Shown here piece after piece: positions 1 to 64,000 of a stretch of DNA of 64,000 bases (positions are counted from its first letter, which is position 1; every line of letters begins with the position of its first letter). The position numbers and the translations under genes were made by a program. The notes below the pieces were generated by a model. That model ran no database searches and was not told the origin of the DNA. It worked only from the letters and a program-made list of their open reading frames with translations. Source of the DNA: a candidate division FCPU426 bacterium. Lineage in GTDB: Bacteria > Oederibacteriota > Muellerivitia > Muellerivitales > DAHXKG01. The stretch spans positions 31,744-95,743 of the forward strand of contig DAHXKG010000009.1 of the NCBI GenBank assembly GCA_027366525.1, written 5' to 3'.

Positions 1-1
1 A

Positions 2-214
2 TTTTTAGATAAATTGCCTCCCTTAAATAAGAAAATGTTGCTGAAAGCCGTTAAGTATGCTATTTTCCCGCCTTTGGCGACGAATTTTGCTGAAGTTGAA
101 AATGGGTTGGTATATCCAGCGCTTGATGATGTTTGGGATGGGCGAAAATCCGTTGTAAAAGCCACAAAACAAATTCGGCGTATTTTAGCTAAAAATCCAC
201 CGAGGGATAAATAA
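2..214 (+). CDS. Sugar ABC transporter substrate-binding protein, C-terminal fragment
   Basis: The window opens inside this gene; the frame is open from base 2, so the TTG at 14 is not a real start. About 70 C-terminal residues are visible. They contain the pattern FPPLATNFAEVE followed by ALDDVWDGRKSVVKAT and an IRRIL helix, which is the typical end of family 1 extracellular sugar-binding proteins. Such proteins capture a sugar or oligosaccharide in the periplasm and deliver it to the permeases. Its stop lies 3 nt before the first permease start, so the three genes form one operon. The substrate cannot be inferred. Confidence 0.75.
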   Translation, partial: FLDKLPPLNKKMLLKAVKYAIFPPLATNFAEVENGLVYPALDDVWDGRKSVVKATKQIRRILAKNPPRDK

Positions 215-217
215 CAT

Positions 218-1171
218 ATGCCAACGATGTCAACGCTTAGGAAAAAAGAAGCAGTAAGTGCTTATCTTTTTCTATCACCTTTTTTAATTTGGCTTGTCTT
301 TTTAATGATCGGGCCTATTTTAGCTGCAATTTATCTTTCATTTTGTCGTTGGAATGGACTTTCCTCAATTCATTTTATAGGATTAGCCAATTATAAGACA
401 ATGTTTGGATTTTCAATTCATGATGGCCATATTTCATTTAATGATCCGAGGTTTTGGGCCTCGTTATACAACACATTTTACTATACCATTCTTTCAGTTC
501 CGTTAACCATGGTATTGGGTGTTGTGGTGGCGATGATGATGGATCAAAAAATTAAAGGCATCTCGTTCTTTCGAACGATTTATTATTTGCCATCCGTATT
601 GAGTTCAGGAGTGGCCTTTGCTGTTCTCTGGAAATGGATTTTTAATGCAAGATCAGGATTGTTAAATTACTTCATTTCTTTTGTCACAACGATTCCCATT
701 GATCAATGTCCCAAGTGGCTGGCAAGCCCGACTTGGAGTAAACCAGCTTTGGTCATTATGAGTTGTTGGAGCATTGGATCTGGGATGATTATTTATTTAG
801 CGGGCCTTCAAAATATTCCTCAAGCCTTATATGAAGCTGCTGAAATTGACGGTGCGAGCCGATGGAGGCAATTTTTAACAGTAACGCTTCCAGGATTATC
901 GCCGGTGATTTTTTTTAACCTAATTATCAGTATTGTCTTTTCATTCCAAATTTTTAATCAGGTTTATATTATTAGTAATGGGATTGGCGGCCCGGCAAAT
1001 TCTACGTTAGTCATGGTCTTATACATCTATCAAAAAGCTTTTCAATATTTCCAATTAGGCTATGCATCAGCATTATCATGCGTATTATTGATTATTATTA
1101 TGGTTTCCACTTGGATTCAATTTAAGTATGCCAATAAGTGGGTTTATTACGAAGGTGAACTTCGAAAATAA
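218..1171 (+). CDS. Sugar ABC transporter permease, MalF/UgpA type
   Basis: Inner-membrane permease of a carbohydrate-uptake-1 (CUT1) ABC importer, 317 residues. The N-terminal helix (about residues 14-38) and further hydrophobic segments give six expected membrane spans. The cytoplasmic EAA loop is clear at about 208-231, with EAAEIDGASRWRQF followed by LPGLSP; this loop docks on the ATPase. It starts 3 nt after the binding-protein gene, and an alternative ATG lies 9 nt further in. No ATP-binding subunit is encoded in the window, so the ATPase is either upstream or shared with other importers, as is common for CUT1 systems. Confidence 0.9.
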   Translation: MPTMSTLRKKEAVSAYLFLSPFLIWLVFLMIGPILAAIYLSFCRWNGLSSIHFIGLANYKTMFGFSIHDGHISFNDPRFWASLYNTFYYTILSVPLTMVLGVVVAMMMDQKIKGISFFRTIYYLPSVLSSGVAFAVLWKWIFNARSGLLNYFISFVTTIPIDQCPKWLASPTWSKPALVIMSCWSIGSGMIIYLAGLQNIPQALYEAAEIDGASRWRQFLTVTLPGLSPVIFFNLIISIVFSFQIFNQVYIISNGIGGPANSTLVMVLYIYQKAFQYFQLGYASALSCVLLIIIMVSTWIQFKYANKWVYYEGELRK

Positions 1172-1216
1172 GCATGCAGTGTTGATTCAATTTTGAAATG
1201 AGAAGGATTTGATTCT

Positions 1217-2110
1217 ATGAATTCAACAGGAGTTCAATCTAATTTTTGGTCCAGCAAAAAAAGAACGGAACGCATAACTAAAATAGCTGTATGGCTAATT
1301 TTGGTTTTGGGATCGGTTACGATGCTGTTGCCCATTTTTTGGATGTTTTCAACCGCATTAAAAACAGAGGCCACGGTTTTTGCGACCCCGCCCATTTGGA
1401 TTCCGCTGCATCCACTCTGGAAAAATTTTGTTGATGCATGGAATATTGATGGCATTTATAAATCACAAGGGGTTAATTTCACCACATACACGATCAATAC
1501 CATTATTATTTCGGTTTCGAATGCAATCGGAGTGATGATTTCTTCGGCGGTAGTTGCTTATGCGTTTGCACGCTTGAGATTTCCGGGACGCGATGTGTTG
1601 TTTTTATTATGCTTAGCGACCTTGATGATTCCTTATCAAGTGACAATGATTCCGACATTTATTTTGTTTAGGAATTTGGGCTGGTATAACACCTATTATC
1701 CATTGATTGTTCCGGCTTTTTTAGGCGGCGGCGCGTTTAATATTTTTCTAGTTCGCCAGTTTTTTATGACTATTCCATATGAATTAGATGAAGCTGGAAA
1801 AATTGACGGCTGTTCGCATTTGGGCATTTTTTACAGAATTCTATTGCCGTTATGCAAGCCAGCGCTAGCTACGGTTGGTGTTTTTTCATTTGTTTATAAC
1901 TGGAATGATTTTTTGAATCCTTTGATTTATATCAATAGTAACAGTAAATATACATTAACGCTCGGGTTAACCAACTTTGTTTCCTTTTATGGCCAACAGT
2001 ACAATCTATTAATGGCCGCATCACTGGTGATTTCAATCCCGGTTATTATCATTTTCCTGATTGGCAATCAATACTTCATTCGCGGAATTGCAACAACTGG
2101 CTTTAAATGA
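1217..2110 (+). CDS. Sugar ABC transporter permease, MalG type
   Basis: Second inner-membrane permease of the CUT1 importer, 297 residues. It has an N-terminal span at about 22-45, several more hydrophobic segments, and the EAA loop DEAGKIDGCSHLGIF followed by ILLPLCKPAL. The WNDFLNPL segment after the loop is typical of MalG-like subunits. It follows the MalF-like gene by 45 nt and would pair with it as a heterodimer. The ATG start is accepted without a strong ribosome-binding site. Confidence 0.9.
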   Translation: MNSTGVQSNFWSSKKRTERITKIAVWLILVLGSVTMLLPIFWMFSTALKTEATVFATPPIWIPLHPLWKNFVDAWNIDGIYKSQGVNFTTYTINTIIISVSNAIGVMISSAVVAYAFARLRFPGRDVLFLLCLATLMIPYQVTMIPTFILFRNLGWYNTYYPLIVPAFLGGGAFNIFLVRQFFMTIPYELDEAGKIDGCSHLGIFYRILLPLCKPALATVGVFSFVYNWNDFLNPLIYINSNSKYTLTLGLTNFVSFYGQQYNLLMAASLVISIPVIIIFLIGNQYFIRGIATTGFK

Positions 2111-2186
2111 TTGTTTTTTTCTATCTTGAGTATAAATTTCAAATTTAAGCACGTTTGATTTTTTAAAATAAATCGAGGAGAGTACT

Positions 2187-4636
<2,450 letters not shown>

Positions 4637-4654
4637 GTTTTTCATTGAAAAAAA

Positions 4655-5812
4655 TTAAAATTGTGCTGTAAGGTCTGCAGCTCCCCCCAACCCTTGTGAG
4701 TTTAAGATATTGGGGACTTGTTCAGTAAGTAAGGCGATATCTGCTTGTAAAAATGCCACTTGATATCCAATTCCTCCGGTATAAACTCTGCGATTTGAAA
4801 CGGGGTCGATAAAAGTTCCCAGTCGGATTACTAAATGGGATGTGGGATAACTGCGTTCTAATCCAAAATACCAATGGCTTTTTCCGTTTTGATATCGTGA
4901 TTCAGCTGCAATGGCAATACCTTTCCCAGGTGGAGCTAGAACGATGCCAACACGCGTTTCTCGTGGGAGCGAAGTGATGATGGTATTATCTTGGATTTGA
5001 GTCACGGTCTCTTGACCATTAGATCCGAGCGATAGGGTCTGCAATTCCCCATCCCATCGGATGCTGGAAACGATGTTTTTAAATAAAACGCCGATTTGAA
5101 TAGACGAGGTAACTTTGGAAATCAAACCAATGTCATAACTGATGCCGGTTCCATTGGTTGAATATTCCCGAGTGTATTGATAGTTGGATCCTGTCACATC
5201 ACCCGCACTATACCATCCTTGAAGCGACGTTTCATCAAGTAAGTCACCTCGATAAAATTTGATGCTACCTCCCAGCCCAAGATAGGGCAGAAATTGTAAT
5301 GGAACTTGATATCCATAAGAGAGGACAATATTTTCGGATTTTTGTTGAATGTTTGAATAATTAAAGGTATAGGTTGTACTTTGCGATAACGTCGATTGTC
5401 GATCCTGAAAGAATGCTAATGAATCCGGATTAGCTTGTAACTGGAGTTGTTGATCATAAACAACGCCTCCGCCATAGTTTTGGTATTGCAGGCCAAAGAG
5501 TCCTAAATATTGTTGATTTCGCACCACGGAGCTTTGAACAACTTGCCCTCCCGTGTTATATGAAAAATCTAAAATAGGTGTTGAAACGTTGGAAGTGTCC
5601 CATGCGGAAAAACCCGCAACAGTTTGAACCGAAGTTGTATTACTATAAGCAAAAACGGCAGGATTCCAATAAAGTCCTAGAACGCCTGAAAGCATTCCAG
5701 TACCGGTATCCCCCATCCCATAACTTTGAGCGTCTTGACAAAAAGCTTTGGAAAGATTAATAAAAAATAATAGAATGAAGCAAAACATGAACATGGATTT
5801 AAATAGACGCAT
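4655..5812 (-). CDS. Predicted outer-membrane beta-barrel protein
   Basis: A signal peptide (a hydrophobic stretch at about 8-22, with cleavage likely after FCQ) is followed by about 360 residues rich in alternating hydrophobic/polar strands and aromatic residues. The early SYGMGDTGTG and YWNPA motifs resemble those at the start of PorV/PorQ and FadL-like barrel proteins. The chain ends in Phe, as outer-membrane proteins often do. It is convergent with ahcY (18 nt gap). A promoter candidate sits only 8 nt upstream of its ATG and no ribosome-binding site is seen. The precise function is unknown. Confidence 0.6.
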   Translation of the reverse strand: MRLFKSMFMFCFILLFFINLSKAFCQDAQSYGMGDTGTGMLSGVLGLYWNPAVFAYSNTTSVQTVAGFSAWDTSNVSTPILDFSYNTGGQVVQSSVVRNQQYLGLFGLQYQNYGGGVVYDQQLQLQANPDSLAFFQDRQSTLSQSTTYTFNYSNIQQKSENIVLSYGYQVPLQFLPYLGLGGSIKFYRGDLLDETSLQGWYSAGDVTGSNYQYTREYSTNGTGISYDIGLISKVTSSIQIGVLFKNIVSSIRWDGELQTLSLGSNGQETVTQIQDNTIITSLPRETRVGIVLAPPGKGIAIAAESRYQNGKSHWYFGLERSYPTSHLVIRLGTFIDPVSNRRVYTGGIGYQVAFLQADIALLTEQVPNILNSQGLGGAADLTAQF

Positions 5813-5820
5813 AATTAAGT

Positions 5821-5850
5821 ATCTTAATCGAAAAAGCAGTAGAAAATCAA
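5821..5850 (-). promoter_or_regulatory. Candidate sigma-70 promoter for the 4655-5812 barrel gene
   Basis: Read on the minus strand, TTGATT (5845-5850) and TAAGAT (5821-5826) are separated by 18 nt. The -10 box ends 8 nt before the ATG at 5812, so the transcript would be nearly leaderless. Confidence 0.35.
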
Positions 5851-5867
5851 AATTTTCTTAACTTCAT

Positions 5868-6662
5868 TTGTTTGAAAAGGATTCCGACACGCAATCACCG
5901 TCACTGAAAAAGCGAAAGCAAAAATTATTGGTATCGGGACATTTCATGTTGATGATAGGGCTATTGGGAGGGGGAGTCCTTGGCTGGTACCTTCTAAAAA
6001 GTCCTAATGGAATACTGGGATGGATGTTGGGGATTATCCTGATTTTATTAAATTTAAGCATTATGAACGAAATACCTCGAGCAAAATTCAAAGACTCGAT
6101 TTTCCCATTGGCATGGTTTTCCATTTTTGTTTTTCAATTGGAAAATCAGCGGTTTTCTATAGATCAATGGGTTTGGGTGCTTGTTTTCCTCGGAAACCAG
6201 TGGTTGTCAATTTATATGTTGAAAAGGTACCAAAAGTTTAAGCGCTGGATCCTATTATCAAGTTTTATACTCATGACCTTAGCCATAGGGTTTATGGGTT
6301 TTGAATTGTTTCCAACCCATCAACAGATCCAGATGCATCTATGGCAGTGGTTGCAGTCACCGTTTGCGATGGTTTTATTCATTTTAAATATTTTGGCCTA
6401 TGCAGGATTGCCTCAAAAATGGATCCGTTGGGTTATTGTTCAAAATTTTGTGCTGTGGATAGGATTTATTTTTATGCAGTCAATTTCCCAGGTGGGAAAT
6501 ATGGATGAATTAACATGGGTTTTTTTGACATGGTCTGGTGTGGGGTTAAGTATCATTCGGACGCAATTATTAGACAAAACGTGGCATGCTCGATGGTTAT
6601 GGGGAACCATAGGAATCGCGATGACTTTGGCTTTAATTTATCATCTTAAATTATTAGGATAA
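5868..6662 (+). CDS. Hypothetical polytopic membrane protein
   Basis: 264 residues, about eight or nine hydrophobic segments after a basic N-terminus (KKRKQK), so an inner-membrane protein. I do not recognise a family. The TTG start is the first possible start after an in-frame stop at 5859, but no ribosome-binding site precedes it; an ATG at 5946 would remove the basic N-terminus. Tryptophan content is high. It lies alone between two envelope-protein genes, divergent from the barrel gene on its left. A role in the envelope is possible but not shown. Confidence 0.55.
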   Translation: MFEKDSDTQSPSLKKRKQKLLVSGHFMLMIGLLGGGVLGWYLLKSPNGILGWMLGIILILLNLSIMNEIPRAKFKDSIFPLAWFSIFVFQLENQRFSIDQWVWVLVFLGNQWLSIYMLKRYQKFKRWILLSSFILMTLAIGFMGFELFPTHQQIQMHLWQWLQSPFAMVLFILNILAYAGLPQKWIRWVIVQNFVLWIGFIFMQSISQVGNMDELTWVFLTWSGVGLSIIRTQLLDKTWHARWLWGTIGIAMTLALIYHLKLLG

Positions 6663-6765
6663 AATGTAGTTCGGACATGCGTGGATGAATATTCATGAAA
6701 TTTAAAATATAAACTAAATGAATTCAAAGTGTTTGTATTTTGGGAGATGCGTATTAAAATAGACG

Positions 6766-7890
6766 ATGATGAAAATAAATATAAAAAACAAACTTTTCTA
6801 TTGGATCGTTTTGGCTGCTGGAGCCATGATTTTGAGCATAAGCTGTTCAAGTGAACATAGTCCCGTGTCTCTTTTTTCAGGATCAGCGCCACCAATACTT
6901 CTCGGATCGGGATCCGGAGTATCGGTTATTACATTGGCCGGATCAAGCACTAGTGGCGCAGTGAATGGGCCAGGGGCAACAGCTACTTTTTTTAATCCCG
7001 GAGGTGTTGCCGTCAATACTGCAGGGACTATTTATGTTGCGGATACGAATAACAACCTCATTCGAAGTGTAACTCCAGCGGGATTAGTGACGACCTTTGC
7101 CGGATCTGGAATACAAGGAGCGATTAATGGTCCGGTAACCTCGGCTTCTTTTAATAAGCCAACAGGGGTTGCAGTCGATTCAGCCGGCAATGTGTACGTG
7201 GCGGACTCTGGTAATAATCTTATTCGAGAAATTACAACATCTGGGGTAGTGATAACTTTGGCTGGTACGGGAACTTCGGGGAGTCTAAATGGTCCAGCAT
7301 CGATAGCTACTTTTTTTGATCCCACAGGCGTGGCGGTCGATTCTTCAGGTAATGTATATGTAGCTGATGCGGGGAACGATTTAATTCGCGAGATAACTTC
7401 GGCGGGAACCGTGTTGACGTTAGCCGGATCAGGAATTCAAGGATCAACCAATGGCACAGGAACGTCAGCATCTTTTTTTGATCCAACAGGCGTAGCAGTT
7501 GATTCTTCCGGTAACGTATATGTAGCTGATTCAGGGAATAATATGATTCGTAAAATTGCCTCAGGAGGGATTGTCACAACATTAGCCGGATCGGGTGCGC
7601 CAGGATCTACAAATGGCTTGGGGAGCAATGCTTCATTTAATGTTCCTATGGGAGTAGCCATAGATTCATCGGGTAATGTATATGTAGCTGATGCATCCAA
7701 TAATATGATTCGTAAAGTTACAGCTTCGGGTAATGTGACAACCCTCGCTGGAACAGGCTTGCAGGGCTCAACCAATGGCAGTGGGTCGAATGCCACTTTT
7801 TTTGATCCACATGGTGTTGCGGTCAATTCATCTGGGGATATATATGTAGCGGATACTTCCAATAATTTAATTCGAGAAATTATTCCATAA
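6766..7890 (+). CDS. NHL-repeat lipoprotein with six 54-residue repeats
   Basis: A hydrophobic N-terminus ending in ILSISC (Cys about residue 27) suggests a lipoprotein, although the lipobox is imperfect. The rest is six tandem units of 54 residues, each built on the pattern LAGSG...NG...FFDPTGVAVDSSGNVYVAD.NNLIR. These are NHL-type blades, so six units should close one beta-propeller. The repeat is visible in the DNA as a period of 162 nt. NHL propellers usually bind proteins, peptides or glycans; no catalytic residue is evident. It is probably displayed on the periplasmic or outer face. There are two adjacent ATG codons at 6766 and 6769. Confidence 0.85.
   Translation: MMKINIKNKLFYWIVLAAGAMILSISCSSEHSPVSLFSGSAPPILLGSGSGVSVITLAGSSTSGAVNGPGATATFFNPGGVAVNTAGTIYVADTNNNLIRSVTPAGLVTTFAGSGIQGAINGPVTSASFNKPTGVAVDSAGNVYVADSGNNLIREITTSGVVITLAGTGTSGSLNGPASIATFFDPTGVAVDSSGNVYVADAGNDLIREITSAGTVLTLAGSGIQGSTNGTGTSASFFDPTGVAVDSSGNVYVADSGNNMIRKIASGGIVTTLAGSGAPGSTNGLGSNASFNVPMGVAIDSSGNVYVADASNNMIRKVTASGNVTTLAGTGLQGSTNGSGSNATFFDPHGVAVNSSGDIYVADTSNNLIREIIP
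6922..7890 (+). repeat. Six tandem 162-bp coding repeats
   Basis: The six NHL units of the lipoprotein gene form a direct tandem repeat with 162-bp period from about 6925 to 7887. Units 3, 4, 5 and 6 are most alike, sharing long near-identical stretches around the codons for VDSSGNVYVAD. Such an array can change copy number by recombination. The antisense frame across it is also open, a side effect of the repetition. Confidence 0.8.
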
Positions 7891-8039
7891 ATCAGTTTGA
7901 AGTTGTTCAAAAAGCAATCTATTTGTTATGAAGTTTAAGGCTTTAATGATAGAATTTTAAAAGAAATCCGATTAAAATTAATGAATAATAGCGTATTAAT
8001 AAAATAGATTTTTGGATTTCCTATGGTTGAGGAGGAAAT

Positions 8040-9065
8040 ATGAAAAAAACCATTTGGATGATGTTTGTTTTTATAGGCCTTGGGAGTATTGGAGCGCAGG
8101 TACAGGCATCAAAATTGATGTATCAGGGTAAACCTAAAATACTTTTTTATCAAACCTCGTTTAATTGGGGCAAAGTTCGAGAAGGACCGGATATTACGCA
8201 TTTGTTTTGGTTTAAAAATATTGGAACCGGCGTTTTAACTATTCACAGTGTGGGAACTTCATGCGGTTGTACTGCAGCAGCTCAGCAAAAAAATAATATT
8301 CTGCCAGGACATACCAGTTATATTAAGGTTACCTATCATACCAGTGGACGCCCCGGGATGGCCACCAAATATATTAGTGTGAATTCTAACGCTCCCAATG
8401 AACCGACCGTAGTTTTAACAATGAAAATGAATGTGATTCAGGAAATTGCGGTAATGCCGGATGGCGTTTATTTTTATGGTCTCAAAAAAAATCAACCGGC
8501 ACATGAAAATGTAAATTTACTGGGGAAAATAGGACTTCATTTTCATATTACGTCGATCCAAGTAGAAAAAAACTTGGTTACGGTTTCTAGTAAACCAATG
8601 ACTTTAGAAAACCAAAGCGGCTATAAACTTCATGTGGCACTTAGACCTGGGCTTCCGATTGGTGATTTTAATGATGAAATTATAATTAAGACCGATTGCC
8701 CTAAAAAACCCATTATCCATATTCAGGTTTTTGGACAAATTGTTGGGCGCGTACAGGTTTACCCATCGTCAATTTATTTCCCCGCACCACCACCGCATGG
8801 TCGTAGTTTACCGGTGACTTTGCATCTAGAAGCTAATCCTTGGAGAGGTTTTATTGTTCGACGGATAGCCACTCAAAATCATTTAATTCGTCCATGGGTG
8901 CAACGGCAATTTGGGGACAATGGTTCAGTTCAGTATACGGTCATTGTTTCGCTCCCCAAGCATTTGCCTCGGATGAGTTCACTGCAGGATAAGTTGTATA
9001 TTTATACAAATGTTGCGGATCAAAGTAAACTTACGATTCCGGTACAGGCAGCAGGAAGCGAGTAA
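8040..9065 (+). CDS. DUF1573 domain protein, secreted
   Basis: 341 residues with a signal peptide (about 1-23, ending in VQASK). The first domain (about 38-130) matches DUF1573: FNWGKVREG, then a HLFWFKNIGTGVLTI strand, and the hallmark SCGCTAA at about 78-84. This is an immunoglobulin-like fold related to ASH/HYDIN domains. A further Ig-like region follows. Proteins of this kind are exported and their function is not established. A strong ribosome-binding site (GAGGAGG) precedes the ATG, which fixes the start. Confidence 0.8.
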   Translation: MKKTIWMMFVFIGLGSIGAQVQASKLMYQGKPKILFYQTSFNWGKVREGPDITHLFWFKNIGTGVLTIHSVGTSCGCTAAAQQKNNILPGHTSYIKVTYHTSGRPGMATKYISVNSNAPNEPTVVLTMKMNVIQEIAVMPDGVYFYGLKKNQPAHENVNLLGKIGLHFHITSIQVEKNLVTVSSKPMTLENQSGYKLHVALRPGLPIGDFNDEIIIKTDCPKKPIIHIQVFGQIVGRVQVYPSSIYFPAPPPHGRSLPVTLHLEANPWRGFIVRRIATQNHLIRPWVQRQFGDNGSVQYTVIVSLPKHLPRMSSLQDKLYIYTNVADQSKLTIPVQAAGSE

Positions 9066-9125
9066 AAATTAATTTTTTTAATGAAGCAGTAAAATGGTTT
9101 AAATTACTTAATGGCGAGGTTCGTT

Positions 9126-10244
9126 ATGGGTGTAGAAGATGGATTGGAAGGGGTAGTCGCAGGCAGTACATCGATTTGTTCAATTGATAATGATGTATTA
9201 ACATTTCGGGGCATTGATATTCATGAATTGGCTGAAAATGCTTTGTATGCAGAAGTCGTCTATTTGCTTTTTTGGGGCTCTTTGCCAAATGAATCCAAAC
9301 TCAAAAATTTTTCAGGCGAATTAATTAAGCATGCAAAATTAAATTCGGAAGTATGGGATCTTCTAAAGCGATTTCCAACAAAATCATCGCCCATGGAATG
9401 GCTTCGAACAGCAGTTTCCGCGCTTTCTTTTTATGATCCAGACAGTATGGAAAATAGCCCAGAAGCGAATTTGAGAAAATCGATCAAGCTCGTCGGCCAA
9501 ATGTCGACCTTGGTAGCAGGATTTCATCGGTTGCGTATGGGCCAAAAACTAATAGAACCTGAACGGGATCAATCACTGGCTTGGAATTTTTTATATATGC
9601 TACATGGAAAAAAACCCGAGGAACTATTTGTGAAAGTTTTTGATACCTGTTTGGTTTTACATGCCGATCATGAACTGAATGCCTCTACGTTTGCCGCCCG
9701 GGTAACAGCCGCAACACTGAGTGATATGTATTCAGCGATTACCTCGGCGATTGGAACCTTAAAGGGACCGTTGCATGGAGGAGCCAATGAACAAGTCATG
9801 ATTATGTTGGAGAAAATCTCGGATCCATCACAAGCAAAAAAATTCATTGAATCCGCACTTCAAAATAAAGAACGAATTATGGGGTTTGGGCATCGTGTCT
9901 ATAAAAATGGAGATCCGCGCGCCTCACATTTAAAACGTTTTTCAGAGTTGTTGGGAAAAAAGACAGGGAATTTAAAGTGGTATGAAATTTCAACAATTGT
10001 TGACGAAGTGGTTCGTCAACAAAAAAAGTTATTGCCGAATGTTGATTTTTATTCAGCATCAACGTACCACTATCTTGGAATTCCAACCGATCTTTTTACA
10101 CCTGTTTTTGCGTGTAGTCGCATTGCGGGTTGGTGTGCTCATGTTATGGAGCAGTTATCCCATAATCGCTTGATTCGACCACGAGCAGAATATCTGGGCC
10201 CCCGAAATCAACACTATGTACCTCTTGATCAGCGATCATTGTAG
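9126..10244 (+). CDS. gltA: Citrate synthase
   Basis: Condenses acetyl-CoA and oxaloacetate to citrate at the entry of the TCA cycle. The length of about 372 residues is that of the short, CitZ-like bacterial type. Catalytic regions are visible: the first histidine in GPLHGGANE, the second in GFGHRVYKNGDPRA, and the aspartate in NVDFYSA. I place the start at ATG 9126 because GGCGAGG lies 6 nt upstream and family members begin with G-LEGVVA; an in-frame ATG at 9111 would add five residues. It has its own untranslated spacer and no other TCA gene is near. Confidence 0.95.
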   Translation: MGVEDGLEGVVAGSTSICSIDNDVLTFRGIDIHELAENALYAEVVYLLFWGSLPNESKLKNFSGELIKHAKLNSEVWDLLKRFPTKSSPMEWLRTAVSALSFYDPDSMENSPEANLRKSIKLVGQMSTLVAGFHRLRMGQKLIEPERDQSLAWNFLYMLHGKKPEELFVKVFDTCLVLHADHELNASTFAARVTAATLSDMYSAITSAIGTLKGPLHGGANEQVMIMLEKISDPSQAKKFIESALQNKERIMGFGHRVYKNGDPRASHLKRFSELLGKKTGNLKWYEISTIVDEVVRQQKKLLPNVDFYSASTYHYLGIPTDLFTPVFACSRIAGWCAHVMEQLSHNRLIRPRAEYLGPRNQHYVPLDQRSL

Positions 10245-10293
10245 GATCGATTAATTGGGAATTTGGAGTTAATTAGAATTTAAGGTGAACACC

Positions 10294-12102
10294 ATGTCAA
10301 CTCTAGTTGATTCCTCAAAGTCGCTGAAGCTATATCTGCGGTTGCTTTCCTATTTAAAGCCATATCGCACCTACATGATTCTTACACTGTTCTTGATGGT
10401 GGCTAATTCATCTGCCACTGCAATCATGATGTATTTGTTAAAACCGATCATGAATACAACATTTGTAAAAACACAGCATCCGCATCTTGTTTATCACCAC
10501 TTATTGGCCTTTATTGTTCCGATTGCGATCATTGTTGCGATGATTCGATATAGTGCATCCTATGGTCAAAATTATTACATGGGATACCTAAGTCAACGCG
10601 TTGTTCAAAAAATTCGAAACGATCTTTTTTCACATTTTTTGACGTTGCCGATGTCCTTTTTTTCACAACAGCGAACCGGAGGATTGGCTTCTAGAATTAC
10701 TAATGATGTGCTAATTCTTTCCAACTCGGTTAGGGAAATTGTTGGAACCCCTCTTTCGGCATCACTAACTTCGGGTGCATTAATTGGCCTTATTATTTAT
10801 CTGGACTGGCGATTGGCGATTGTGGTATTGGTCGTATTCCCATTGGCCTTTTTTCCCATTTATCGGTTTGGGAAAAAAATCCGAGTAGCTTCTGGAAAAA
10901 GCCAAGAGATTTTTTCAAATTTAAATGCTCAAATTCATGAAGTGCTTTCGGGCATCCGCGTGGTAAAAGCTTTTGGAATGGAAAAGCATGAAAATAAAAA
11001 ATTTGAAAGCACCAATCAAGAATTTTTTTCCATGACCATGCGCTCGATTCGAGCCATGGTGGCTTCTTCTCCCATTGTCGAAATGATTGGAACGATTGCA
11101 TTTTTAGTTTTACTCGGATGGTTGGCACGGCGTGTATTATTTGAGGGCAATTTAACGATTGGCGATTTTATTGCAGTCATTGGTGCAGTAGGGACATTGT
11201 ATCCAAACTTAAAGACATTCAATGGATTATGGGGTGATATTCAGTCGGCTTTAGCGGCAGCCGACCGTTGTTTTCAAATTTTGGATATTCAACCTGACTA
11301 TCACGATGTGGCCGGCAGGGTTCAAATTTCACCCCTGAAAAAAGCTTTGATTTTTGAACACGTAAATTTTGAATATATTCCAGGTACACCAGTGTTGCAC
11401 GATATTTCATTTACACTTAAAAGAGGAGAAGTGCTGGCGTTGGTGGGCCACTCAGGATCGGGGAAATCGACATTGGCGGATTTGATTCCGCGATTTTACT
11501 CACCGACTCAGGGAAGAATTTTGTGGGATGGAGTTGATCTCGCGACCGCTCAAATTGATTCGCTGCGCTCTCAAATTAGTATTGTTGCTCAGGAAACCAT
11601 TTTATTTCATGCGAGTATTTTCAATAATATTGCTTATGGGAAAATGGAAGCCTCAAATCAAGAGGTGGAAGAAGCCGCACAACATGCCTATGCTAAAAAA
11701 TTTATTTTATCCACACCTGAAAAATTTAATACGATTGTCGGTGATCGTGGAATAAAATTATCTGGGGGCGAACGGCAGCGTTTAGCAATTGCCCGGGCAT
11801 TACTTAAAAATCCCCCGCTTTTGATTCTCGATGAAGCTACATCGGCTTTGGATACAGAAAGTGAACAGTTAGTTCAAAAAGCTTTAAATCAGTTGATGTT
11901 GGATCGAACCACACTGGTCATTGCACACCGACTTTCAACGATTCGGAGGGCAAACCGAATTTTAGTATTGGATAAGGGGCGATTGGTCGCGCAAGGCCGC
12001 CATGCGGATCTTTTGAAAAAACGCGGCCTTTATTCTAAACTTTATCATTTGCAGTTCCGGACTAAATCGCACTCGAGGATTAAAAATTACGATGACCATT
12101 AA
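10294..12102 (+). CDS. msbA: MsbA-like ABC exporter (lipid A/LPS core flippase)
   Basis: A half-size ABC exporter with six membrane spans in the N-terminal half and one nucleotide-binding domain. The Walker A motif GHSGSGKST, the signature LSGGERQRLAIARALL, the Walker B LLILDEATSALD and the switch histidine in VIAHRLSTI are all intact. MsbA flips core-lipid A across the inner membrane. That role is inferred from the next genes, which make heptose and overlap it (11 nt with gmhB); the fold alone could equally export another lipid or drug. The start is taken at ATG 10294 because AAGGTG lies 6 nt upstream; a GTG at 10285 is the alternative. Confidence 0.85.
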   Translation: MSTLVDSSKSLKLYLRLLSYLKPYRTYMILTLFLMVANSSATAIMMYLLKPIMNTTFVKTQHPHLVYHHLLAFIVPIAIIVAMIRYSASYGQNYYMGYLSQRVVQKIRNDLFSHFLTLPMSFFSQQRTGGLASRITNDVLILSNSVREIVGTPLSASLTSGALIGLIIYLDWRLAIVVLVVFPLAFFPIYRFGKKIRVASGKSQEIFSNLNAQIHEVLSGIRVVKAFGMEKHENKKFESTNQEFFSMTMRSIRAMVASSPIVEMIGTIAFLVLLGWLARRVLFEGNLTIGDFIAVIGAVGTLYPNLKTFNGLWGDIQSALAAADRCFQILDIQPDYHDVAGRVQISPLKKALIFEHVNFEYIPGTPVLHDISFTLKRGEVLALVGHSGSGKSTLADLIPRFYSPTQGRILWDGVDLATAQIDSLRSQISIVAQETILFHASIFNNIAYGKMEASNQEVEEAAQHAYAKKFILSTPEKFNTIVGDRGIKLSGGERQRLAIARALLKNPPLLILDEATSALDTESEQLVQKALNQLMLDRTTLVIAHRLSTIRRANRILVLDKGRLVAQGRHADLLKKRGLYSKLYHLQFRTKSHSRIKNYDDH

Positions 12103-12700
12103 GAAATTACGCCCAGCGGTGTTTATTGATCGCGATGGAACGTTGATTCGGGAAAAACAATATCTTGTCAATACGGATCAAGTCGAAATTTTCAAAAATG
12201 CTTTCGACGCGGTTCGAAATTTTTTAAGGCATGGCTTCTATGTTTTTGTAATTACAAATCAATCCGGCGTTGCGCGAGGGCTTTTTTCAGAACAGCAGGT
12301 GCGGGCTATTCATCACCATATTCAAATGCAATTTCAAAATGCAGGGCTGAAAATTCATGATTTTTTCTTTTGTCCACACCATCCAGAAGGGGTGATTCCC
12401 CAATATACTAAAACATGTCTTTGTCGCAAACCTCAACCCGGGTTGATTCTTCGAGCAAAAAAAAAATATCCAATTGATCTTAAAAAAAGTTATATGGTAG
12501 GTGATAAACTGGATGATGTTTTATTATTGACCCATCTACCTTTGGCAGGTGGGTGCTTGGTTTTGACTGGTTGGGGGAAAAAAAACCGCGCACAATTGAA
12601 CGCCTACCCAACCGTCCAACCCAAAATTAAAGTAGCGGCTAACCTTGAGAAGGCCGCCGAGTGGATTTTAAAAACAACAAGGATTAAGTCATGCCTATAA
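12092..12700 (+). CDS. gmhB: D-glycero-D-manno-heptose 1,7-bisphosphate phosphatase
   Basis: Removes the 7-phosphate from heptose 1,7-bisphosphate in ADP-heptose synthesis. It is a HAD-superfamily enzyme of 202 residues with DRDGTLI (nucleophile and acid aspartates) near the N-terminus, TNQSGVARG as motif II and GDKLDDV as motif IV. The GmhB zinc-binding loop is visible as CPHHPEG followed by CLCRKPQPG. It overlaps msbA by 11 nt and the rfaE1 gene by 10 nt, so it is part of a tightly coupled LPS operon. Confidence 0.9.
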   Translation: MTIKKLRPAVFIDRDGTLIREKQYLVNTDQVEIFKNAFDAVRNFLRHGFYVFVITNQSGVARGLFSEQQVRAIHHHIQMQFQNAGLKIHDFFFCPHHPEGVIPQYTKTCLCRKPQPGLILRAKKKYPIDLKKSYMVGDKLDDVLLLTHLPLAGGCLVLTGWGKKNRAQLNAYPTVQPKIKVAANLEKAAEWILKTTRIKSCL

Positions 12701-13743
12701 ATTTAGTTCGATTTAAAAATGATGCAATTCGAATTTTGAAAAAAATCAAAAAAATCCACTTGATGGTGATTGGCGATATTATTATTGATGAATCGATTTG
12801 TGGAGTGGCAGAGCGGATTTCAAGAGAAGCTCCGGTATTAATTTTAAAATATGATGACTCGTTTATTGTTCCCGGTGGTGCGGGGAATGCAGCGAATAAC
12901 GCGGCTGATCTTGGAGCCAATGTTTTTCTAATCAGTGTCATTGGCGAGGATGTGATTGGATCTAAATTAATTCAGTATTTTCACAAAAAAAATATCAGCA
13001 CTCAAGGAATTATCAAAGAATCTAGCCGGCTCACCCCTGTTAAAACGCGTATTTTAGCAGGAGCTATCCATAGTGCTAAGCAACAGGTTATTCGGATTGA
13101 TCGCGTTTCTAATCATGCACTTTTAAAAAACACCGAAGCAAAATTAATCCGGCAAATCAAAAAAATGGCTCCTTGGGCAGATGCTTTATTGATATCGGAT
13201 TATCAACTCCAAACGGTAAGCGAACCCATTCGTCAGACACTTTTGAAAATATTTCAAGGTAAGCCAATTGTGGTTGATTCTCGGCACCAGCTAAGCAAGT
13301 ATATGGGTGCAACGGTGGTGACCCCAAACTTAGAAGAAGCTATGGAAGCTTCCAATCTGCTTATGACCACGTCCACCGATTGCCTGCAAATAGGCAAAGG
13401 TCTAACGCAAAAATTGCAATGTAAAGTTTTGATTACTCAAGGTCCAAATGGCATGAGTATCTTTGATCAAAAATCAGCAGCGTGTCATTTACCGATTTAT
13501 AACACCGATCAACCCATTGATCCTACAGGTGCAGGTGATACGGTTGCATCTATGGTGTCATTAGTTCTCGCAACGGGAGCCGACTTGTTTATGGCAGCTG
13601 CCTTGGCGACGATTGCGGCCGGTATGGTTGTTAACAAAAGAGGGACCGCCACCATCTCAATGAATGAGATGGAAAAGTCATTCCAGAATTTTAACTTGTT
13701 AAATAAATTCTTGAAAGGTATTCAATGGCAGAAATTATTCTAG
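12691..13743 (+). CDS. rfaE1: Heptose 7-phosphate kinase, RfaE1/HldE N-domain type (copy A)
   Basis: PfkB (ribokinase) family sugar kinase, 350 residues. It would phosphorylate D-glycero-beta-D-manno-heptose 7-phosphate at C1. Visible are the substrate-side VIGDIIIDE and VAERISREAP segments, the glycine pair in VPGGAGNAANNAADLGA, and the catalytic DPTGAGDTVA near the C-terminus. In E. coli this domain is fused to the adenylyltransferase as HldE; here the two are separate and overlap by 19 nt. A second, more typical copy is at 16784. This copy is more divergent, so another heptose or sugar substrate is possible. Confidence 0.85.
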   Translation: MPINLVRFKNDAIRILKKIKKIHLMVIGDIIIDESICGVAERISREAPVLILKYDDSFIVPGGAGNAANNAADLGANVFLISVIGEDVIGSKLIQYFHKKNISTQGIIKESSRLTPVKTRILAGAIHSAKQQVIRIDRVSNHALLKNTEAKLIRQIKKMAPWADALLISDYQLQTVSEPIRQTLLKIFQGKPIVVDSRHQLSKYMGATVVTPNLEEAMEASNLLMTTSTDCLQIGKGLTQKLQCKVLITQGPNGMSIFDQKSAACHLPIYNTDQPIDPTGAGDTVASMVSLVLATGADLFMAAALATIAAGMVVNKRGTATISMNEMEKSFQNFNLLNKFLKGIQWQKLF

Positions 13744-14216
13744 ATCATCATCAATTGAAACAGCGACTAGATCAGTTGAAAATCCAGAATAAAAAGATTG
13801 TTTTTACAAATGGATGTTTCGATTTATTGCATGTTGGGCATGTTCGATATTTGCAAGCGGCTAAAGCCTTGGGGGATATTTTGGTTTTAGCATTAAATTC
13901 AGATGATTCTGTTCGAAGACTAAAGGGGACGCAACGTCCTTTATTACTTTTACAAGATCGGATTGGAATTTTATCAGCGTTTCGAATGGTTGATTTTTTA
14001 ACTGCATTTGAGGAAAACACGGTGGAGAATTTGCTATTGAAATTACAACCCGATATTCATGCCAAAGGGACAGACTATACAGTAGATAATGTTCCGGAAC
14101 ATCAGATTGTAAAATCATTCGGTGGAGCCATTGCAATCGTAGGCGACCCTAAAAATCATGCGACCAAGAATTTAATTCAGGAAATTCTTGAAAAATATGG
14201 ATCAAAATCAAATTGA
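13725..14216 (+). CDS. rfaE2: Heptose 1-phosphate adenylyltransferase, RfaE2 type (copy A)
   Basis: Nucleotidyltransferase of the cytidylyltransferase-like fold, 163 residues. It would join ADP to heptose 1-phosphate. The motif FTNGCFDLLHVGH contains the HxGH signature and LNSDDSVRRLKG is the second nucleotide-binding block. The C-terminal KGTDY corresponds to KGGDY or KGGDW in typical members. It overlaps the kinase gene by 19 nt and the glycosyltransferase gene by 4 nt. With copy A of the kinase it reproduces bifunctional HldE in two chains. Confidence 0.88.
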   Translation: MAEIILDHHQLKQRLDQLKIQNKKIVFTNGCFDLLHVGHVRYLQAAKALGDILVLALNSDDSVRRLKGTQRPLLLLQDRIGILSAFRMVDFLTAFEENTVENLLLKLQPDIHAKGTDYTVDNVPEHQIVKSFGGAIAIVGDPKNHATKNLIQEILEKYGSKSN

Positions 14217-15262
14217 AGCAAACGCACTATAAACATATTTTAGTTTCTCGCACAGATGGATTGGGTGATTTAATTCTTTCCTTGCCTGTTTTTCAAACAT
14301 TAAAAGCAACGTACGCTCAAGCGTCAATAACCGCACTGGTAAATCCGTATACTGCGGACCTCATTCGCAATTGTCCATTCATTGATTCCATTCAATCTTA
14401 CGTGCCAACGATGTCGATGCACCAAGTATTGCATCAATTTCGACAATCGAAATTTGATCTTTACATTGCATTGTTTCCGAGACCGGTTCTTGCATGGGCA
14501 TCATGGCAATCGGGTATTGCCACGCGCGTTGGAACAGCCTATCGCTGGTACTCCATTTTTTTCAACAAAAAGATTTATGTTCACCGATCGGAATGTTTAC
14601 GGCATGAAAGTGATTACAATCTGGATGCGTTGCGTATCTTGGGCATTCATAACATGAAAACCAATATTACGATTTCCCTCCCCAAAAAGGATCGCGACTA
14701 TGCAACACAACTTTTGAAAATAAAAAAGATTTCAAAAATGCGAAAATTAATTATTATCCATCCTGGATCTAAAAATTCCGCACTGAATTGGAATGAGCAT
14801 CGATATCGAGACATTATTTTTCAACTTTGTAAGAACAAAAAATTACAAGTGCTTCTAACGGGCTCACCACCGGAAAAAAAACTGATCGTTGATATTTTAA
14901 AGGGATTGCCCATTTTGCCGAAGGCACAAGTTCCAGCCGTTATCGCGGGCGAAACAACGATGCTTCAATTGGCAGCTGTTCTTCAGCATGCAGACTGTTT
15001 TGTATCGTCATCAACCGGCCCGATGCATTTGGCCGCGGCTATGAAAATTCCAACGGTTTCTCTTTTTGGTCCGGTTGCAACAACCACTCCGGTTCGTTGG
15101 GGCCCTCTGGGCAATGTCCATCGTATTTTCATGCCTGAACACGTTGAGTGTTACCAGTGTTTGAAAGGCCAATGCAAACAACATGACGTTATGGATCAAA
15201 TTCCAGTTTCGAAGGTTTTTAAAACCGTGCTGGATTTGGTACATCTTCACAATGACCTTTAA
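14213..15262 (+). CDS. Glycosyltransferase family 9 (heptosyltransferase)
   Basis: GT-B glycosyltransferase related to WaaC/WaaF, which add heptose from ADP-heptose to the LPS inner core. The N-terminal RTDGLGDLILSLPV and the C-terminal SSSTGPMHLAAAMKIPTVSLFGP motifs are diagnostic of GT9. A cysteine-containing stretch (EHVECYQCLKGQC) near the C-terminus is also common in this family. The TTG start overlaps the stop of rfaE2, and an in-frame stop at 14189 excludes an upstream start. The position directly after ADP-heptose genes supports heptose as the donor; the acceptor is unknown. Confidence 0.88.
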   Translation: MKQTHYKHILVSRTDGLGDLILSLPVFQTLKATYAQASITALVNPYTADLIRNCPFIDSIQSYVPTMSMHQVLHQFRQSKFDLYIALFPRPVLAWASWQSGIATRVGTAYRWYSIFFNKKIYVHRSECLRHESDYNLDALRILGIHNMKTNITISLPKKDRDYATQLLKIKKISKMRKLIIIHPGSKNSALNWNEHRYRDIIFQLCKNKKLQVLLTGSPPEKKLIVDILKGLPILPKAQVPAVIAGETTMLQLAAVLQHADCFVSSSTGPMHLAAAMKIPTVSLFGPVATTTPVRWGPLGNVHRIFMPEHVECYQCLKGQCKQHDVMDQIPVSKVFKTVLDLVHLHNDL

Positions 15263-16385
15263 AATTTTTATAAGTTCAATAGCTTTGATTTTTTTAAGTG
15301 GGTGTGATTTTTTATTTGTTCAAAAAGTCCACCTTATTCCCACAAATTCAAAACCGATTTCTCTGAATCAGGTGCCATCGCTGACTAGCAAAATTCAACC
15401 CTTCCAGGCTGCTATTTTTTACCAAGTTAAATCAGGGGATACACTATGGGCTATTTCAAAAAAAATTTATGGATCTAACCGAAAAATACACGATTTGGTT
15501 GTTTGGAATCATTTGAAAAATCCCAATTGGATTCTGGCCGGATCCATCTTACAATTGAAATTTAATTCATTGATTCAAGTAGCAAAGGCGAAAGTGTATT
15601 TCGCATCACTGCCTTCAAAGGCGCTTAAATCAGTTGAATTGTTAAAAAAAGTGGACCAAAAGTGGGTCAATCGTCCAATAAAAAACAATGCATTTAGTGT
15701 GGGCGAATATTTAAAGTTCGAAATTCGCTATTTCAACATCATCGGGGGCTATGCCACATTAAAAATACCGCGAATGATTGAGTATCATCATCGTCCTTGC
15801 TATGAGTTGGAGGCTACCGCTAAAGCTGCTTTTCCTTTTTCTGAATTTTATGGGGTACATGATTATATGAAAAGTTGGTTTGATGCTGTGAATTTTATAC
15901 CTTGGAAATTTGAGAAGCACACGCATGAAGGTCATTTTAAGCAAGACTATACCATTCAATTTCATCAATTAAGTCACCAAGCGATTTTGATCCAACCGCA
16001 TCATCCCAACCAAATCATTTCTACCATGCCATTCATACAAGACATTTTATCTTCTTTTTATTATTTTCGATTATTGAAAATGCATATCGGAGAAACAATT
16101 GACATTCCAACCGACGCCAAAAATAAATGTTATGAACTCGTGGTACGAATCGTAAAAAAAAGTATTATTCAAGTGAAAGCGGGAAAGTTTCATTGCTTTT
16201 TAGTGCAACCTCGTGTTAAGTATGACAATGTTTTTAGAAATAAAGGAACGATTGATTTGTGGATAACCGATAATGCGTATCATATTCCTGTGTTGATTCA
16301 GAGCCATATTGCGATAGGTAGTATTGATGTTGAGTTGATTGCAGCGAGGCTCCCTTCCCAATGTTCCCCGCGTAGGCGGAGATGA
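15252..16385 (+). CDS. LysM-DUF3108 lipoprotein
   Basis: The start is placed at ATG 15252, which gives a clean lipoprotein signal ending in FLSGC (Cys18) and an 11-nt overlap with the GT9 gene; an upstream in-frame ATG at 15183 lies deep in that gene and is rejected. Residues about 57-102 form a LysM domain (YQVKSGDTLWAISKKIYG...), which binds peptidoglycan. From about 148 to the end the chain resembles DUF3108, with FSVGEYLKFEIRY and ATLKIP strands; that family is periplasmic and barrel-like. The end is odd: after IAARLPS the chain closes with four arginines. Its place after LPS genes suggests an envelope role. Confidence 0.75.
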   Translation: MTFKIFISSIALIFLSGCDFLFVQKVHLIPTNSKPISLNQVPSLTSKIQPFQAAIFYQVKSGDTLWAISKKIYGSNRKIHDLVVWNHLKNPNWILAGSILQLKFNSLIQVAKAKVYFASLPSKALKSVELLKKVDQKWVNRPIKNNAFSVGEYLKFEIRYFNIIGGYATLKIPRMIEYHHRPCYELEATAKAAFPFSEFYGVHDYMKSWFDAVNFIPWKFEKHTHEGHFKQDYTIQFHQLSHQAILIQPHHPNQIISTMPFIQDILSSFYYFRLLKMHIGETIDIPTDAKNKCYELVVRIVKKSIIQVKAGKFHCFLVQPRVKYDNVFRNKGTIDLWITDNAYHIPVLIQSHIAIGSIDVELIAARLPSQCSPRRRR

Positions 16386-16783
16386 ATTGCTAGGTTGTTT
16401 CCTAGGTTTGAAACGCCTATGATGTCTTTTGTATGAGCAAGGATAAAAACCAATTACCAACCTTGACGGGTTTGCCGTGAAATCAGAAGACGCGGTGTAT
16501 ACTCTTTCTGATTTAAGATCCTACCTCGGAAAACTTTGTCAACGTCAAATTTTTCCGGAAATTGGAGTCGGGCTCAAAACTTAGCCAGAGCAGCTTGAAA
16601 AATTTAGCGTAAGATCATTAGTCAGTAATTTTTCCGCGGTATTGAATAAGCAGATAGTATTATTTTAAAATGTAATATAATTTTGATAAAATAATCCACT
16701 TGGGGAGCGTAGGTGTTTTGGACTTTAGTTTGTAAAACGAGGGTAATTAATTTATTTTTAGAGGGGGAATTTTAAAAGTTCTC
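16386..16783 (+). other. 398-nt gap with coupled mini-ORFs, unidentified
   Basis: No recognised gene. A small inverted repeat (CTAGG, 6-nt loop, CCTAG) is at 16390-16405. At 16433-16480 a 15-codon ATG frame ends in TGA, which overlaps a GTG at 16477 that opens a 35-codon frame to TAG at 16584. The same frame continues without a stop for another 28 codons to a TAA. This looks either like translationally coupled mini-ORFs or like a decayed gene with one frameshift and one nonsense codon. The last 130 nt are AT-rich and probably carry the promoter for rfaE1 copy B, but no convincing boxes were found. Confidence 0.35.
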
Positions 16784-17839
16784 ATGAAACCACGGCGATT
16801 ATCTCAATTGGATAAAGCGGTTGATGCGAATCAACTTGAAAGTATAGTTAATAATTTTAAAAATAAACACATCGTCGTAGTAGGCGATATCATGCTAGAC
16901 GTTTATTTGAAGGGAATTGTAACACGAATTTCTCCAGAGGCGCCTATTCCTGTGGTTGAGTTGAATGAGCGGGATAAAAAAATTCCTGGAGGTGCAGCCA
17001 ATGTGGCTTGCAATATTACTGCATTGGGAGGGAAAGCTACTTTAGTTGGGATTGTTGGACAGGATACGGCTGGTCGAGAATTAATTAAAGAACTGAAAGA
17101 TCAACAGGTAAATGTCGATGGGATTGTTGTAACGGCTGAACGCCCAACTACCGAAAAAATCCGGGTAATTGCAAATACGCAACAAGTTGTTCGCATTGAT
17201 CGAGAAATTAAAAATCCTATTTTGGATAAGACGATTCGGCAACTTCTCAAGAAATCTCTGGAAATCATTAATAAGGCAGATGCAGTTATTTTTGAAGACT
17301 ATAACAAGGGAGTTTTGGTTCCGGAAGTTATTTCCAAAATTATGCGATTGGCCCAGAATCAAAAAAAAATCATTGCAGTTGATCCTAAATTTCAAAACTT
17401 TTTTCATTTCTCTGGAGCCACGCTCGTTAAGCCTAATTTAAAAGAAGCGTTAGAAGCACTGGGCATTTTAAATCCAAGGGATATTGATTTAAATCAACTG
17501 GGTCCCCAATTAATGAAAAAATTAAAGTGCAGTGCAATGGTGATTACTCGAGGTGAAGAAGGGATGACGATTTTTGAAGGGAATCAAAATTCAAGAACTA
17601 TTCAAACGACTGCCAGAGAGGTTTACGACGTATCCGGAGCTGGAGATACGGTTATTGCTACCATCACGTTAGCCTTAATTCAGGGCAGTAGTCTTTATCA
17701 AGCCGCTGTTTTAGCTAACTTCGCAGCTGGCATCGAGGTGGAAAAAGCAGGTGTGGCCACGGTTAGCGCGGGCGAACTTTTAAAAAGAATATTTGAAGAT
17801 TGTTCCAAACACCAGTTTGATGATACCAGCGCACATTAA
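16784..17839 (+). CDS. rfaE1: Heptose 7-phosphate kinase, RfaE1 type (copy B)
   Basis: PfkB-family kinase of 351 residues and the more canonical of the two copies. VVVGDIMLDVYLKG and RISPEAPIPVVE are almost the textbook HldE N-domain, followed by VPGGAANVA-like PGGAANVACNI, EKIRVIA.QQVVRID and the catalytic VSGAGDTVIA. It makes heptose 1,7-bisphosphate for ADP-heptose. Its 3' end overlaps the membrane metallophosphoesterase gene by 20 nt. A purine-rich AGAGGGGG lies 17 nt before the ATG, further than usual. The partner adenylyltransferase (copy B) follows one gene later. Confidence 0.92.
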   Translation: MKPRRLSQLDKAVDANQLESIVNNFKNKHIVVVGDIMLDVYLKGIVTRISPEAPIPVVELNERDKKIPGGAANVACNITALGGKATLVGIVGQDTAGRELIKELKDQQVNVDGIVVTAERPTTEKIRVIANTQQVVRIDREIKNPILDKTIRQLLKKSLEIINKADAVIFEDYNKGVLVPEVISKIMRLAQNQKKIIAVDPKFQNFFHFSGATLVKPNLKEALEALGILNPRDIDLNQLGPQLMKKLKCSAMVITRGEEGMTIFEGNQNSRTIQTTAREVYDVSGAGDTVIATITLALIQGSSLYQAAVLANFAAGIEVEKAGVATVSAGELLKRIFEDCSKHQFDDTSAH

Positions 17840-18980
17840 TTTATTGACACTTTGGGGTATTGGCTTTTTCTATTTTTTTTCAAAGATAATCCTTTTTATT
17901 TTTCTTATTAATCGTATTGGGATTCGACAAAAGAAAACCATTTATGAAATTTTTTGGGCCACTCTTTTTTTGTCCTTGTTCATCCTTCCGGATTTCTTTT
18001 TATTGCCGCGGCCACTTGGAACCGTTGTAGCCTATTCACGTTTTTCAATGTTGGGGCGGATTTGGATTCTGTTAATTTTGTTGAGTGGCTTGATGCTGAG
18101 CTTTTACTATTTTTTTGAAAAATGGAAATATCCATCCATTCAAGTTCCAAAAATAAAGTCAACCTCAAAAACGTTGTGGGAGCCTGCACCGTTTTCTTTT
18201 TTGAATCGCGCTGGGATTCATAATCAAATCTATGATTTGCAAGTTAACTCCTATCGATTATCCTTGGTGGGGTGGCCAAGCGAATTTAATGGCTTGACGA
18301 TTGCCCATTTGAGTGATTTGCATTTTGGAAAATATATTCACCCAAAATACGCTCAGAAGATAATACAGAGATTAATGCAATTTAAAGCAGACTTAATTGC
18401 ACTCACCGGTGATTTTGTGTCGCGTCAGGAAGATATTGACGCAGTATTGAATATTCTTAAACCGCTCGCGGCTTCGATCGGTGTTTTTGTTGTTTTTGGG
18501 AATCATGATCATTGGGCGGGTGTTGATACGTTGAAAAGAGGATTTAGGCAGATGCCATTTGAAATCCTTCAAAATCGCTTTGTACTCGTACATCGTAAAA
18601 AAAAGACATTAGCAGTTTTAGGAGTGGATGACCTTTGGGCTGGAGAAAAAAACACCTCGGCGATTTTAAATATTAAGAGTGACGCCAAAATTCTTTTGGC
18701 ACACCAACCGGATCATTTTTTTTTAGCAAAAAAATTAAAAGTACAATTACAGCTTTCCGGACATTGCCATGGGGGACAAGTTTGCTTTCCTCGAATAGGA
18801 CCTTTAATCGTGCCATCAAATCATGGCCGCCGATTTGCGGGTGGATTTCTTCGAAGTGGATCATCAACGCTTTTTATTAATCGAGGCATCGGTGGATTCC
18901 CTCCCATCCGATTACAATGTCAACCAGAGGTGGTATCGATTCGTTTGGAATCTGCTCCACATGAACGGGATCATTATTGA
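17820..18980 (+). CDS. Membrane-anchored metallophosphoesterase (possible LpxG)
   Basis: Calcineurin-like phosphoesterase with about three N-terminal membrane spans (roughly residues 7-31, 42-63, 77-98) and a catalytic domain from about 156. All metal-binding motifs are present: DLHFGK, GDFVS, GNHDHW and SGHCHGG. It belongs to the YaeI/YkuE-like group. In Chlamydia a protein of this group, LpxG, cleaves UDP-2,3-diacylglucosamine in lipid A synthesis; the position between rfaE1 and rfaE2/kdsB/kdsA suggests the same job here, but this is inference. Other members act on other pyrophosphates or have unknown substrates. ATG 17820 is preferred over TTG 17793. Confidence 0.75.
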   Translation: MIPAHINLLTLWGIGFFYFFSKIILFIFLINRIGIRQKKTIYEIFWATLFLSLFILPDFFLLPRPLGTVVAYSRFSMLGRIWILLILLSGLMLSFYYFFEKWKYPSIQVPKIKSTSKTLWEPAPFSFLNRAGIHNQIYDLQVNSYRLSLVGWPSEFNGLTIAHLSDLHFGKYIHPKYAQKIIQRLMQFKADLIALTGDFVSRQEDIDAVLNILKPLAASIGVFVVFGNHDHWAGVDTLKRGFRQMPFEILQNRFVLVHRKKKTLAVLGVDDLWAGEKNTSAILNIKSDAKILLAHQPDHFFLAKKLKVQLQLSGHCHGGQVCFPRIGPLIVPSNHGRRFAGGFLRSGSSTLFINRGIGGFPPIRLQCQPEVVSIRLESAPHERDHY

Positions 18981-19282
18981 TTTTGTAAGTGGCAAGTCAT
19001 GGAGTAAATGCTCCTTGAAATCTGCGATTCAGATGTGAAATGCTTGAAATAGAATGCATATTTGATAGTTCCATTCAGCTTGGCATAAATTTAAGAACCT
19101 TATTTTAAATTTACTTTAGCGGGAAGGATCAAATATAGTAATATTACGTTGTAGACATGGCTGGTAACCAATAGATTAAAATGGGTATTGATGTCACAAA
19201 GTATGAAAGCTAATTTTAAATGTTAATTATCAAGAGTTGTCAGAGAACATGAATGCCATTATAATAATTTATCTTCGTTACC
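18981..19282. other. 302-nt gap with promoter for cluster B
   Basis: No gene or RNA recognised. The right end carries a strong sigma-70-like promoter (annotated separately) for the rfaE2-kdsB-pyrG-kdsA operon. A weak hairpin (GGAG, 6-nt loop, CTCC) is near 19001-19014, just after the phosphoesterase gene, without a T run. Confidence 0.5.
19237..19265 (+). promoter_or_regulatory. Sigma-70-type promoter of rfaE2-kdsB-pyrG-kdsA
   Basis: TTGTCA at 19237-19242 and a perfect TATAAT at 19260-19265 are separated by 17 nt. Transcription should begin near 19272, giving a leader of only about 11 nt before the TTG at 19283 and about 23 nt before the GTG at 19295. It shows that copy B of rfaE2 can be expressed separately from copy B of rfaE1. 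Confidence 0.7.
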
Positions 19283-19766
19283 TTGGATTATCATGTGAAC
19301 CGTAATTTTTTAAGAGCGGATGAATTAGTTCCTATCGTCAAAGATCATAAAAGTCAAAATCGGAAAATTGTTTTTACTAATGGCGTTTTTGATTTGATTC
19401 ATCTGGGTCATGTAACCTATCTGCTAAAAGCGAAAAGCTTGGGTGATATATTGATTGTGGGTATTAACACCGATAGTTCTGTTCAACGGATTAAAGGGCC
19501 CCTAAAACCCATTATACCTTTAGAAGAACGTGCGGAAATGCTTTTGGCCTTATCTTGTGTGGATTATGTTTCTTTTTTTGATGAGGATACGCCATTAAAG
19601 ATTATTCAATGTCTTCAACCGGACATTCTTGTCAAGGGGGGCGATTGGACGGTAGATAAAATTGTGGGTGCTGATTTGGTAAAAGGTTGGGGTGGCGAAG
19701 TTCATACCATTACCATAGTTGAAGGACGATCAACTACAAATTTAATTCAACTGATTCGAGACCGTT

Positions 19767-19780
<14 letters not shown>
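19283..19780 (+). CDS. rfaE2: Heptose 1-phosphate adenylyltransferase, RfaE2 type (copy B)
   Basis: Nucleotidyltransferase of 165 residues. FTNGVFDLIHLGH holds the HxGH signature, INTDSSVQRIKG the second block, and KGGDWTVD the family-typical C-terminal motif, followed by the usual GRSTTNLI end. It would convert heptose 1-phosphate to ADP-heptose. It is more canonical than copy A at 13725. TTG 19283 and GTG 19295 are both possible starts; neither has a ribosome-binding site. It overlaps kdsB by 14 nt. Confidence 0.92.
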
Positions 19781-22998
<3,218 letters not shown>

Positions 22999-23046
22999 GT
23001 TAATGATGACGGTATAGAGAATTGGGAATATTCAGCAATTTTATCT

Positions 23047-23075
23047 TTAAAATTCAAGCGGTTTTAGTTTACAAT
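23047..23075 (+). promoter_or_regulatory. Candidate promoter for the 23126 barrel gene
   Basis: TTAAAA at 23047-23052 and TACAAT at 23070-23075 are 17 nt apart. The -10 is good and the -35 weak. The start codon lies 50 nt downstream. Confidence 0.35.
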
Positions 23076-23125
23076 AGCATCAGTAAAGTGTTAAGTAAAA
23101 AACTCAATGGGTTGGGAGAGTGTGA

Positions 23126-23866
23126 ATGAAAATGAACCGAAAACACCTGATAGTGGTGGTTGCAATGTTTGGTTTTTATTTTACAAGCTGGCCGATTCAT
23201 GCTTGGGCTCAAAGCGTACCTACCTATACGTCCATCAAAAATAATTTTATTTCGTTCCGTCCATATTTAGGCGGTGGATTTGTTTCAACAGATATTAATA
23301 ATTCCGGTGATTTTAATGGAACCGAAATTATTTTAGGCAGTTCATCGCCAGAGGTGGATATGGTTCCTGCCGTCGGAAGAAATGGTGGATTTATGGGCTT
23401 GGTGGGAGTTCGTCATGGGGACTATGCCTTAGAAGTAAGCTATTGGCATTCCGATCAACCGGTAACATTCCAATCTGCACAAAGCTCAGGGGTATACCAA
23501 TCTTTAAATGTTGATTTAAAACGTTATTTTTTCACGTCATTGCCAACCCAACCCTTCCTTCTTTTAGGCGTGAGTTTTCCTTGGATTACTTTTGAAAATG
23601 CCTCATCGCCGGAACCAATCAACCCAAGTGAAACCGCTTCAGCCACCTATTCAGGATTTGGGTTTAATTTAGGTGCCGGACTTGAAATTTATACTGGCAG
23701 TGCTTTTTCTATTTTCGGAGAAGTGATTCAGCGTTGGGCAGAATTTAATACTGTGCATGGATACTATGAACAAAGTAATGTTATATTAACATCGCATGGG
23801 AACCAAATCGATCTTCGTGGAGATGGAGTGGAATTTGCCGTTGGGGCTTCGATAGAAACGTTTTAA
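23126..23866 (+). CDS. Predicted outer-membrane beta-barrel protein
   Basis: 246 residues with a signal peptide (about 1-29, ending in HAWAQ). The mature part begins FRPYLGGGFVSTDINNSG and has about eight amphipathic strands, ending in Phe, like small OmpA- or OmpW-type barrels. It contains no other domain. It is followed after 33 nt by a small lipoprotein gene, with which it may be co-expressed. The function is unknown. The ATG has a modest purine-rich site (GGGAGAG) upstream. Confidence 0.6.
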   Translation: MKMNRKHLIVVVAMFGFYFTSWPIHAWAQSVPTYTSIKNNFISFRPYLGGGFVSTDINNSGDFNGTEIILGSSSPEVDMVPAVGRNGGFMGLVGVRHGDYALEVSYWHSDQPVTFQSAQSSGVYQSLNVDLKRYFFTSLPTQPFLLLGVSFPWITFENASSPEPINPSETASATYSGFGFNLGAGLEIYTGSAFSIFGEVIQRWAEFNTVHGYYEQSNVILTSHGNQIDLRGDGVEFAVGASIETF

Positions 23867-23899
23867 TTTAGCGAATGATCAATTAGGGAAGGAGTATTT

Positions 23900-24091
23900 A
23901 TGAAAGCAAAAATTTTGATAGGTCTTTTATCGTTAGCATTAGTAGGGATTTTATTTTTCCATCTTGCGTGCACAAATGCTAATTCTTCTTCAACCGGGGT
24001 TACATTTCCCCAAGAATGGGCAACTCAAGCGATACCTCTCAATACTGCGATTGCCAGTGCTATGACACCGACTCCGACGGCAACACCTTAA
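23900..24091 (+). CDS. Small predicted lipoprotein
   Basis: 63 residues: a hydrophobic signal with the lipobox HLAC (Cys24), then a short chain ending in a Thr/Pro-rich stretch. A good ribosome-binding site (GGAAGGAG) supports translation. No family is recognised. It resembles other small lipoproteins that follow barrel genes, but a partnership is only suggested by adjacency. Confidence 0.6.
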   Translation: MKAKILIGLLSLALVGILFFHLACTNANSSSTGVTFPQEWATQAIPLNTAIASAMTPTPTATP

Positions 24092-24130
24092 ACTTGCCTA
24101 CAAAGTATTTTAAGCGTCATGGTTCACGCG

Positions 24131-25345
24131 TTATCTTTTTGATAGCGCTGAATGAAATACTTGCCCGAGCCGGCGAATTCCTTCAGTGATTTTGGCTTCA
24201 TCAACTGCACAAAAAGTTAATCGAAGTGTATTGAGCCCCTGCTGATCATGAATATAAAATGCGGATCCAACAACATAGGCCACTTTAGCAGCCAGCGCTT
24301 GCTGAAAGAGTTCAATTGTATTGAAGCCTTTCGGGAGGCCTGCCCAAATGAAAAAACCTCCTAAGGGCCGATTATACCAAATGTCTTTAGGGAAATAATT
24401 TTGAATTGCCGCAATCATAGCATCTCGACGTTTTTGATACGTTTGTATTAATGTTTGAATATGGGCAGGTAAATAACCCTGAGCGAAGAAGTTAGCGGCA
24501 ATCGCTTGTGATAGTACATCGGTACAAACATCGGTTGTTTCTTTAGCCATGGTCATACGAGCAATTAAAGTAGGATCAGCGCAGACCCATCCTAATCGCA
24601 TTCCTGGAGCGCCGATTTTGCTAAAACTTCCAAGATAGACAACTCGTCCATCCGTATCAAAAGATTTGATGCTTCGAATGGATTTGTTGGTGAAGTTCAG
24701 TTCCCCATAGGGATTATCTTCAATAATAAGGAAATCATGACGCCGAGCTACTTCTAATAATTTAATCCGATAATTTTCTGGCAGCGTTGAACCGCCCGGG
24801 TTTTGAAAAGTGGGAATGGTATAAAGTAATTTAGGTTTGTCCGTCGTAGGTGAAGTCAGTTGGGCATTTAGTTCGTCAGGCCGGATACCTGTTTCAGTAC
24901 AAGCAATGGGGAGGAGTTTTGCAAAAAAATTTTTTAGACAGAGTAATCCTCCTAAGTAAGACGGTTCTTCGACCATAACCGTGTCACCAGGATCCAGAAG
25001 TATAGTCGATGCTAAAAATAAACCTTGTTGACTTCCGGTGGTGATTAAAATATTTTCTAAAGTACAATTAATGCCCTGATTATTCAGGTATTGCGCAATT
25101 GCCTCTCGAAGCGGTTTCCAACCAATAGTTTCACCATACTGTAAAGCGAGAGGACCTTGATTCCGGATGACCTGCGATGCCAGATCAGCTAAAAGCTCTT
25201 TGGGAAAAAGTTGCGCATCCGGTGTACCGCCCGCAAATGAAATAATATCCGATTGTTGCACTAGTTTTAGGAGTGCTCGAATAATAGATGGTTTCATCTG
25301 ATTTGAAGTTTTTGAAAAGTAAGAAGAATAGTTCATGAATATCAT
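24131..25345 (-). CDS. PLP-dependent aminotransferase, class I (LysN/2-aminoadipate type)
   Basis: Fold-type I aminotransferase of 404 residues. Typical features are FAGGTPDAQLFP near the N-terminus, the TTGSQQGL motif, TIPTFQNPGG, EDNPYGEL, and the PLP lysine in LGSFSKIGAPGMRLGW. The pattern most resembles the 2-aminoadipate/aromatic aminotransferase (LysN, Aro8, kynurenine aminotransferase II) subgroup. The amino-acid substrate cannot be settled. It stands alone, convergent with the small lipoprotein gene and divergent from enolase. The ATG at 25345 has no clear ribosome-binding site; a second ATG is 9 nt in. Confidence 0.88.
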   Translation of the reverse strand: MIFMNYSSYFSKTSNQMKPSIIRALLKLVQQSDIISFAGGTPDAQLFPKELLADLASQVIRNQGPLALQYGETIGWKPLREAIAQYLNNQGINCTLENILITTGSQQGLFLASTILLDPGDTVMVEEPSYLGGLLCLKNFFAKLLPIACTETGIRPDELNAQLTSPTTDKPKLLYTIPTFQNPGGSTLPENYRIKLLEVARRHDFLIIEDNPYGELNFTNKSIRSIKSFDTDGRVVYLGSFSKIGAPGMRLGWVCADPTLIARMTMAKETTDVCTDVLSQAIAANFFAQGYLPAHIQTLIQTYQKRRDAMIAAIQNYFPKDIWYNRPLGGFFIWAGLPKGFNTIELFQQALAAKVAYVVGSAFYIHDQQGLNTLRLTFCAVDEAKITEGIRRLGQVFHSALSKR

Positions 25346-25369
25346 TCAAAATAAAATAATACTGAAGAT

Positions 25370-25397
25370 ATTTTAATTTAATTTGTAAAGTCGTCAA
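25370..25397 (-). promoter_or_regulatory. Candidate promoter for the aminotransferase gene
   Basis: On the minus strand TTGACG (25392-25397) and TAAAAT (25370-25375) are 16 nt apart, upstream of the ATG at 25345. Confidence 0.4.
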
Positions 25398-25430
25398 TGA
25401 TTTTGTTGATTACCAGAACGATTTAAAAAT

Positions 25431-25458
25431 TTGATTTAGTGCAGTTTTAAAATATAAA
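25431..25458 (+). promoter_or_regulatory. Candidate promoter for enolase
   Basis: TTGATT at 25431-25436 and TATAAA at 25453-25458 are 16 nt apart, about 60 nt before the enolase ATG. Confidence 0.4.
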
Positions 25459-25519
25459 TCATGTTTTTAAAAAGCTGGTAGTGTAAAATGTACCTTAATT
25501 TTATTTGAAGGAGAAGACG

Positions 25520-26794
25520 ATGTCGAAAATTACGTCAATTAAAGCGTTGGAAATTTTAGATTCACGTGGCAACCCGACGGTTCGGGTTCAGGTTGAACTA
25601 GCCAGTGGAGTCCGAGCTTCTTCATCCGTACCATCCGGAGCTTCAACAGGTGAAAATGAAGCAGTGGAATTAAGAGATGGCGATAAAAAGCGCTATTTGG
25701 GGAAGGGTGTATTAAAAAGTGTTAAAAATGTCAATGAAAAGATAGCCCCAGTGATTAACGGAATGGATGTGTATGATCAAATTAAAATTGATCGTCGGAT
25801 GATTGAACTCGATGCTACGGCAAATAAAGGCCAGATGGGTGCTAATTCCATTTTGGGTATCTCCATGGCGGTGGCACGTGCAGCTGCCTGTGAAGCACGG
25901 TTACCACTTTATGCGTATCTTGGGGGAGTTGGATCGTCTTGTCTTCCGGTTCCGATGATGAATATTCTCAATGGAGGCAAGCACGCAGATAATAGTGTTG
26001 ATTTTCAAGAGTTTATGGCAATGCCGATCGGCGCGCCAACTTTTTCAGAAGCACTTCGATGGGGGGCGGAGATATTTCATACCCTGAAAAATATTTTGCA
26101 TGAAAAAAAGTATGTTACGAGTGTTGGAGATGAAGGTGGATTTGCTCCCAATCTCAAGAGCAATGAAGAAGCGGTTGAATTAATTGTTGCAGCAATTGAA
26201 CGAGCTGGCTATAAGCCGGGAAAAGATGTCGCTATTGCTTTGGATCCGGCATCGAGTTCGTTTTTTGAAAATGGCGCCTATGTATTATCGAAATCGGGCC
26301 AAGGAAAGAAAAATAGCAATGAAATGACCGAACTTTATAAACGATGGGTTGAAAAATATCCTATTGTTTCTATTGAAGATGGGTTATCTGAAAATGATTG
26401 GGGTGGTTTTAAAGAGCAGACTGCCAGTCTTGGAAATAAAATTCAAATAGTAGGAGACGACCTTTATGTAACCAATACTAAGTTTATTGAACGAGGTATT
26501 CGGGAAAAGGCCACCAATGCGGTTTTAATCAAGTTGAATCAAATTGGATCAGTAACAGAAACGGTTGAGGCAATTCAACTTTGTAGAAAAGCGGGTTGGA
26601 ACTATATTATTTCGCATCGATCAGGAGAAACCGAAGATACGTTTATGGCCGATTTTGCAGTTGCAATGGGTGGTGGACAAATTAAGACAGGATCTGCATG
26701 CCGAAGTGAACGCATTGCAAAATATAATCGACTGCTAGAAATTGAAGCAGAATTGGGTGCCGCTTCTATTTTTAAAAATCCTTTTTCAAAATAA
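25520..26794 (+). CDS. eno: Enolase
   Basis: Interconverts 2-phosphoglycerate and phosphoenolpyruvate in glycolysis. The start at ATG 25520 is set by the ribosome-binding site GAAGGAG 6 nt upstream and by the family-typical beginning [20 protein letters not shown]; a TTG 15 nt upstream is rejected. The resulting 424 residues are standard. Visible motifs include [14 protein letters not shown], the metal ligands in [11 protein letters not shown] and VGDDLYVTN, the catalytic lysine in [10 protein letters not shown], and [17 protein letters not shown]. Confidence 0.97.
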
Positions 26795-27182
26795 GTGAAA
26801 AGCCGGAAGATTCAATGATTCAAAAATGATCTGTCTTTTTATAACAGTTCAGTTTTATTGTAAAGAGAAGTAACGATAAGACAATCGGGAACGATTCCGA
26901 GAGAAATACGATGAGATTGATCAGGACACCAAAGACCGGTGACAAAGGATTTGACGCAAGTGCGGCCAACTTTCAAGATGAGAATTTCAATAGAAAAAAG
27001 ATTTAGTTGACAGTTGGGATTCTACTTGCCACGGGGGCTGAACGATCTCATCGCTCTAGGGGATGGATTTTATGCTGCTTCGAAATTTAAATTCAACAAT
27101 GGCGCTCTCTTTAGTTCAAGAGGATGAATTTTCATGGGCCACTTGTCCATAAGCCAAGTTTAGCTTAATGTGGAAAATTAGG
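26795..27182. other. 388-nt convergent gap with an unidentified coding-like stretch
   Basis: Lies between the 3' ends of enolase and ilvD. No tRNA, rRNA or known small RNA was recognised and no intrinsic terminator with a T run was found. On the minus strand a frame is open from a TAG near 27029 to a TAA at 26839, about 60 codons, with a TTG at 26976 that would give 45 residues. Its composition (SFVTGLWCPDQSHRI and similar) reads like real protein, but there is no ribosome-binding site and I recognise no family. It could be a gene remnant or chance. Confidence 0.3.
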
Positions 27183-28856
27183 TTAATCAACAATAGCCCC
27201 TAAACTTGCTGACGACACCGACTTTGAAAATTTTGAAAGCACGCCCCGAGTATATTTGGAAACAGGCGGTTTGAATTTTTTCTTTCGAAGTTGAAGTTCT
27301 TGATTTGAAACATGGAGTTGAAGTAATTGTTTGGTTGCGTCAAGCGTAATTAAATCCCCATTTTTTACAAGGGCGATAGGACCGCCAACCTGAGCCTCTG
27401 GGGCGACATGACCCACAACTAAACCATGTGTTCCTCCCGAAAACCGACCATCTGTAATTAGAGCCACTTTTTCACCAAGGCCTTGGCCAGAAATCGCCGA
27501 AGTCACGGCTAACATTTCCCTCATTCCAGGCCCTCCTTTTGGGCCTTCATATCGAATAATGACCACATCGCCCTCACGAATCTGACGCGACTGAACGGCT
27601 GAAAAAGCAGCTTCTTCTCCATCAAATACCTTTGCGGGACCCGTGTGTTTAAAAGTTTTCAAACCTGAAATTTTGGCAACAGCGCCATCTGGAGCAAGGT
27701 TGCCGTATAGGATAACAATGGGGGCTGTAGGATATAAAGGATCGTTGATCGGACGAATGATCGTTTGATTGGGACTAAAGGGTTTAGATGAATCTAAATT
27801 TTCCTTTAAAGTTTTACCAGTTACAGTTAAACAATCTGGATGCAATAGTTTTTCCTTTAATAACATTTTCATAAGAGCTGGAATGCCTCCAATTTGATCC
27901 AAATCGGCCGCTACATATTTTCCACTAGGTTTTAGATCAGCTAAATGGGGAACTTTTTTACCAATTTTTTCAAAATCGGATAATTGTAATGGGATCCGAA
28001 TCGCGTGCGCCATAGCAATGAGGTGTAGAACGGCATTGGTGGAACCCCCAAGAGCCATAACGACGGTAATAGCATTTTCAAATGCCTTTTTACTCATGAT
28101 GTCACTTGGACGGATTTTTTTTTGAATTAAATTAAGTATCGCTTTTCCAGCCAAATCACAAATGGCTCGTTTGGAATTAGAAATAGCGGGTTGACATGAA
28201 TCATGCGGGAGAGCCATGCCCATTGCCTCAATGGCCGAGGCCATGGTATTGGCAGTATACATGCCACCACAGGAACCTGGACCGGGGCACGCATTTTTCT
28301 CAATTGCTTCAAGCTTAGATTTGGATATTTTTTTAGAAGCATATTGGCCGACGGCTTCAAAGACAGAGACAATATCGATCGGTTGATTGTCACATACGCC
28401 GGGAAGAATAGTTCCTCCATAAATAAAAAGGGAGGGGATATTAAGTCGAGCCATCCCAATTAAAGCCCCAGGCATATTTTTATCACAACCGCCAATGGCA
28501 ACCAAGCCGTCAAATCGCTGAGCTGACGCCACAACTTCAATGGAATCTGCAATGACTTCTCGCGAGACCAATGAAAATTTCATACCTTCATGACCCATGG
28601 CAATACCATCCGAGACCGTGATCGTTCCAAAAGTTTGTGCAACGCCACGAGCGCTAGATATACTTGATTTGACACGAGCAGCGAGTTCATTTAAGTGGAT
28701 ATTACAGGGAGTAATTTCACTCCAAGCCGAAGCAATGCCAATAATGGGTTTTTGAAAATCTGCATCTTTAAATCCAACAGCGCGCAACATGGCACGATTG
28801 GGAGTGCGCTGGATTCCGTCAGTCATAAGTAACGATTGTGATTTTAAATTTCCCAT
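27183..28856 (-). CDS. ilvD: Dihydroxy-acid dehydratase
   Basis: Dehydrates dihydroxy-isovalerate and dihydroxy-methylvalerate in branched-chain amino acid synthesis. It has 557 residues, as expected. The iron-sulfur cluster cysteines are visible in TPCN (Cys51), GGCDKNMPG (about 124) and [14 protein letters not shown] (about 196). The lysine of CDKN is the carbamylated metal ligand of the family. C-terminal motifs GGPGMREML and [11 protein letters not shown] are intact. It follows bcp by 18 nt. No other ilv or leu gene is in the window. Confidence 0.96.
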
Positions 28857-28874
28857 AATGAACCCCTCTCAGTT

Positions 28875-29312
28875 TTAAATAAATGCAAGAATTTCTTGGC
28901 TATGATTTTCTGGATTTACTTTTTGAAAAATTTTGCTTATTTTTCCAGTGATGTCTATGATCACGGTTATACGTTGATCATATCCCTTTTCAGGATTAAA
29001 GGCTCCATAAAGCTTGGAAACGCTTCCATCTTTATCAGCCAGCAGTGGAAAATTCAATTGGAATTTTGAAACGAAGGCTTGATGCGATTCCACAGAATCC
29101 GTTGAAATTCCAAAAATAACAGTTCCTCTTTGAAGGATATCGGCACAACGGTCTCGAAAACCGCAGGCTTCTTTAGTACATCCAGGCGTATCATCCTTGG
29201 GATAAAAATAGAGAATAACGTTTTTTTTACCTTTAAAACTGTCAAGCGAATATATGGTTCCATCACTAGCTGGAAGTTGAAAGTTAGGGGCTGGTTGTCC
29301 TTCTGAGATCAT
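28875..29312 (-). CDS. bcp: Peroxiredoxin, BCP/PrxQ type
   Basis: Thiol peroxidase that reduces hydroperoxides using thioredoxin. It has 145 residues. The peroxidatic Cys45 and resolving Cys50 lie in DDTPGCTKEACGFRDR, the exact E. coli BCP arrangement, and FYPKD precedes it. It sits upstream of ilvD with an 18-nt spacer; protection of the oxygen-sensitive iron-sulfur dehydratase is a possible reason for the pairing, but that is inference. Confidence 0.94.
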   Translation of the reverse strand: MISEGQPAPNFQLPASDGTIYSLDSFKGKKNVILYFYPKDDTPGCTKEACGFRDRCADILQRGTVIFGISTDSVESHQAFVSKFQLNFPLLADKDGSVSKLYGAFNPEKGYDQRITVIIDITGKISKIFQKVNPENHSQEILAFI

Positions 29313-29425
29313 AAATAAAATTCCTTCATAAATATTAATTAGGTTTTAAAAAGTGGTTTTACAAAGACCAACTCTAAGCTATTAAAAAAATGTATAAATA
29401 TCAAGAGAATTTATTTTGAGTCCGG

Positions 29426-30304
29426 TTACGGTTTTAGATGGTCAAGTAATTCATCAGAAAATTGTCCACTGCAGATTTCTTCTACGGGCCCCCTCATTTT
29501 TATTTGAAAATCATTTGCAACTTGGAGAAAAAGATCTCCTCCGGGCATATGCACGGTCAGATCCGATTGGCATTTCTTGGTTTTAACGCATGCCGCAGCA
29601 ACGGCACAGGAGGATGATCCAGAAGCCATCGTATATCCTGCCCCCCGCTCCCATATTTCAATAGAAACTTCCCTTGGATTATTAACAGTGACGAGCTGAA
29701 CATTGCTTCGGTTAGGAAACTGGGGATGATTTTCAAGAAGGGGCCCAAGGTCATGAATGGACCAATTGGGAATTTGATCATGAAAGACGACACAATGGGG
29801 ATTTCCCATAGATACGCCAGTGATAGGAATGCGTTTTTTTTCTCCTGCAAGAGTAATTTCCAGTGGGAAATTAATGACTTCACCTGTGATCCCGTGGATG
29901 GGGATTTTTTCAGCGTCAAAGGTCGCTTGACCCATTTCAACGGTTACAGTAACGACATGCCCTAGAACGATATGTAAAAATGACTTAACCGTTCCACCTA
30001 GGGTTTCAATTTCAAATTTCATTTTTTCAGTATATCCATGTTCGTAAAGAAATTTGCTGAAAATACGTAATCCATTACCACTTTTTTCTGCTTCACTGCC
30101 ATCCGGGTTATAAATTTTCAATGCTGCTTCAGCGGAGGAAGCCGGTAATAAAGCTAATATTCCATCTGAGCCAATTCCAGTATGGCGGTTACAAATTTGT
30201 ATGATATTTTGGGGTGTTAAAGGGAAGGATAATTGGGCCAGATCCACAATTAAGTAATCATTACCTAACCCATGTGAGCGAATAAATTGGTTTTTTTTTA
30301 GCAT
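29426..30304 (-). CDS. dapF: DapF-family epimerase homologue lacking both catalytic cysteines
   Basis: Full-length (292 residues) member of the diaminopimelate epimerase family: HGLGNDYLIVD at 11-21, GIGSDGIL, NPDGSEAEKSGNGLR, SMGNPHCVVF, WERGAGYTMASGSSSC and the final MRGP. In DapF two cysteines act as acid and base. Aligned with E. coli, Cys73 is Ser75 here (KSGNG) and Cys217 is Ser228 (ASGSS); the conserved Glu208 is Tyr224. Both serine codons (AGT, TCT) are one base from TGT, and the frame is otherwise intact. It may still epimerise, may be a dehydratase or isomerase, or may act on another substrate. Upstream of it is a membrane protein gene; no dap gene is near. Confidence 0.8.
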   Translation of the reverse strand: MLKKNQFIRSHGLGNDYLIVDLAQLSFPLTPQNIIQICNRHTGIGSDGILALLPASSAEAALKIYNPDGSEAEKSGNGLRIFSKFLYEHGYTEKMKFEIETLGGTVKSFLHIVLGHVVTVTVEMGQATFDAEKIPIHGITGEVINFPLEITLAGEKKRIPITGVSMGNPHCVVFHDQIPNWSIHDLGPLLENHPQFPNRSNVQLVTVNNPREVSIEIWERGAGYTMASGSSSCAVAAACVKTKKCQSDLTVHMPGGDLFLQVANDFQIKMRGPVEEICSGQFSDELLDHLKP

Positions 30305-30358
30305 ACAAGGTTACCTTTTTAAAAAAAATAAGACAGAGTTAAAAACCCGGCCGAGACA

Positions 30359-32671
30359 TTATTTCACAGCTACTTTCTTTATATCAACCGTAGATCGCTT
30401 AATTAAAATCCAATGTGAAATTAAATAGGTTATAACGGTGACCATCCAAATAATCGCCAGTAGCAAAAATAGATTAAGCCAGGGCGGGTGGAATGAAAAT
30501 TCAACCCGGTGTTTTCCAGCAGGAATAAACAAAGTTTGGAATAGGTAATCCGATGTAAAAATAGGCACAGGGTGGTGATCAATACGGGCTTGCCAACCGG
30601 GATATACAATTTTAGAAAAGCGCACCATGCTTGCATGGTTGAGTTGAATTTTATAAACCTGATGATCGGGATGGTCCAGTATCCATTTATATTTTAAATG
30701 TGGATTTTTTTTGGAAAGCTGAGATTGTAAGGCGGGAGGAATGGGATGGGAAAAATAACCGTTCGATAGTTTGAATTGTGGATTAGAAAGTTGTTGAAGC
30801 ACCTCATGCGATGTTTTTAAAACAGAAACGTGAGTGAATGCATTGACCATGGGTGGCAAAGGATTTAGTTGATAAAAATAAAATCCTGGGAATTTTTTCA
30901 GCGTGTAATTCGGGCTATTGGTGTAATGTTTAGTGCTCAGAATCCCTTCGACTCCAAGTAATTGGAGTCGAAAGGGTGTAGTCATCAGCTGTTGATATTT
31001 TTTTAAGTGGAGCGGATTATACCCTGTAATACATTTGATTTTAAGAGGCGTTAAAAGATTGCTAATGAGCGGATAGTCGATTTGTGTATTTCTTGATTGA
31101 ATAGGATAGATGAGGTCGTTTAAAAGAATGACGCGATGGTGTTTGATGAGCGGCTTGGCGGCATTTAAATAAGCCAGATTTGACTGATAATTAAAATTGG
31201 ATGCGGGGCCTAGTTGATAGGAATCCCATCCCTGTAAAAACAGTGGGAAAATTAGTGAAAAAATAAAAAGCCATTTGCCCAATTTTTTCCATGAGGGGCT
31301 CCACCAAAGTGTTAATCCAAGAATACCTAAGACAATCGCAGTTTCTTCACGCCAAGTTCTGAATAATCGGATTAACCCAATTAAAAAGAAAATAGAAGCA
31401 TAGAGATACGCATAAAATTTCAAAGAAGATTTTGGCTGCAATTGTGGATTTTCCGAAAATTGTTCTAAGGTTTGGTATCCAAACATCGCCAGTACGACGG
31501 CACAAAGTACATATAAAAAAATAAATCGAAACGGAGCTCGCAACAGGCTAAACCCTGGAACGAATAAACAAAAGAGGTGTTGCAAGAAAAAATATTTTCC
31601 AAGAGCGATCAAAATTGTAATACTGGCAATTATGGACAAAAGGATAACCGGTTTCGTGTCTTTCTTTTGAAATGCCAACAGGATCAAAAACAAAGCCCAT
31701 ACTCCAAAACTTCCACAATAAGCTAAGAAGTGACTTTGCAGGGTTGGCGTTAACTGAAGAATCGCGTTTTGTACAGACATGGAGCGAGGAATGTTCATGG
31801 TTGGAAATAAAAACGTATATAGCGTTTTAGGTTTCATGGATAAAATAGAATTAAATTGTTGATAGGAATGATGGGCGGTTTCGCGGGTGCAAAGATGGGA
31901 AAACTGTTGTGTCGGTATAAGTTGGAAAAAAACAGGAAGGACACCCCATAGAAAAAATAAAGTTAAAATACATAATCGTCCCAAGCTGGGTTGAATCTTC
32001 AATAAATGCGTTTTGCTTTTTTTTTGATTACGAAGAATAGCCAATGTTCGAAATAAAAAATAGATAAGGCCGGCATAAACGACCGCTAAAATAATTTGAA
32101 AACTTCCACATAGAAAAAAAAGAGCAAAAACCAGTCCGGTCATGAAGCCCCAAAAATATTGGTAAGTTTGGGCTGTAAGTTCAATACAGGCAAATACCCA
32201 TGGAACCCAAGCAAAAGAGGCTAGCACGGGGGGATGAATGAGTTCATGCCAAAAAAAACAGGAAAGCGAAAAGATGAATCCCCCAAGCCGACAGATGAAT
32301 TCGGGTGTTTTCAGTGTTCGAAGCCAAAAATACATGCCTGTGGCTGCAAGAACCATATGAATGAAGAAGAAAAGACTTAAGCCGTAAGGGACTGAAAAAA
32401 AGATTGTAAGATAGTTGAGCGGATACAGCATTAAATTTTGAAGATCGGCCAAAAAAGGTTGGCCGCTAAAATTGTAGGGGTTCCAAAGTGGGAAATGGCC
32501 ATGCATGAGTTCCGAATGCAAGAACGAACGGAAAGGGCCAAAGGCAACTAATAAATCATTGGCGTAGTACGCTTGATGTAAAATGAGGCAAGGAAAAAAA
32601 GCAATCAGGGAGGATAGAATAAACCACCCGAGAGCTTGCATCGATTTTGAAATAGGTTTTTTAAAAGTCAT
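30359..32671 (-). CDS. YfhO-like polytopic membrane protein
   Basis: 770 residues with about a dozen membrane spans followed by a large C-terminal extracytoplasmic domain and one last span. The early HGHFPLWNPYNFSGQPFLAD segment is characteristic of the YfhO family, which has a GT-C-like topology and is linked to lipid-linked sugar transfer onto surface polymers such as teichoic acids. Here it follows a GT2 glycosyltransferase and a UPF0104-like protein, so a role in decorating surface glycan is plausible. The near C-terminal SKIVYPGWQARIDHHPVP is also family-typical. Confidence 0.82.
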   Translation of the reverse strand: MTFKKPISKSMQALGWFILSSLIAFFPCLILHQAYYANDLLVAFGPFRSFLHSELMHGHFPLWNPYNFSGQPFLADLQNLMLYPLNYLTIFFSVPYGLSLFFFIHMVLAATGMYFWLRTLKTPEFICRLGGFIFSLSCFFWHELIHPPVLASFAWVPWVFACIELTAQTYQYFWGFMTGLVFALFFLCGSFQIILAVVYAGLIYFLFRTLAILRNQKKSKTHLLKIQPSLGRLCILTLFFLWGVLPVFFQLIPTQQFSHLCTRETAHHSYQQFNSILSMKPKTLYTFLFPTMNIPRSMSVQNAILQLTPTLQSHFLAYCGSFGVWALFLILLAFQKKDTKPVILLSIIASITILIALGKYFFLQHLFCLFVPGFSLLRAPFRFIFLYVLCAVVLAMFGYQTLEQFSENPQLQPKSSLKFYAYLYASIFFLIGLIRLFRTWREETAIVLGILGLTLWWSPSWKKLGKWLFIFSLIFPLFLQGWDSYQLGPASNFNYQSNLAYLNAAKPLIKHHRVILLNDLIYPIQSRNTQIDYPLISNLLTPLKIKCITGYNPLHLKKYQQLMTTPFRLQLLGVEGILSTKHYTNSPNYTLKKFPGFYFYQLNPLPPMVNAFTHVSVLKTSHEVLQQLSNPQFKLSNGYFSHPIPPALQSQLSKKNPHLKYKWILDHPDHQVYKIQLNHASMVRFSKIVYPGWQARIDHHPVPIFTSDYLFQTLFIPAGKHRVEFSFHPPWLNLFLLLAIIWMVTVITYLISHWILIKRSTVDIKKVAVK

Positions 32672-32687
32672 GGATTACTATTAAAAA

Positions 32688-33707
32688 TTATTTTGTTGGA
32701 ATGCGCCTAAAAATTGGTTTTGCATTTTTCCAATAAACACGGTAAACATCAACGGTGCATAACCTTAAGTTTATAGGGCATATTAAACCATAAATCATTC
32801 CAATTCCATAGAAAAAGTGTCTTAAGAAAATTAAAAAAGGAATTAGAAAAATATCTTTGCTTTTTCGAGTCCAAGAAATGGCAAAAATAGAAGTCAATTG
32901 CGTCAATAGGACAAACAGCATAATAGGGATGAACCACGTGAAGGTTGATGAAATTAAAACCCAAGGTAATCGTGGGAAATGGCTTGCGGAGAGTCCCACT
33001 AAGGTCATCACATATAAACTAAAGAAAAGAGGGACGAAATGAATGAGGTCAGACATACAGGGATACACTTTGAATTGTTGAGCGCGTCCACGTCCATATC
33101 TAAACGATTGCAAACAAAAGGCAAAAATGTTTTTTCGCCGGTGTCGGAAAATAACCGCCCGGGGGTCATAAACTAACCGACATCCTTTGTGAAGTAAACG
33201 ATTTAAGAATTCATTTTCTTCATTAGGGTAAAGTTTGGTTCGGAATCCGCCTTCAGATTGAAAAATATTTTTTCGAATCATTAAATTGCAGAGGATTAAA
33301 TCTTTTTCACTAGCCTCTTTAACAGCTCCAATCGAGGAATATCGATTTCTAACTTTAAAACTTCCCATCCATGAGGCAAGTACGGCGCTGACGGTTTTTT
33401 CAAAGTCAGTAGAATCGGGTGGATGTAAATTAGGGCCTCCGGCAACTGCAGTGCGTGGATCGTGGAAGTGCGACAATAAATAGTCAGGGGTTGATGGAGG
33501 CACCAAGCTATCATCATCTAAAAAATAAACAATGGAATGACGGCAGAGATTCATTCCTATGTTTCGTTGAATGGATGGATTTTTTCCCGTACAAATAAGA
33601 ATTTCTGATGGTTTCTGGTGGGAAGGAAGTTGTCTTAGAAAATTGAGCGCAGCAATTTGAGAATTTATATTTTGTACGACAATGATGACACTGTAAGTGT
33701 ATTTCAT
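32688..33707 (-). CDS. Glycosyltransferase family 2, membrane-anchored
   Basis: 339 residues. The N-terminal GT-A domain has VIIVVQN, the RNIG segment and the metal-binding FLDDDSL (DxD), followed by LYPNEENEFLNRLLHKG, where the ED-type base is replaced by EENE. About three C-terminal hydrophobic segments anchor it to the membrane. The donor and acceptor are unknown. Its ATG overlaps the stop of the UPF0104-like gene by 4 nt, and YfhO follows 16 nt later, indicating one surface-glycan operon. Confidence 0.85.
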   Translation of the reverse strand: MKYTYSVIIVVQNINSQIAALNFLRQLPSHQKPSEILICTGKNPSIQRNIGMNLCRHSIVYFLDDDSLVPPSTPDYLLSHFHDPRTAVAGGPNLHPPDSTDFEKTVSAVLASWMGSFKVRNRYSSIGAVKEASEKDLILCNLMIRKNIFQSEGGFRTKLYPNEENEFLNRLLHKGCRLVYDPRAVIFRHRRKNIFAFCLQSFRYGRGRAQQFKVYPCMSDLIHFVPLFFSLYVMTLVGLSASHFPRLPWVLISSTFTWFIPIMLFVLLTQLTSIFAISWTRKSKDIFLIPFLIFLRHFFYGIGMIYGLICPINLRLCTVDVYRVYWKNAKPIFRRIPTK

Positions 33708-34681
33708 CCGTGGCGTTTTTCTCGTCTCATGAATTTAGTTAATACTAAACTACCCAGCATGGCAGAAAAAATAGGCCCGACTAAAACAGTGATTAGAGAA
33801 AAAGAAAGTAAAGCCGATTTGGAAATTTCTGGCGATAGAAAGAATAAAAACAAGGCAAACTCTCGTGTTCCAAACCCAAGAATAGAAACGGGAATAAACT
33901 CAGCCACAATAACCGAGGGGAGAAGCCGCACGAGTGATAAAAGGGAAATGGGAATTTGGAGAGCTAGAGCACATAAATAACCTCTAAAGATTGCGGATTC
34001 CCAAGCAAAGATTGAGAGGGCAAAGGGAATAATTTCTTGAACAGGGTCAGAAAAGAAAACTTGAAGTTTGGAATAAAATTCGGTTCCATGTTTTTGAAGT
34101 TCGGACGATAGGGTCGATGGGGTTAGCGTGGCAATAATGGGTCGAAAAATCGATTTCATCCATTTGGGATTTAGGCAAGCATACATCAGGAGCATGCCAA
34201 TGAGAATACCGGATAGAATGGCGAGTTCATAATTATAATTTTCAGATTGTACCACTAAAGAGAGAATGCCTAATAAGGCTAAAAATGAAAGACTGATTAA
34301 GTCATACGATTTATCGGCAATGTGTGTTGCTAAGGCGGGGAGTGTTCGTAAATTACTGGTTTTTTGTAGCACCAAGACGCGAGAAACGTCACCTAATTTG
34401 GCGGGTGTTAGGATGCCTAAAGGTTGGCCAGATAGGTAAACTTGTAAAGAATGCCAAAGTGTGATGTGAGCTTTCTGCTTGTTAACGAGTAATTTAAGTC
34501 TGAGCGCTTTGGAAAAAATTTCCGGTAATAAAAATAGTAAAGCCAAAAGCAACCATTTTATTTTTGAATTTTGAATGAGTAACCACGATTTTTGAATATC
34601 CACGTGTGAAACAATAAAGATGAATAAAGCAATCCCGATTAAGAAAGCCCATGATTTTAACTGTTGGAGAAATCGAAGCAT
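33704..34681 (-). CDS. UPF0104/LPG synthase transmembrane-domain protein (possible flippase)
   Basis: 325 residues with about eight membrane spans. The GILTPAKLGDVSRVLVL motif and the later FGTREFALF are hallmarks of the family that includes the flippase domain of MprF and AglD-linked proteins. Members are thought to move lipids or lipid-linked sugars across the inner membrane. It overlaps the GT2 gene by 4 nt. The operon of this protein, a GT2 enzyme and a YfhO-like protein fits synthesis, flipping and transfer of a lipid-linked sugar, though that is inferred from context. Confidence 0.82.
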   Translation of the reverse strand: MLRFLQQLKSWAFLIGIALFIFIVSHVDIQKSWLLIQNSKIKWLLLALLFLLPEIFSKALRLKLLVNKQKAHITLWHSLQVYLSGQPLGILTPAKLGDVSRVLVLQKTSNLRTLPALATHIADKSYDLISLSFLALLGILSLVVQSENYNYELAILSGILIGMLLMYACLNPKWMKSIFRPIIATLTPSTLSSELQKHGTEFYSKLQVFFSDPVQEIIPFALSIFAWESAIFRGYLCALALQIPISLLSLVRLLPSVIVAEFIPVSILGFGTREFALFLFFLSPEISKSALLSFSLITVLVGPIFSAMLGSLVLTKFMRREKRHG

Positions 34682-34690
34682 GTGTTTGTT

Positions 34691-35389
34691 CTATGAGTGT
34701 GAAAGATTATGCGAAGTTAATCGGTATTTTGAGAAAGCAAGTTGGGCCGTTTGATTTGAGATGTCTCTTAAATCCTCCCAGTATTGTAATGTTGAATTAT
34801 ATGTGAGTGCGCGTAAAGTTAAACTGGTGAGTGCGTCGTTGAAATGCCAGGATCTTAAGATCGTATTTTTGGAAAAATAATCCGTGGAATCTCTGGATTT
34901 TTCAGACCAATGTCGATATTTAGATATCCACGAATGCAGTGGGAATTTTCGATTGTGCGAATGAATCCACATTGCGTTTATAAAATAGAGTCGTGAATGA
35001 TAAAACAGCAAATCCAAAGAGATGCAGTGTTGCGGGAGTGAAAAGATGGGTTTATGTAAGCTGACAATTTTAAAATTCGAGTTGTCATTAAAGGCTTGGG
35101 GAACAATGGGAGTGGGAAGCAACGCTTGGACTTGTTTGAGACTCATCCCTAAATGAAATTGAAAGATGTGGTGTGGGAGCGGGATTTTAGGTCCTCGAAG
35201 CCAGTTTTGTAAAATGCCAGTATTCCAAATAATGAATAAAAAAATGATAAGTCCCAAAAGAATCGAACTCGGTAGCTTCCATTGGCGATGGTAAACCACG
35301 GGTGCGCTAGAAGTAGTCGGTTGATGAACTTGAGGGGGTGCAGCAGTTCTCGTACGCGATGCTTTGCGTTTTTTAGGAGTCTTAGGCAT
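34691..35389 (-). CDS. Hypothetical single-span membrane protein
   Basis: 232 residues with no recognised family. A basic, Lys/Arg- and Pro-rich N-terminal tail (about 1-38) is followed by one membrane span at about 42-62 (SSILLGLIIFLFIIW) and an extracytoplasmic domain with many aromatic residues. The ending contains an AFSKYRLTSHN helix. It is 9 nt upstream of the UPF0104-like gene and so belongs to the same operon. The domain has the size of bacterial adaptor or scaffold proteins, but no function can be assigned. Confidence 0.6.
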   Translation of the reverse strand: MPKTPKKRKASRTRTAAPPQVHQPTTSSAPVVYHRQWKLPSSILLGLIIFLFIIWNTGILQNWLRGPKIPLPHHIFQFHLGMSLKQVQALLPTPIVPQAFNDNSNFKIVSLHKPIFSLPQHCISLDLLFYHSRLYFINAMWIHSHNRKFPLHSWISKYRHWSEKSRDSTDYFSKNTILRSWHFNDALTSLTLRALTYNSTLQYWEDLRDISNQTAQLAFSKYRLTSHNLSHS

Positions 35390-35480
35390 GCTTGACCATC
35401 CTTAAATGTATTTCAAAATATAAAGGTTATTCTATAAAAAAGTTTCAATGATTGTAAGTATTTCAATAAATTAATTCTAT

Positions 35481-36425
35481 TCACGATACGCGCGACTTGT
35501 ACCATTGAATGGTGTGAATTAAACCTTTCTCAAGAGCACAAGAGGGTTCCCAATTCAATTGGCGGTTTGCTTTAGCAATATCTGGTTTTCGACAAATGGG
35601 ATCATCGATTGGCAATGGTTTGAAAATAATTTTGGATTGTGTGTTTTCAACTAATTTGAGAACTAACTGGGCGAAGTTTTTGATCGAAATTTCAGTTGGG
35701 TTACCCAAATTGAAAATTTCTCCTTGAGTTTTAGGCAACCGCATGGCAGCCCAAATCCCCGAAATTAAATCCGATATATAACAAAAGGAACGTGTTTGAG
35801 AACCATCTCCATAAATACTAATGGGAATGGATTTTAGAGCTTGGACAATAAAATTAGAAACAACGCGTCCGTCAGATTCATTCAGTCGAGGACCATAAGT
35901 ATTAAAAATGCGAATAATGCGAGCATCGACATTGAATTTAGAAATGAATTCATAAATTAAGCTCTCGCCTAATCGTTTACTTTCGTCATAACAGGCTCGA
36001 GGACCATATGAATGAACATTACCCCAATAGGATTCTGGTTGTGGGTGAACCAAAGGCGAACCATAGATTTCAGAGGTAGAGGCAAATAAAAATTTGCATT
36101 GATTTTGACGCGCATATTCTAAAAGTTGATAAGTTCCTTGTGTGTTTGCAAAAATGGTTTGAAATGAATATTTGATATATGTATTTGGCGAAGCCGGCGA
36201 AGCCAAATGAAAGATCCAATCAACTTTGGGGAGCGAGGTTGGAAGTGGTTGCGTAATATCGGTGTTAATAAATTGAAAAGCCGGATTTTCAAGCAGTGAA
36301 CGAATATTTTCTAAATGCCCTGTTATGAGGTTGTCAAGACAAATCACTTGATGCTCTTGGGAAATTAAGAAGTCACAAAGATGTGAGCCAATAAATCCTG
36401 CACCTCCAGATACAAGGGATATCAT
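35481..36425 (-). CDS. UDP-glucuronate decarboxylase-like (UXS) epimerase/dehydratase
   Basis: Extended short-chain dehydrogenase of 314 residues. The NAD motif is SGGAGFIGSHLCDFL near the N-terminus and the catalytic YxxxK is CYDESKR, followed by an RIFNTYGPR and DGRVVSNF block. The combination YWGNVHSYGPRACYDESKR is close to UDP-xylose synthase, which makes UDP-xylose from UDP-glucuronate. It would feed the neighbouring glycan genes. A UDP-glucose 4-epimerase or another UXS-like activity is less likely. The next operon member starts 91 nt downstream. Confidence 0.85.
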   Translation of the reverse strand: MISLVSGGAGFIGSHLCDFLISQEHQVICLDNLITGHLENIRSLLENPAFQFINTDITQPLPTSLPKVDWIFHLASPASPNTYIKYSFQTIFANTQGTYQLLEYARQNQCKFLFASTSEIYGSPLVHPQPESYWGNVHSYGPRACYDESKRLGESLIYEFISKFNVDARIIRIFNTYGPRLNESDGRVVSNFIVQALKSIPISIYGDGSQTRSFCYISDLISGIWAAMRLPKTQGEIFNLGNPTEISIKNFAQLVLKLVENTQSKIIFKPLPIDDPICRKPDIAKANRQLNWEPSCALEKGLIHTIQWYKSRVS

Positions 36426-36565
36426 AGTGTCCTTTATTATTTGGGTTTTTATTGCATAAAGATTTATTTTATCATAATTTCAACAAATGAATTTGGATTT
36501 TTCTGAAATAGCTGGGGAATTTAAAGCGTGCAGTTCCATAATTCAGAAGATACCCGTTTAGTGAT

Positions 36566-37660
36566 TTATCTTAGAGGATAATCTGAACCACTATACGGAG
36601 AAACATTGGAGGGGGTGGGCGTCGGAGGAATAGGAACGACGGGCAGGGGATGGAGCAGTTTAAGTTTAAAAATAACGCTATTGGCAATATCGGTTATATA
36701 GAGATCTCCATTTTGAGCACTGGCAATTCCCATAAAATGAGGTGGATGTTTCAGGGGGAGATTGGCAGGGGCTTGCCATTGCCCAATATAATAAAATCGA
36801 TTATTATAAAATTCGACACGAGCTGTTGATCCATCAATGACAGCCGTAATCCCATTAGGGGTCACAACCACGCCAGCGGGACTTCTGAATTCATCAGGCC
36901 CACTTCCCAGCCATCCTTGGATCGTTACGGCGGTTGATTGAGCAGAAGGACTGTTAAAGACTTCTACGCGATCATTGCCGGTATCCGCAATGATGGCTTG
37001 ATCAATAAAATTAAGCGCCATGCCCATGGGACGTTGCAATTCTCCAGGTTGAGTCCCGAATTGCCCCCACGCAGATATAAATTGACCAAATGGGGTAAAA
37101 ATTTCAATGCGAGAATTGCCAGAATCTAATACCCAAATATTGCCGTAATAATCATGATCAATCGAACGAGGCGAATTAAAGTTTCCAGAGCCTTGACCGG
37201 GTGTTCCCCAGCTAGTAATGACCAGTCCTTGTTTGTTTAAGAGTACAATGCGATCATTTCCGGTATCAGCCACATAAATTTGATGATGAGCTGAAAGCAT
37301 GATTCCGGCAGGATGGAAAAAGTTAGGAGCCTCATCATAAATGGCACTGGTCCCCCACGAACCGTAAGTATTAATGACTTTTCCAGTTTTACTCCAAACG
37401 ACAATACGGTTATTGTAGGTATCCACAATATAAAGGTTATGCGGTCCAACCGCAATCGCATCGGGATGATCTAATTGATTGGGTGCAGTTCCATGAGTTC
37501 CTAAGATGGATGCCAAGACATAAAGTTGTCCGGACGATTCTTCATATTTACTTCCAAAGATGGATTTAAGGGTATGAATGACTTGGGCATGGGCAGTTGA
37601 AAATACCAGTAAGCCAACACAAAGAATCATTCCTTGGAAACGCTTTGTTCGATACATCAT
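36566..37660 (-). CDS. Secreted NHL-repeat protein
   Basis: 364 residues with a signal peptide (about 1-25, ending in AHAQ). The body has five to six NHL-type units, each with the pattern LDHPDAIAV...LYIVDTYNNRIVVW, such as FNSPRSIDHDYYGNIWVLDSGNSRIE. They would form a six-bladed propeller. The units are much less alike than in the 6766 gene, so this is an old duplication. The C-terminus is Pro-rich. Substrate or partner unknown; proteins of this type may bind glycans or other proteins outside the inner membrane. Confidence 0.8.
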   Translation of the reverse strand: MMYRTKRFQGMILCVGLLVFSTAHAQVIHTLKSIFGSKYEESSGQLYVLASILGTHGTAPNQLDHPDAIAVGPHNLYIVDTYNNRIVVWSKTGKVINTYGSWGTSAIYDEAPNFFHPAGIMLSAHHQIYVADTGNDRIVLLNKQGLVITSWGTPGQGSGNFNSPRSIDHDYYGNIWVLDSGNSRIEIFTPFGQFISAWGQFGTQPGELQRPMGMALNFIDQAIIADTGNDRVEVFNSPSAQSTAVTIQGWLGSGPDEFRSPAGVVVTPNGITAVIDGSTARVEFYNNRFYYIGQWQAPANLPLKHPPHFMGIASAQNGDLYITDIANSVIFKLKLLHPLPVVPIPPTPTPSNVSPYSGSDYPLR

Positions 37661-37785
37661 AATTCTATGCTATGAACAATTACCAAAATGTCAATGATGA
37701 AAATTTTGACCTAGGGGTTATTAAAAAAAACGAAAAAAACTTCCATATAAATATATCAATGCAATCAGAATTATTCCGAAATAAA

Positions 37786-38277
37786 TTATCGTTCTAAGCG
37801 ACTTTGGCAGTTAATGCAACGGGTGGTCCAAGGAATAGCTTTAAGACGTGCCATCGGAATAGTTTTATGACAGATATCGCATTGGCCATATTTTCCAGAT
37901 TGAATTCGTTCAATGGCTTGTTCAATCCGTTCCATTTCAATCCGGTCATTTTCCATTAGCGTGACTGAAATATGCTGGTTGAGTTCGCCCGACCCATGAT
38001 CGGCCACATCGCCCGGGGTGGATTGAGTATCGGCCAGATCTTCACGAAGGTCATGTTCGAGATGATCCACTTGTCCCGTAATTTTATTTCGACGATTTTG
38101 TAATTCTTTTAACAATTCTCGAAAGGCGGGATTAATACGCAAGGTTTTTCTCACAGGCGCTTTATGATTGGCTGGGGCAGAGTTTTTTTTCAGATGGGGC
38201 TTATGGATCTTGGATTTTTTTTGAGGTGTTTTAGCTTTGCTTTTAGCTGATCGAGAGTTTTTGGAAGAGGGAGACAT
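37786..38277 (-). CDS. DksA/TraR-family zinc-finger protein with basic N-tail
   Basis: 163 residues. The C-terminal C4 zinc finger CDICHKTIP followed 17 residues after the second Cys by CINCQ is that of the DksA/TraR family, with a coiled-coil region (about 50-115) before it. The first 45 residues are extremely Lys/Ser/Pro-rich. The acidic DxxDxA tip of true DksA, needed for RNA polymerase regulation, is not evident, so a general stress YteA/YocK-like role is as likely. It is divergent from lemA. Confidence 0.8.
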   Translation of the reverse strand: MSPSSKNSRSAKSKAKTPQKKSKIHKPHLKKNSAPANHKAPVRKTLRINPAFRELLKELQNRRNKITGQVDHLEHDLREDLADTQSTPGDVADHGSGELNQHISVTLMENDRIEMERIEQAIERIQSGKYGQCDICHKTIPMARLKAIPWTTRCINCQSRLER

Positions 38278-38425
38278 GTTAGCAATCCTCCTAAAATTTT
38301 TTTATTTGATAAAATTAAAAATCAAACCAGTTTTTAAAGTTAAAGGCATAAAGGGTATCTAAACTATTATCAATAGTCAACATAAAAAATAAAAATTAAG
38401 GTGGGTATTTACTTATGATCAAAAA

Positions 38426-38454
38426 TTGGTAAGATATGGCTTTTAATTTATAAA
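38426..38454 (+). promoter_or_regulatory. Candidate promoter for lemA
   Basis: TTGGTA at 38426-38431 and TATAAA at 38449-38454 are 17 nt apart. The lemA ATG is 30 nt downstream, with AGGAGG as the ribosome-binding site. Confidence 0.5.
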
Positions 38455-38483
38455 TAGTTGGTTTTCTTTTTTAGGAGGCATCT

Positions 38484-39035
38484 ATGTTGGCTTTGGAAAT
38501 CATCGGTGGAATTATAATTTTAATAATATTATTTGTCATTGTAACGTATAACAACTTGGTTAAATATCGACTGCAAGCTGATGATGCATGGAGTCAAATT
38601 GATGTTCAACTTAAACGGCGTCATGATTTAATTCCCAATTTAGTGGAAACGGTTAAAGGCGTCATGAAGTTTGAAAAAGATACGTTAACCCAAATCGTAC
38701 AAGCGCGAGCTAGTGCCGTAAATGCCTCCAATATACCGGATCGAATAAAAGCGGAAAATGATCTTTCTAGTGGCATGAGTCGTTTAATGGCTGTTTGGGA
38801 AAACTATCCTGATTTAAAGTCCAGCAAAAATGCACAACAACTTCAAGAAGAATTGGTTTCCACGGAAAATAAGATTGCGTATGCGCGCGGGTTTTATAAC
38901 GACATTGTGGCGAATTATAATGCCCAACTTCAACAGTTCCCCTCAAACATGGTGGCGTCCAATTTTCATTTTCAATTGAAAGAATTTTTAAAAGTGCCTG
39001 ATCAAGAGAAAGAAGCTCCTGAAGTGAAATTTTAA
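38484..39035 (+). CDS. lemA: LemA family protein
   Basis: 183 residues with one N-terminal span (about 4-22) and a long helical domain. YNNLVKYRLQADDAWSQIDVQLKRRHDLIPNLVETVKG is the LemA signature region (here given in pieces: YNNLV, AWSQIDVQL, RRHDLIPNLVE), and ENKIAYARGFYND marks the other end. LemA proteins are inner-membrane and of unclear function; genes for them often lie next to M48 peptidases, as here (2 nt gap). A strong ribosome-binding site supports the start. Confidence 0.92.
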   Translation: MLALEIIGGIIILIILFVIVTYNNLVKYRLQADDAWSQIDVQLKRRHDLIPNLVETVKGVMKFEKDTLTQIVQARASAVNASNIPDRIKAENDLSSGMSRLMAVWENYPDLKSSKNAQQLQEELVSTENKIAYARGFYNDIVANYNAQLQQFPSNMVASNFHFQLKEFLKVPDQEKEAPEVKF

Positions 39036-39037
39036 AT

Positions 39038-40762
39038 ATGTTTTATGCCTTACCTGCAGAAACAGTTTATGAAGCAAAGCAACATTCGCGCAGACAAACG
39101 ATCTGGCTTTTTAGCATTTTAATTCTTTTGTATGTTTTTTTTATTGATTTGATGGTTTTTGTTGTGGCGAAAGTATTGCAATCATCCTCCCAACCCACGA
39201 CGTCATTTCCGCAATCAGCTCCCATGAACCCGCCGGCGTTACCTCCTCATTTCATGGTGACATGGTTATTTTTTTCAACACTCACGGCGATAGTTATTGC
39301 GATCATCCATTTTGGGATTGCACGAGCGAAATCGTTAGATGATTTACTAGCGCAACTGAATGCTAAGCCGGCAGATCCTGGCGATCCGAATCAAGCTACG
39401 TTTATTGATGTGGTTCATGAATTAGAAGCTGCAACGGGGCTTAAAAATGTTCAACCCATTGTACTATTTAATGCAGGGTATAATGCGTTTTCTATTCAAG
39501 ATGGTCATCATCAAGCGGCCATTGGAGTTACCGATGGGTTATTACGAAAATTAAATCGCAATGAGTTGGAATCGGTCATTGCACATGAAGCGGCTCATTT
39601 AATTCATGAAGATTCACGATTAACGACGACCGCTTGTTTTTTATTTTCTGTTTTTGGGAGCTTAAGTACCGGATTAGGTGAAGCTTTTGCGGTAGAGGAG
39701 TATGCGACGTTTCCGAGTAGTAATTCGAATGATGAAAACGCAGGGTGGGTTTTATTAATACTTTGGATTATTTCGCTTTTAGGTTATTTTTTGACTAAAA
39801 TTGTTTTTTTAACCATTTCCCGCGAACGTGAATATTTTGCGGATGCGGATGCAGTCCAGATGTGCAAGAATCCTTTCGCACTGGCAGAATCACTGTATAA
39901 GATATCGGATCAATATCGAGGGGGACAAGATGTGCGCACGAATACGTATTCAGCCTTGTTTATGATGAATCCCCAAGATTCATTGCGGGATGAACAAGAA
40001 GATCCACTTTCGGATCTTCTAAGTACGCACCCTCCCGTTCAAAAACGGTTAGAAAGGCTCTTGACTTGGGCGAAATCAGATTTATCGCATTTGAAAGCGG
40101 CAGTTGATCAAGAAGAACAACAGGAAGCAACCACTCAAGCAGAAAATTCAAGCAATCTTAAAAAATATTATGCCTATCAAAATAATCAATGGGTAGGACC
40201 GTATACCTCTGGGCAGTTACAAGGCTTTGGTTGGTTTGCACCTTCAAGTTGGATTTGTGCGGTGGGAAGCCAACAGGTGATGAAGGCTTCAGATCAGATG
40301 CAGCTTTTTTTACAAAATGCGTCTAAAAATTTAACTACTGCAGCACAGGAAATTCAATGTCCGCGGTGCAAACTTCCGCTTAAACCATATGCGTATGCAG
40401 GTTTGTCCATTTTACAGTGTGAACACTGCCAAGGTTATTTCTTTAAACCGACGGTGTTTGAAAAAATATTGGCTCAATGGAATCCTCAATGGGTTTCCGA
40501 TGCATCAAAGACTCCTGCGGATCTTTGGAAAAATTCAGAAAAGGGAACGACCGGAGCGGTCAATCACTTTTCACGGCCACAATGTTCATTGTGTCAAACT
40601 CCGATGGTCAAGAACATATATCAATTGCAACAACGAATTATTGTGAATCGGTGTCCAAAGGACTTTGCGATTTGGTTGGATCGTGGGGAACTGGAAACTT
40701 TTCAATCATGGTTTCAACGCTTGCCCAACAAATCAAATGACCTTCCTCCGCGCAAGCCATAA
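39038..40762 (+). CDS. M48 (HtpX-like) peptidase with GYF-like domain and zinc ribbons
   Basis: 574 residues. Two N-terminal spans (about 22-47 and 73-95) precede the zinc metalloprotease domain with HEAAH at 183-187 and the third ligand in SREREYFADADAV (261-273). A further span pair lies near 237-260. The C-terminal half is unusual: a GYF_2-like segment (YYAYQNNQWVGPYTSGQL, 377-394) and two TFIIB-type zinc-ribbon modules (CPRC/CEHC at 441-464; CSLC/CPKD at 516-542, which lacks its fourth Cys, Asp542). HtpX-like enzymes cut misfolded membrane proteins. The added domains suggest a binding partner. It is coupled to lemA. Confidence 0.85.
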   Translation: MFYALPAETVYEAKQHSRRQTIWLFSILILLYVFFIDLMVFVVAKVLQSSSQPTTSFPQSAPMNPPALPPHFMVTWLFFSTLTAIVIAIIHFGIARAKSLDDLLAQLNAKPADPGDPNQATFIDVVHELEAATGLKNVQPIVLFNAGYNAFSIQDGHHQAAIGVTDGLLRKLNRNELESVIAHEAAHLIHEDSRLTTTACFLFSVFGSLSTGLGEAFAVEEYATFPSSNSNDENAGWVLLILWIISLLGYFLTKIVFLTISREREYFADADAVQMCKNPFALAESLYKISDQYRGGQDVRTNTYSALFMMNPQDSLRDEQEDPLSDLLSTHPPVQKRLERLLTWAKSDLSHLKAAVDQEEQQEATTQAENSSNLKKYYAYQNNQWVGPYTSGQLQGFGWFAPSSWICAVGSQQVMKASDQMQLFLQNASKNLTTAAQEIQCPRCKLPLKPYAYAGLSILQCEHCQGYFFKPTVFEKILAQWNPQWVSDASKTPADLWKNSEKGTTGAVNHFSRPQCSLCQTPMVKNIYQLQQRIIVNRCPKDFAIWLDRGELETFQSWFQRLPNKSNDLPPRKP

Positions 40763-40935
40763 GCATTAAGGTGTTTGGGATTGAATGGCGTGCTTGCCGA
40801 TATTTATTTTGTTGCCTTTTTACAATTCATGGGTCGTTGCGAATGGGTGTGGTTTGGCAGATAGTGCAGTTGTCTTCAAGATTCAAACAGATTGAACGCA
40901 ACCCGAATTTTACGTTGTATTCGAAACGGACCGAA

Positions 40936-42345
40936 CTAGCCATAAGACTGAATGATTTTTTCGGCACTTTGAGTTCCGGAATGAATACAATCGGGTATAC
41001 CGCTTCCCACAAATCCATTTCCACAAATTTCGATTCCAGGCAGTTTTTTCAACATCGATTGAATTTTTTTCACTTTTTCCAAATGTCCAACTCGAAAAGG
41101 GCTCATAGCTTGTGCATGATAATGAAATTGTGACAGCATGGGAGTCCCCGAAATATGCAAAATTTGAGAAATTTCATTGATCAGTAGATTAATCGTTTCG
41201 GTTTCTCCATGTTCATGAAAATATTGAATGCCCCGTGGTGAGAGAAATAACCGAATTAATTCGAAAGATTCAGGGGATCGGAAATCGAATTTTCGACTGG
41301 CGAAGGTACAGCCAGAAAAATGTTTATTTTCCTTTTCAGGTACGACAAATCCGAAGCCATCAAGCGGATGGTGGATTGAAGCGCGAGGGTAAGCAAGATT
41401 CAGGGTAGCCGCTTCTTGGGAGGGCATGGACTGTAAAAGATGCGATAGGTCAGGATGTAGTGAGTGAAAAAGTGGAGCGGCATGAACGGGTGGAAGTGCA
41501 ATGATCAATTGATCGAAAGTGATGGATTTTTGAGGCCCTTTGAGGATCCATTGCCGATCGGAATTCCGCTGAATACTTTCAATGGGTGTATTCCATGAAA
41601 AACACGAGGGCGAAAGTTTTGATACTAAAGCAGTCACAAGAGTTTCCATGCCCTGTTTGAAAGATAAAAACAAAGAATAGCGAGCACCACTGACCCGTTT
41701 TGGGGGTAGGTAAGATGATTTTAAAAAGGAGCGTAAAATTGATCCATGATGAGTTTCCATTTCTCGAAATCTGGGGAAACACGCCTGGAGGCTTAACTCA
41801 TGGGGTGAGATATTGTAGATGCCGCTAATGAGCGGTTGGGCAATATTTTCCAAGATGTCTTTTCCAAAACGTCGTTCGACAAAACTTCCAATACTTTCAT
41901 CAGAATCGGATATCCGTTTAGGGATCATCCATTCCATGCCGGCTCGTAGTTTCCCGGAAAGGGGTAATAATGGCGAAAACATAAAGGGTAAAATTTTGGA
42001 TGGGGCCAAGAGAAAAAAACCCTCCGGAACAGGAATCAGTTGATTGCGTTTAAGGATAAATGAGTGCTTAAGGTTAGGATTAGTCGGAATCAATTGCGAA
42101 TCAAGATTTAGTTTTTGACATAATTGTAAGCCGCTGGGTTTATCAATGATGAAAGAATCCGGACCAGCTTCTAAAAGAAATCCATTTGAAAAAAAACTCT
42201 GAATGACCCCGCCGGCTCGAGCCTTTTTTTCAAAGAGGCGAATGGTTAAAGGGATTTTTTTTTCGACAGCCATCTCTTGTAGTCGAAAGGCGGCCGCCAA
42301 TCCACTAATACCACTTCCAATAATAGCGATTTTAAAGGATGACAT
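40936..42345 (-). CDS. hemY: Protoporphyrinogen/coproporphyrinogen oxidase, HemY type
   Basis: FAD-dependent oxidase of 469 residues. GSGISGLAAAFRLQ (8-21) is the dinucleotide-binding motif and ARAGGVIQS the second FAD segment; GNGFVGSGIPDCIHSG is the C-terminal FAD motif. It oxidises protoporphyrinogen IX to protoporphyrin IX, or coproporphyrinogen III to coproporphyrin III in the Gram-positive-type pathway; the sequence here does not decide which. It is the last gene of the hemDE-hemH-hemY group, 82 nt after hemH. No coproporphyrinogen oxidase (hemF/hemN) or HemQ is in the window. Confidence 0.9.
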   Translation of the reverse strand: MSSFKIAIIGSGISGLAAAFRLQEMAVEKKIPLTIRLFEKKARAGGVIQSFFSNGFLLEAGPDSFIIDKPSGLQLCQKLNLDSQLIPTNPNLKHSFILKRNQLIPVPEGFFLLAPSKILPFMFSPLLPLSGKLRAGMEWMIPKRISDSDESIGSFVERRFGKDILENIAQPLISGIYNISPHELSLQACFPRFREMETHHGSILRSFLKSSYLPPKRVSGARYSLFLSFKQGMETLVTALVSKLSPSCFSWNTPIESIQRNSDRQWILKGPQKSITFDQLIIALPPVHAAPLFHSLHPDLSHLLQSMPSQEAATLNLAYPRASIHHPLDGFGFVVPEKENKHFSGCTFASRKFDFRSPESFELIRLFLSPRGIQYFHEHGETETINLLINEISQILHISGTPMLSQFHYHAQAMSPFRVGHLEKVKKIQSMLKKLPGIEICGNGFVGSGIPDCIHSGTQSAEKIIQSYG

Positions 42346-42427
42346 GAGTATTCTCGAAAGGCCAGTAGTATTTTAATCGTTGCATCATATAAAACGGATC
42401 CCAAAATTGAACATGGGTAAAATCATA

Positions 42428-43351
42428 TTAAAATAAAATTTCTTCAACTAAGGAAGCTAAAGTGGCTATGAAGGAAGGATGAATTCCAGGGGTTTGAATA
42501 CGATGGAATTCAAGATCCAATTCCTGAGCGCGTTTTTGGACTAAAATGTCTAAATCATAAAGCACTTCAACATGATCTATTAAAAAACCAATGGGAGCGA
42601 CCCAAACATGGGTTTGAGGATTTTGGGTTTTGAAAAAATCGCCAATATCGGGTGTTAACCAAGGATCGGATGGTTTGCCACTCCGGCTTTGATAAGTAAG
42701 TTCAAATGGAATTTCTGGAAAAAATTGGGCGATCATTTGTGCGGTTTCGCGATATTGGGAAACGTAAGGGCACTGCTCCGCCATGGCTAAGGGAATGCTG
42801 TGCGTTGTGAAAACAAGCATAGACGAGCGAGCGGGCGATGCCTGCAATTGAATTTCAATATTTTGTTTCCAAGTGTGGATAAACCCCGGGCGCCGATACC
42901 ATGGAGGGGATAAAATAATTTGGGGAAGAACATAATTTTCTTTTTTTAATTGATTTAAAGCTTCTTCAATTTTCAATTGGTATTTTTCAAATGAGGCCGG
43001 ACTTTGAAAAGGCGCCATGATAATGACGAAAAGTTTTTGCAGTTGCTGTTGACAAGCGAGTTTTAAAGTAGTGTAAACAGAGGGTTCTGAATGTGCCAAG
43101 GCGACTAGGACCTTCTTGGGAATGCCGCGCGCTTTTAAAAGTTCGTGTAATTTTTGAGCTTGAAGCGTGATCAGAGGATTATAGGGAGAGACGCCTCCAA
43201 TTAATTCATATTGATGCAGGACTTGTAGGCGCCGTTGTTCGGGGACCTCTTTTCCACGAAGGACATCGGATAGAAAAGACTGAATTTGACTGGGATGGGT
43301 AGGTCCACCAAATCCAAGAAGCATGACCGCATCAAGCGTATTCGTAATCAT
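42428..43351 (-). CDS. hemH: Ferrochelatase
   Basis: Inserts ferrous iron into the porphyrin ring as the final or penultimate step of heme synthesis. It has 307 residues. LLGFGGPT at the N-terminus, the VFTTHSIP segment (catalytic His) and PIGFLIDHVEVLYDLD (with the Glu of the active site) are diagnostic. It overlaps the upstream hemDE gene by 4 nt. A cytosolic or membrane-associated enzyme; length is typical of bacteria without the C-terminal iron-sulfur extension. Confidence 0.93.
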   Translation of the reverse strand: MITNTLDAVMLLGFGGPTHPSQIQSFLSDVLRGKEVPEQRRLQVLHQYELIGGVSPYNPLITLQAQKLHELLKARGIPKKVLVALAHSEPSVYTTLKLACQQQLQKLFVIIMAPFQSPASFEKYQLKIEEALNQLKKENYVLPQIILSPPWYRRPGFIHTWKQNIEIQLQASPARSSMLVFTTHSIPLAMAEQCPYVSQYRETAQMIAQFFPEIPFELTYQSRSGKPSDPWLTPDIGDFFKTQNPQTHVWVAPIGFLIDHVEVLYDLDILVQKRAQELDLEFHRIQTPGIHPSFIATLASLVEEILF

Positions 43352-45306
43352 GATGAAATCAAGGACGCGACGTTGAAATTTTGAACGAGATGAATCATCC
43401 GCTTCACATTTTCTAAAGGCGTGTTGGGTAGAATGCCATGTCCTAAATTAAAAATAAAACCCGGATAGTTTCCCATTTTTTCAAGAATAGTCTGGGTTGT
43501 TTGCTGAACGACGGATGGATGACAAAATAAAATCGATGGATCAAAGTTGCCCTGGATTGCGAGTGGAGCTAGAATTTTTTGAGCGGTTTCTAAATCAACA
43601 CGCCAGTCAAGGCCAATGACCGAAGCCCCTAGAGTTTTAAAATATGGAAGTAAAGAAGTCGTTTGTGTACCAAAATAAATAGTGGGCACGGAGGCGGGAA
43701 GACGCTGGATCAAGGATTTTAAATGCGGAAGGACATGCATTTTAAATTGATCCGGACTCAAACACCCCACCCAAGTATCAAAAATTTGTATCGCTTGAAC
43801 GCCGGCTTTAATTTGTGTGGTAAGATAACGAGCCGTGGCATCGACCAGAATTTCCATTAAATGATTCCACAATAAAGGTTCGTTGTGCATCCACGTTTTG
43901 GTAGCAATATAATTTTTAGAGGCGCCTCCTTCAATAAGGTAAGAAGCCAAGGTAAAAGGAGCACCGGCAAATCCAATTAGCGGAATTTTCGAATTTAAAG
44001 TCGGCAGAATTTTTTGAATGGTTTCAAAAACAAATGTAAGCTTTTCTTCTACGGGAACCGGAGTCATCCGTTTGAAATCAAGAGCGGTCTGAAGTGGATT
44101 GGCAATTCTTGGCCCATGATCTTGAGTATATTCAAGATCAAATCCAAGCGGTTCCGCAATGATCAATAAATCAGAAAATAAAATAGCGGCATCCACATGA
44201 AGAGTGTTAATGGGTTGTAATGTAATTTCGGCGGCTAAATCGGGGTTTTTACAAAGGTCTAAAAATGAAATTTGGGATCGGATTTTTTGATAAGAGGCTA
44301 AATATCGACCGGCTTGTCGCATCAGCCAAATAGGCGGGCGAGTCACGGGTTCCCGTCGGCAAGCTTTTAAAAATAAATTGTCCTCATGCGAGATGGGAAT
44401 TACTGGATCAGGCGCAATAGGTTCTAAATGAATTATTGCGAGATTATGTTTTTGGGACAGAAGCGTGGCGCTTTGAGTTGCTAAATCTTTAATCAGGTGT
44501 CCTAGTTGAGGATGCTCCGGCGATAAATCGGGGACAAGCCCATAATCAACGAGAGCCTGGGTCGTGACAGGACCAATGGATCCCACGATCATTTTTTTAA
44601 GCGCCGTTTTGAGGATGTCGTTTTGTCCCAGATGCTCCGCAGTTTTAAATAAATGCTCGACTTGAATGGAGCTGGTAAATAGGATCACTTGAACTTGATT
44701 TTGCATGATATTCAAAATCAAGTTCTGAAGAGGCAATAAATCTTGTGGTAAAGCCCATTGGTAGCTAGAAATCGCCGAAACTTCTTTAGCGCCATCGTGA
44801 ATCAAGTGTTGGAGAAATGGAATATTCGTTGAACCATATTCTTGAATAGCAACCCTTGTGTTTTTAAGCGTGAAAGAATGTTTAAGCAGATCCAGCATTT
44901 CTTTCCATGTATGCGGTTCAGGAGCGATCCATGTCGGTTTGAGGTTAAATGCAGTAAGTGATTTCATTATTTTGGGCCCACGCAAAAGAATGGAGACCGA
45001 TTGAAAAGCTTCATAAATTTCGTTCTTGGAAAATTGTGTTTCTAACGCTTTTAAAATTAGAGACGTTCCCAATCCAGTCATAAAAATCACTAAATGAAAA
45101 TGTTTTTTTTGAAGTTGATAAAAAAAATCAAAAATTTCATTGTTTTCAATCAAGGGAATGGATTGAACGGAAGGAACGATCAAAGGCTTTCCGCCATGTC
45201 GGAGAATAAGATTTTCAGTTTCCGTGCTCATGCGACTTTCAAGTGCAGCCACAGTTAATCCGTGAAAGCCAACTGAGCTCGGAGTGTTGAAACTGACATT
45301 TTTCAT
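43348..45306 (-). CDS. hemE: Fused uroporphyrinogen-III synthase/decarboxylase (HemD-HemE)
   Basis: 652 residues in two parts. The first, about 10-285, is HemD-like: LESR near the start, HLVIFMTGLG, ILFTSSIQVEHLF and VGSIGPVTTQALVDYGL. The second, about 310-650, is a full uroporphyrinogen decarboxylase: RPPIWLMRQAGRYL, DAAILFSDLL, LIGFAGAPFTLASYLIEGG and FNLGHGILPNTP. Together they would cyclise hydroxymethylbilane and decarboxylate uroporphyrinogen III, so the intermediate need not leave the protein. The frame is continuous with no sign of a sequencing artefact. It leads the operon; a -10 box lies only 6 nt upstream of the ATG and no ribosome-binding site is seen. Confidence 0.88.
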   Translation of the reverse strand: MKNVSFNTPSSVGFHGLTVAALESRMSTETENLILRHGGKPLIVPSVQSIPLIENNEIFDFFYQLQKKHFHLVIFMTGLGTSLILKALETQFSKNEIYEAFQSVSILLRGPKIMKSLTAFNLKPTWIAPEPHTWKEMLDLLKHSFTLKNTRVAIQEYGSTNIPFLQHLIHDGAKEVSAISSYQWALPQDLLPLQNLILNIMQNQVQVILFTSSIQVEHLFKTAEHLGQNDILKTALKKMIVGSIGPVTTQALVDYGLVPDLSPEHPQLGHLIKDLATQSATLLSQKHNLAIIHLEPIAPDPVIPISHEDNLFLKACRREPVTRPPIWLMRQAGRYLASYQKIRSQISFLDLCKNPDLAAEITLQPINTLHVDAAILFSDLLIIAEPLGFDLEYTQDHGPRIANPLQTALDFKRMTPVPVEEKLTFVFETIQKILPTLNSKIPLIGFAGAPFTLASYLIEGGASKNYIATKTWMHNEPLLWNHLMEILVDATARYLTTQIKAGVQAIQIFDTWVGCLSPDQFKMHVLPHLKSLIQRLPASVPTIYFGTQTTSLLPYFKTLGASVIGLDWRVDLETAQKILAPLAIQGNFDPSILFCHPSVVQQTTQTILEKMGNYPGFIFNLGHGILPNTPLENVKRMIHLVQNFNVASLISS

Positions 45307-45312
45307 ATATCT

Positions 45313-45342
45313 AGTATAATAGGTTTATAATTATAAAATCAA
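45313..45342 (-). promoter_or_regulatory. Candidate promoter of the heme operon
   Basis: On the minus strand TTGATT (45337-45342) and TATACT (45313-45318) are 18 nt apart. The -10 ends 6 nt before the ATG at 45306, implying a leaderless transcript. Confidence 0.4.
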
Positions 45343-45354
45343 AGGTAAGTTTAA

Positions 45355-45384
45355 TTGATTGACGGAGAGCATCGGGTTTAGAAT
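45355..45384 (+). promoter_or_regulatory. Candidate promoter for the methyltransferase/glycosyltransferase operon
   Basis: TTGATT at 45355-45360 and TAGAAT at 45379-45384 are 18 nt apart. It is divergent from the heme promoter 12 nt to its left. The first gene starts 155 nt downstream. Confidence 0.4.
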
Positions 45385-45539
45385 AAAATACAAGCGCTTG
45401 GATCGCGAAGTGTTTGCAACTTGGGAAAGAGTGTTGTTAAATAGATTGTGAATCATCGATTTTTAAATTGAGGTTTCAATATTCATTCTAAAACGAAGTA
45501 TATCCAAAGCGAGCATTTTAATTTTGAATTGAGGATTTC

Positions 45540-46373
45540 TTGAATATATCAAATCAATATGAAAAATGGAAAATTTTTCAATCGAGCTGGGATGATGAAG
45601 ATTTTATTAATTCCTTAACTGGGTTTATGAAATTGCGATATCGTCGACTTGACGAAAAAGTATATGCATTATTGGATAGCTACTTGGCCTTTAATCCGGA
45701 GAAAAAATTTTATTTTTTGGATGTAGGCTGTGGCCGTCTAGAATTTGCGGATTTTTTAACCCAGCAGTGGAGGACTCCGCATGAAAAAGGGCCATCCACT
45801 CAATGGCATTACATAGGGTTAGAACCTTCTCAAGTACAACTGAATCAACGAAGTTTATCAACTCCGGATATGGAGATCATTCAAGCGACCGGTGAAAACA
45901 TCCCTCTGGCTGAAATGAGTGTTCATGCAGTTCTAGTGAAAGAAGCGCTGGATCATTGTTTTGATCCTCAGAAAGTTCTTCAGGAAATTTACCGTGTTTT
46001 AAAACCCAATGGGATCGTTGTGATTACATTGACAAATGATCAATCTTATTATAAACGTCTTTTCCCGTGGATTAATCACAGCAAAAAGATCCGGCAAACG
46101 GATCATTTGAATTTTTTTGATGCGAACGCGTTGAAAAAGATCGTTCAAGAAGCGAATTTTGATAAGATACATCTTGAAACGTATAATTATCTTAAATTAC
46201 CCAATGGATTTGAAAAATACTTGAGTGGTTTAAGTGAAAATATCCAGCGCTCGTTGTTGACGATAACAGATCGCTGGGGAAGTGGGTTGTACCCAATGGG
46301 AGGCGGTGGCATGATTTTAACGGCTTATCGCCCTGCCGTGAAGCTATCTATAAAATCAAGAGGTGAAATTTGA
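45540..46373 (+). CDS. SAM-dependent methyltransferase, class I
   Basis: 277 residues. The SAM-binding motif FLDVGCGRLEFADFL is at about 63-77, LEPSQ marks the acidic end of the second strand, and VLKEIYRVLKPNG-like VLQEIYRVLKPNGIV is the post-III motif. The TTG start is supported by GAGGA 5-6 nt upstream. It overlaps the next gene, a Trm112-like protein, by 4 nt, which is notable because Trm112 proteins activate methyltransferases. Two glycosyltransferases follow, so a glycan or lipid acceptor is likely. The exact substrate is unknown. Confidence 0.8.
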   Translation: MNISNQYEKWKIFQSSWDDEDFINSLTGFMKLRYRRLDEKVYALLDSYLAFNPEKKFYFLDVGCGRLEFADFLTQQWRTPHEKGPSTQWHYIGLEPSQVQLNQRSLSTPDMEIIQATGENIPLAEMSVHAVLVKEALDHCFDPQKVLQEIYRVLKPNGIVVITLTNDQSYYKRLFPWINHSKKIRQTDHLNFFDANALKKIVQEANFDKIHLETYNYLKLPNGFEKYLSGLSENIQRSLLTITDRWGSGLYPMGGGGMILTAYRPAVKLSIKSRGEI

Positions 46374-46573
46374 TTTCAAAAGATCTTTTAAATTTGTTAA
46401 TTTGCCCCAAGTGTCATTCCGCGGTGCGTGAACAAACTACTTATTTAGAATGCACGGCTTGTCATCATCAATTTCCAATTCAAAACGGCATTCCATTGTT
46501 GAGGGTCGATCCCCATGAAACGCTTCAAGAATCGTCCCCCCAAAATTTAAAGACTCATAAGAGCCAGGCTTGA
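46370..46573 (+). CDS. Trm112-like zinc-binding protein
   Basis: 67 residues. Four cysteines at 12, 15, 28 and 31 (CPKC, CTAC) and the segment FPIQNGIPLL identify the Trm112/YcaR family. Eukaryotic and archaeal Trm112 stabilise SAM methyltransferases; bacterial roles are less defined. It is translationally coupled to the methyltransferase before it (4-nt overlap) and to the glycosyltransferase after it (4-nt overlap). The TTG start fits this coupling. Confidence 0.85.
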   Translation: MISKDLLNLLICPKCHSAVREQTTYLECTACHHQFPIQNGIPLLRVDPHETLQESSPQNLKTHKSQA

Positions 46574-47685
46574 CTCATTTAAAAATTGGAATTGATGCTC
46601 GATTAGCATTCCGTAGAGGCGTGGGTACCTATGTTGCGCAGCTTATCCAAGCTTTGGCCGCGTTAGAGTCCCGCCATCAATTTTTTATTTTTAATGCGCC
46701 GGAAGAATTGAAAAAAAGGATTAATCAACCTAGTTTTGATTTTATTCAAATTAAGAAAATACAACCTGCTTATTATGAACAAGTGCAATTACCCCGATTG
46801 GCTCAAAGTTTAAAATTGGACGGTCTGCACTATGTCGACAATTCAGCACCGATTGGGGGTATAACTCCGTTTGTAGTCACACTGCATGATACGATGTTTC
46901 TTCGTCCCTTGAGTGAAGTTCGCCCAAGAGCTACGTGGTATCAACGATTAAGTGACTATTATCGGAAATGGGTAATTCCTCGTGGTGCGAAGAAAGCCCG
47001 ATTGGTTTTAACGATTTCGCAATTTTCAAAAAATGAAATTATTGAAAAATTGGCTATATCCGAGAAACAAATTAAAGTAATTGCAGAAGGTGTAGATAGA
47101 AGTCAATTCCCACCGCGCCGGTTTCGGACCAAACGTTCAAAGATACCGCAGCTTCTCATTCAAGGTGCGTCAGATTCTCGGAAAAATGTAGCGACGATAT
47201 TAAAGACGCTTCAGTGGTTGAAGCAAAGGAATTATTCCATGAGTTTAAAGGTGATTGGGATGGATCAAAAAGAACTTCAAAAAACAGACTATCCACGGCA
47301 AGCGTATCAATTAGGCATTGCATCGCAGGTACAGTGGCTGGGATGGGTGGAATCAAGTCGACTCGCTCAGTTATATGCTGAATCCGATATTTTTGTTTAT
47401 CCTTCTAAGTGGGAGGGATTTGGGCTGCCGGTGTTGGAATCGTTCGCATGTGGTACGCCGGTAATAACGTCTCAAACCACCTCGTTGCCTGAAGTTGCCG
47501 GTGAAGCAGCACTTCTGGTAGATCCCGAGAGTCCGGAATCTATTGGCCAGGCGATTCTAAAAATCATCCAACATCCGGCCATGCGTCGACACCTTGTTCA
47601 AAAAGGATTTCGTCGACTTCGACTTTTTTCATGGCATCACACGGCTTGCCAAACGCTTTTAGCGTATCAAGAGGCATTCCAGTGA
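46570..47685 (+). CDS. Glycosyltransferase family 4
   Basis: 371 residues, GT-B fold. The N-terminal IGIDARLAFRRGVGTYVAQL loop binds acceptor or donor and the C-terminal PSKWEGFGLPVLESFACGTPVITSQTTSLPEVAGEAALLVDP is the classic GT4 EX7E nucleotide-sugar motif (seen here as EGFGLPVLE). The TTG start overlaps the Trm112-like gene by 4 nt. The donor sugar is not deducible. It overlaps the next glycosyltransferase by 4 nt (GTGA). Confidence 0.9.
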   Translation: MTHLKIGIDARLAFRRGVGTYVAQLIQALAALESRHQFFIFNAPEELKKRINQPSFDFIQIKKIQPAYYEQVQLPRLAQSLKLDGLHYVDNSAPIGGITPFVVTLHDTMFLRPLSEVRPRATWYQRLSDYYRKWVIPRGAKKARLVLTISQFSKNEIIEKLAISEKQIKVIAEGVDRSQFPPRRFRTKRSKIPQLLIQGASDSRKNVATILKTLQWLKQRNYSMSLKVIGMDQKELQKTDYPRQAYQLGIASQVQWLGWVESSRLAQLYAESDIFVYPSKWEGFGLPVLESFACGTPVITSQTTSLPEVAGEAALLVDPESPESIGQAILKIIQHPAMRRHLVQKGFRRLRLFSWHHTACQTLLAYQEAFQ

Positions 47686-48929
47686 AATCATCATCTTCAA
47701 CCCTTTTAGTTCTTTCACCCGTGGTGCCGTATCCGCCCCATGATGGTGATAAACTCCGGATTTATATGATTTTAAAAGGTCTAAAAAAACAGGGTTATGT
47801 GATTGATCTTTTTTGTTTAACACGAATTAGAGAGGATTTGAAATATATCGATCAACTCAAATTGTTGTGTAGACGAATCCATGTCAGTTATTTGAAGACC
47901 AGCGATGTGGTTTTAAATTTGGTAGCGGCCATTGGGAGTGGGCGGTCTTTAAATATTTGGGCCTATTTTTCACAATCATTTCGAAACGAATTATTAAATT
48001 ATTATCGTTCGCAGGAGAACAATATAACAGCGGTCTATTGTTATCGAATTCGAATGGCCCCCTATGCTTTTTTAAATCCTAAGTTGAGCCCTGTGATTTT
48101 AGATTTAACCGATTGTTTGTTTTCGTATTTTCAAATGCTTCAATCGCAGGTTTCTTGGGCTAATTGGCAATATCGAATATTAGCATGGTGGGAAGGAAAA
48201 TTTTTATTAAAACAAGAAATCAGTTATGCCCAAAAATCAAACAGAACCATTGTAATTTCTGCGACAGAAGCAGCGAAATTACAAAATGAAGGAGTTCCGC
48301 GTGATAAAATTGTGGTGGTTCCGAATGGTATGGATGACAACTTCAAAAAAATGAAATTTAAAAAACCGCTCCTGTATCGCTCTTATAATCCAGTTTTATG
48401 TTTTGTTGGCAACATGGGCTATTTGCCCAATGAAGAAGGGGCCCTTTGGTTTTTGAAAAAAGTATGGCCTTTTATTTTAAAAAAATATTCTCATCCGCTA
48501 TTGGTTTTAGCTGGTGGCCATCCTTCACGAAAACTTCTCCGACATTCGGCCCAAAATGTTTTAATCACGGGATATGTTTTTGAGATTGAAGGCTATCTCG
48601 CGGGCGCATCGGTTTCGATTGCGCCACTTTCTATTGCGGTCGGAATGCAAAACAAAATTATTCTTTCTTTTTTATTGGGAGTGCCGGTGGTGGCCACTTC
48701 TGCTGCGGCTGCGTTTTTGGGTCCCCAAGCTTCCCAATGGCTTCAAGTGGAGGACGAAGCAGAAAAATTTGCGGCGGCGATTATCGCGGTGTTCGAAAAT
48801 TCCCGAGCAACTGAAGCCAGAAAAAAACGGGCTAAATTTTTTGCATTGACCCAGTTTTCTTGGGAGCGCTCCATGCAGATGCTTCGGCAAGCTTTGGTGG
48901 AGGCCCCGAACATACGATTTGCCGAATAA
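47682..48929 (+). CDS. Glycosyltransferase, TIGR03087-like
   Basis: GT-B glycosyltransferase of about 415 residues. I place the start at GTG 47682, which overlaps the TGA of the preceding gene; an in-frame ATG at 47631 lies inside that gene. VLSPVVPYPPHDGDKLRIYMILKGL, here seen in part as PYPPHDGDKLR, resembles the PEP-CTERM/exosortase-associated sugar transferases, and the NGMDDNFK and AFLGPQASQWL segments fit the C-terminal domain. It likely adds a sugar to a surface polymer. No exosortase or PEP-CTERM gene is nearby. Confidence 0.8.
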   Translation: MKSSSSTLLVLSPVVPYPPHDGDKLRIYMILKGLKKQGYVIDLFCLTRIREDLKYIDQLKLLCRRIHVSYLKTSDVVLNLVAAIGSGRSLNIWAYFSQSFRNELLNYYRSQENNITAVYCYRIRMAPYAFLNPKLSPVILDLTDCLFSYFQMLQSQVSWANWQYRILAWWEGKFLLKQEISYAQKSNRTIVISATEAAKLQNEGVPRDKIVVVPNGMDDNFKKMKFKKPLLYRSYNPVLCFVGNMGYLPNEEGALWFLKKVWPFILKKYSHPLLVLAGGHPSRKLLRHSAQNVLITGYVFEIEGYLAGASVSIAPLSIAVGMQNKIILSFLLGVPVVATSAAAAFLGPQASQWLQVEDEAEKFAAAIIAVFENSRATEARKKRAKFFALTQFSWERSMQMLRQALVEAPNIRFAE

Positions 48930-48983
48930 GGGTGTAAAAATAAAAATGCAGATATAAATTTAAAGTATTATGAAAGCCAGGCT

Positions 48984-50768
48984 ATGGAAGATAATCCAGT
49001 AAGCGAGACCGGGGATTTTCGAGTTAACTCACGGTTGTTTTTTATTTCCAGTATGGCAATTGTGATTGGTTTGGTTTCGGCAGTTGTAGCCATGTTTTTT
49101 TTGAAGTTAATCGCCTTGATTACCAATGTATGTTATTTTCACCAATGGTCATTGGTTTTTCATACGCCCGATCAATGTCCGGTATCATGGACTTCTATAT
49201 TTATCCCTATTGTGGGCGGGTTGCTAGTAGGACTTATAGCCCGGTATGGGTCAGAAAAAATTCGAGGGGATGGCATTCCGGAATCTTTAGAAGTGATTTT
49301 ATTTTCAAAGAGTCGAGTTTCACCGAAAGTGGCAGTTTTAAAACCCATTTCTTCTGCGATCACGATTGGCATGGGTGGACCCTTTGGAGCGGAAGGTCCT
49401 ATTATTGCGACAGGTGGTGCCTTAGGCTCGCTGATTGCTCAAGGCATTCATTTGAGTGCTTCAGAACGAAAAACGCTGCTAGTTGCAGGGGCGGCGGCTG
49501 GTATGTCTGCTATGTTTGCAACTCCCTTATCTGCAATTCTATTGGCGGTCGAAGTATTACTATTTGAATGGAAGCCGAGTAGTCTTATTCCTGTTTCTTT
49601 GGCAAGCATTTTTGCTGTTGTGGCTAGACCATATTTATTAGGCTCAGGTCCGTTATTTCCAGTGACCCAGATTTTCCATTTTACGTTACACGTTTTTTTA
49701 ATGGCATTGGTGATTGGGATTGTTTCAGGATTAATTGCAGCCTTGTTATCGCGAGCTATCTATGCTGTTGAGGACATATTCAAAAAACTCCCATTGCACT
49801 GGATGTGGTGGACGGTTTTAGCGGGAGTTGTAGTTGGGCTGGGTGGTTTTTGGGAGCCTCAAACCTTGGGCGTTGGCTATGATGTAATTGCGAAATTTAT
49901 TCACGGTCAAATTCCTATTTCGACCGTTGCTCCCTTAGTTTTGGTCAAAATTGTCATTTGGGCAGTTGCATTAGGCGCAGGATCTCCCGGTGGAGTATTA
50001 GCTCCTATTTTAATTATTGGAAGTGGACTTGGAAATTTAGAAGCAGCCTTGATCGGCAGTAATCTTTCGTTATGGGCATTAGTTAGCATGGGTGCTGTTT
50101 TTAGTGGTGTTTTAAGAGCTCCGCTAACAGGCATTTTATTTGTTTTAGAAGTTACACATAATAGTTCGATTCTCATTCCGCTTTTAATAGGATGCATGTT
50201 ATCCTATATGATGTCAGTTTTGTTAATGAAACATTCGATTATGACGGAAAAAATTGCACGACGTGGCTTTAAAGTTGTTTGCGACTATACCGTTGATTTG
50301 CTTGAACGAGTGGAAGTCAAGGAAGTTATGACTCCCCATGTGGAAGTTATCCCAGGTGTTTTGCATTTAAGGAAGGTTCAGGAACAGTTTTTTAGTCATA
50401 ATCAAAAACATCGGGGATATCCAGTGGTGGATGCACATAATGGTTTGTTGGGTATTCTAACAGCCTCAGATGTTCTGGAGCTTGTAAAAACACCGAAGAA
50501 TCATTTCAAACCCTTATCTCAATTGATCCATTCAAAACCGATTGTGGCACAACCAACAGAATCTTGCCGTAGTATTGCAAAACGGATGGCTTTTTATTCA
50601 ATTGGGCGGCTTCCGGTTGTTTCGAATAAGAACCCCAAAAAAATTATGGGTATCATTACACGCAGTGATATTTTGCGGGTTAGTCTAAGGTATATAGAGG
50701 AAGATCACAAAGAAGTTTTTTTGGGATTAAAAGCAAAGGCGGATTCATCACTTGATAATAACCCTTGA
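48984..50768 (+). CDS. ClC-family chloride channel/transporter with CBS pair
   Basis: 594 residues. About ten membrane helices are followed by two CBS domains (about 443-585). Anion-path motifs are RGDGIPES, where the usual Ser107 position is Asp, and GPFGAEGPI, which keeps the external gating Glu. Aligned with E. coli EriC, the internal proton Glu203 is Val here (SAILLAVEVLL). That change is found in ClC channels, so passive chloride flow is as likely as proton-coupled exchange. The CBS pair probably senses nucleotides. It stands alone, convergent with asnB. Confidence 0.9.
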   Translation: MEDNPVSETGDFRVNSRLFFISSMAIVIGLVSAVVAMFFLKLIALITNVCYFHQWSLVFHTPDQCPVSWTSIFIPIVGGLLVGLIARYGSEKIRGDGIPESLEVILFSKSRVSPKVAVLKPISSAITIGMGGPFGAEGPIIATGGALGSLIAQGIHLSASERKTLLVAGAAAGMSAMFATPLSAILLAVEVLLFEWKPSSLIPVSLASIFAVVARPYLLGSGPLFPVTQIFHFTLHVFLMALVIGIVSGLIAALLSRAIYAVEDIFKKLPLHWMWWTVLAGVVVGLGGFWEPQTLGVGYDVIAKFIHGQIPISTVAPLVLVKIVIWAVALGAGSPGGVLAPILIIGSGLGNLEAALIGSNLSLWALVSMGAVFSGVLRAPLTGILFVLEVTHNSSILIPLLIGCMLSYMMSVLLMKHSIMTEKIARRGFKVVCDYTVDLLERVEVKEVMTPHVEVIPGVLHLRKVQEQFFSHNQKHRGYPVVDAHNGLLGILTASDVLELVKTPKNHFKPLSQLIHSKPIVAQPTESCRSIAKRMAFYSIGRLPVVSNKNPKKIMGIITRSDILRVSLRYIEEDHKEVFLGLKAKADSSLDNNP

Positions 50769-50795
50769 AATCTCCTTGATAAAATGGGTGATGCA

Positions 50796-52679
50796 TTAAG
50801 CCATGTCTAAAAAATGTTGCTGCCACCATTCGAGGAGCAACATTCCATAAATGAGAAGATGATGGTCGGCATGGCCTTTCAAATGTTCTTGAATCAGACG
50901 TTGACTAGCCTCGGGATCAAACCACCCACGACGTTTCAAAGTATCCTCATTCAGTGTATCTAATAATAATGGTTTTAATTCATTTCGAAACCAAGCAGCT
51001 AAAGGAACTCCAAACCCCATTTTGGATCGCTGAATAATCGAAGCGGGTAAATACTTGCGAGCGGCTTGTTTGAGGATATATTTTTGATTAAAGTTTCGGA
51101 TTTTTAAATTAGCCGGAAGTTTAAAAACAAATTCAACTAACCGATGATCTAAATAAGGAACGCGGGCTTCTAAAGAAGCCGCCATGCTCATTCGATCGAC
51201 TTTTGCCAATAAATCGTCTGGCAGCCAGGTTTTCAAATCTAGAAAGAGGGATTGATGCAAAGTATCTTGAACCACGGTTTGACTTTTATCAGCCCAAACG
51301 GTAAACGGATTAAATTCTTGATCGAGTTCATATTTGAGCGTGTTTCCAATAATGGTTTCTAATAAATCTAGGGGACATAATCGAACCCAAGCTAAATGTC
51401 TTTTGTTCCAATCTGATTTTTGTAATGCTTCTAAGGCTTGCTGGGATCGGAAACGCGATTGATGCCGAAGCAATCGATGCGCAAGGTTTAAAATTGAGAG
51501 GGGAATTTTTTGAACCGGGTGTGAAAGTGAATCCAAGGCATAGCGTCGATAGCCTCCAAATAATTCATCGGCTCCTTCGCCGGATAAAAGAACTTTTACT
51601 TCCTGGCGTGCCAGGAGTGATACTAAAAAAGTAGGAATGGATGCCGGATCGACAATTAAATCATCTAAATATTTGGTAAGTCGTGGAAGGAGTTCTGGCA
51701 GCATCGAGGGTTGGAGGATTAGTTCTTGATGTTGAGTTTTAAAGAATTTAGAAATTTTTCGGGCATAATGAACTTCATTAAATTCATTTTCACCTTCAAA
51801 CCCGACGGTATAGGTCCGAACCGATCGATGGAACTGATGGGTCATAGCAGCTACGATCATGGACGAATCAATACCGCCCGACAGTAAAGCCCCTACCGGG
51901 ACATCTGCAAGCATTTGTTCTTTAACACTGGAAAAAAGCTTATATTGAAGTTGTTCAACGGCTTCTGCTTCCTGGATCGGTGTTGGAGACGATATAAAAT
52001 CAGGAATTTCCCAATATTGTTTTGTCAAGATTTTTCCGCTTTGGCAGATTAAGTAATGGCCGGGTAGTAATTTTCGAATATTTTTAAATAAGGTATCTGG
52101 GGCTGGAACATATTGCAGGGTTAGAAGTGTAACAATCTGCTTGGGATCTATTTGGCGTTGGCGTAGAACAGCCTTATTTTGAAGTAACGCCTTAATTTCA
52201 GATGCAAAGAGCAGTGAGCCATCAGCCGTCGTATAGTAAAGGGGTTTAACTCCCAAATGGTCTTTGGCGAGCAGGAGTTTTTGGAAAACCTCGTCCCAAA
52301 TCGCCAAAGCAAACATCCCTCTTAAATGATTTAAAAAGGCATCACCATATTCTTCATAGGCATGCACGATGACTTCGGTATCAGATTGGGTTTTAAAAAA
52401 GTGTCCACATTTTGTTAGTTGCGTTCTTAGTTCTTGATGATTATAAATTTCTCCATTAAAAACAACCCAAACATTTCCGCGCTCATTTGAAATGGGTTGT
52501 CCTCCTCCAGGAAGATCGATAATTGAAAGTCGACGCATACCTAAACCCGTTAATTTTTTTAAATAGTAGCCTTCATCATCTGGGCCCCGGTGTTGTAAAG
52601 TCTGAACCATGGCGTGGAGATCATCCATTCTTAATGGTGCGCCTTGTTTAAATTGTGTAAATCCGGCAATGCCGCACAT
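50796..52679 (-). CDS. asnB: Asparagine synthase (glutamine-hydrolysing)
   Basis: 627 residues. The N-terminal class II glutaminase begins with Cys2 (MCGIAGF) and shows the usual RGPDDEGYY and RLSIIDLPGGGQP segments. The C-terminal synthetase has the PP-loop LLSGGIDSS. It converts aspartate to asparagine with ATP and glutamine. Proteins of this size and shape also occur in surface-polysaccharide loci, where the true product may be an amidated sugar, but nothing here requires that. The ATG has AAGGA upstream. Confidence 0.93.
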   Translation of the reverse strand: MCGIAGFTQFKQGAPLRMDDLHAMVQTLQHRGPDDEGYYLKKLTGLGMRRLSIIDLPGGGQPISNERGNVWVVFNGEIYNHQELRTQLTKCGHFFKTQSDTEVIVHAYEEYGDAFLNHLRGMFALAIWDEVFQKLLLAKDHLGVKPLYYTTADGSLLFASEIKALLQNKAVLRQRQIDPKQIVTLLTLQYVPAPDTLFKNIRKLLPGHYLICQSGKILTKQYWEIPDFISSPTPIQEAEAVEQLQYKLFSSVKEQMLADVPVGALLSGGIDSSMIVAAMTHQFHRSVRTYTVGFEGENEFNEVHYARKISKFFKTQHQELILQPSMLPELLPRLTKYLDDLIVDPASIPTFLVSLLARQEVKVLLSGEGADELFGGYRRYALDSLSHPVQKIPLSILNLAHRLLRHQSRFRSQQALEALQKSDWNKRHLAWVRLCPLDLLETIIGNTLKYELDQEFNPFTVWADKSQTVVQDTLHQSLFLDLKTWLPDDLLAKVDRMSMAASLEARVPYLDHRLVEFVFKLPANLKIRNFNQKYILKQAARKYLPASIIQRSKMGFGVPLAAWFRNELKPLLLDTLNEDTLKRRGWFDPEASQRLIQEHLKGHADHHLLIYGMLLLEWWQQHFLDMA

Positions 52680-53010
52680 TCAAGTAATCCTTTAATTATT
52701 TGTCATGATAATTTTAATGATGTTCAGCGCATTAAAATGCATTCAGTTTTATGTCTACTTGCGGATTATAAGCATAGAAGGCTGTAAAGACTATAAAATT
52801 ATCAAATTTAATATTTTAAAAAATGGATCGCAAAAGAATTGAATTTAAAAACTTCAATTAAAAATATGGAATAAAAGACAATTCAAAATTAAGGTTTTTT
52901 GATGATTGTATTGAAGATTGTTTGACAAGCCAGCTACCTTTGCTTAGAATAAGCATCCTTGCAATTCGAAATTTAAACGTTTTTGAAATTTAATATATTT
53001 TGGAGAAATT
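52680..53010. other. 331-nt divergent intergenic region
   Basis: Separates asnB (minus) from efp (plus). AT-rich, with no gene or structured RNA recognised. The strong efp promoter lies at its right end; a TATAAT-like box on the minus strand near 52765-52770 lacks a good -35. Confidence 0.4.
52922..52950 (+). promoter_or_regulatory. Sigma-70 promoter of efp-accB-accC
   Basis: A perfect TTGACA at 52922-52927 and TAGAAT at 52945-52950 are 17 nt apart. It is the best consensus promoter in the window. The efp start is 60 nt downstream. Confidence 0.75.
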
Positions 53011-53568
53011 GTGCAAACCGCAAATGACTTACGCCCCGGAAATATGGTTGAATTTGATGGCATTCTTTATCGAGTAACTTCGTATCAGCACGTTAAACCA
53101 GGCAAAGGCGGTGGTTTTGTTCGATTAAAGCTTAAAAATGTCGAATTGGGAACAGTGACCGATAAAACACTAGACAGCTGGGAGAAAGTGCCGGAAGCTT
53201 CTATTGAAGAAAAGGAAATGCAATATTTATATAAAAAAAATGATAAATTTGTATTTATGGATTTAGAAACATATGAACAAATGGAATTAACCCAAGACGA
53301 TGTTGGGGAGCAATCACAGTGGTTAAAACCTGAAATGTCGGTCGAGATCATTTTCTATAAATCGCGCCCTGTAAGCATTAAATTGCCTATAACGGTTGAT
53401 TTGAAAATTACGGTTTGTGAGCCTGGGGTTAAGGGTGACACGGTTTCAGGGGCAACCAAATCGGTTCAGCTAGAAAGTGGCGCATCAATCAAAGTTCCAT
53501 TGTTTATCAATGAAGGCGATACCATTCGTGTGGATACACGTACGGGTGAATATTTAGAACGAGTTTAG
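53011..53568 (+). CDS. efp: Translation elongation factor P
   Basis: Prevents ribosome stalling at polyproline stretches. It has 185 residues in three beta domains. The tip residue is lysine in the loop VKPGKGGGFVR (Lys32), so a lysine-type modification (EpmA/EpmB or a related route) would be expected rather than rhamnosylation of arginine. The GTG start has GGAGA 5-6 nt upstream. The promoter at 52922 drives efp, accB and accC; this gene order is widely conserved in bacteria. Confidence 0.96.
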   Translation: MQTANDLRPGNMVEFDGILYRVTSYQHVKPGKGGGFVRLKLKNVELGTVTDKTLDSWEKVPEASIEEKEMQYLYKKNDKFVFMDLETYEQMELTQDDVGEQSQWLKPEMSVEIIFYKSRPVSIKLPITVDLKITVCEPGVKGDTVSGATKSVQLESGASIKVPLFINEGDTIRVDTRTGEYLERV

Positions 53569-53596
53569 AAGATTAATTTCTATAGCGAGGAGATCT

Positions 53597-54151
53597 ATGG
53601 CATCACCGAATTCAGATAAAGCACCCTCGGAAAAATCATTGAAATCCAAGGCTAAAAAAAAGCAAAGCTATGTCAAGGTTTGTCCAGAACTAAAAATGGT
53701 TCAGGATGCTATTTTGCTAATGGATAGTTCGGAACTATACGAACTCCATTTTGAGCAAGATCACGTTAAGATTTATTTACGACGCGGTCCTAATGGAATA
53801 CCAATGCCGGTTCATATGCCCTTAGGGGGGGCGAATATCCCGATGGCTGTTCCCAGTGCTTCGGCCGAGAACACGGTTTCGGCTCCAGAGAATAAACCGC
53901 CAGATGATAAAACAGTTAAAATTGAATCTCCAATGGTGGGGACGTTTTATAGGTCACCCTCACCCGACGCCAAGCCTTTTATCAATGAAGGCGATGAAGT
54001 TCAAGTAGGACAGATATTAGGAATTATTGAAGCCATGAAATTAATGAATGAAATCAAATTTGAAATTGCGGGACGAGTTGTAAAAATTTTAGTGCCGAAT
54101 GGGCATCCAGTCGAATTTGGACAACCACTGGTTATTATTGATCCTAAATAA
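53597..54151 (+). CDS. accB: Biotin carboxyl carrier protein
   Basis: Carries biotin in acetyl-CoA carboxylase. It has 184 residues: a helical N-terminal segment, a Pro-rich linker (about 68-105) and a biotinyl domain with EAMKLMNE, where Lys148 is the biotinylated residue. It has a good ribosome-binding site (GCGAGGAG) and lies between efp and accC. Confidence 0.96.
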   Translation: MASPNSDKAPSEKSLKSKAKKKQSYVKVCPELKMVQDAILLMDSSELYELHFEQDHVKIYLRRGPNGIPMPVHMPLGGANIPMAVPSASAENTVSAPENKPPDDKTVKIESPMVGTFYRSPSPDAKPFINEGDEVQVGQILGIIEAMKLMNEIKFEIAGRVVKILVPNGHPVEFGQPLVIIDPK

Positions 54152-54199
54152 AATTTTCAAGATAAAAAAAGAAATAACTTAAATTTAAAGAAGGGAACT

Positions 54200-55576
54200 T
54201 TGTTTAATAAAGTCTTAATAGCTAATCGCGGCGAGATCGCAGTTCGGGTTATTCGGGCATGCAAGGATCTTCGAATCAAAACAGTTGCAGTTTATTCCAC
54301 GGCCGATGCGAATGCGCTGCATGTTCATTTAGCCGATGAAAGTGTTTGCCTTGGAAAAGGCCCAAGCAAGGAAAGCTATTTGAATATTCCGGCCATTATT
54401 TCAGCAGCGGAAATAACAGATGCAGAGGCTATTCATCCCGGATATGGATTTTTATCTGAAAATTCACATTTTGCTGAGGTATGTCAAAGTTGCCGTATTA
54501 AATTTATTGGCCCGCAACCTGAAGTTATGCGCATGATGGGCGATAAGGTCCAAGCGATTCGTTTAGCGCAACGAGCTAAAGTCCCAACCAATGCCGGGAG
54601 CAATGGTCCCATTGAAAATGAGAAGCATGCCGTCGAAGTTGCAAAAAAAATTGGGTATCCCGTGATCATCAAAGCATCAGCAGGGGGAGGAGGGCGGGGG
54701 ATGCGAATAGCCCATACCAACATTTCTCTAACGCAAGCCGTTCAGGCGGCTCGAACAGAAGCTGAAGCAGCCTTTGGAAATCCCGAGGTATATATTGAAA
54801 AATATGTCGAAGAACCCCGCCATGTGGAAGTGCAATTGCTTGGCGATGAGCATGGCAATATTGTGATCTTGGGGGAGCGCGATTGTTCCATTCAGCGCTT
54901 GCATCAAAAATTGATTGAAGAATCGCCGTGTTCGATTTTAAGTTCAAAACATCGGAAAATATTAGAACGCTATGCCTATAAATTAGCTAAAGAAGCCAAT
55001 TATACCTCGGCGGGAACCATTGAATTTTTGATGGATAAAAATGGAAATTTTTATTTTATGGAAATGAATACACGAATTCAGGTAGAACATCCCGTAACGG
55101 AAATTACGATGGATATTGATTTAGTTCGAGAACAGATTTTGATTGCAAGTGGAGCCAAACTTTCATTATCGAAACGTGTTTTTAATCCTCGGGGACACGC
55201 CCTGGAATGCCGGATTAATGCCGAAGATCCAGAAAATTCATTTCGTCCATCACCCGGTTTGATTGTGAACTATCATGCACCGGGTGGAACCGGCATTCGA
55301 GTGGATACGCATATTTATACGGGATATCGAGTGCCGCCGTATTATGATTCACTTTTAATGAAGCTGATTGCCTATGGCCATACGCGCGATGAGGCCATCC
55401 GCCGAATGCTTCGGGCATTGGATGAGACCGTCATTGATGGCATTCGTACCACCATTCCATTTCTTAAAAATATTTTAAGAAGTGAAAGTTTTCAAAAAGG
55501 GCATTACTCCACTCGGTTCATTGAAAAATATTTTCAAGCTCAGAAAAACCATGCGGTTTCTTCAGAATCAAAATAA
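54200..55576 (+). CDS. accC: Biotin carboxylase
   Basis: ATP-grasp enzyme that carboxylates the biotin on AccB. It has 458 residues. [16 protein letters not shown] at the N-terminus, the ATP-binding [14 protein letters not shown] (about 155-168), and [14 protein letters not shown] near 290 are diagnostic. The TTG start has AAGGGA upstream. Carboxyltransferase subunits AccA/AccD are not in the window. Confidence 0.97.
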
Positions 55577-55597
55577 GCAGATTAATAAAGGAAAATT

Positions 55598-56593
55598 GTG
55601 AAAATAACGGTTTATTCAAATCCTGAAAATGTAAAAAATTCCACGATTCAAAATGCGACGGTCGTTTGGGTTGATGTATTGAGATTTTCAAGTTTAGTAT
55701 CGCTTTATTTTTATCACGGCGTTCAAGCGGTGTATACCAGTGCGGAAGTTTTAGAAGCCCCAAAAAAGGTATCGCATTTGAAATCATCTGAAATTCTTCT
55801 GAGTGGATCAAAGAATGCACAAAAATACCCAGGTTTTCACATGGCTTTTTCACTATTGGAATCACGGCGAGAAAAAGTCAAAAAAAAATATATTAGTCTG
55901 GTGGCTCCAGAAGCCGCAGGTCTGAAATGGGTTCAAAATGCGAAGCATGTATTACTCGGGTCATTTTTAAATCTATCGGCGGTATATGAACAATGTTTAA
56001 AAAACAGGCGGGATGTTGTTATTGTCGAAGCGGGTTATCATAACTCGGTCTCGTTACCGGATCATGCATTTGCAGGGATGATGGTGGATTTTTTCACGAG
56101 TACGGTTGGAGGAGGGATTGATTTAGAATTTGCAGAAACGGCGGTTAAAGCTCGAGGCGCATATCGCCCGTGGCAAGGACGTTTATTAGAACTTCTTAAA
56201 CAATCGCCGGAAGGAAAAGAATTAATTCAAGCCGGTTTAGAAAAAGAAATAGATTTTTGTTGCAAAGTTAATAAAGTGTATGAAGTTCCATTTTTAAAAG
56301 ATAGCAAGGATCCCGTTTTTATATGTGCCGATTATTCTAAAAATAAAAAAATGGAAGAATCAGGCCAGAAATATAAAGCAACGACGCTATCAGCTAAAAA
56401 AGGGAAAGCGGTTAAAGTGAAAGTGCCATTGTTTCCTAAAAATCCAGAGCATCCAATCGGTGCAATCGTGCAGAATTCTATAAAATCCTCACCGGCCCCC
56501 GTGGCCTTAACGACTACGAAACCCAAACCACTGCCACCGAAGAATGACAAGCGACGCAAAGCCGTTTTGTTCCCCAAAAAACACAAGCGTTAA
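55598..56593 (+). CDS. Divergent ComB-family (2-phosphosulfolactate phosphatase) protein with basic tail
   Basis: The first ~245 residues resemble ComB: VWVDVLRFSS, LVAPEAAGLKW in place of the usual TTNGT, and LPDHAFAG in place of EDxxxAG. True ComB removes phosphate from 2-phosphosulfolactate in coenzyme M synthesis. Several expected residues differ and no coenzyme M gene is near, so the reaction is uncertain. Residues about 246-331 form a Lys/Pro-rich low-complexity tail not found in ordinary ComB. The GTG start follows accC by 21 nt. It may bind an acidic partner through the tail. Confidence 0.65.
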   Translation: MKITVYSNPENVKNSTIQNATVVWVDVLRFSSLVSLYFYHGVQAVYTSAEVLEAPKKVSHLKSSEILLSGSKNAQKYPGFHMAFSLLESRREKVKKKYISLVAPEAAGLKWVQNAKHVLLGSFLNLSAVYEQCLKNRRDVVIVEAGYHNSVSLPDHAFAGMMVDFFTSTVGGGIDLEFAETAVKARGAYRPWQGRLLELLKQSPEGKELIQAGLEKEIDFCCKVNKVYEVPFLKDSKDPVFICADYSKNKKMEESGQKYKATTLSAKKGKAVKVKVPLFPKNPEHPIGAIVQNSIKSSPAPVALTTTKPKPLPPKNDKRRKAVLFPKKHKR

Positions 56594-56624
56594 CTTTTAT
56601 TAATCATGGGGTAAGGATAATTCC

Positions 56625-57068
56625 TTGAAATCGTCAGGTCCGCCAATCTCCAAAAAAATTTGGAGGGTTTTAGACGCTAACTGTAATCGAACGCGAGAAG
56701 GATTGCGTGTGGCGGAGGACATTGCACGTTTTGTTTGGGACGATCCTATTTTGCTGGAACGATTAAAAAAAATTCGACATGCCACAACCGTGGCGGAAAA
56801 AAAACTGTTTAAAGCGTCAATCCTTCGCATTCAAGCGCGAGATGTTTTAAAAGATTTTGGGAAATCGTCCGCGATTAAAACCGAACAGACGCGAAAGACG
56901 ACCGGGAATCTCTTTGTGGCCAATTTGAAACGAGCGCAAGAATCACTTCGGTCCTTAGAAGAATTTTCTAAATTAGCGCATTCGCCCGTTTGGATGGATT
57001 TTAAAAAAATACGTTATCAATGTTATGCGATTGAAGAATTAGCAATACCACAAGTTTATAAGCATTAA
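56625..57068 (+). CDS. thiD2: ThiD2-like HMP-phosphate kinase, stand-alone
   Basis: 147 residues. VLDANCNRTREGLRVAEDIARF and LKKIRH match the ThiD2 domain normally found fused to the N-terminus of ThiE in some bacteria. ThiD2 phosphorylates hydroxymethylpyrimidine phosphate in thiamine synthesis without being related to ThiD. Here it is a free protein directly before thiC, the enzyme that makes its substrate, which supports the call. The catalytic residues are not known to me well enough to check. The TTG start has AAGGA upstream. Confidence 0.75.
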   Translation: MKSSGPPISKKIWRVLDANCNRTREGLRVAEDIARFVWDDPILLERLKKIRHATTVAEKKLFKASILRIQARDVLKDFGKSSAIKTEQTRKTTGNLFVANLKRAQESLRSLEEFSKLAHSPVWMDFKKIRYQCYAIEELAIPQVYKH

Positions 57069-57113
57069 GTGGCTGCTGAGGCGCGTGCGGATGACGATTG
57101 AATTTCATGGTAA

Positions 57114-58976
<1,863 letters not shown>

Positions 58977-58994
58977 ACTAGTTTCAAAAAAGGA

Positions 58995-59037
58995 ATGGAA
59001 GTCAAGAGGAATTTGAAACCTTCCGCTTGACTTCCAT
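58995..59037. terminator. Bidirectional terminator-like inverted repeat
   Basis: A perfect 12-bp stem, ATGGAAGTCAAG (58995-59006) and its complement (59026-59037), encloses a 19-nt loop. It lies in the 71-nt gap between the convergent thiC and ferredoxin genes. There is no T run on either side, so it is not a classic intrinsic terminator; it could act with Rho or shield both 3' ends. Confidence 0.55.
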
Positions 59038-59047
59038 CTAAGGAAGA

Positions 59048-59362
59048 TTAATTGACAAGCTTATTATCGGGTCGATGCGGTGGGTCGTTGGCCGGGCGGG
59101 TTGGAACTGGCGAATTGTTTTTAAAACTTGGTGCGAGTTCCGCGTTAATTTTGGCAAAAACTGGGTCTTTATCAACGGACTCAACAATCGCCCCAATTGG
59201 ACAAGCGGAAAAACAACTGGTGCATTCGGTACATTCTTCTGGATCAATGACCATAAAAGGTTTCCCTTGGTAATCCCCAGGGTGGATACAGTTGACCGGA
59301 CAAACATCAACGCATTGCGCATAGACTTCGCTTAAACATTTTTCAGTAATCACATACGGCAT
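59048..59362 (-). CDS. Ferredoxin, 7Fe type
   Basis: 104 residues. The cysteines follow the [3Fe-4S][4Fe-4S] pattern: Cys9, 17, 21 (CP) in the first half and Cys44, 47, 50, 54 (CP) in the second, with one extra Cys at 25. The start at 59362 is set by a strong AAGGAGG 5 nt upstream; a TTG 24 nt earlier is rejected. The C-terminal tail is Pro-rich. It carries low-potential electrons; ThiC, a radical enzyme next to it, is a conceivable partner but not shown. Confidence 0.9.
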   Translation of the reverse strand: MPYVITEKCLSEVYAQCVDVCPVNCIHPGDYQGKPFMVIDPEECTECTSCFSACPIGAIVESVDKDPVFAKINAELAPSFKNNSPVPTRPANDPPHRPDNKLVN

Positions 59363-59697
59363 GAATGCCTCCTTAAAGAATCTCACACAATAAATTTTTT
59401 TGTGAGATGAAGAGTTTAATTTAAGAAACAGCTGTTAGTTTAAACACAACTCCAAAGATTCTCAAGGTATTTATTGATTTTTTATCCATTTTTCACCCAA
59501 AAATATGATATATACCAGTTGATAATTTATTGTTGGTCGAAAAATGGCAATAACGAGGTGACAAATTGTGTGGCTTGAAAATTTTAAAATTGAATCTTAA
59601 ATTTTTGAGATAAAATTAACACTTTTCTGCATCCAATAAATGTTTTATGATTAAAAGAGTTAACGTAGATTAATATGATTAAGAAAAGGGAATCATT
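59363..59697. other. 335-nt divergent intergenic region
   Basis: Between ferredoxin (minus) and dnaJ (plus). It contains the 8-bp inverted repeat at 59380-59408, no other structured element and no CIRCE heat-shock element. A TTGAAA (59575-59580) and TAAATT (59598-59603), 17 nt apart, are a weak promoter candidate for dnaJ. Confidence 0.4.
59380..59408 (-). promoter_or_regulatory. Inverted repeat in the ferredoxin 5' region
   Basis: ATCTCACA (59380-59387) and TGTGAGAT (59401-59408) form a perfect 8-bp inverted repeat with a 13-nt AT-rich centre. It lies 18 nt upstream of the ferredoxin ATG, just before its ribosome-binding site. It could be a dyad operator or a leader hairpin. Confidence 0.4.
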
Positions 59698-60843
59698 GTG
59701 GCGATTAAGCGTGATTATTATGAGGTTTTAGGCGTTGCACGGAATGCATCAGAAGATGAGATTAAAAAAGCATTTCGAGGATTAGCCAAAAAATACCATC
59801 CCGATGCTAATCCGGGCAATAAATCAGCTGAAGAAAAATTCAAAGAAATTAATGAAGCCTATGAGGTGCTTTCCGACGCCAAGAAACGCGAAACGTATAA
59901 TCAATTCGGCCATGAAGCGGCCAATAGTGCTGGATTCGGATCCGGGGGCTTTCATGCCCAAGATTTTTCTGGAGTTGATTTTGAAGATTTGTTTGGGAGT
60001 GCTTTTGAAAGCTTCTTTTCTGGGGGGCGTCGTTCTAAGCGGGGAGGCCGAGCCGCTCAAACGGGAGAAGACTTGGCATATGATTTGCGATTAACGTTTG
60101 AACAAGCGGCTTTTGGATTGACTCAGGAAATTCGAATCAAAAAATTAAATCAATGTGATACTTGTCATGGAACAGGTGCTAAGCCGGGATCCGGGAAGTC
60201 CGTTTGTCCTACTTGTCATGGGACCGGTCAGCTTCGAGTATCACAAGGCATTTTTACGATGGCCCGAACGTGCGATCGATGTCGAGGGGAAGGCGAGGTT
60301 ATTGGAAGTCCTTGTACCACATGTCATGGTGAAGGACGAATTGAACGCGAGCGGGTTGTTACCGTCAAAATTCCACCCGGTGTGGATGAAGGCTCGCGGT
60401 TGAGAATTCGTGGAGAGGGAGAAGCGGGCATTCATGGGGGCAGTCCAGGCGATCTTTATATTGTTTTACATGTTGAACCTCACTCATTTTTTCAGCGCGA
60501 GGGGCAGGATTTGCTTTGTGAAATACCAATTACGTTTATTCAAGCGGCTTTAGGTGATGAAATTGAAGTTCCAACGTTGACAGGGCCGGTAAAAATGAAA
60601 ATTCCTGCAGGAACACAAAGTGGAAAAGTTTTTCGTTTGCGTCAAAAAGGGTTTCAAAACCCCCAAGGTGGAGGTCAAGGCGATCAATTAGTGACCATTC
60701 GTGTTGAAACACCGACTAATTTAAACGTGAAACAACGAAAACATTTAGAAGATTTCAAGGCTCTGATGGAGACCTCCAATACTCCAGGGATTGCTGAATT
60801 TTTATCTAAAGTTAAGGATCTTTTTTCACGGAAAAAAGAATAG
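59698..60843 (+). CDS. dnaJ: Chaperone protein DnaJ
   Basis: Hsp40 co-chaperone that stimulates DnaK. It has 381 residues: J-domain with HPD at 34-36, a Gly/Phe region ([12 protein letters not shown]), four CxxCxGxG-type zinc repeats ([32 protein letters not shown]) and the C-terminal substrate domain. The GTG start has AAGGGAAT upstream. No dnaK or grpE is in the window; the genes after it are rsmE and aroE. Confidence 0.97.
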
Positions 60844-60849
60844 AGCGTT

Positions 60850-61593
60850 GTGAAATCAAGGATTTTTTTAAATCGAGCTTCTCAAATTAATGAAGTTCTT
60901 TCGTTGGAATTAAATGTAACGCATTATCTTTATTCCGTATTAAGAATGCGAACGGGTGATTTTTTAAATGGATTTGATGCTTTGGGAAATACGTACAATT
61001 TAAGAATTGTCGAGATTGACTCGATGTTTAGCAAAATAGTTGTAGAGTCGATCCAAGCCGCTAAGCCTGATTTATTGGAAGTTGACTTGGCTCAGAGCCT
61101 CCCGCGGTCAACCAAGATGGACTTAATTTTAAGGCAAGGGGTTGAAGTTGGAGTTCACGCCTTTTTTCCCCTGGTAACGCGTCGAACAGTTTCTCGACCC
61201 GATGTTGAGTCATGGCAGGGTAAACAAAAAAGACTTGAAAAAATTATTATTGAAGCATGTCGACAATGTCGTCGGAATCAGGTTCCGAATCTGAATTTGC
61301 CGATAAAATTCCTTGAATTTTTAAAATATTTTAAGAATTATGATTTAGTTTTGATGCCTTATGAACATCAAGCCCTCGATTTAAGTGCGACTCTCCAGCA
61401 TCATCCAACAGCTCAAAAAATTCTTGTTTTAATAGGGCCCGAAGGAGGATGGGATCCTGAAGAAATCCATCAAGCCATGCAATTGCAGGCTGAGGTGGTA
61501 CACTTACCAACTCCTATTTTGCGAACGGAAACGGCGGGGATTGTAGCCGTGTCAATGATTTTTTATGCATATCATTGTCTATTAAGCCAATAA
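60850..61593 (+). CDS. rsmE: 16S rRNA m3U1498 methyltransferase
   Basis: SPOUT-class methyltransferase of 247 residues that methylates U1498 of 16S rRNA. The knot motifs IGPEGGWDPEEI and LPTPILRTETAGIVA are clear near the C-terminus, and the N-terminal PUA-like part precedes them. The GTG start is 6 nt after dnaJ. The dnaJ-rsmE order is common in bacteria. Confidence 0.93.
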   Translation: MKSRIFLNRASQINEVLSLELNVTHYLYSVLRMRTGDFLNGFDALGNTYNLRIVEIDSMFSKIVVESIQAAKPDLLEVDLAQSLPRSTKMDLILRQGVEVGVHAFFPLVTRRTVSRPDVESWQGKQKRLEKIIIEACRQCRRNQVPNLNLPIKFLEFLKYFKNYDLVLMPYEHQALDLSATLQHHPTAQKILVLIGPEGGWDPEEIHQAMQLQAEVVHLPTPILRTETAGIVAVSMIFYAYHCLLSQ

Positions 61594-61594
61594 A

Positions 61595-62494
61595 ATGGAA
61601 ATTATGGATCGCATTCATCATCGGTTAAATTCAATTTCAAAATCTTCCCAATCGTATGTTTTTTTGTTTGGAAATCCAGTACATCATTCTTTATCGCCTG
61701 CAATGCATAATGCGGCTTTTAAAGCACTGGGGCTCCCGTGGAAATATTCATCGATTTTATTAAAACCCGAACAAATTGCATTGGGTGTGGAGCTATTAAA
61801 ATTACCCCAAGTTCGAGGAGCCAATATTACAGTTCCTTATAAGGAAGCAGTTGGTCGTTATCTGAATCAGTTGAGCCCTTGGTCGCATCGGTTACAGAGC
61901 GTAAATACCTGTTTTAAAAATCCTCGAGGTGCACTTTATGGAACGACAACCGACGGAGAAGGTTTTTTAAAATCATTAGGTTCTTATCGAAAAAAAATAT
62001 CGCAATTGCAAGTATTAATCCTGGGGGCTGGAGGTAGTGCGCGGGCGGTAGCGAGCGCATTGGTTCTTGAAGGCGCAAAGCGCGTCCACATTACCAATCG
62101 CACCACGGCCAAGGCCGTTGAATTAAAAAGAAAGCTTCAGACGTATTCAAAAACATGTGAGATTGCTTGCTTGGATATTCCGGAGGCCGAAAAACAATTA
62201 CATCGCTATGACATGATTGTTCAAGCCACCTCGTTGGGATTAAATAAAAACGACCCATCGCCGATTCGATTGACAAAGGCGCAACCGGGAAGTCTGGCGG
62301 TGGATTTAATTTATCACCATCGAACTGAGTTTTTAAGATTAGCTCAAATGAACCATTTAAAAACGTTAGATGGGCTTTTAATGTTGCTTTATCAAGGCAT
62401 GCTTTCTTTTGAATACTGGACCCGGCAGAAGGCCCCGAAACCAATTATGTATCAGGCTCTTTTAAAATCACGCCACAGATTTAATAAAGTATAA
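61595..62494 (+). CDS. aroE: Shikimate dehydrogenase
   Basis: Reduces 3-dehydroshikimate to shikimate with NADPH in aromatic amino-acid synthesis. It has 299 residues. HSLSPAMHN binds the substrate, ANITVPYKEAV holds the catalytic lysine, TTDGEGFL the paired Asp, and LGAGGSARAVASAL the NADP loop. ATG 61595 or ATG 61604 could be the start. It lies 1 nt after rsmE. Confidence 0.95.
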   Translation: MEIMDRIHHRLNSISKSSQSYVFLFGNPVHHSLSPAMHNAAFKALGLPWKYSSILLKPEQIALGVELLKLPQVRGANITVPYKEAVGRYLNQLSPWSHRLQSVNTCFKNPRGALYGTTTDGEGFLKSLGSYRKKISQLQVLILGAGGSARAVASALVLEGAKRVHITNRTTAKAVELKRKLQTYSKTCEIACLDIPEAEKQLHRYDMIVQATSLGLNKNDPSPIRLTKAQPGSLAVDLIYHHRTEFLRLAQMNHLKTLDGLLMLLYQGMLSFEYWTRQKAPKPIMYQALLKSRHRFNKV

Positions 62495-62585
62495 TAATAA
62501 TTTTTTTTGGATTTTCCGTAATTAAATGTTCTATACTGTTATAAAGATACTTTGGAAAAGTTAAAGTGATAGTTAAAGGATAGCT

Positions 62586-64000
62586 ATGGCTGAATCGATG
62601 AAAAAGCGTCTAGGCGAGATGCTGGTAGATGAAGGTATTATTACCGACGAACAACTTCAAGAAGCGTTACATGAACAAAAATTAAAGGGCGGTCGGCTAG
62701 AAAAAATTCTTATTAGTCAAGGGTATGTGACTCAAGACGTGATTATGGCATTTGTCGGAACCCAATTGGGTATTCCGCACGTGAATTTAAATGAAATGTT
62801 GACCATTGCGAACGAAATTATTTTTTCAATTCCAGAATCTTTAGCGATTAATCATTGTCTGATTCCAATCAATAAGCAAGGTCAAAAATTGACAGTAGCC
62901 ATGGCGGATCCCTTGAATGTATTTGCAATTGATGACATCAAAATGATGACGGGATTGGAAGTGGAGCCAGTCATTTCAAGTGAGGCCGACATTCGAACCT
63001 TGCAAGTGAAGTACTATGGCGCAGGAGCTTCCGGAACTTCGTCCGGGTTTGTCGCTGGGAATGATATGCAAGAAATTCTTAGTTCAATGGGCGAAGAAAA
63101 TAATTTAGAAGTTGTGAATGATAAAGAACAAGAAATTGATATTTCAACATTAGCAGCAGCAGGCGAAGATGCACCAGTGATACGCTTAGTAAATTTGATT
63201 CTTACCGAAGCGGTTCGATCTCGAGCGAGCGATATCCATTTGGAACCTTATGAAAAAACCTTTCGATGTCGCTATCGTATTGATGGTGTTTTACATGAAG
63301 TGCAATCGCCACCGAAACACTTGTCAGCTGCAGTCGCTTCGCGTATCAAGATCATGGCTTCCTTGGATATTGCAGAACGCCGCTTACCACAAGATGGACG
63401 TATTAAAGTTAAAGTTTTAGGCAAAGAAATTGATCTGAGGGTCTCCATTTGTCCGATCCAGTTTGGCGAAAAGATTGTCATGCGCATTTTGGATTCCACG
63501 AATTTAACTTTAGATTTACCGCAATTAGGGTTTGAAGAAGAGATTTTGCCGAAGTTTCAAAAAGCCATTACGGAACCGTATGGGCTCGTATTGATTACGG
63601 GTCCCACGGGTTCTGGCAAATCAACAACGCTTTACACGGCTTTACATTTTATTAATAATCCGGATGTGAATATTTCAACCGTGGAAGACCCAGTGGAATA
63701 TAGTCTTCCGGGGATTAATCAGGTGAACACAAAATCGGGCATTGGATTAACTTTTGCAGCCGGACTCCGTTCTTTTTTAAGGCAGGATCCTGATATTATA
63801 ATGGTCGGCGAAATAAGAGATTTAGAAACCGCCGAGATTGCAATAAAGGCAGCGCTTACCGGGCATCTGGTCCTTTCGACTATTCATACCAATAACGCGT
63901 CGTCCACGATATCCAGACTTATCAATATGAAAGTAGAGCCGTTTCTTGTAGCTTCGAGTTTGAATTTAGTTATCGCACAGAGGCTTATAAGAAAATTATG
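62586..64000 (+). CDS. pilB: Type IV pilus/type II secretion ATPase PilB/GspE, 5' part
   Basis: The gene runs past the window end; about 471 residues are visible. The N-terminal MshEN-type domain (RLGEMLVDEGIITDEQLQEAL) is followed by the ATPase core: Walker A ITGPTGSGKST (near 63596-63630), Asp box, Walker B RQDPDIIMVGEIRD and the HxH-like STIHTNNA. PilB drives pilin assembly; GspE drives type II secretion, and the two are hard to tell apart without neighbours. The ATG has AAGGAT upstream. No pilus gene precedes it; others may follow. Confidence 0.92.
   Translation, partial: MAESMKKRLGEMLVDEGIITDEQLQEALHEQKLKGGRLEKILISQGYVTQDVIMAFVGTQLGIPHVNLNEMLTIANEIIFSIPESLAINHCLIPINKQGQKLTVAMADPLNVFAIDDIKMMTGLEVEPVISSEADIRTLQVKYYGAGASGTSSGFVAGNDMQEILSSMGEENNLEVVNDKEQEIDISTLAAAGEDAPVIRLVNLILTEAVRSRASDIHLEPYEKTFRCRYRIDGVLHEVQSPPKHLSAAVASRIKIMASLDIAERRLPQDGRIKVKVLGKEIDLRVSICPIQFGEKIVMRILDSTNLTLDLPQLGFEEEILPKFQKAITEPYGLVLITGPTGSGKSTTLYTALHFINNPDVNISTVEDPVEYSLPGINQVNTKSGIGLTFAAGLRSFLRQDPDIIMVGEIRDLETAEIAIKAALTGHLVLSTIHTNNASSTISRLINMKVEPFLVASSLNLVIAQRLIRKL

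Follow-up and report, generated by a model that had tools for sequence, protein, structure and literature searches.

A gene of the DapF family in the genome of a candidate division FCPU426 bacterium encodes a protein in which both catalytic cysteines are replaced by serine, and this protein is, judging from its sequence and the pathway around it, likely to be the only DAP epimerase of its host. As to the enzyme itself, we lean towards a cofactor-independent two-serine epimerase, working with or without the help of a lysine, on which many lineages, including Nitrospira, would depend entirely for their meso-DAP. Thiol/thiolate acid-base catalysis at a C-H bond of very low acidity is classically exemplified by DapF. 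If a large natural Ser/Ser clade performs this task too, as it seems to, the thiol pair would prove dispensable, and enzymologists would have natural enzymes for testing how this chemistry works. Cysteine-directed inhibitors of DapF would probably be ineffective on the bacteria of this clade. Annotation models call the Ser/Ser proteins DapF regardless of their catalytic residues, and the variant is therefore easily overlooked. In the open-access literature we found no described Ser/Ser DapF or Ser/Ser epimerase, though an earlier mention elsewhere is possible.

The gene and its active site

The window, i.e., the whole stretch of 64,000 nucleotides that was analysed, lies in G000:C33 of the host genome (2.02 Mb, 97.5% complete), and the gene occupies its positions 29426..30304 on the minus strand, starting with ATG and encoding 292 amino acids without an internal stop. 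The product matches the DapF model TIGR00652 over the whole length (residues 6-282; 240.9 bits, cut-off 114.65), has PF01678, in two halves, as its sole Pfam match, and is 34% identical to DapF of E. coli K-12 in a pairwise alignment (E 8e-51). Its predicted structural model (pLDDT 94.8) points to the DapF fold: the first 26 PDB matches of the model are DAP epimerases or O-ureidoserine racemase, and it resembles 4lb0 and 4k7g, of the proline racemase superfamily, much less closely than it does DapF. No Pfam family of the proline racemase superfamily matches the protein, and the models of the bifunctional DapF/glutamate racemase (NF038284, 67.8 bits, cut-off 350) and of the histidine racemase CntK (NF033599, 20.1 bits, cut-off 300) score it far below their cut-offs.

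In place of the two catalytic cysteines that distinguish DapF (Cys73 and Cys217 in E. coli), codon reading and the pairwise alignment place Ser75 (AGT, 30080..30082) and Ser228 (TCT, 29621..29623; these and all the codons below are on the minus strand). By sequence, the protein is a variant of DapF and would not be a canonical member by mechanism. The first-pass annotation had described this double replacement, the distance of a single base between each serine codon and TGT, and an otherwise sound gene, and our analysis agrees with it on all these points. It had also set Tyr224 against Glu208, which was a numbering slip: Tyr224 (29633..29635) aligns with Glu213, a position variable in the clade (Tyr, Glu, Trp, Phe), and Glu208 is kept as Glu219 within the WERGAG motif.

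The DAP-binding side chains are kept as well, namely Asn15 (E. coli Asn11, 30260..30262), Asn66 (Asn64, 30107..30109), Asn168 (Asn157, 29801..29803), Asn201 (Asn190, 29702..29704) and the pair Glu219-Arg220 (Glu208-Arg209, 29645..29650), which binds the distal end of DAP. All 89 rows of the clade alignment have them, apart from Asn15, which is counted in 88 because one row is truncated. The corresponding side-chain contacts of a DAP analogue in Anabaena DapF are Asn13, Asn66, Asn164, Asn197, Glu215 and Arg216, and a loop Glu pairs there with the substrate-contacting Arg (PMC12039745); Glu73 of the window protein, located at the position of this loop Glu, is conserved through the clade. Changes specific to the clade occur near the first (Lys74, Ser75, Ile81, Ser46, Pro67) and the second (Ser228, Ser231, Ile217, Gln203) catalytic positions.

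Canonical DapF proteins (E. coli, H. influenzae, Anabaena, A. thaliana) share with the window protein the fold, the length, the side-chain ligands of DAP and the pathway partners, but they are Cys/Cys and carry Met/Gln, Ala/Phe, Gly and Cys where the window protein has Lys74, Ser46, Ser231 and Ile81, respectively. Identical substitutions in this fold exist in the laboratory mutants C73S and C217S of H. influenzae DapF (PDB 2q9h, 2q9j), which were engineered singly, whereas the two serines of the window protein are natural and conserved. HisR, CntK, O-ureidoserine racemase and the chlamydial DapF (NF038284) also have the DapF fold but are racemases acting on other substrates, and they are annotated as DapF or close to it; however, HisR, CntK and the chlamydial enzyme use two cysteines, unlike the window protein. 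Natural serine at the first position is found in the Ser/Cys 4-hydroxyproline 2-epimerase and the Ser/Thr trans-3-hydroxyproline dehydratase of the proline racemase superfamily (PMC4113996); these have the same general fold but represent another family with other substrates, and their second position is Cys or Thr instead of Ser.

The neighbouring genes in the window (enolase, ilvD, peroxiredoxin and envelope-like genes, all named by eye) are uninformative on function, the gene standing alone there. A gene of a PLP aminotransferase, similar by eye to 2-aminoadipate aminotransferase, is located at 24131-25345 on the minus strand of the window.

Extent and history of the Ser/Ser clade

All 89 rows of the clade have serine at both positions; the other 23 rows of the alignment are Cys/Cys (22) or Cys/Ser (one). 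The pair is present in all seven relatives from the host's order that have a match (one of them, the L007 homologue of G027, is 62% identical to the query) and in three more FCPU426 genomes. Further homologues were found with an alignment-based query, while a single-protein query found none. All 80 loci fetched from the contig database, belonging to about 20 phyla, are Ser/Ser, the fetch patterns having not included the serines but having favoured this branch; about 30 Cys/Cys DapF sequences served as a control set. Among the hosts are Nitrospira, Dadabacteria, Rokubacteria, Methylomirabilota, Aquificota, Bacteroidota, Gemmatimonadota, Latescibacterota, Armatimonadota, Chloroflexota, Verrucomicrobiota, Cyanobacteria and Pseudomonas. 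Both serines recur in independently assembled genomes of many organisms, which excludes a sequencing or assembly error.

In three trees built from different samplings, one branch with support of 100/100 separates Ser/Ser proteins from all Cys/Cys ones, so that the natural subfamily with SGNG and ASGSSSC motifs, surmised in the first-pass annotation, does exist as one clade. Close pairs within it have dN/dS of 0.05-0.09, and at position 75 the tree shows three switches between the AGY and TCN codon families, serine being retained throughout. Decay of the gene is rejected on the grounds of these dN/dS values and of the clade-wide occurrence of the serine pair. The FCPU426 genes fall in three separate places within the clade, and the majority of this phylum has a Cys/Cys DapF, often encoded beside lysA; such scattered placement in a mostly Cys/Cys phylum makes horizontal transfer of the Ser/Ser genes within FCPU426 likely.

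Two loci deserve separate mention. In another FCPU426 genome, a canonical-branch DapF encoded beside lysA (L027, G016:C55:7398-8171) combines Cys at the first position with Ser (TCC) at the second. L031, which at first appeared to be Ser/Cys, is Cys/Cys, the pattern having matched falsely on another motif.

Supply of meso-DAP in the host and its relatives

The host possesses adjacent lysA, dapA and dapB genes (C22, L155) and an LL-DAP aminotransferase of the PRK06290 type (G000:C30:41278-42393; 671 bits, cut-off 585). Its MurE carries the DNPR motif, which we take to be the mark of a meso-DAP-adding MurE, and LysA acts on meso-DAP. As proposed in the first-pass annotation, the genome was searched both for LL-DAP aminotransferase, which proved to be present, and for DAP dehydrogenase, which was not found in the host and scores above the cut-off in only two of the 46 genomes examined; the latter enzyme is thus rejected as the host's source of meso-DAP. 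Having LysA and a meso-DAP-type MurE and lacking DAP dehydrogenase, the host therefore needs an LL-DAP epimerase. A canonical dapF, which the first-pass annotation had also suggested looking for, was not found: in the host genome, 97.5% complete, PF01678 detects no second DapF, and a further DapF is accordingly rejected as the epimerase. By homology, the Ser/Ser protein is the only LL-DAP epimerase candidate that the genome sequence offers. The single member of the Asp/Glu racemase family in the host is presumably MurI.

This pattern extends beyond the host. One PF01678 protein, with two half-domains, is encoded in the host and in each of the seven order relatives with a match; in G030 of the same order (94% complete) none was found, though lysA is present, which may be due to an assembly gap. 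In genomes of other phyla the Ser/Ser protein is the only member of the DapF family in 30 cases out of 35, the further copies in the other five being Cys/Cys. Among the genomes compared, 32 of 35 have LysA and 43 of 46 have MurE. In Bacteroidota, i.e., outside the host's phylum, linkage places the Ser/Ser gene inside the DAP pathway: dapL lies within about 250 bp of it (G050, G059, G065, L087) and lysA beside it (G059, L072), all these matches being above the cut-offs. Within the host's order, two types of LL-DAP aminotransferase occur: the PRK06290-type gene of the host is located away from lysA-dapA-dapB, while G024, G027, G028 and G029 have a TIGR03540-type gene near dapB.

Chemistry of the serines and divergent members

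The large size of this natural clade, its spread over many phyla and the fact that its member is usually the only copy in a host suggest that the two serines probably do the catalytic work. The most economical mechanism would be that of DapF, with hydroxyls replacing the thiols at the helix N-termini: Ser75 and Ser228 would form the acid/base pair interconverting LL-DAP and meso-DAP, and Lys74, standing in place of Met/Gln, may assist them. We infer these roles of the serines and, from the pathway context, the activity on LL-DAP. The weak point of such a mechanism would lie in the chemistry. The single mutants C67S and C209S of HisR, a racemase with the DapF fold, are strongly impaired, nearly dead (PMC11602996), and the preference for cysteine is attributed to a lower pKa and easier desolvation (PMC8142540). 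On the other hand, the Ser/Cys 4-hydroxyproline epimerase is active (PMC4113996), and serine can therefore serve on one face. Also counted against a two-serine DAP epimerase are a possible non-homologous epimerase, which sequence would not reveal, the completeness of the genome (97.5%), the dehydratase activity of the known Ser/Thr member of the related superfamily (PMC4113996), and the fact that the linkage evidence comes from other phyla.

It is conceivable, though rather unlikely, that the protein is a DAP epimerase in which proton transfer, on one face or both, falls to Lys74 or a bound water, the serines doing no more than positioning the substrate. Lys74 (30083..30085) is lysine in all 89 clade rows as against Met/Gln in the 22 Cys/Cys rows, and it sits in the loop curving around the substrate; as no basic residue lies within 4 A of the cysteines in Anabaena DapF (PMC12039745), a lysine there would be a real change. 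However, the lysine gives way to Gln, Met or Arg in three Ser/Ser proteins of greater divergence, which weakens any strict Ser-Lys pairing.

It is improbable that the protein acts on another substrate or catalyses another reaction (elimination, isomerisation), meso-DAP being supplied by a different enzyme. A Ser/Thr member of the proline racemase superfamily is indeed a dehydratase (PMC4113996), some genomes with a Cys/Cys DapF harbor Ser/Ser paralogues, and plasmid-borne members from Streptomyces and Agrobacterium have a changed Asn157 ligand and other gene contexts; but the DAP ligands are invariant in the core clade, whose members are mostly the sole DapF of their genomes and, in Bacteroidota, adjoin dapL and lysA. 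Among the three options left by the first-pass annotation, the evidence most favours the use of serines, the protein being the sole LL-DAP epimerase candidate in a genome requiring meso-DAP; deprotonation-only chemistry and another substrate fit the core clade poorly, given the kept DAP ligands and the dapL/lysA linkage. Finally, that the protein is catalytically dead, with a binding or structural role, or that its serines reflect decay, is very hard to accept, since, in spite of the loss of both thiols and the poor activity of laboratory Cys-to-Ser mutants, this is one old clade of about 20 phyla with low dN/dS, invariant active-site surroundings and serine kept across two codon families.

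Apart from the core clade, some Ser/Ser paralogues (Streptomyces, Agrobacterium, Pseudomonas) may plausibly act on other substrates, considering a co-resident Cys/Cys DapF, a missing DAP ligand or a different gene context. The Ser/Ser genes of the Streptomyces plasmid (L177:592-1536) and of the Agrobacterium vitis plasmid (L178:559-1455), both with the Asn157 ligand changed, are located between genes of a 2OG-Fe dioxygenase and a molybdopterin-dependent oxidoreductase, and their products are possibly racemases of specialised metabolites. In Pseudomonas nitroreducens TX1, which has a Cys/Cys DapF elsewhere (L164), the Ser/Ser paralogue (L165:2010-2867) is flanked by genes resembling, by eye, a Ser/Thr symporter and a urea transporter. 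One more Ser/Ser DapF, with the motifs EQSGNG and ASGSGAC, is encoded on an IMG/VR contig (L172:2923-3768) near a serine recombinase gene, the end of which overlaps, by eye, a sigma-G-like ORF on the opposite strand, as in a skin-like element.
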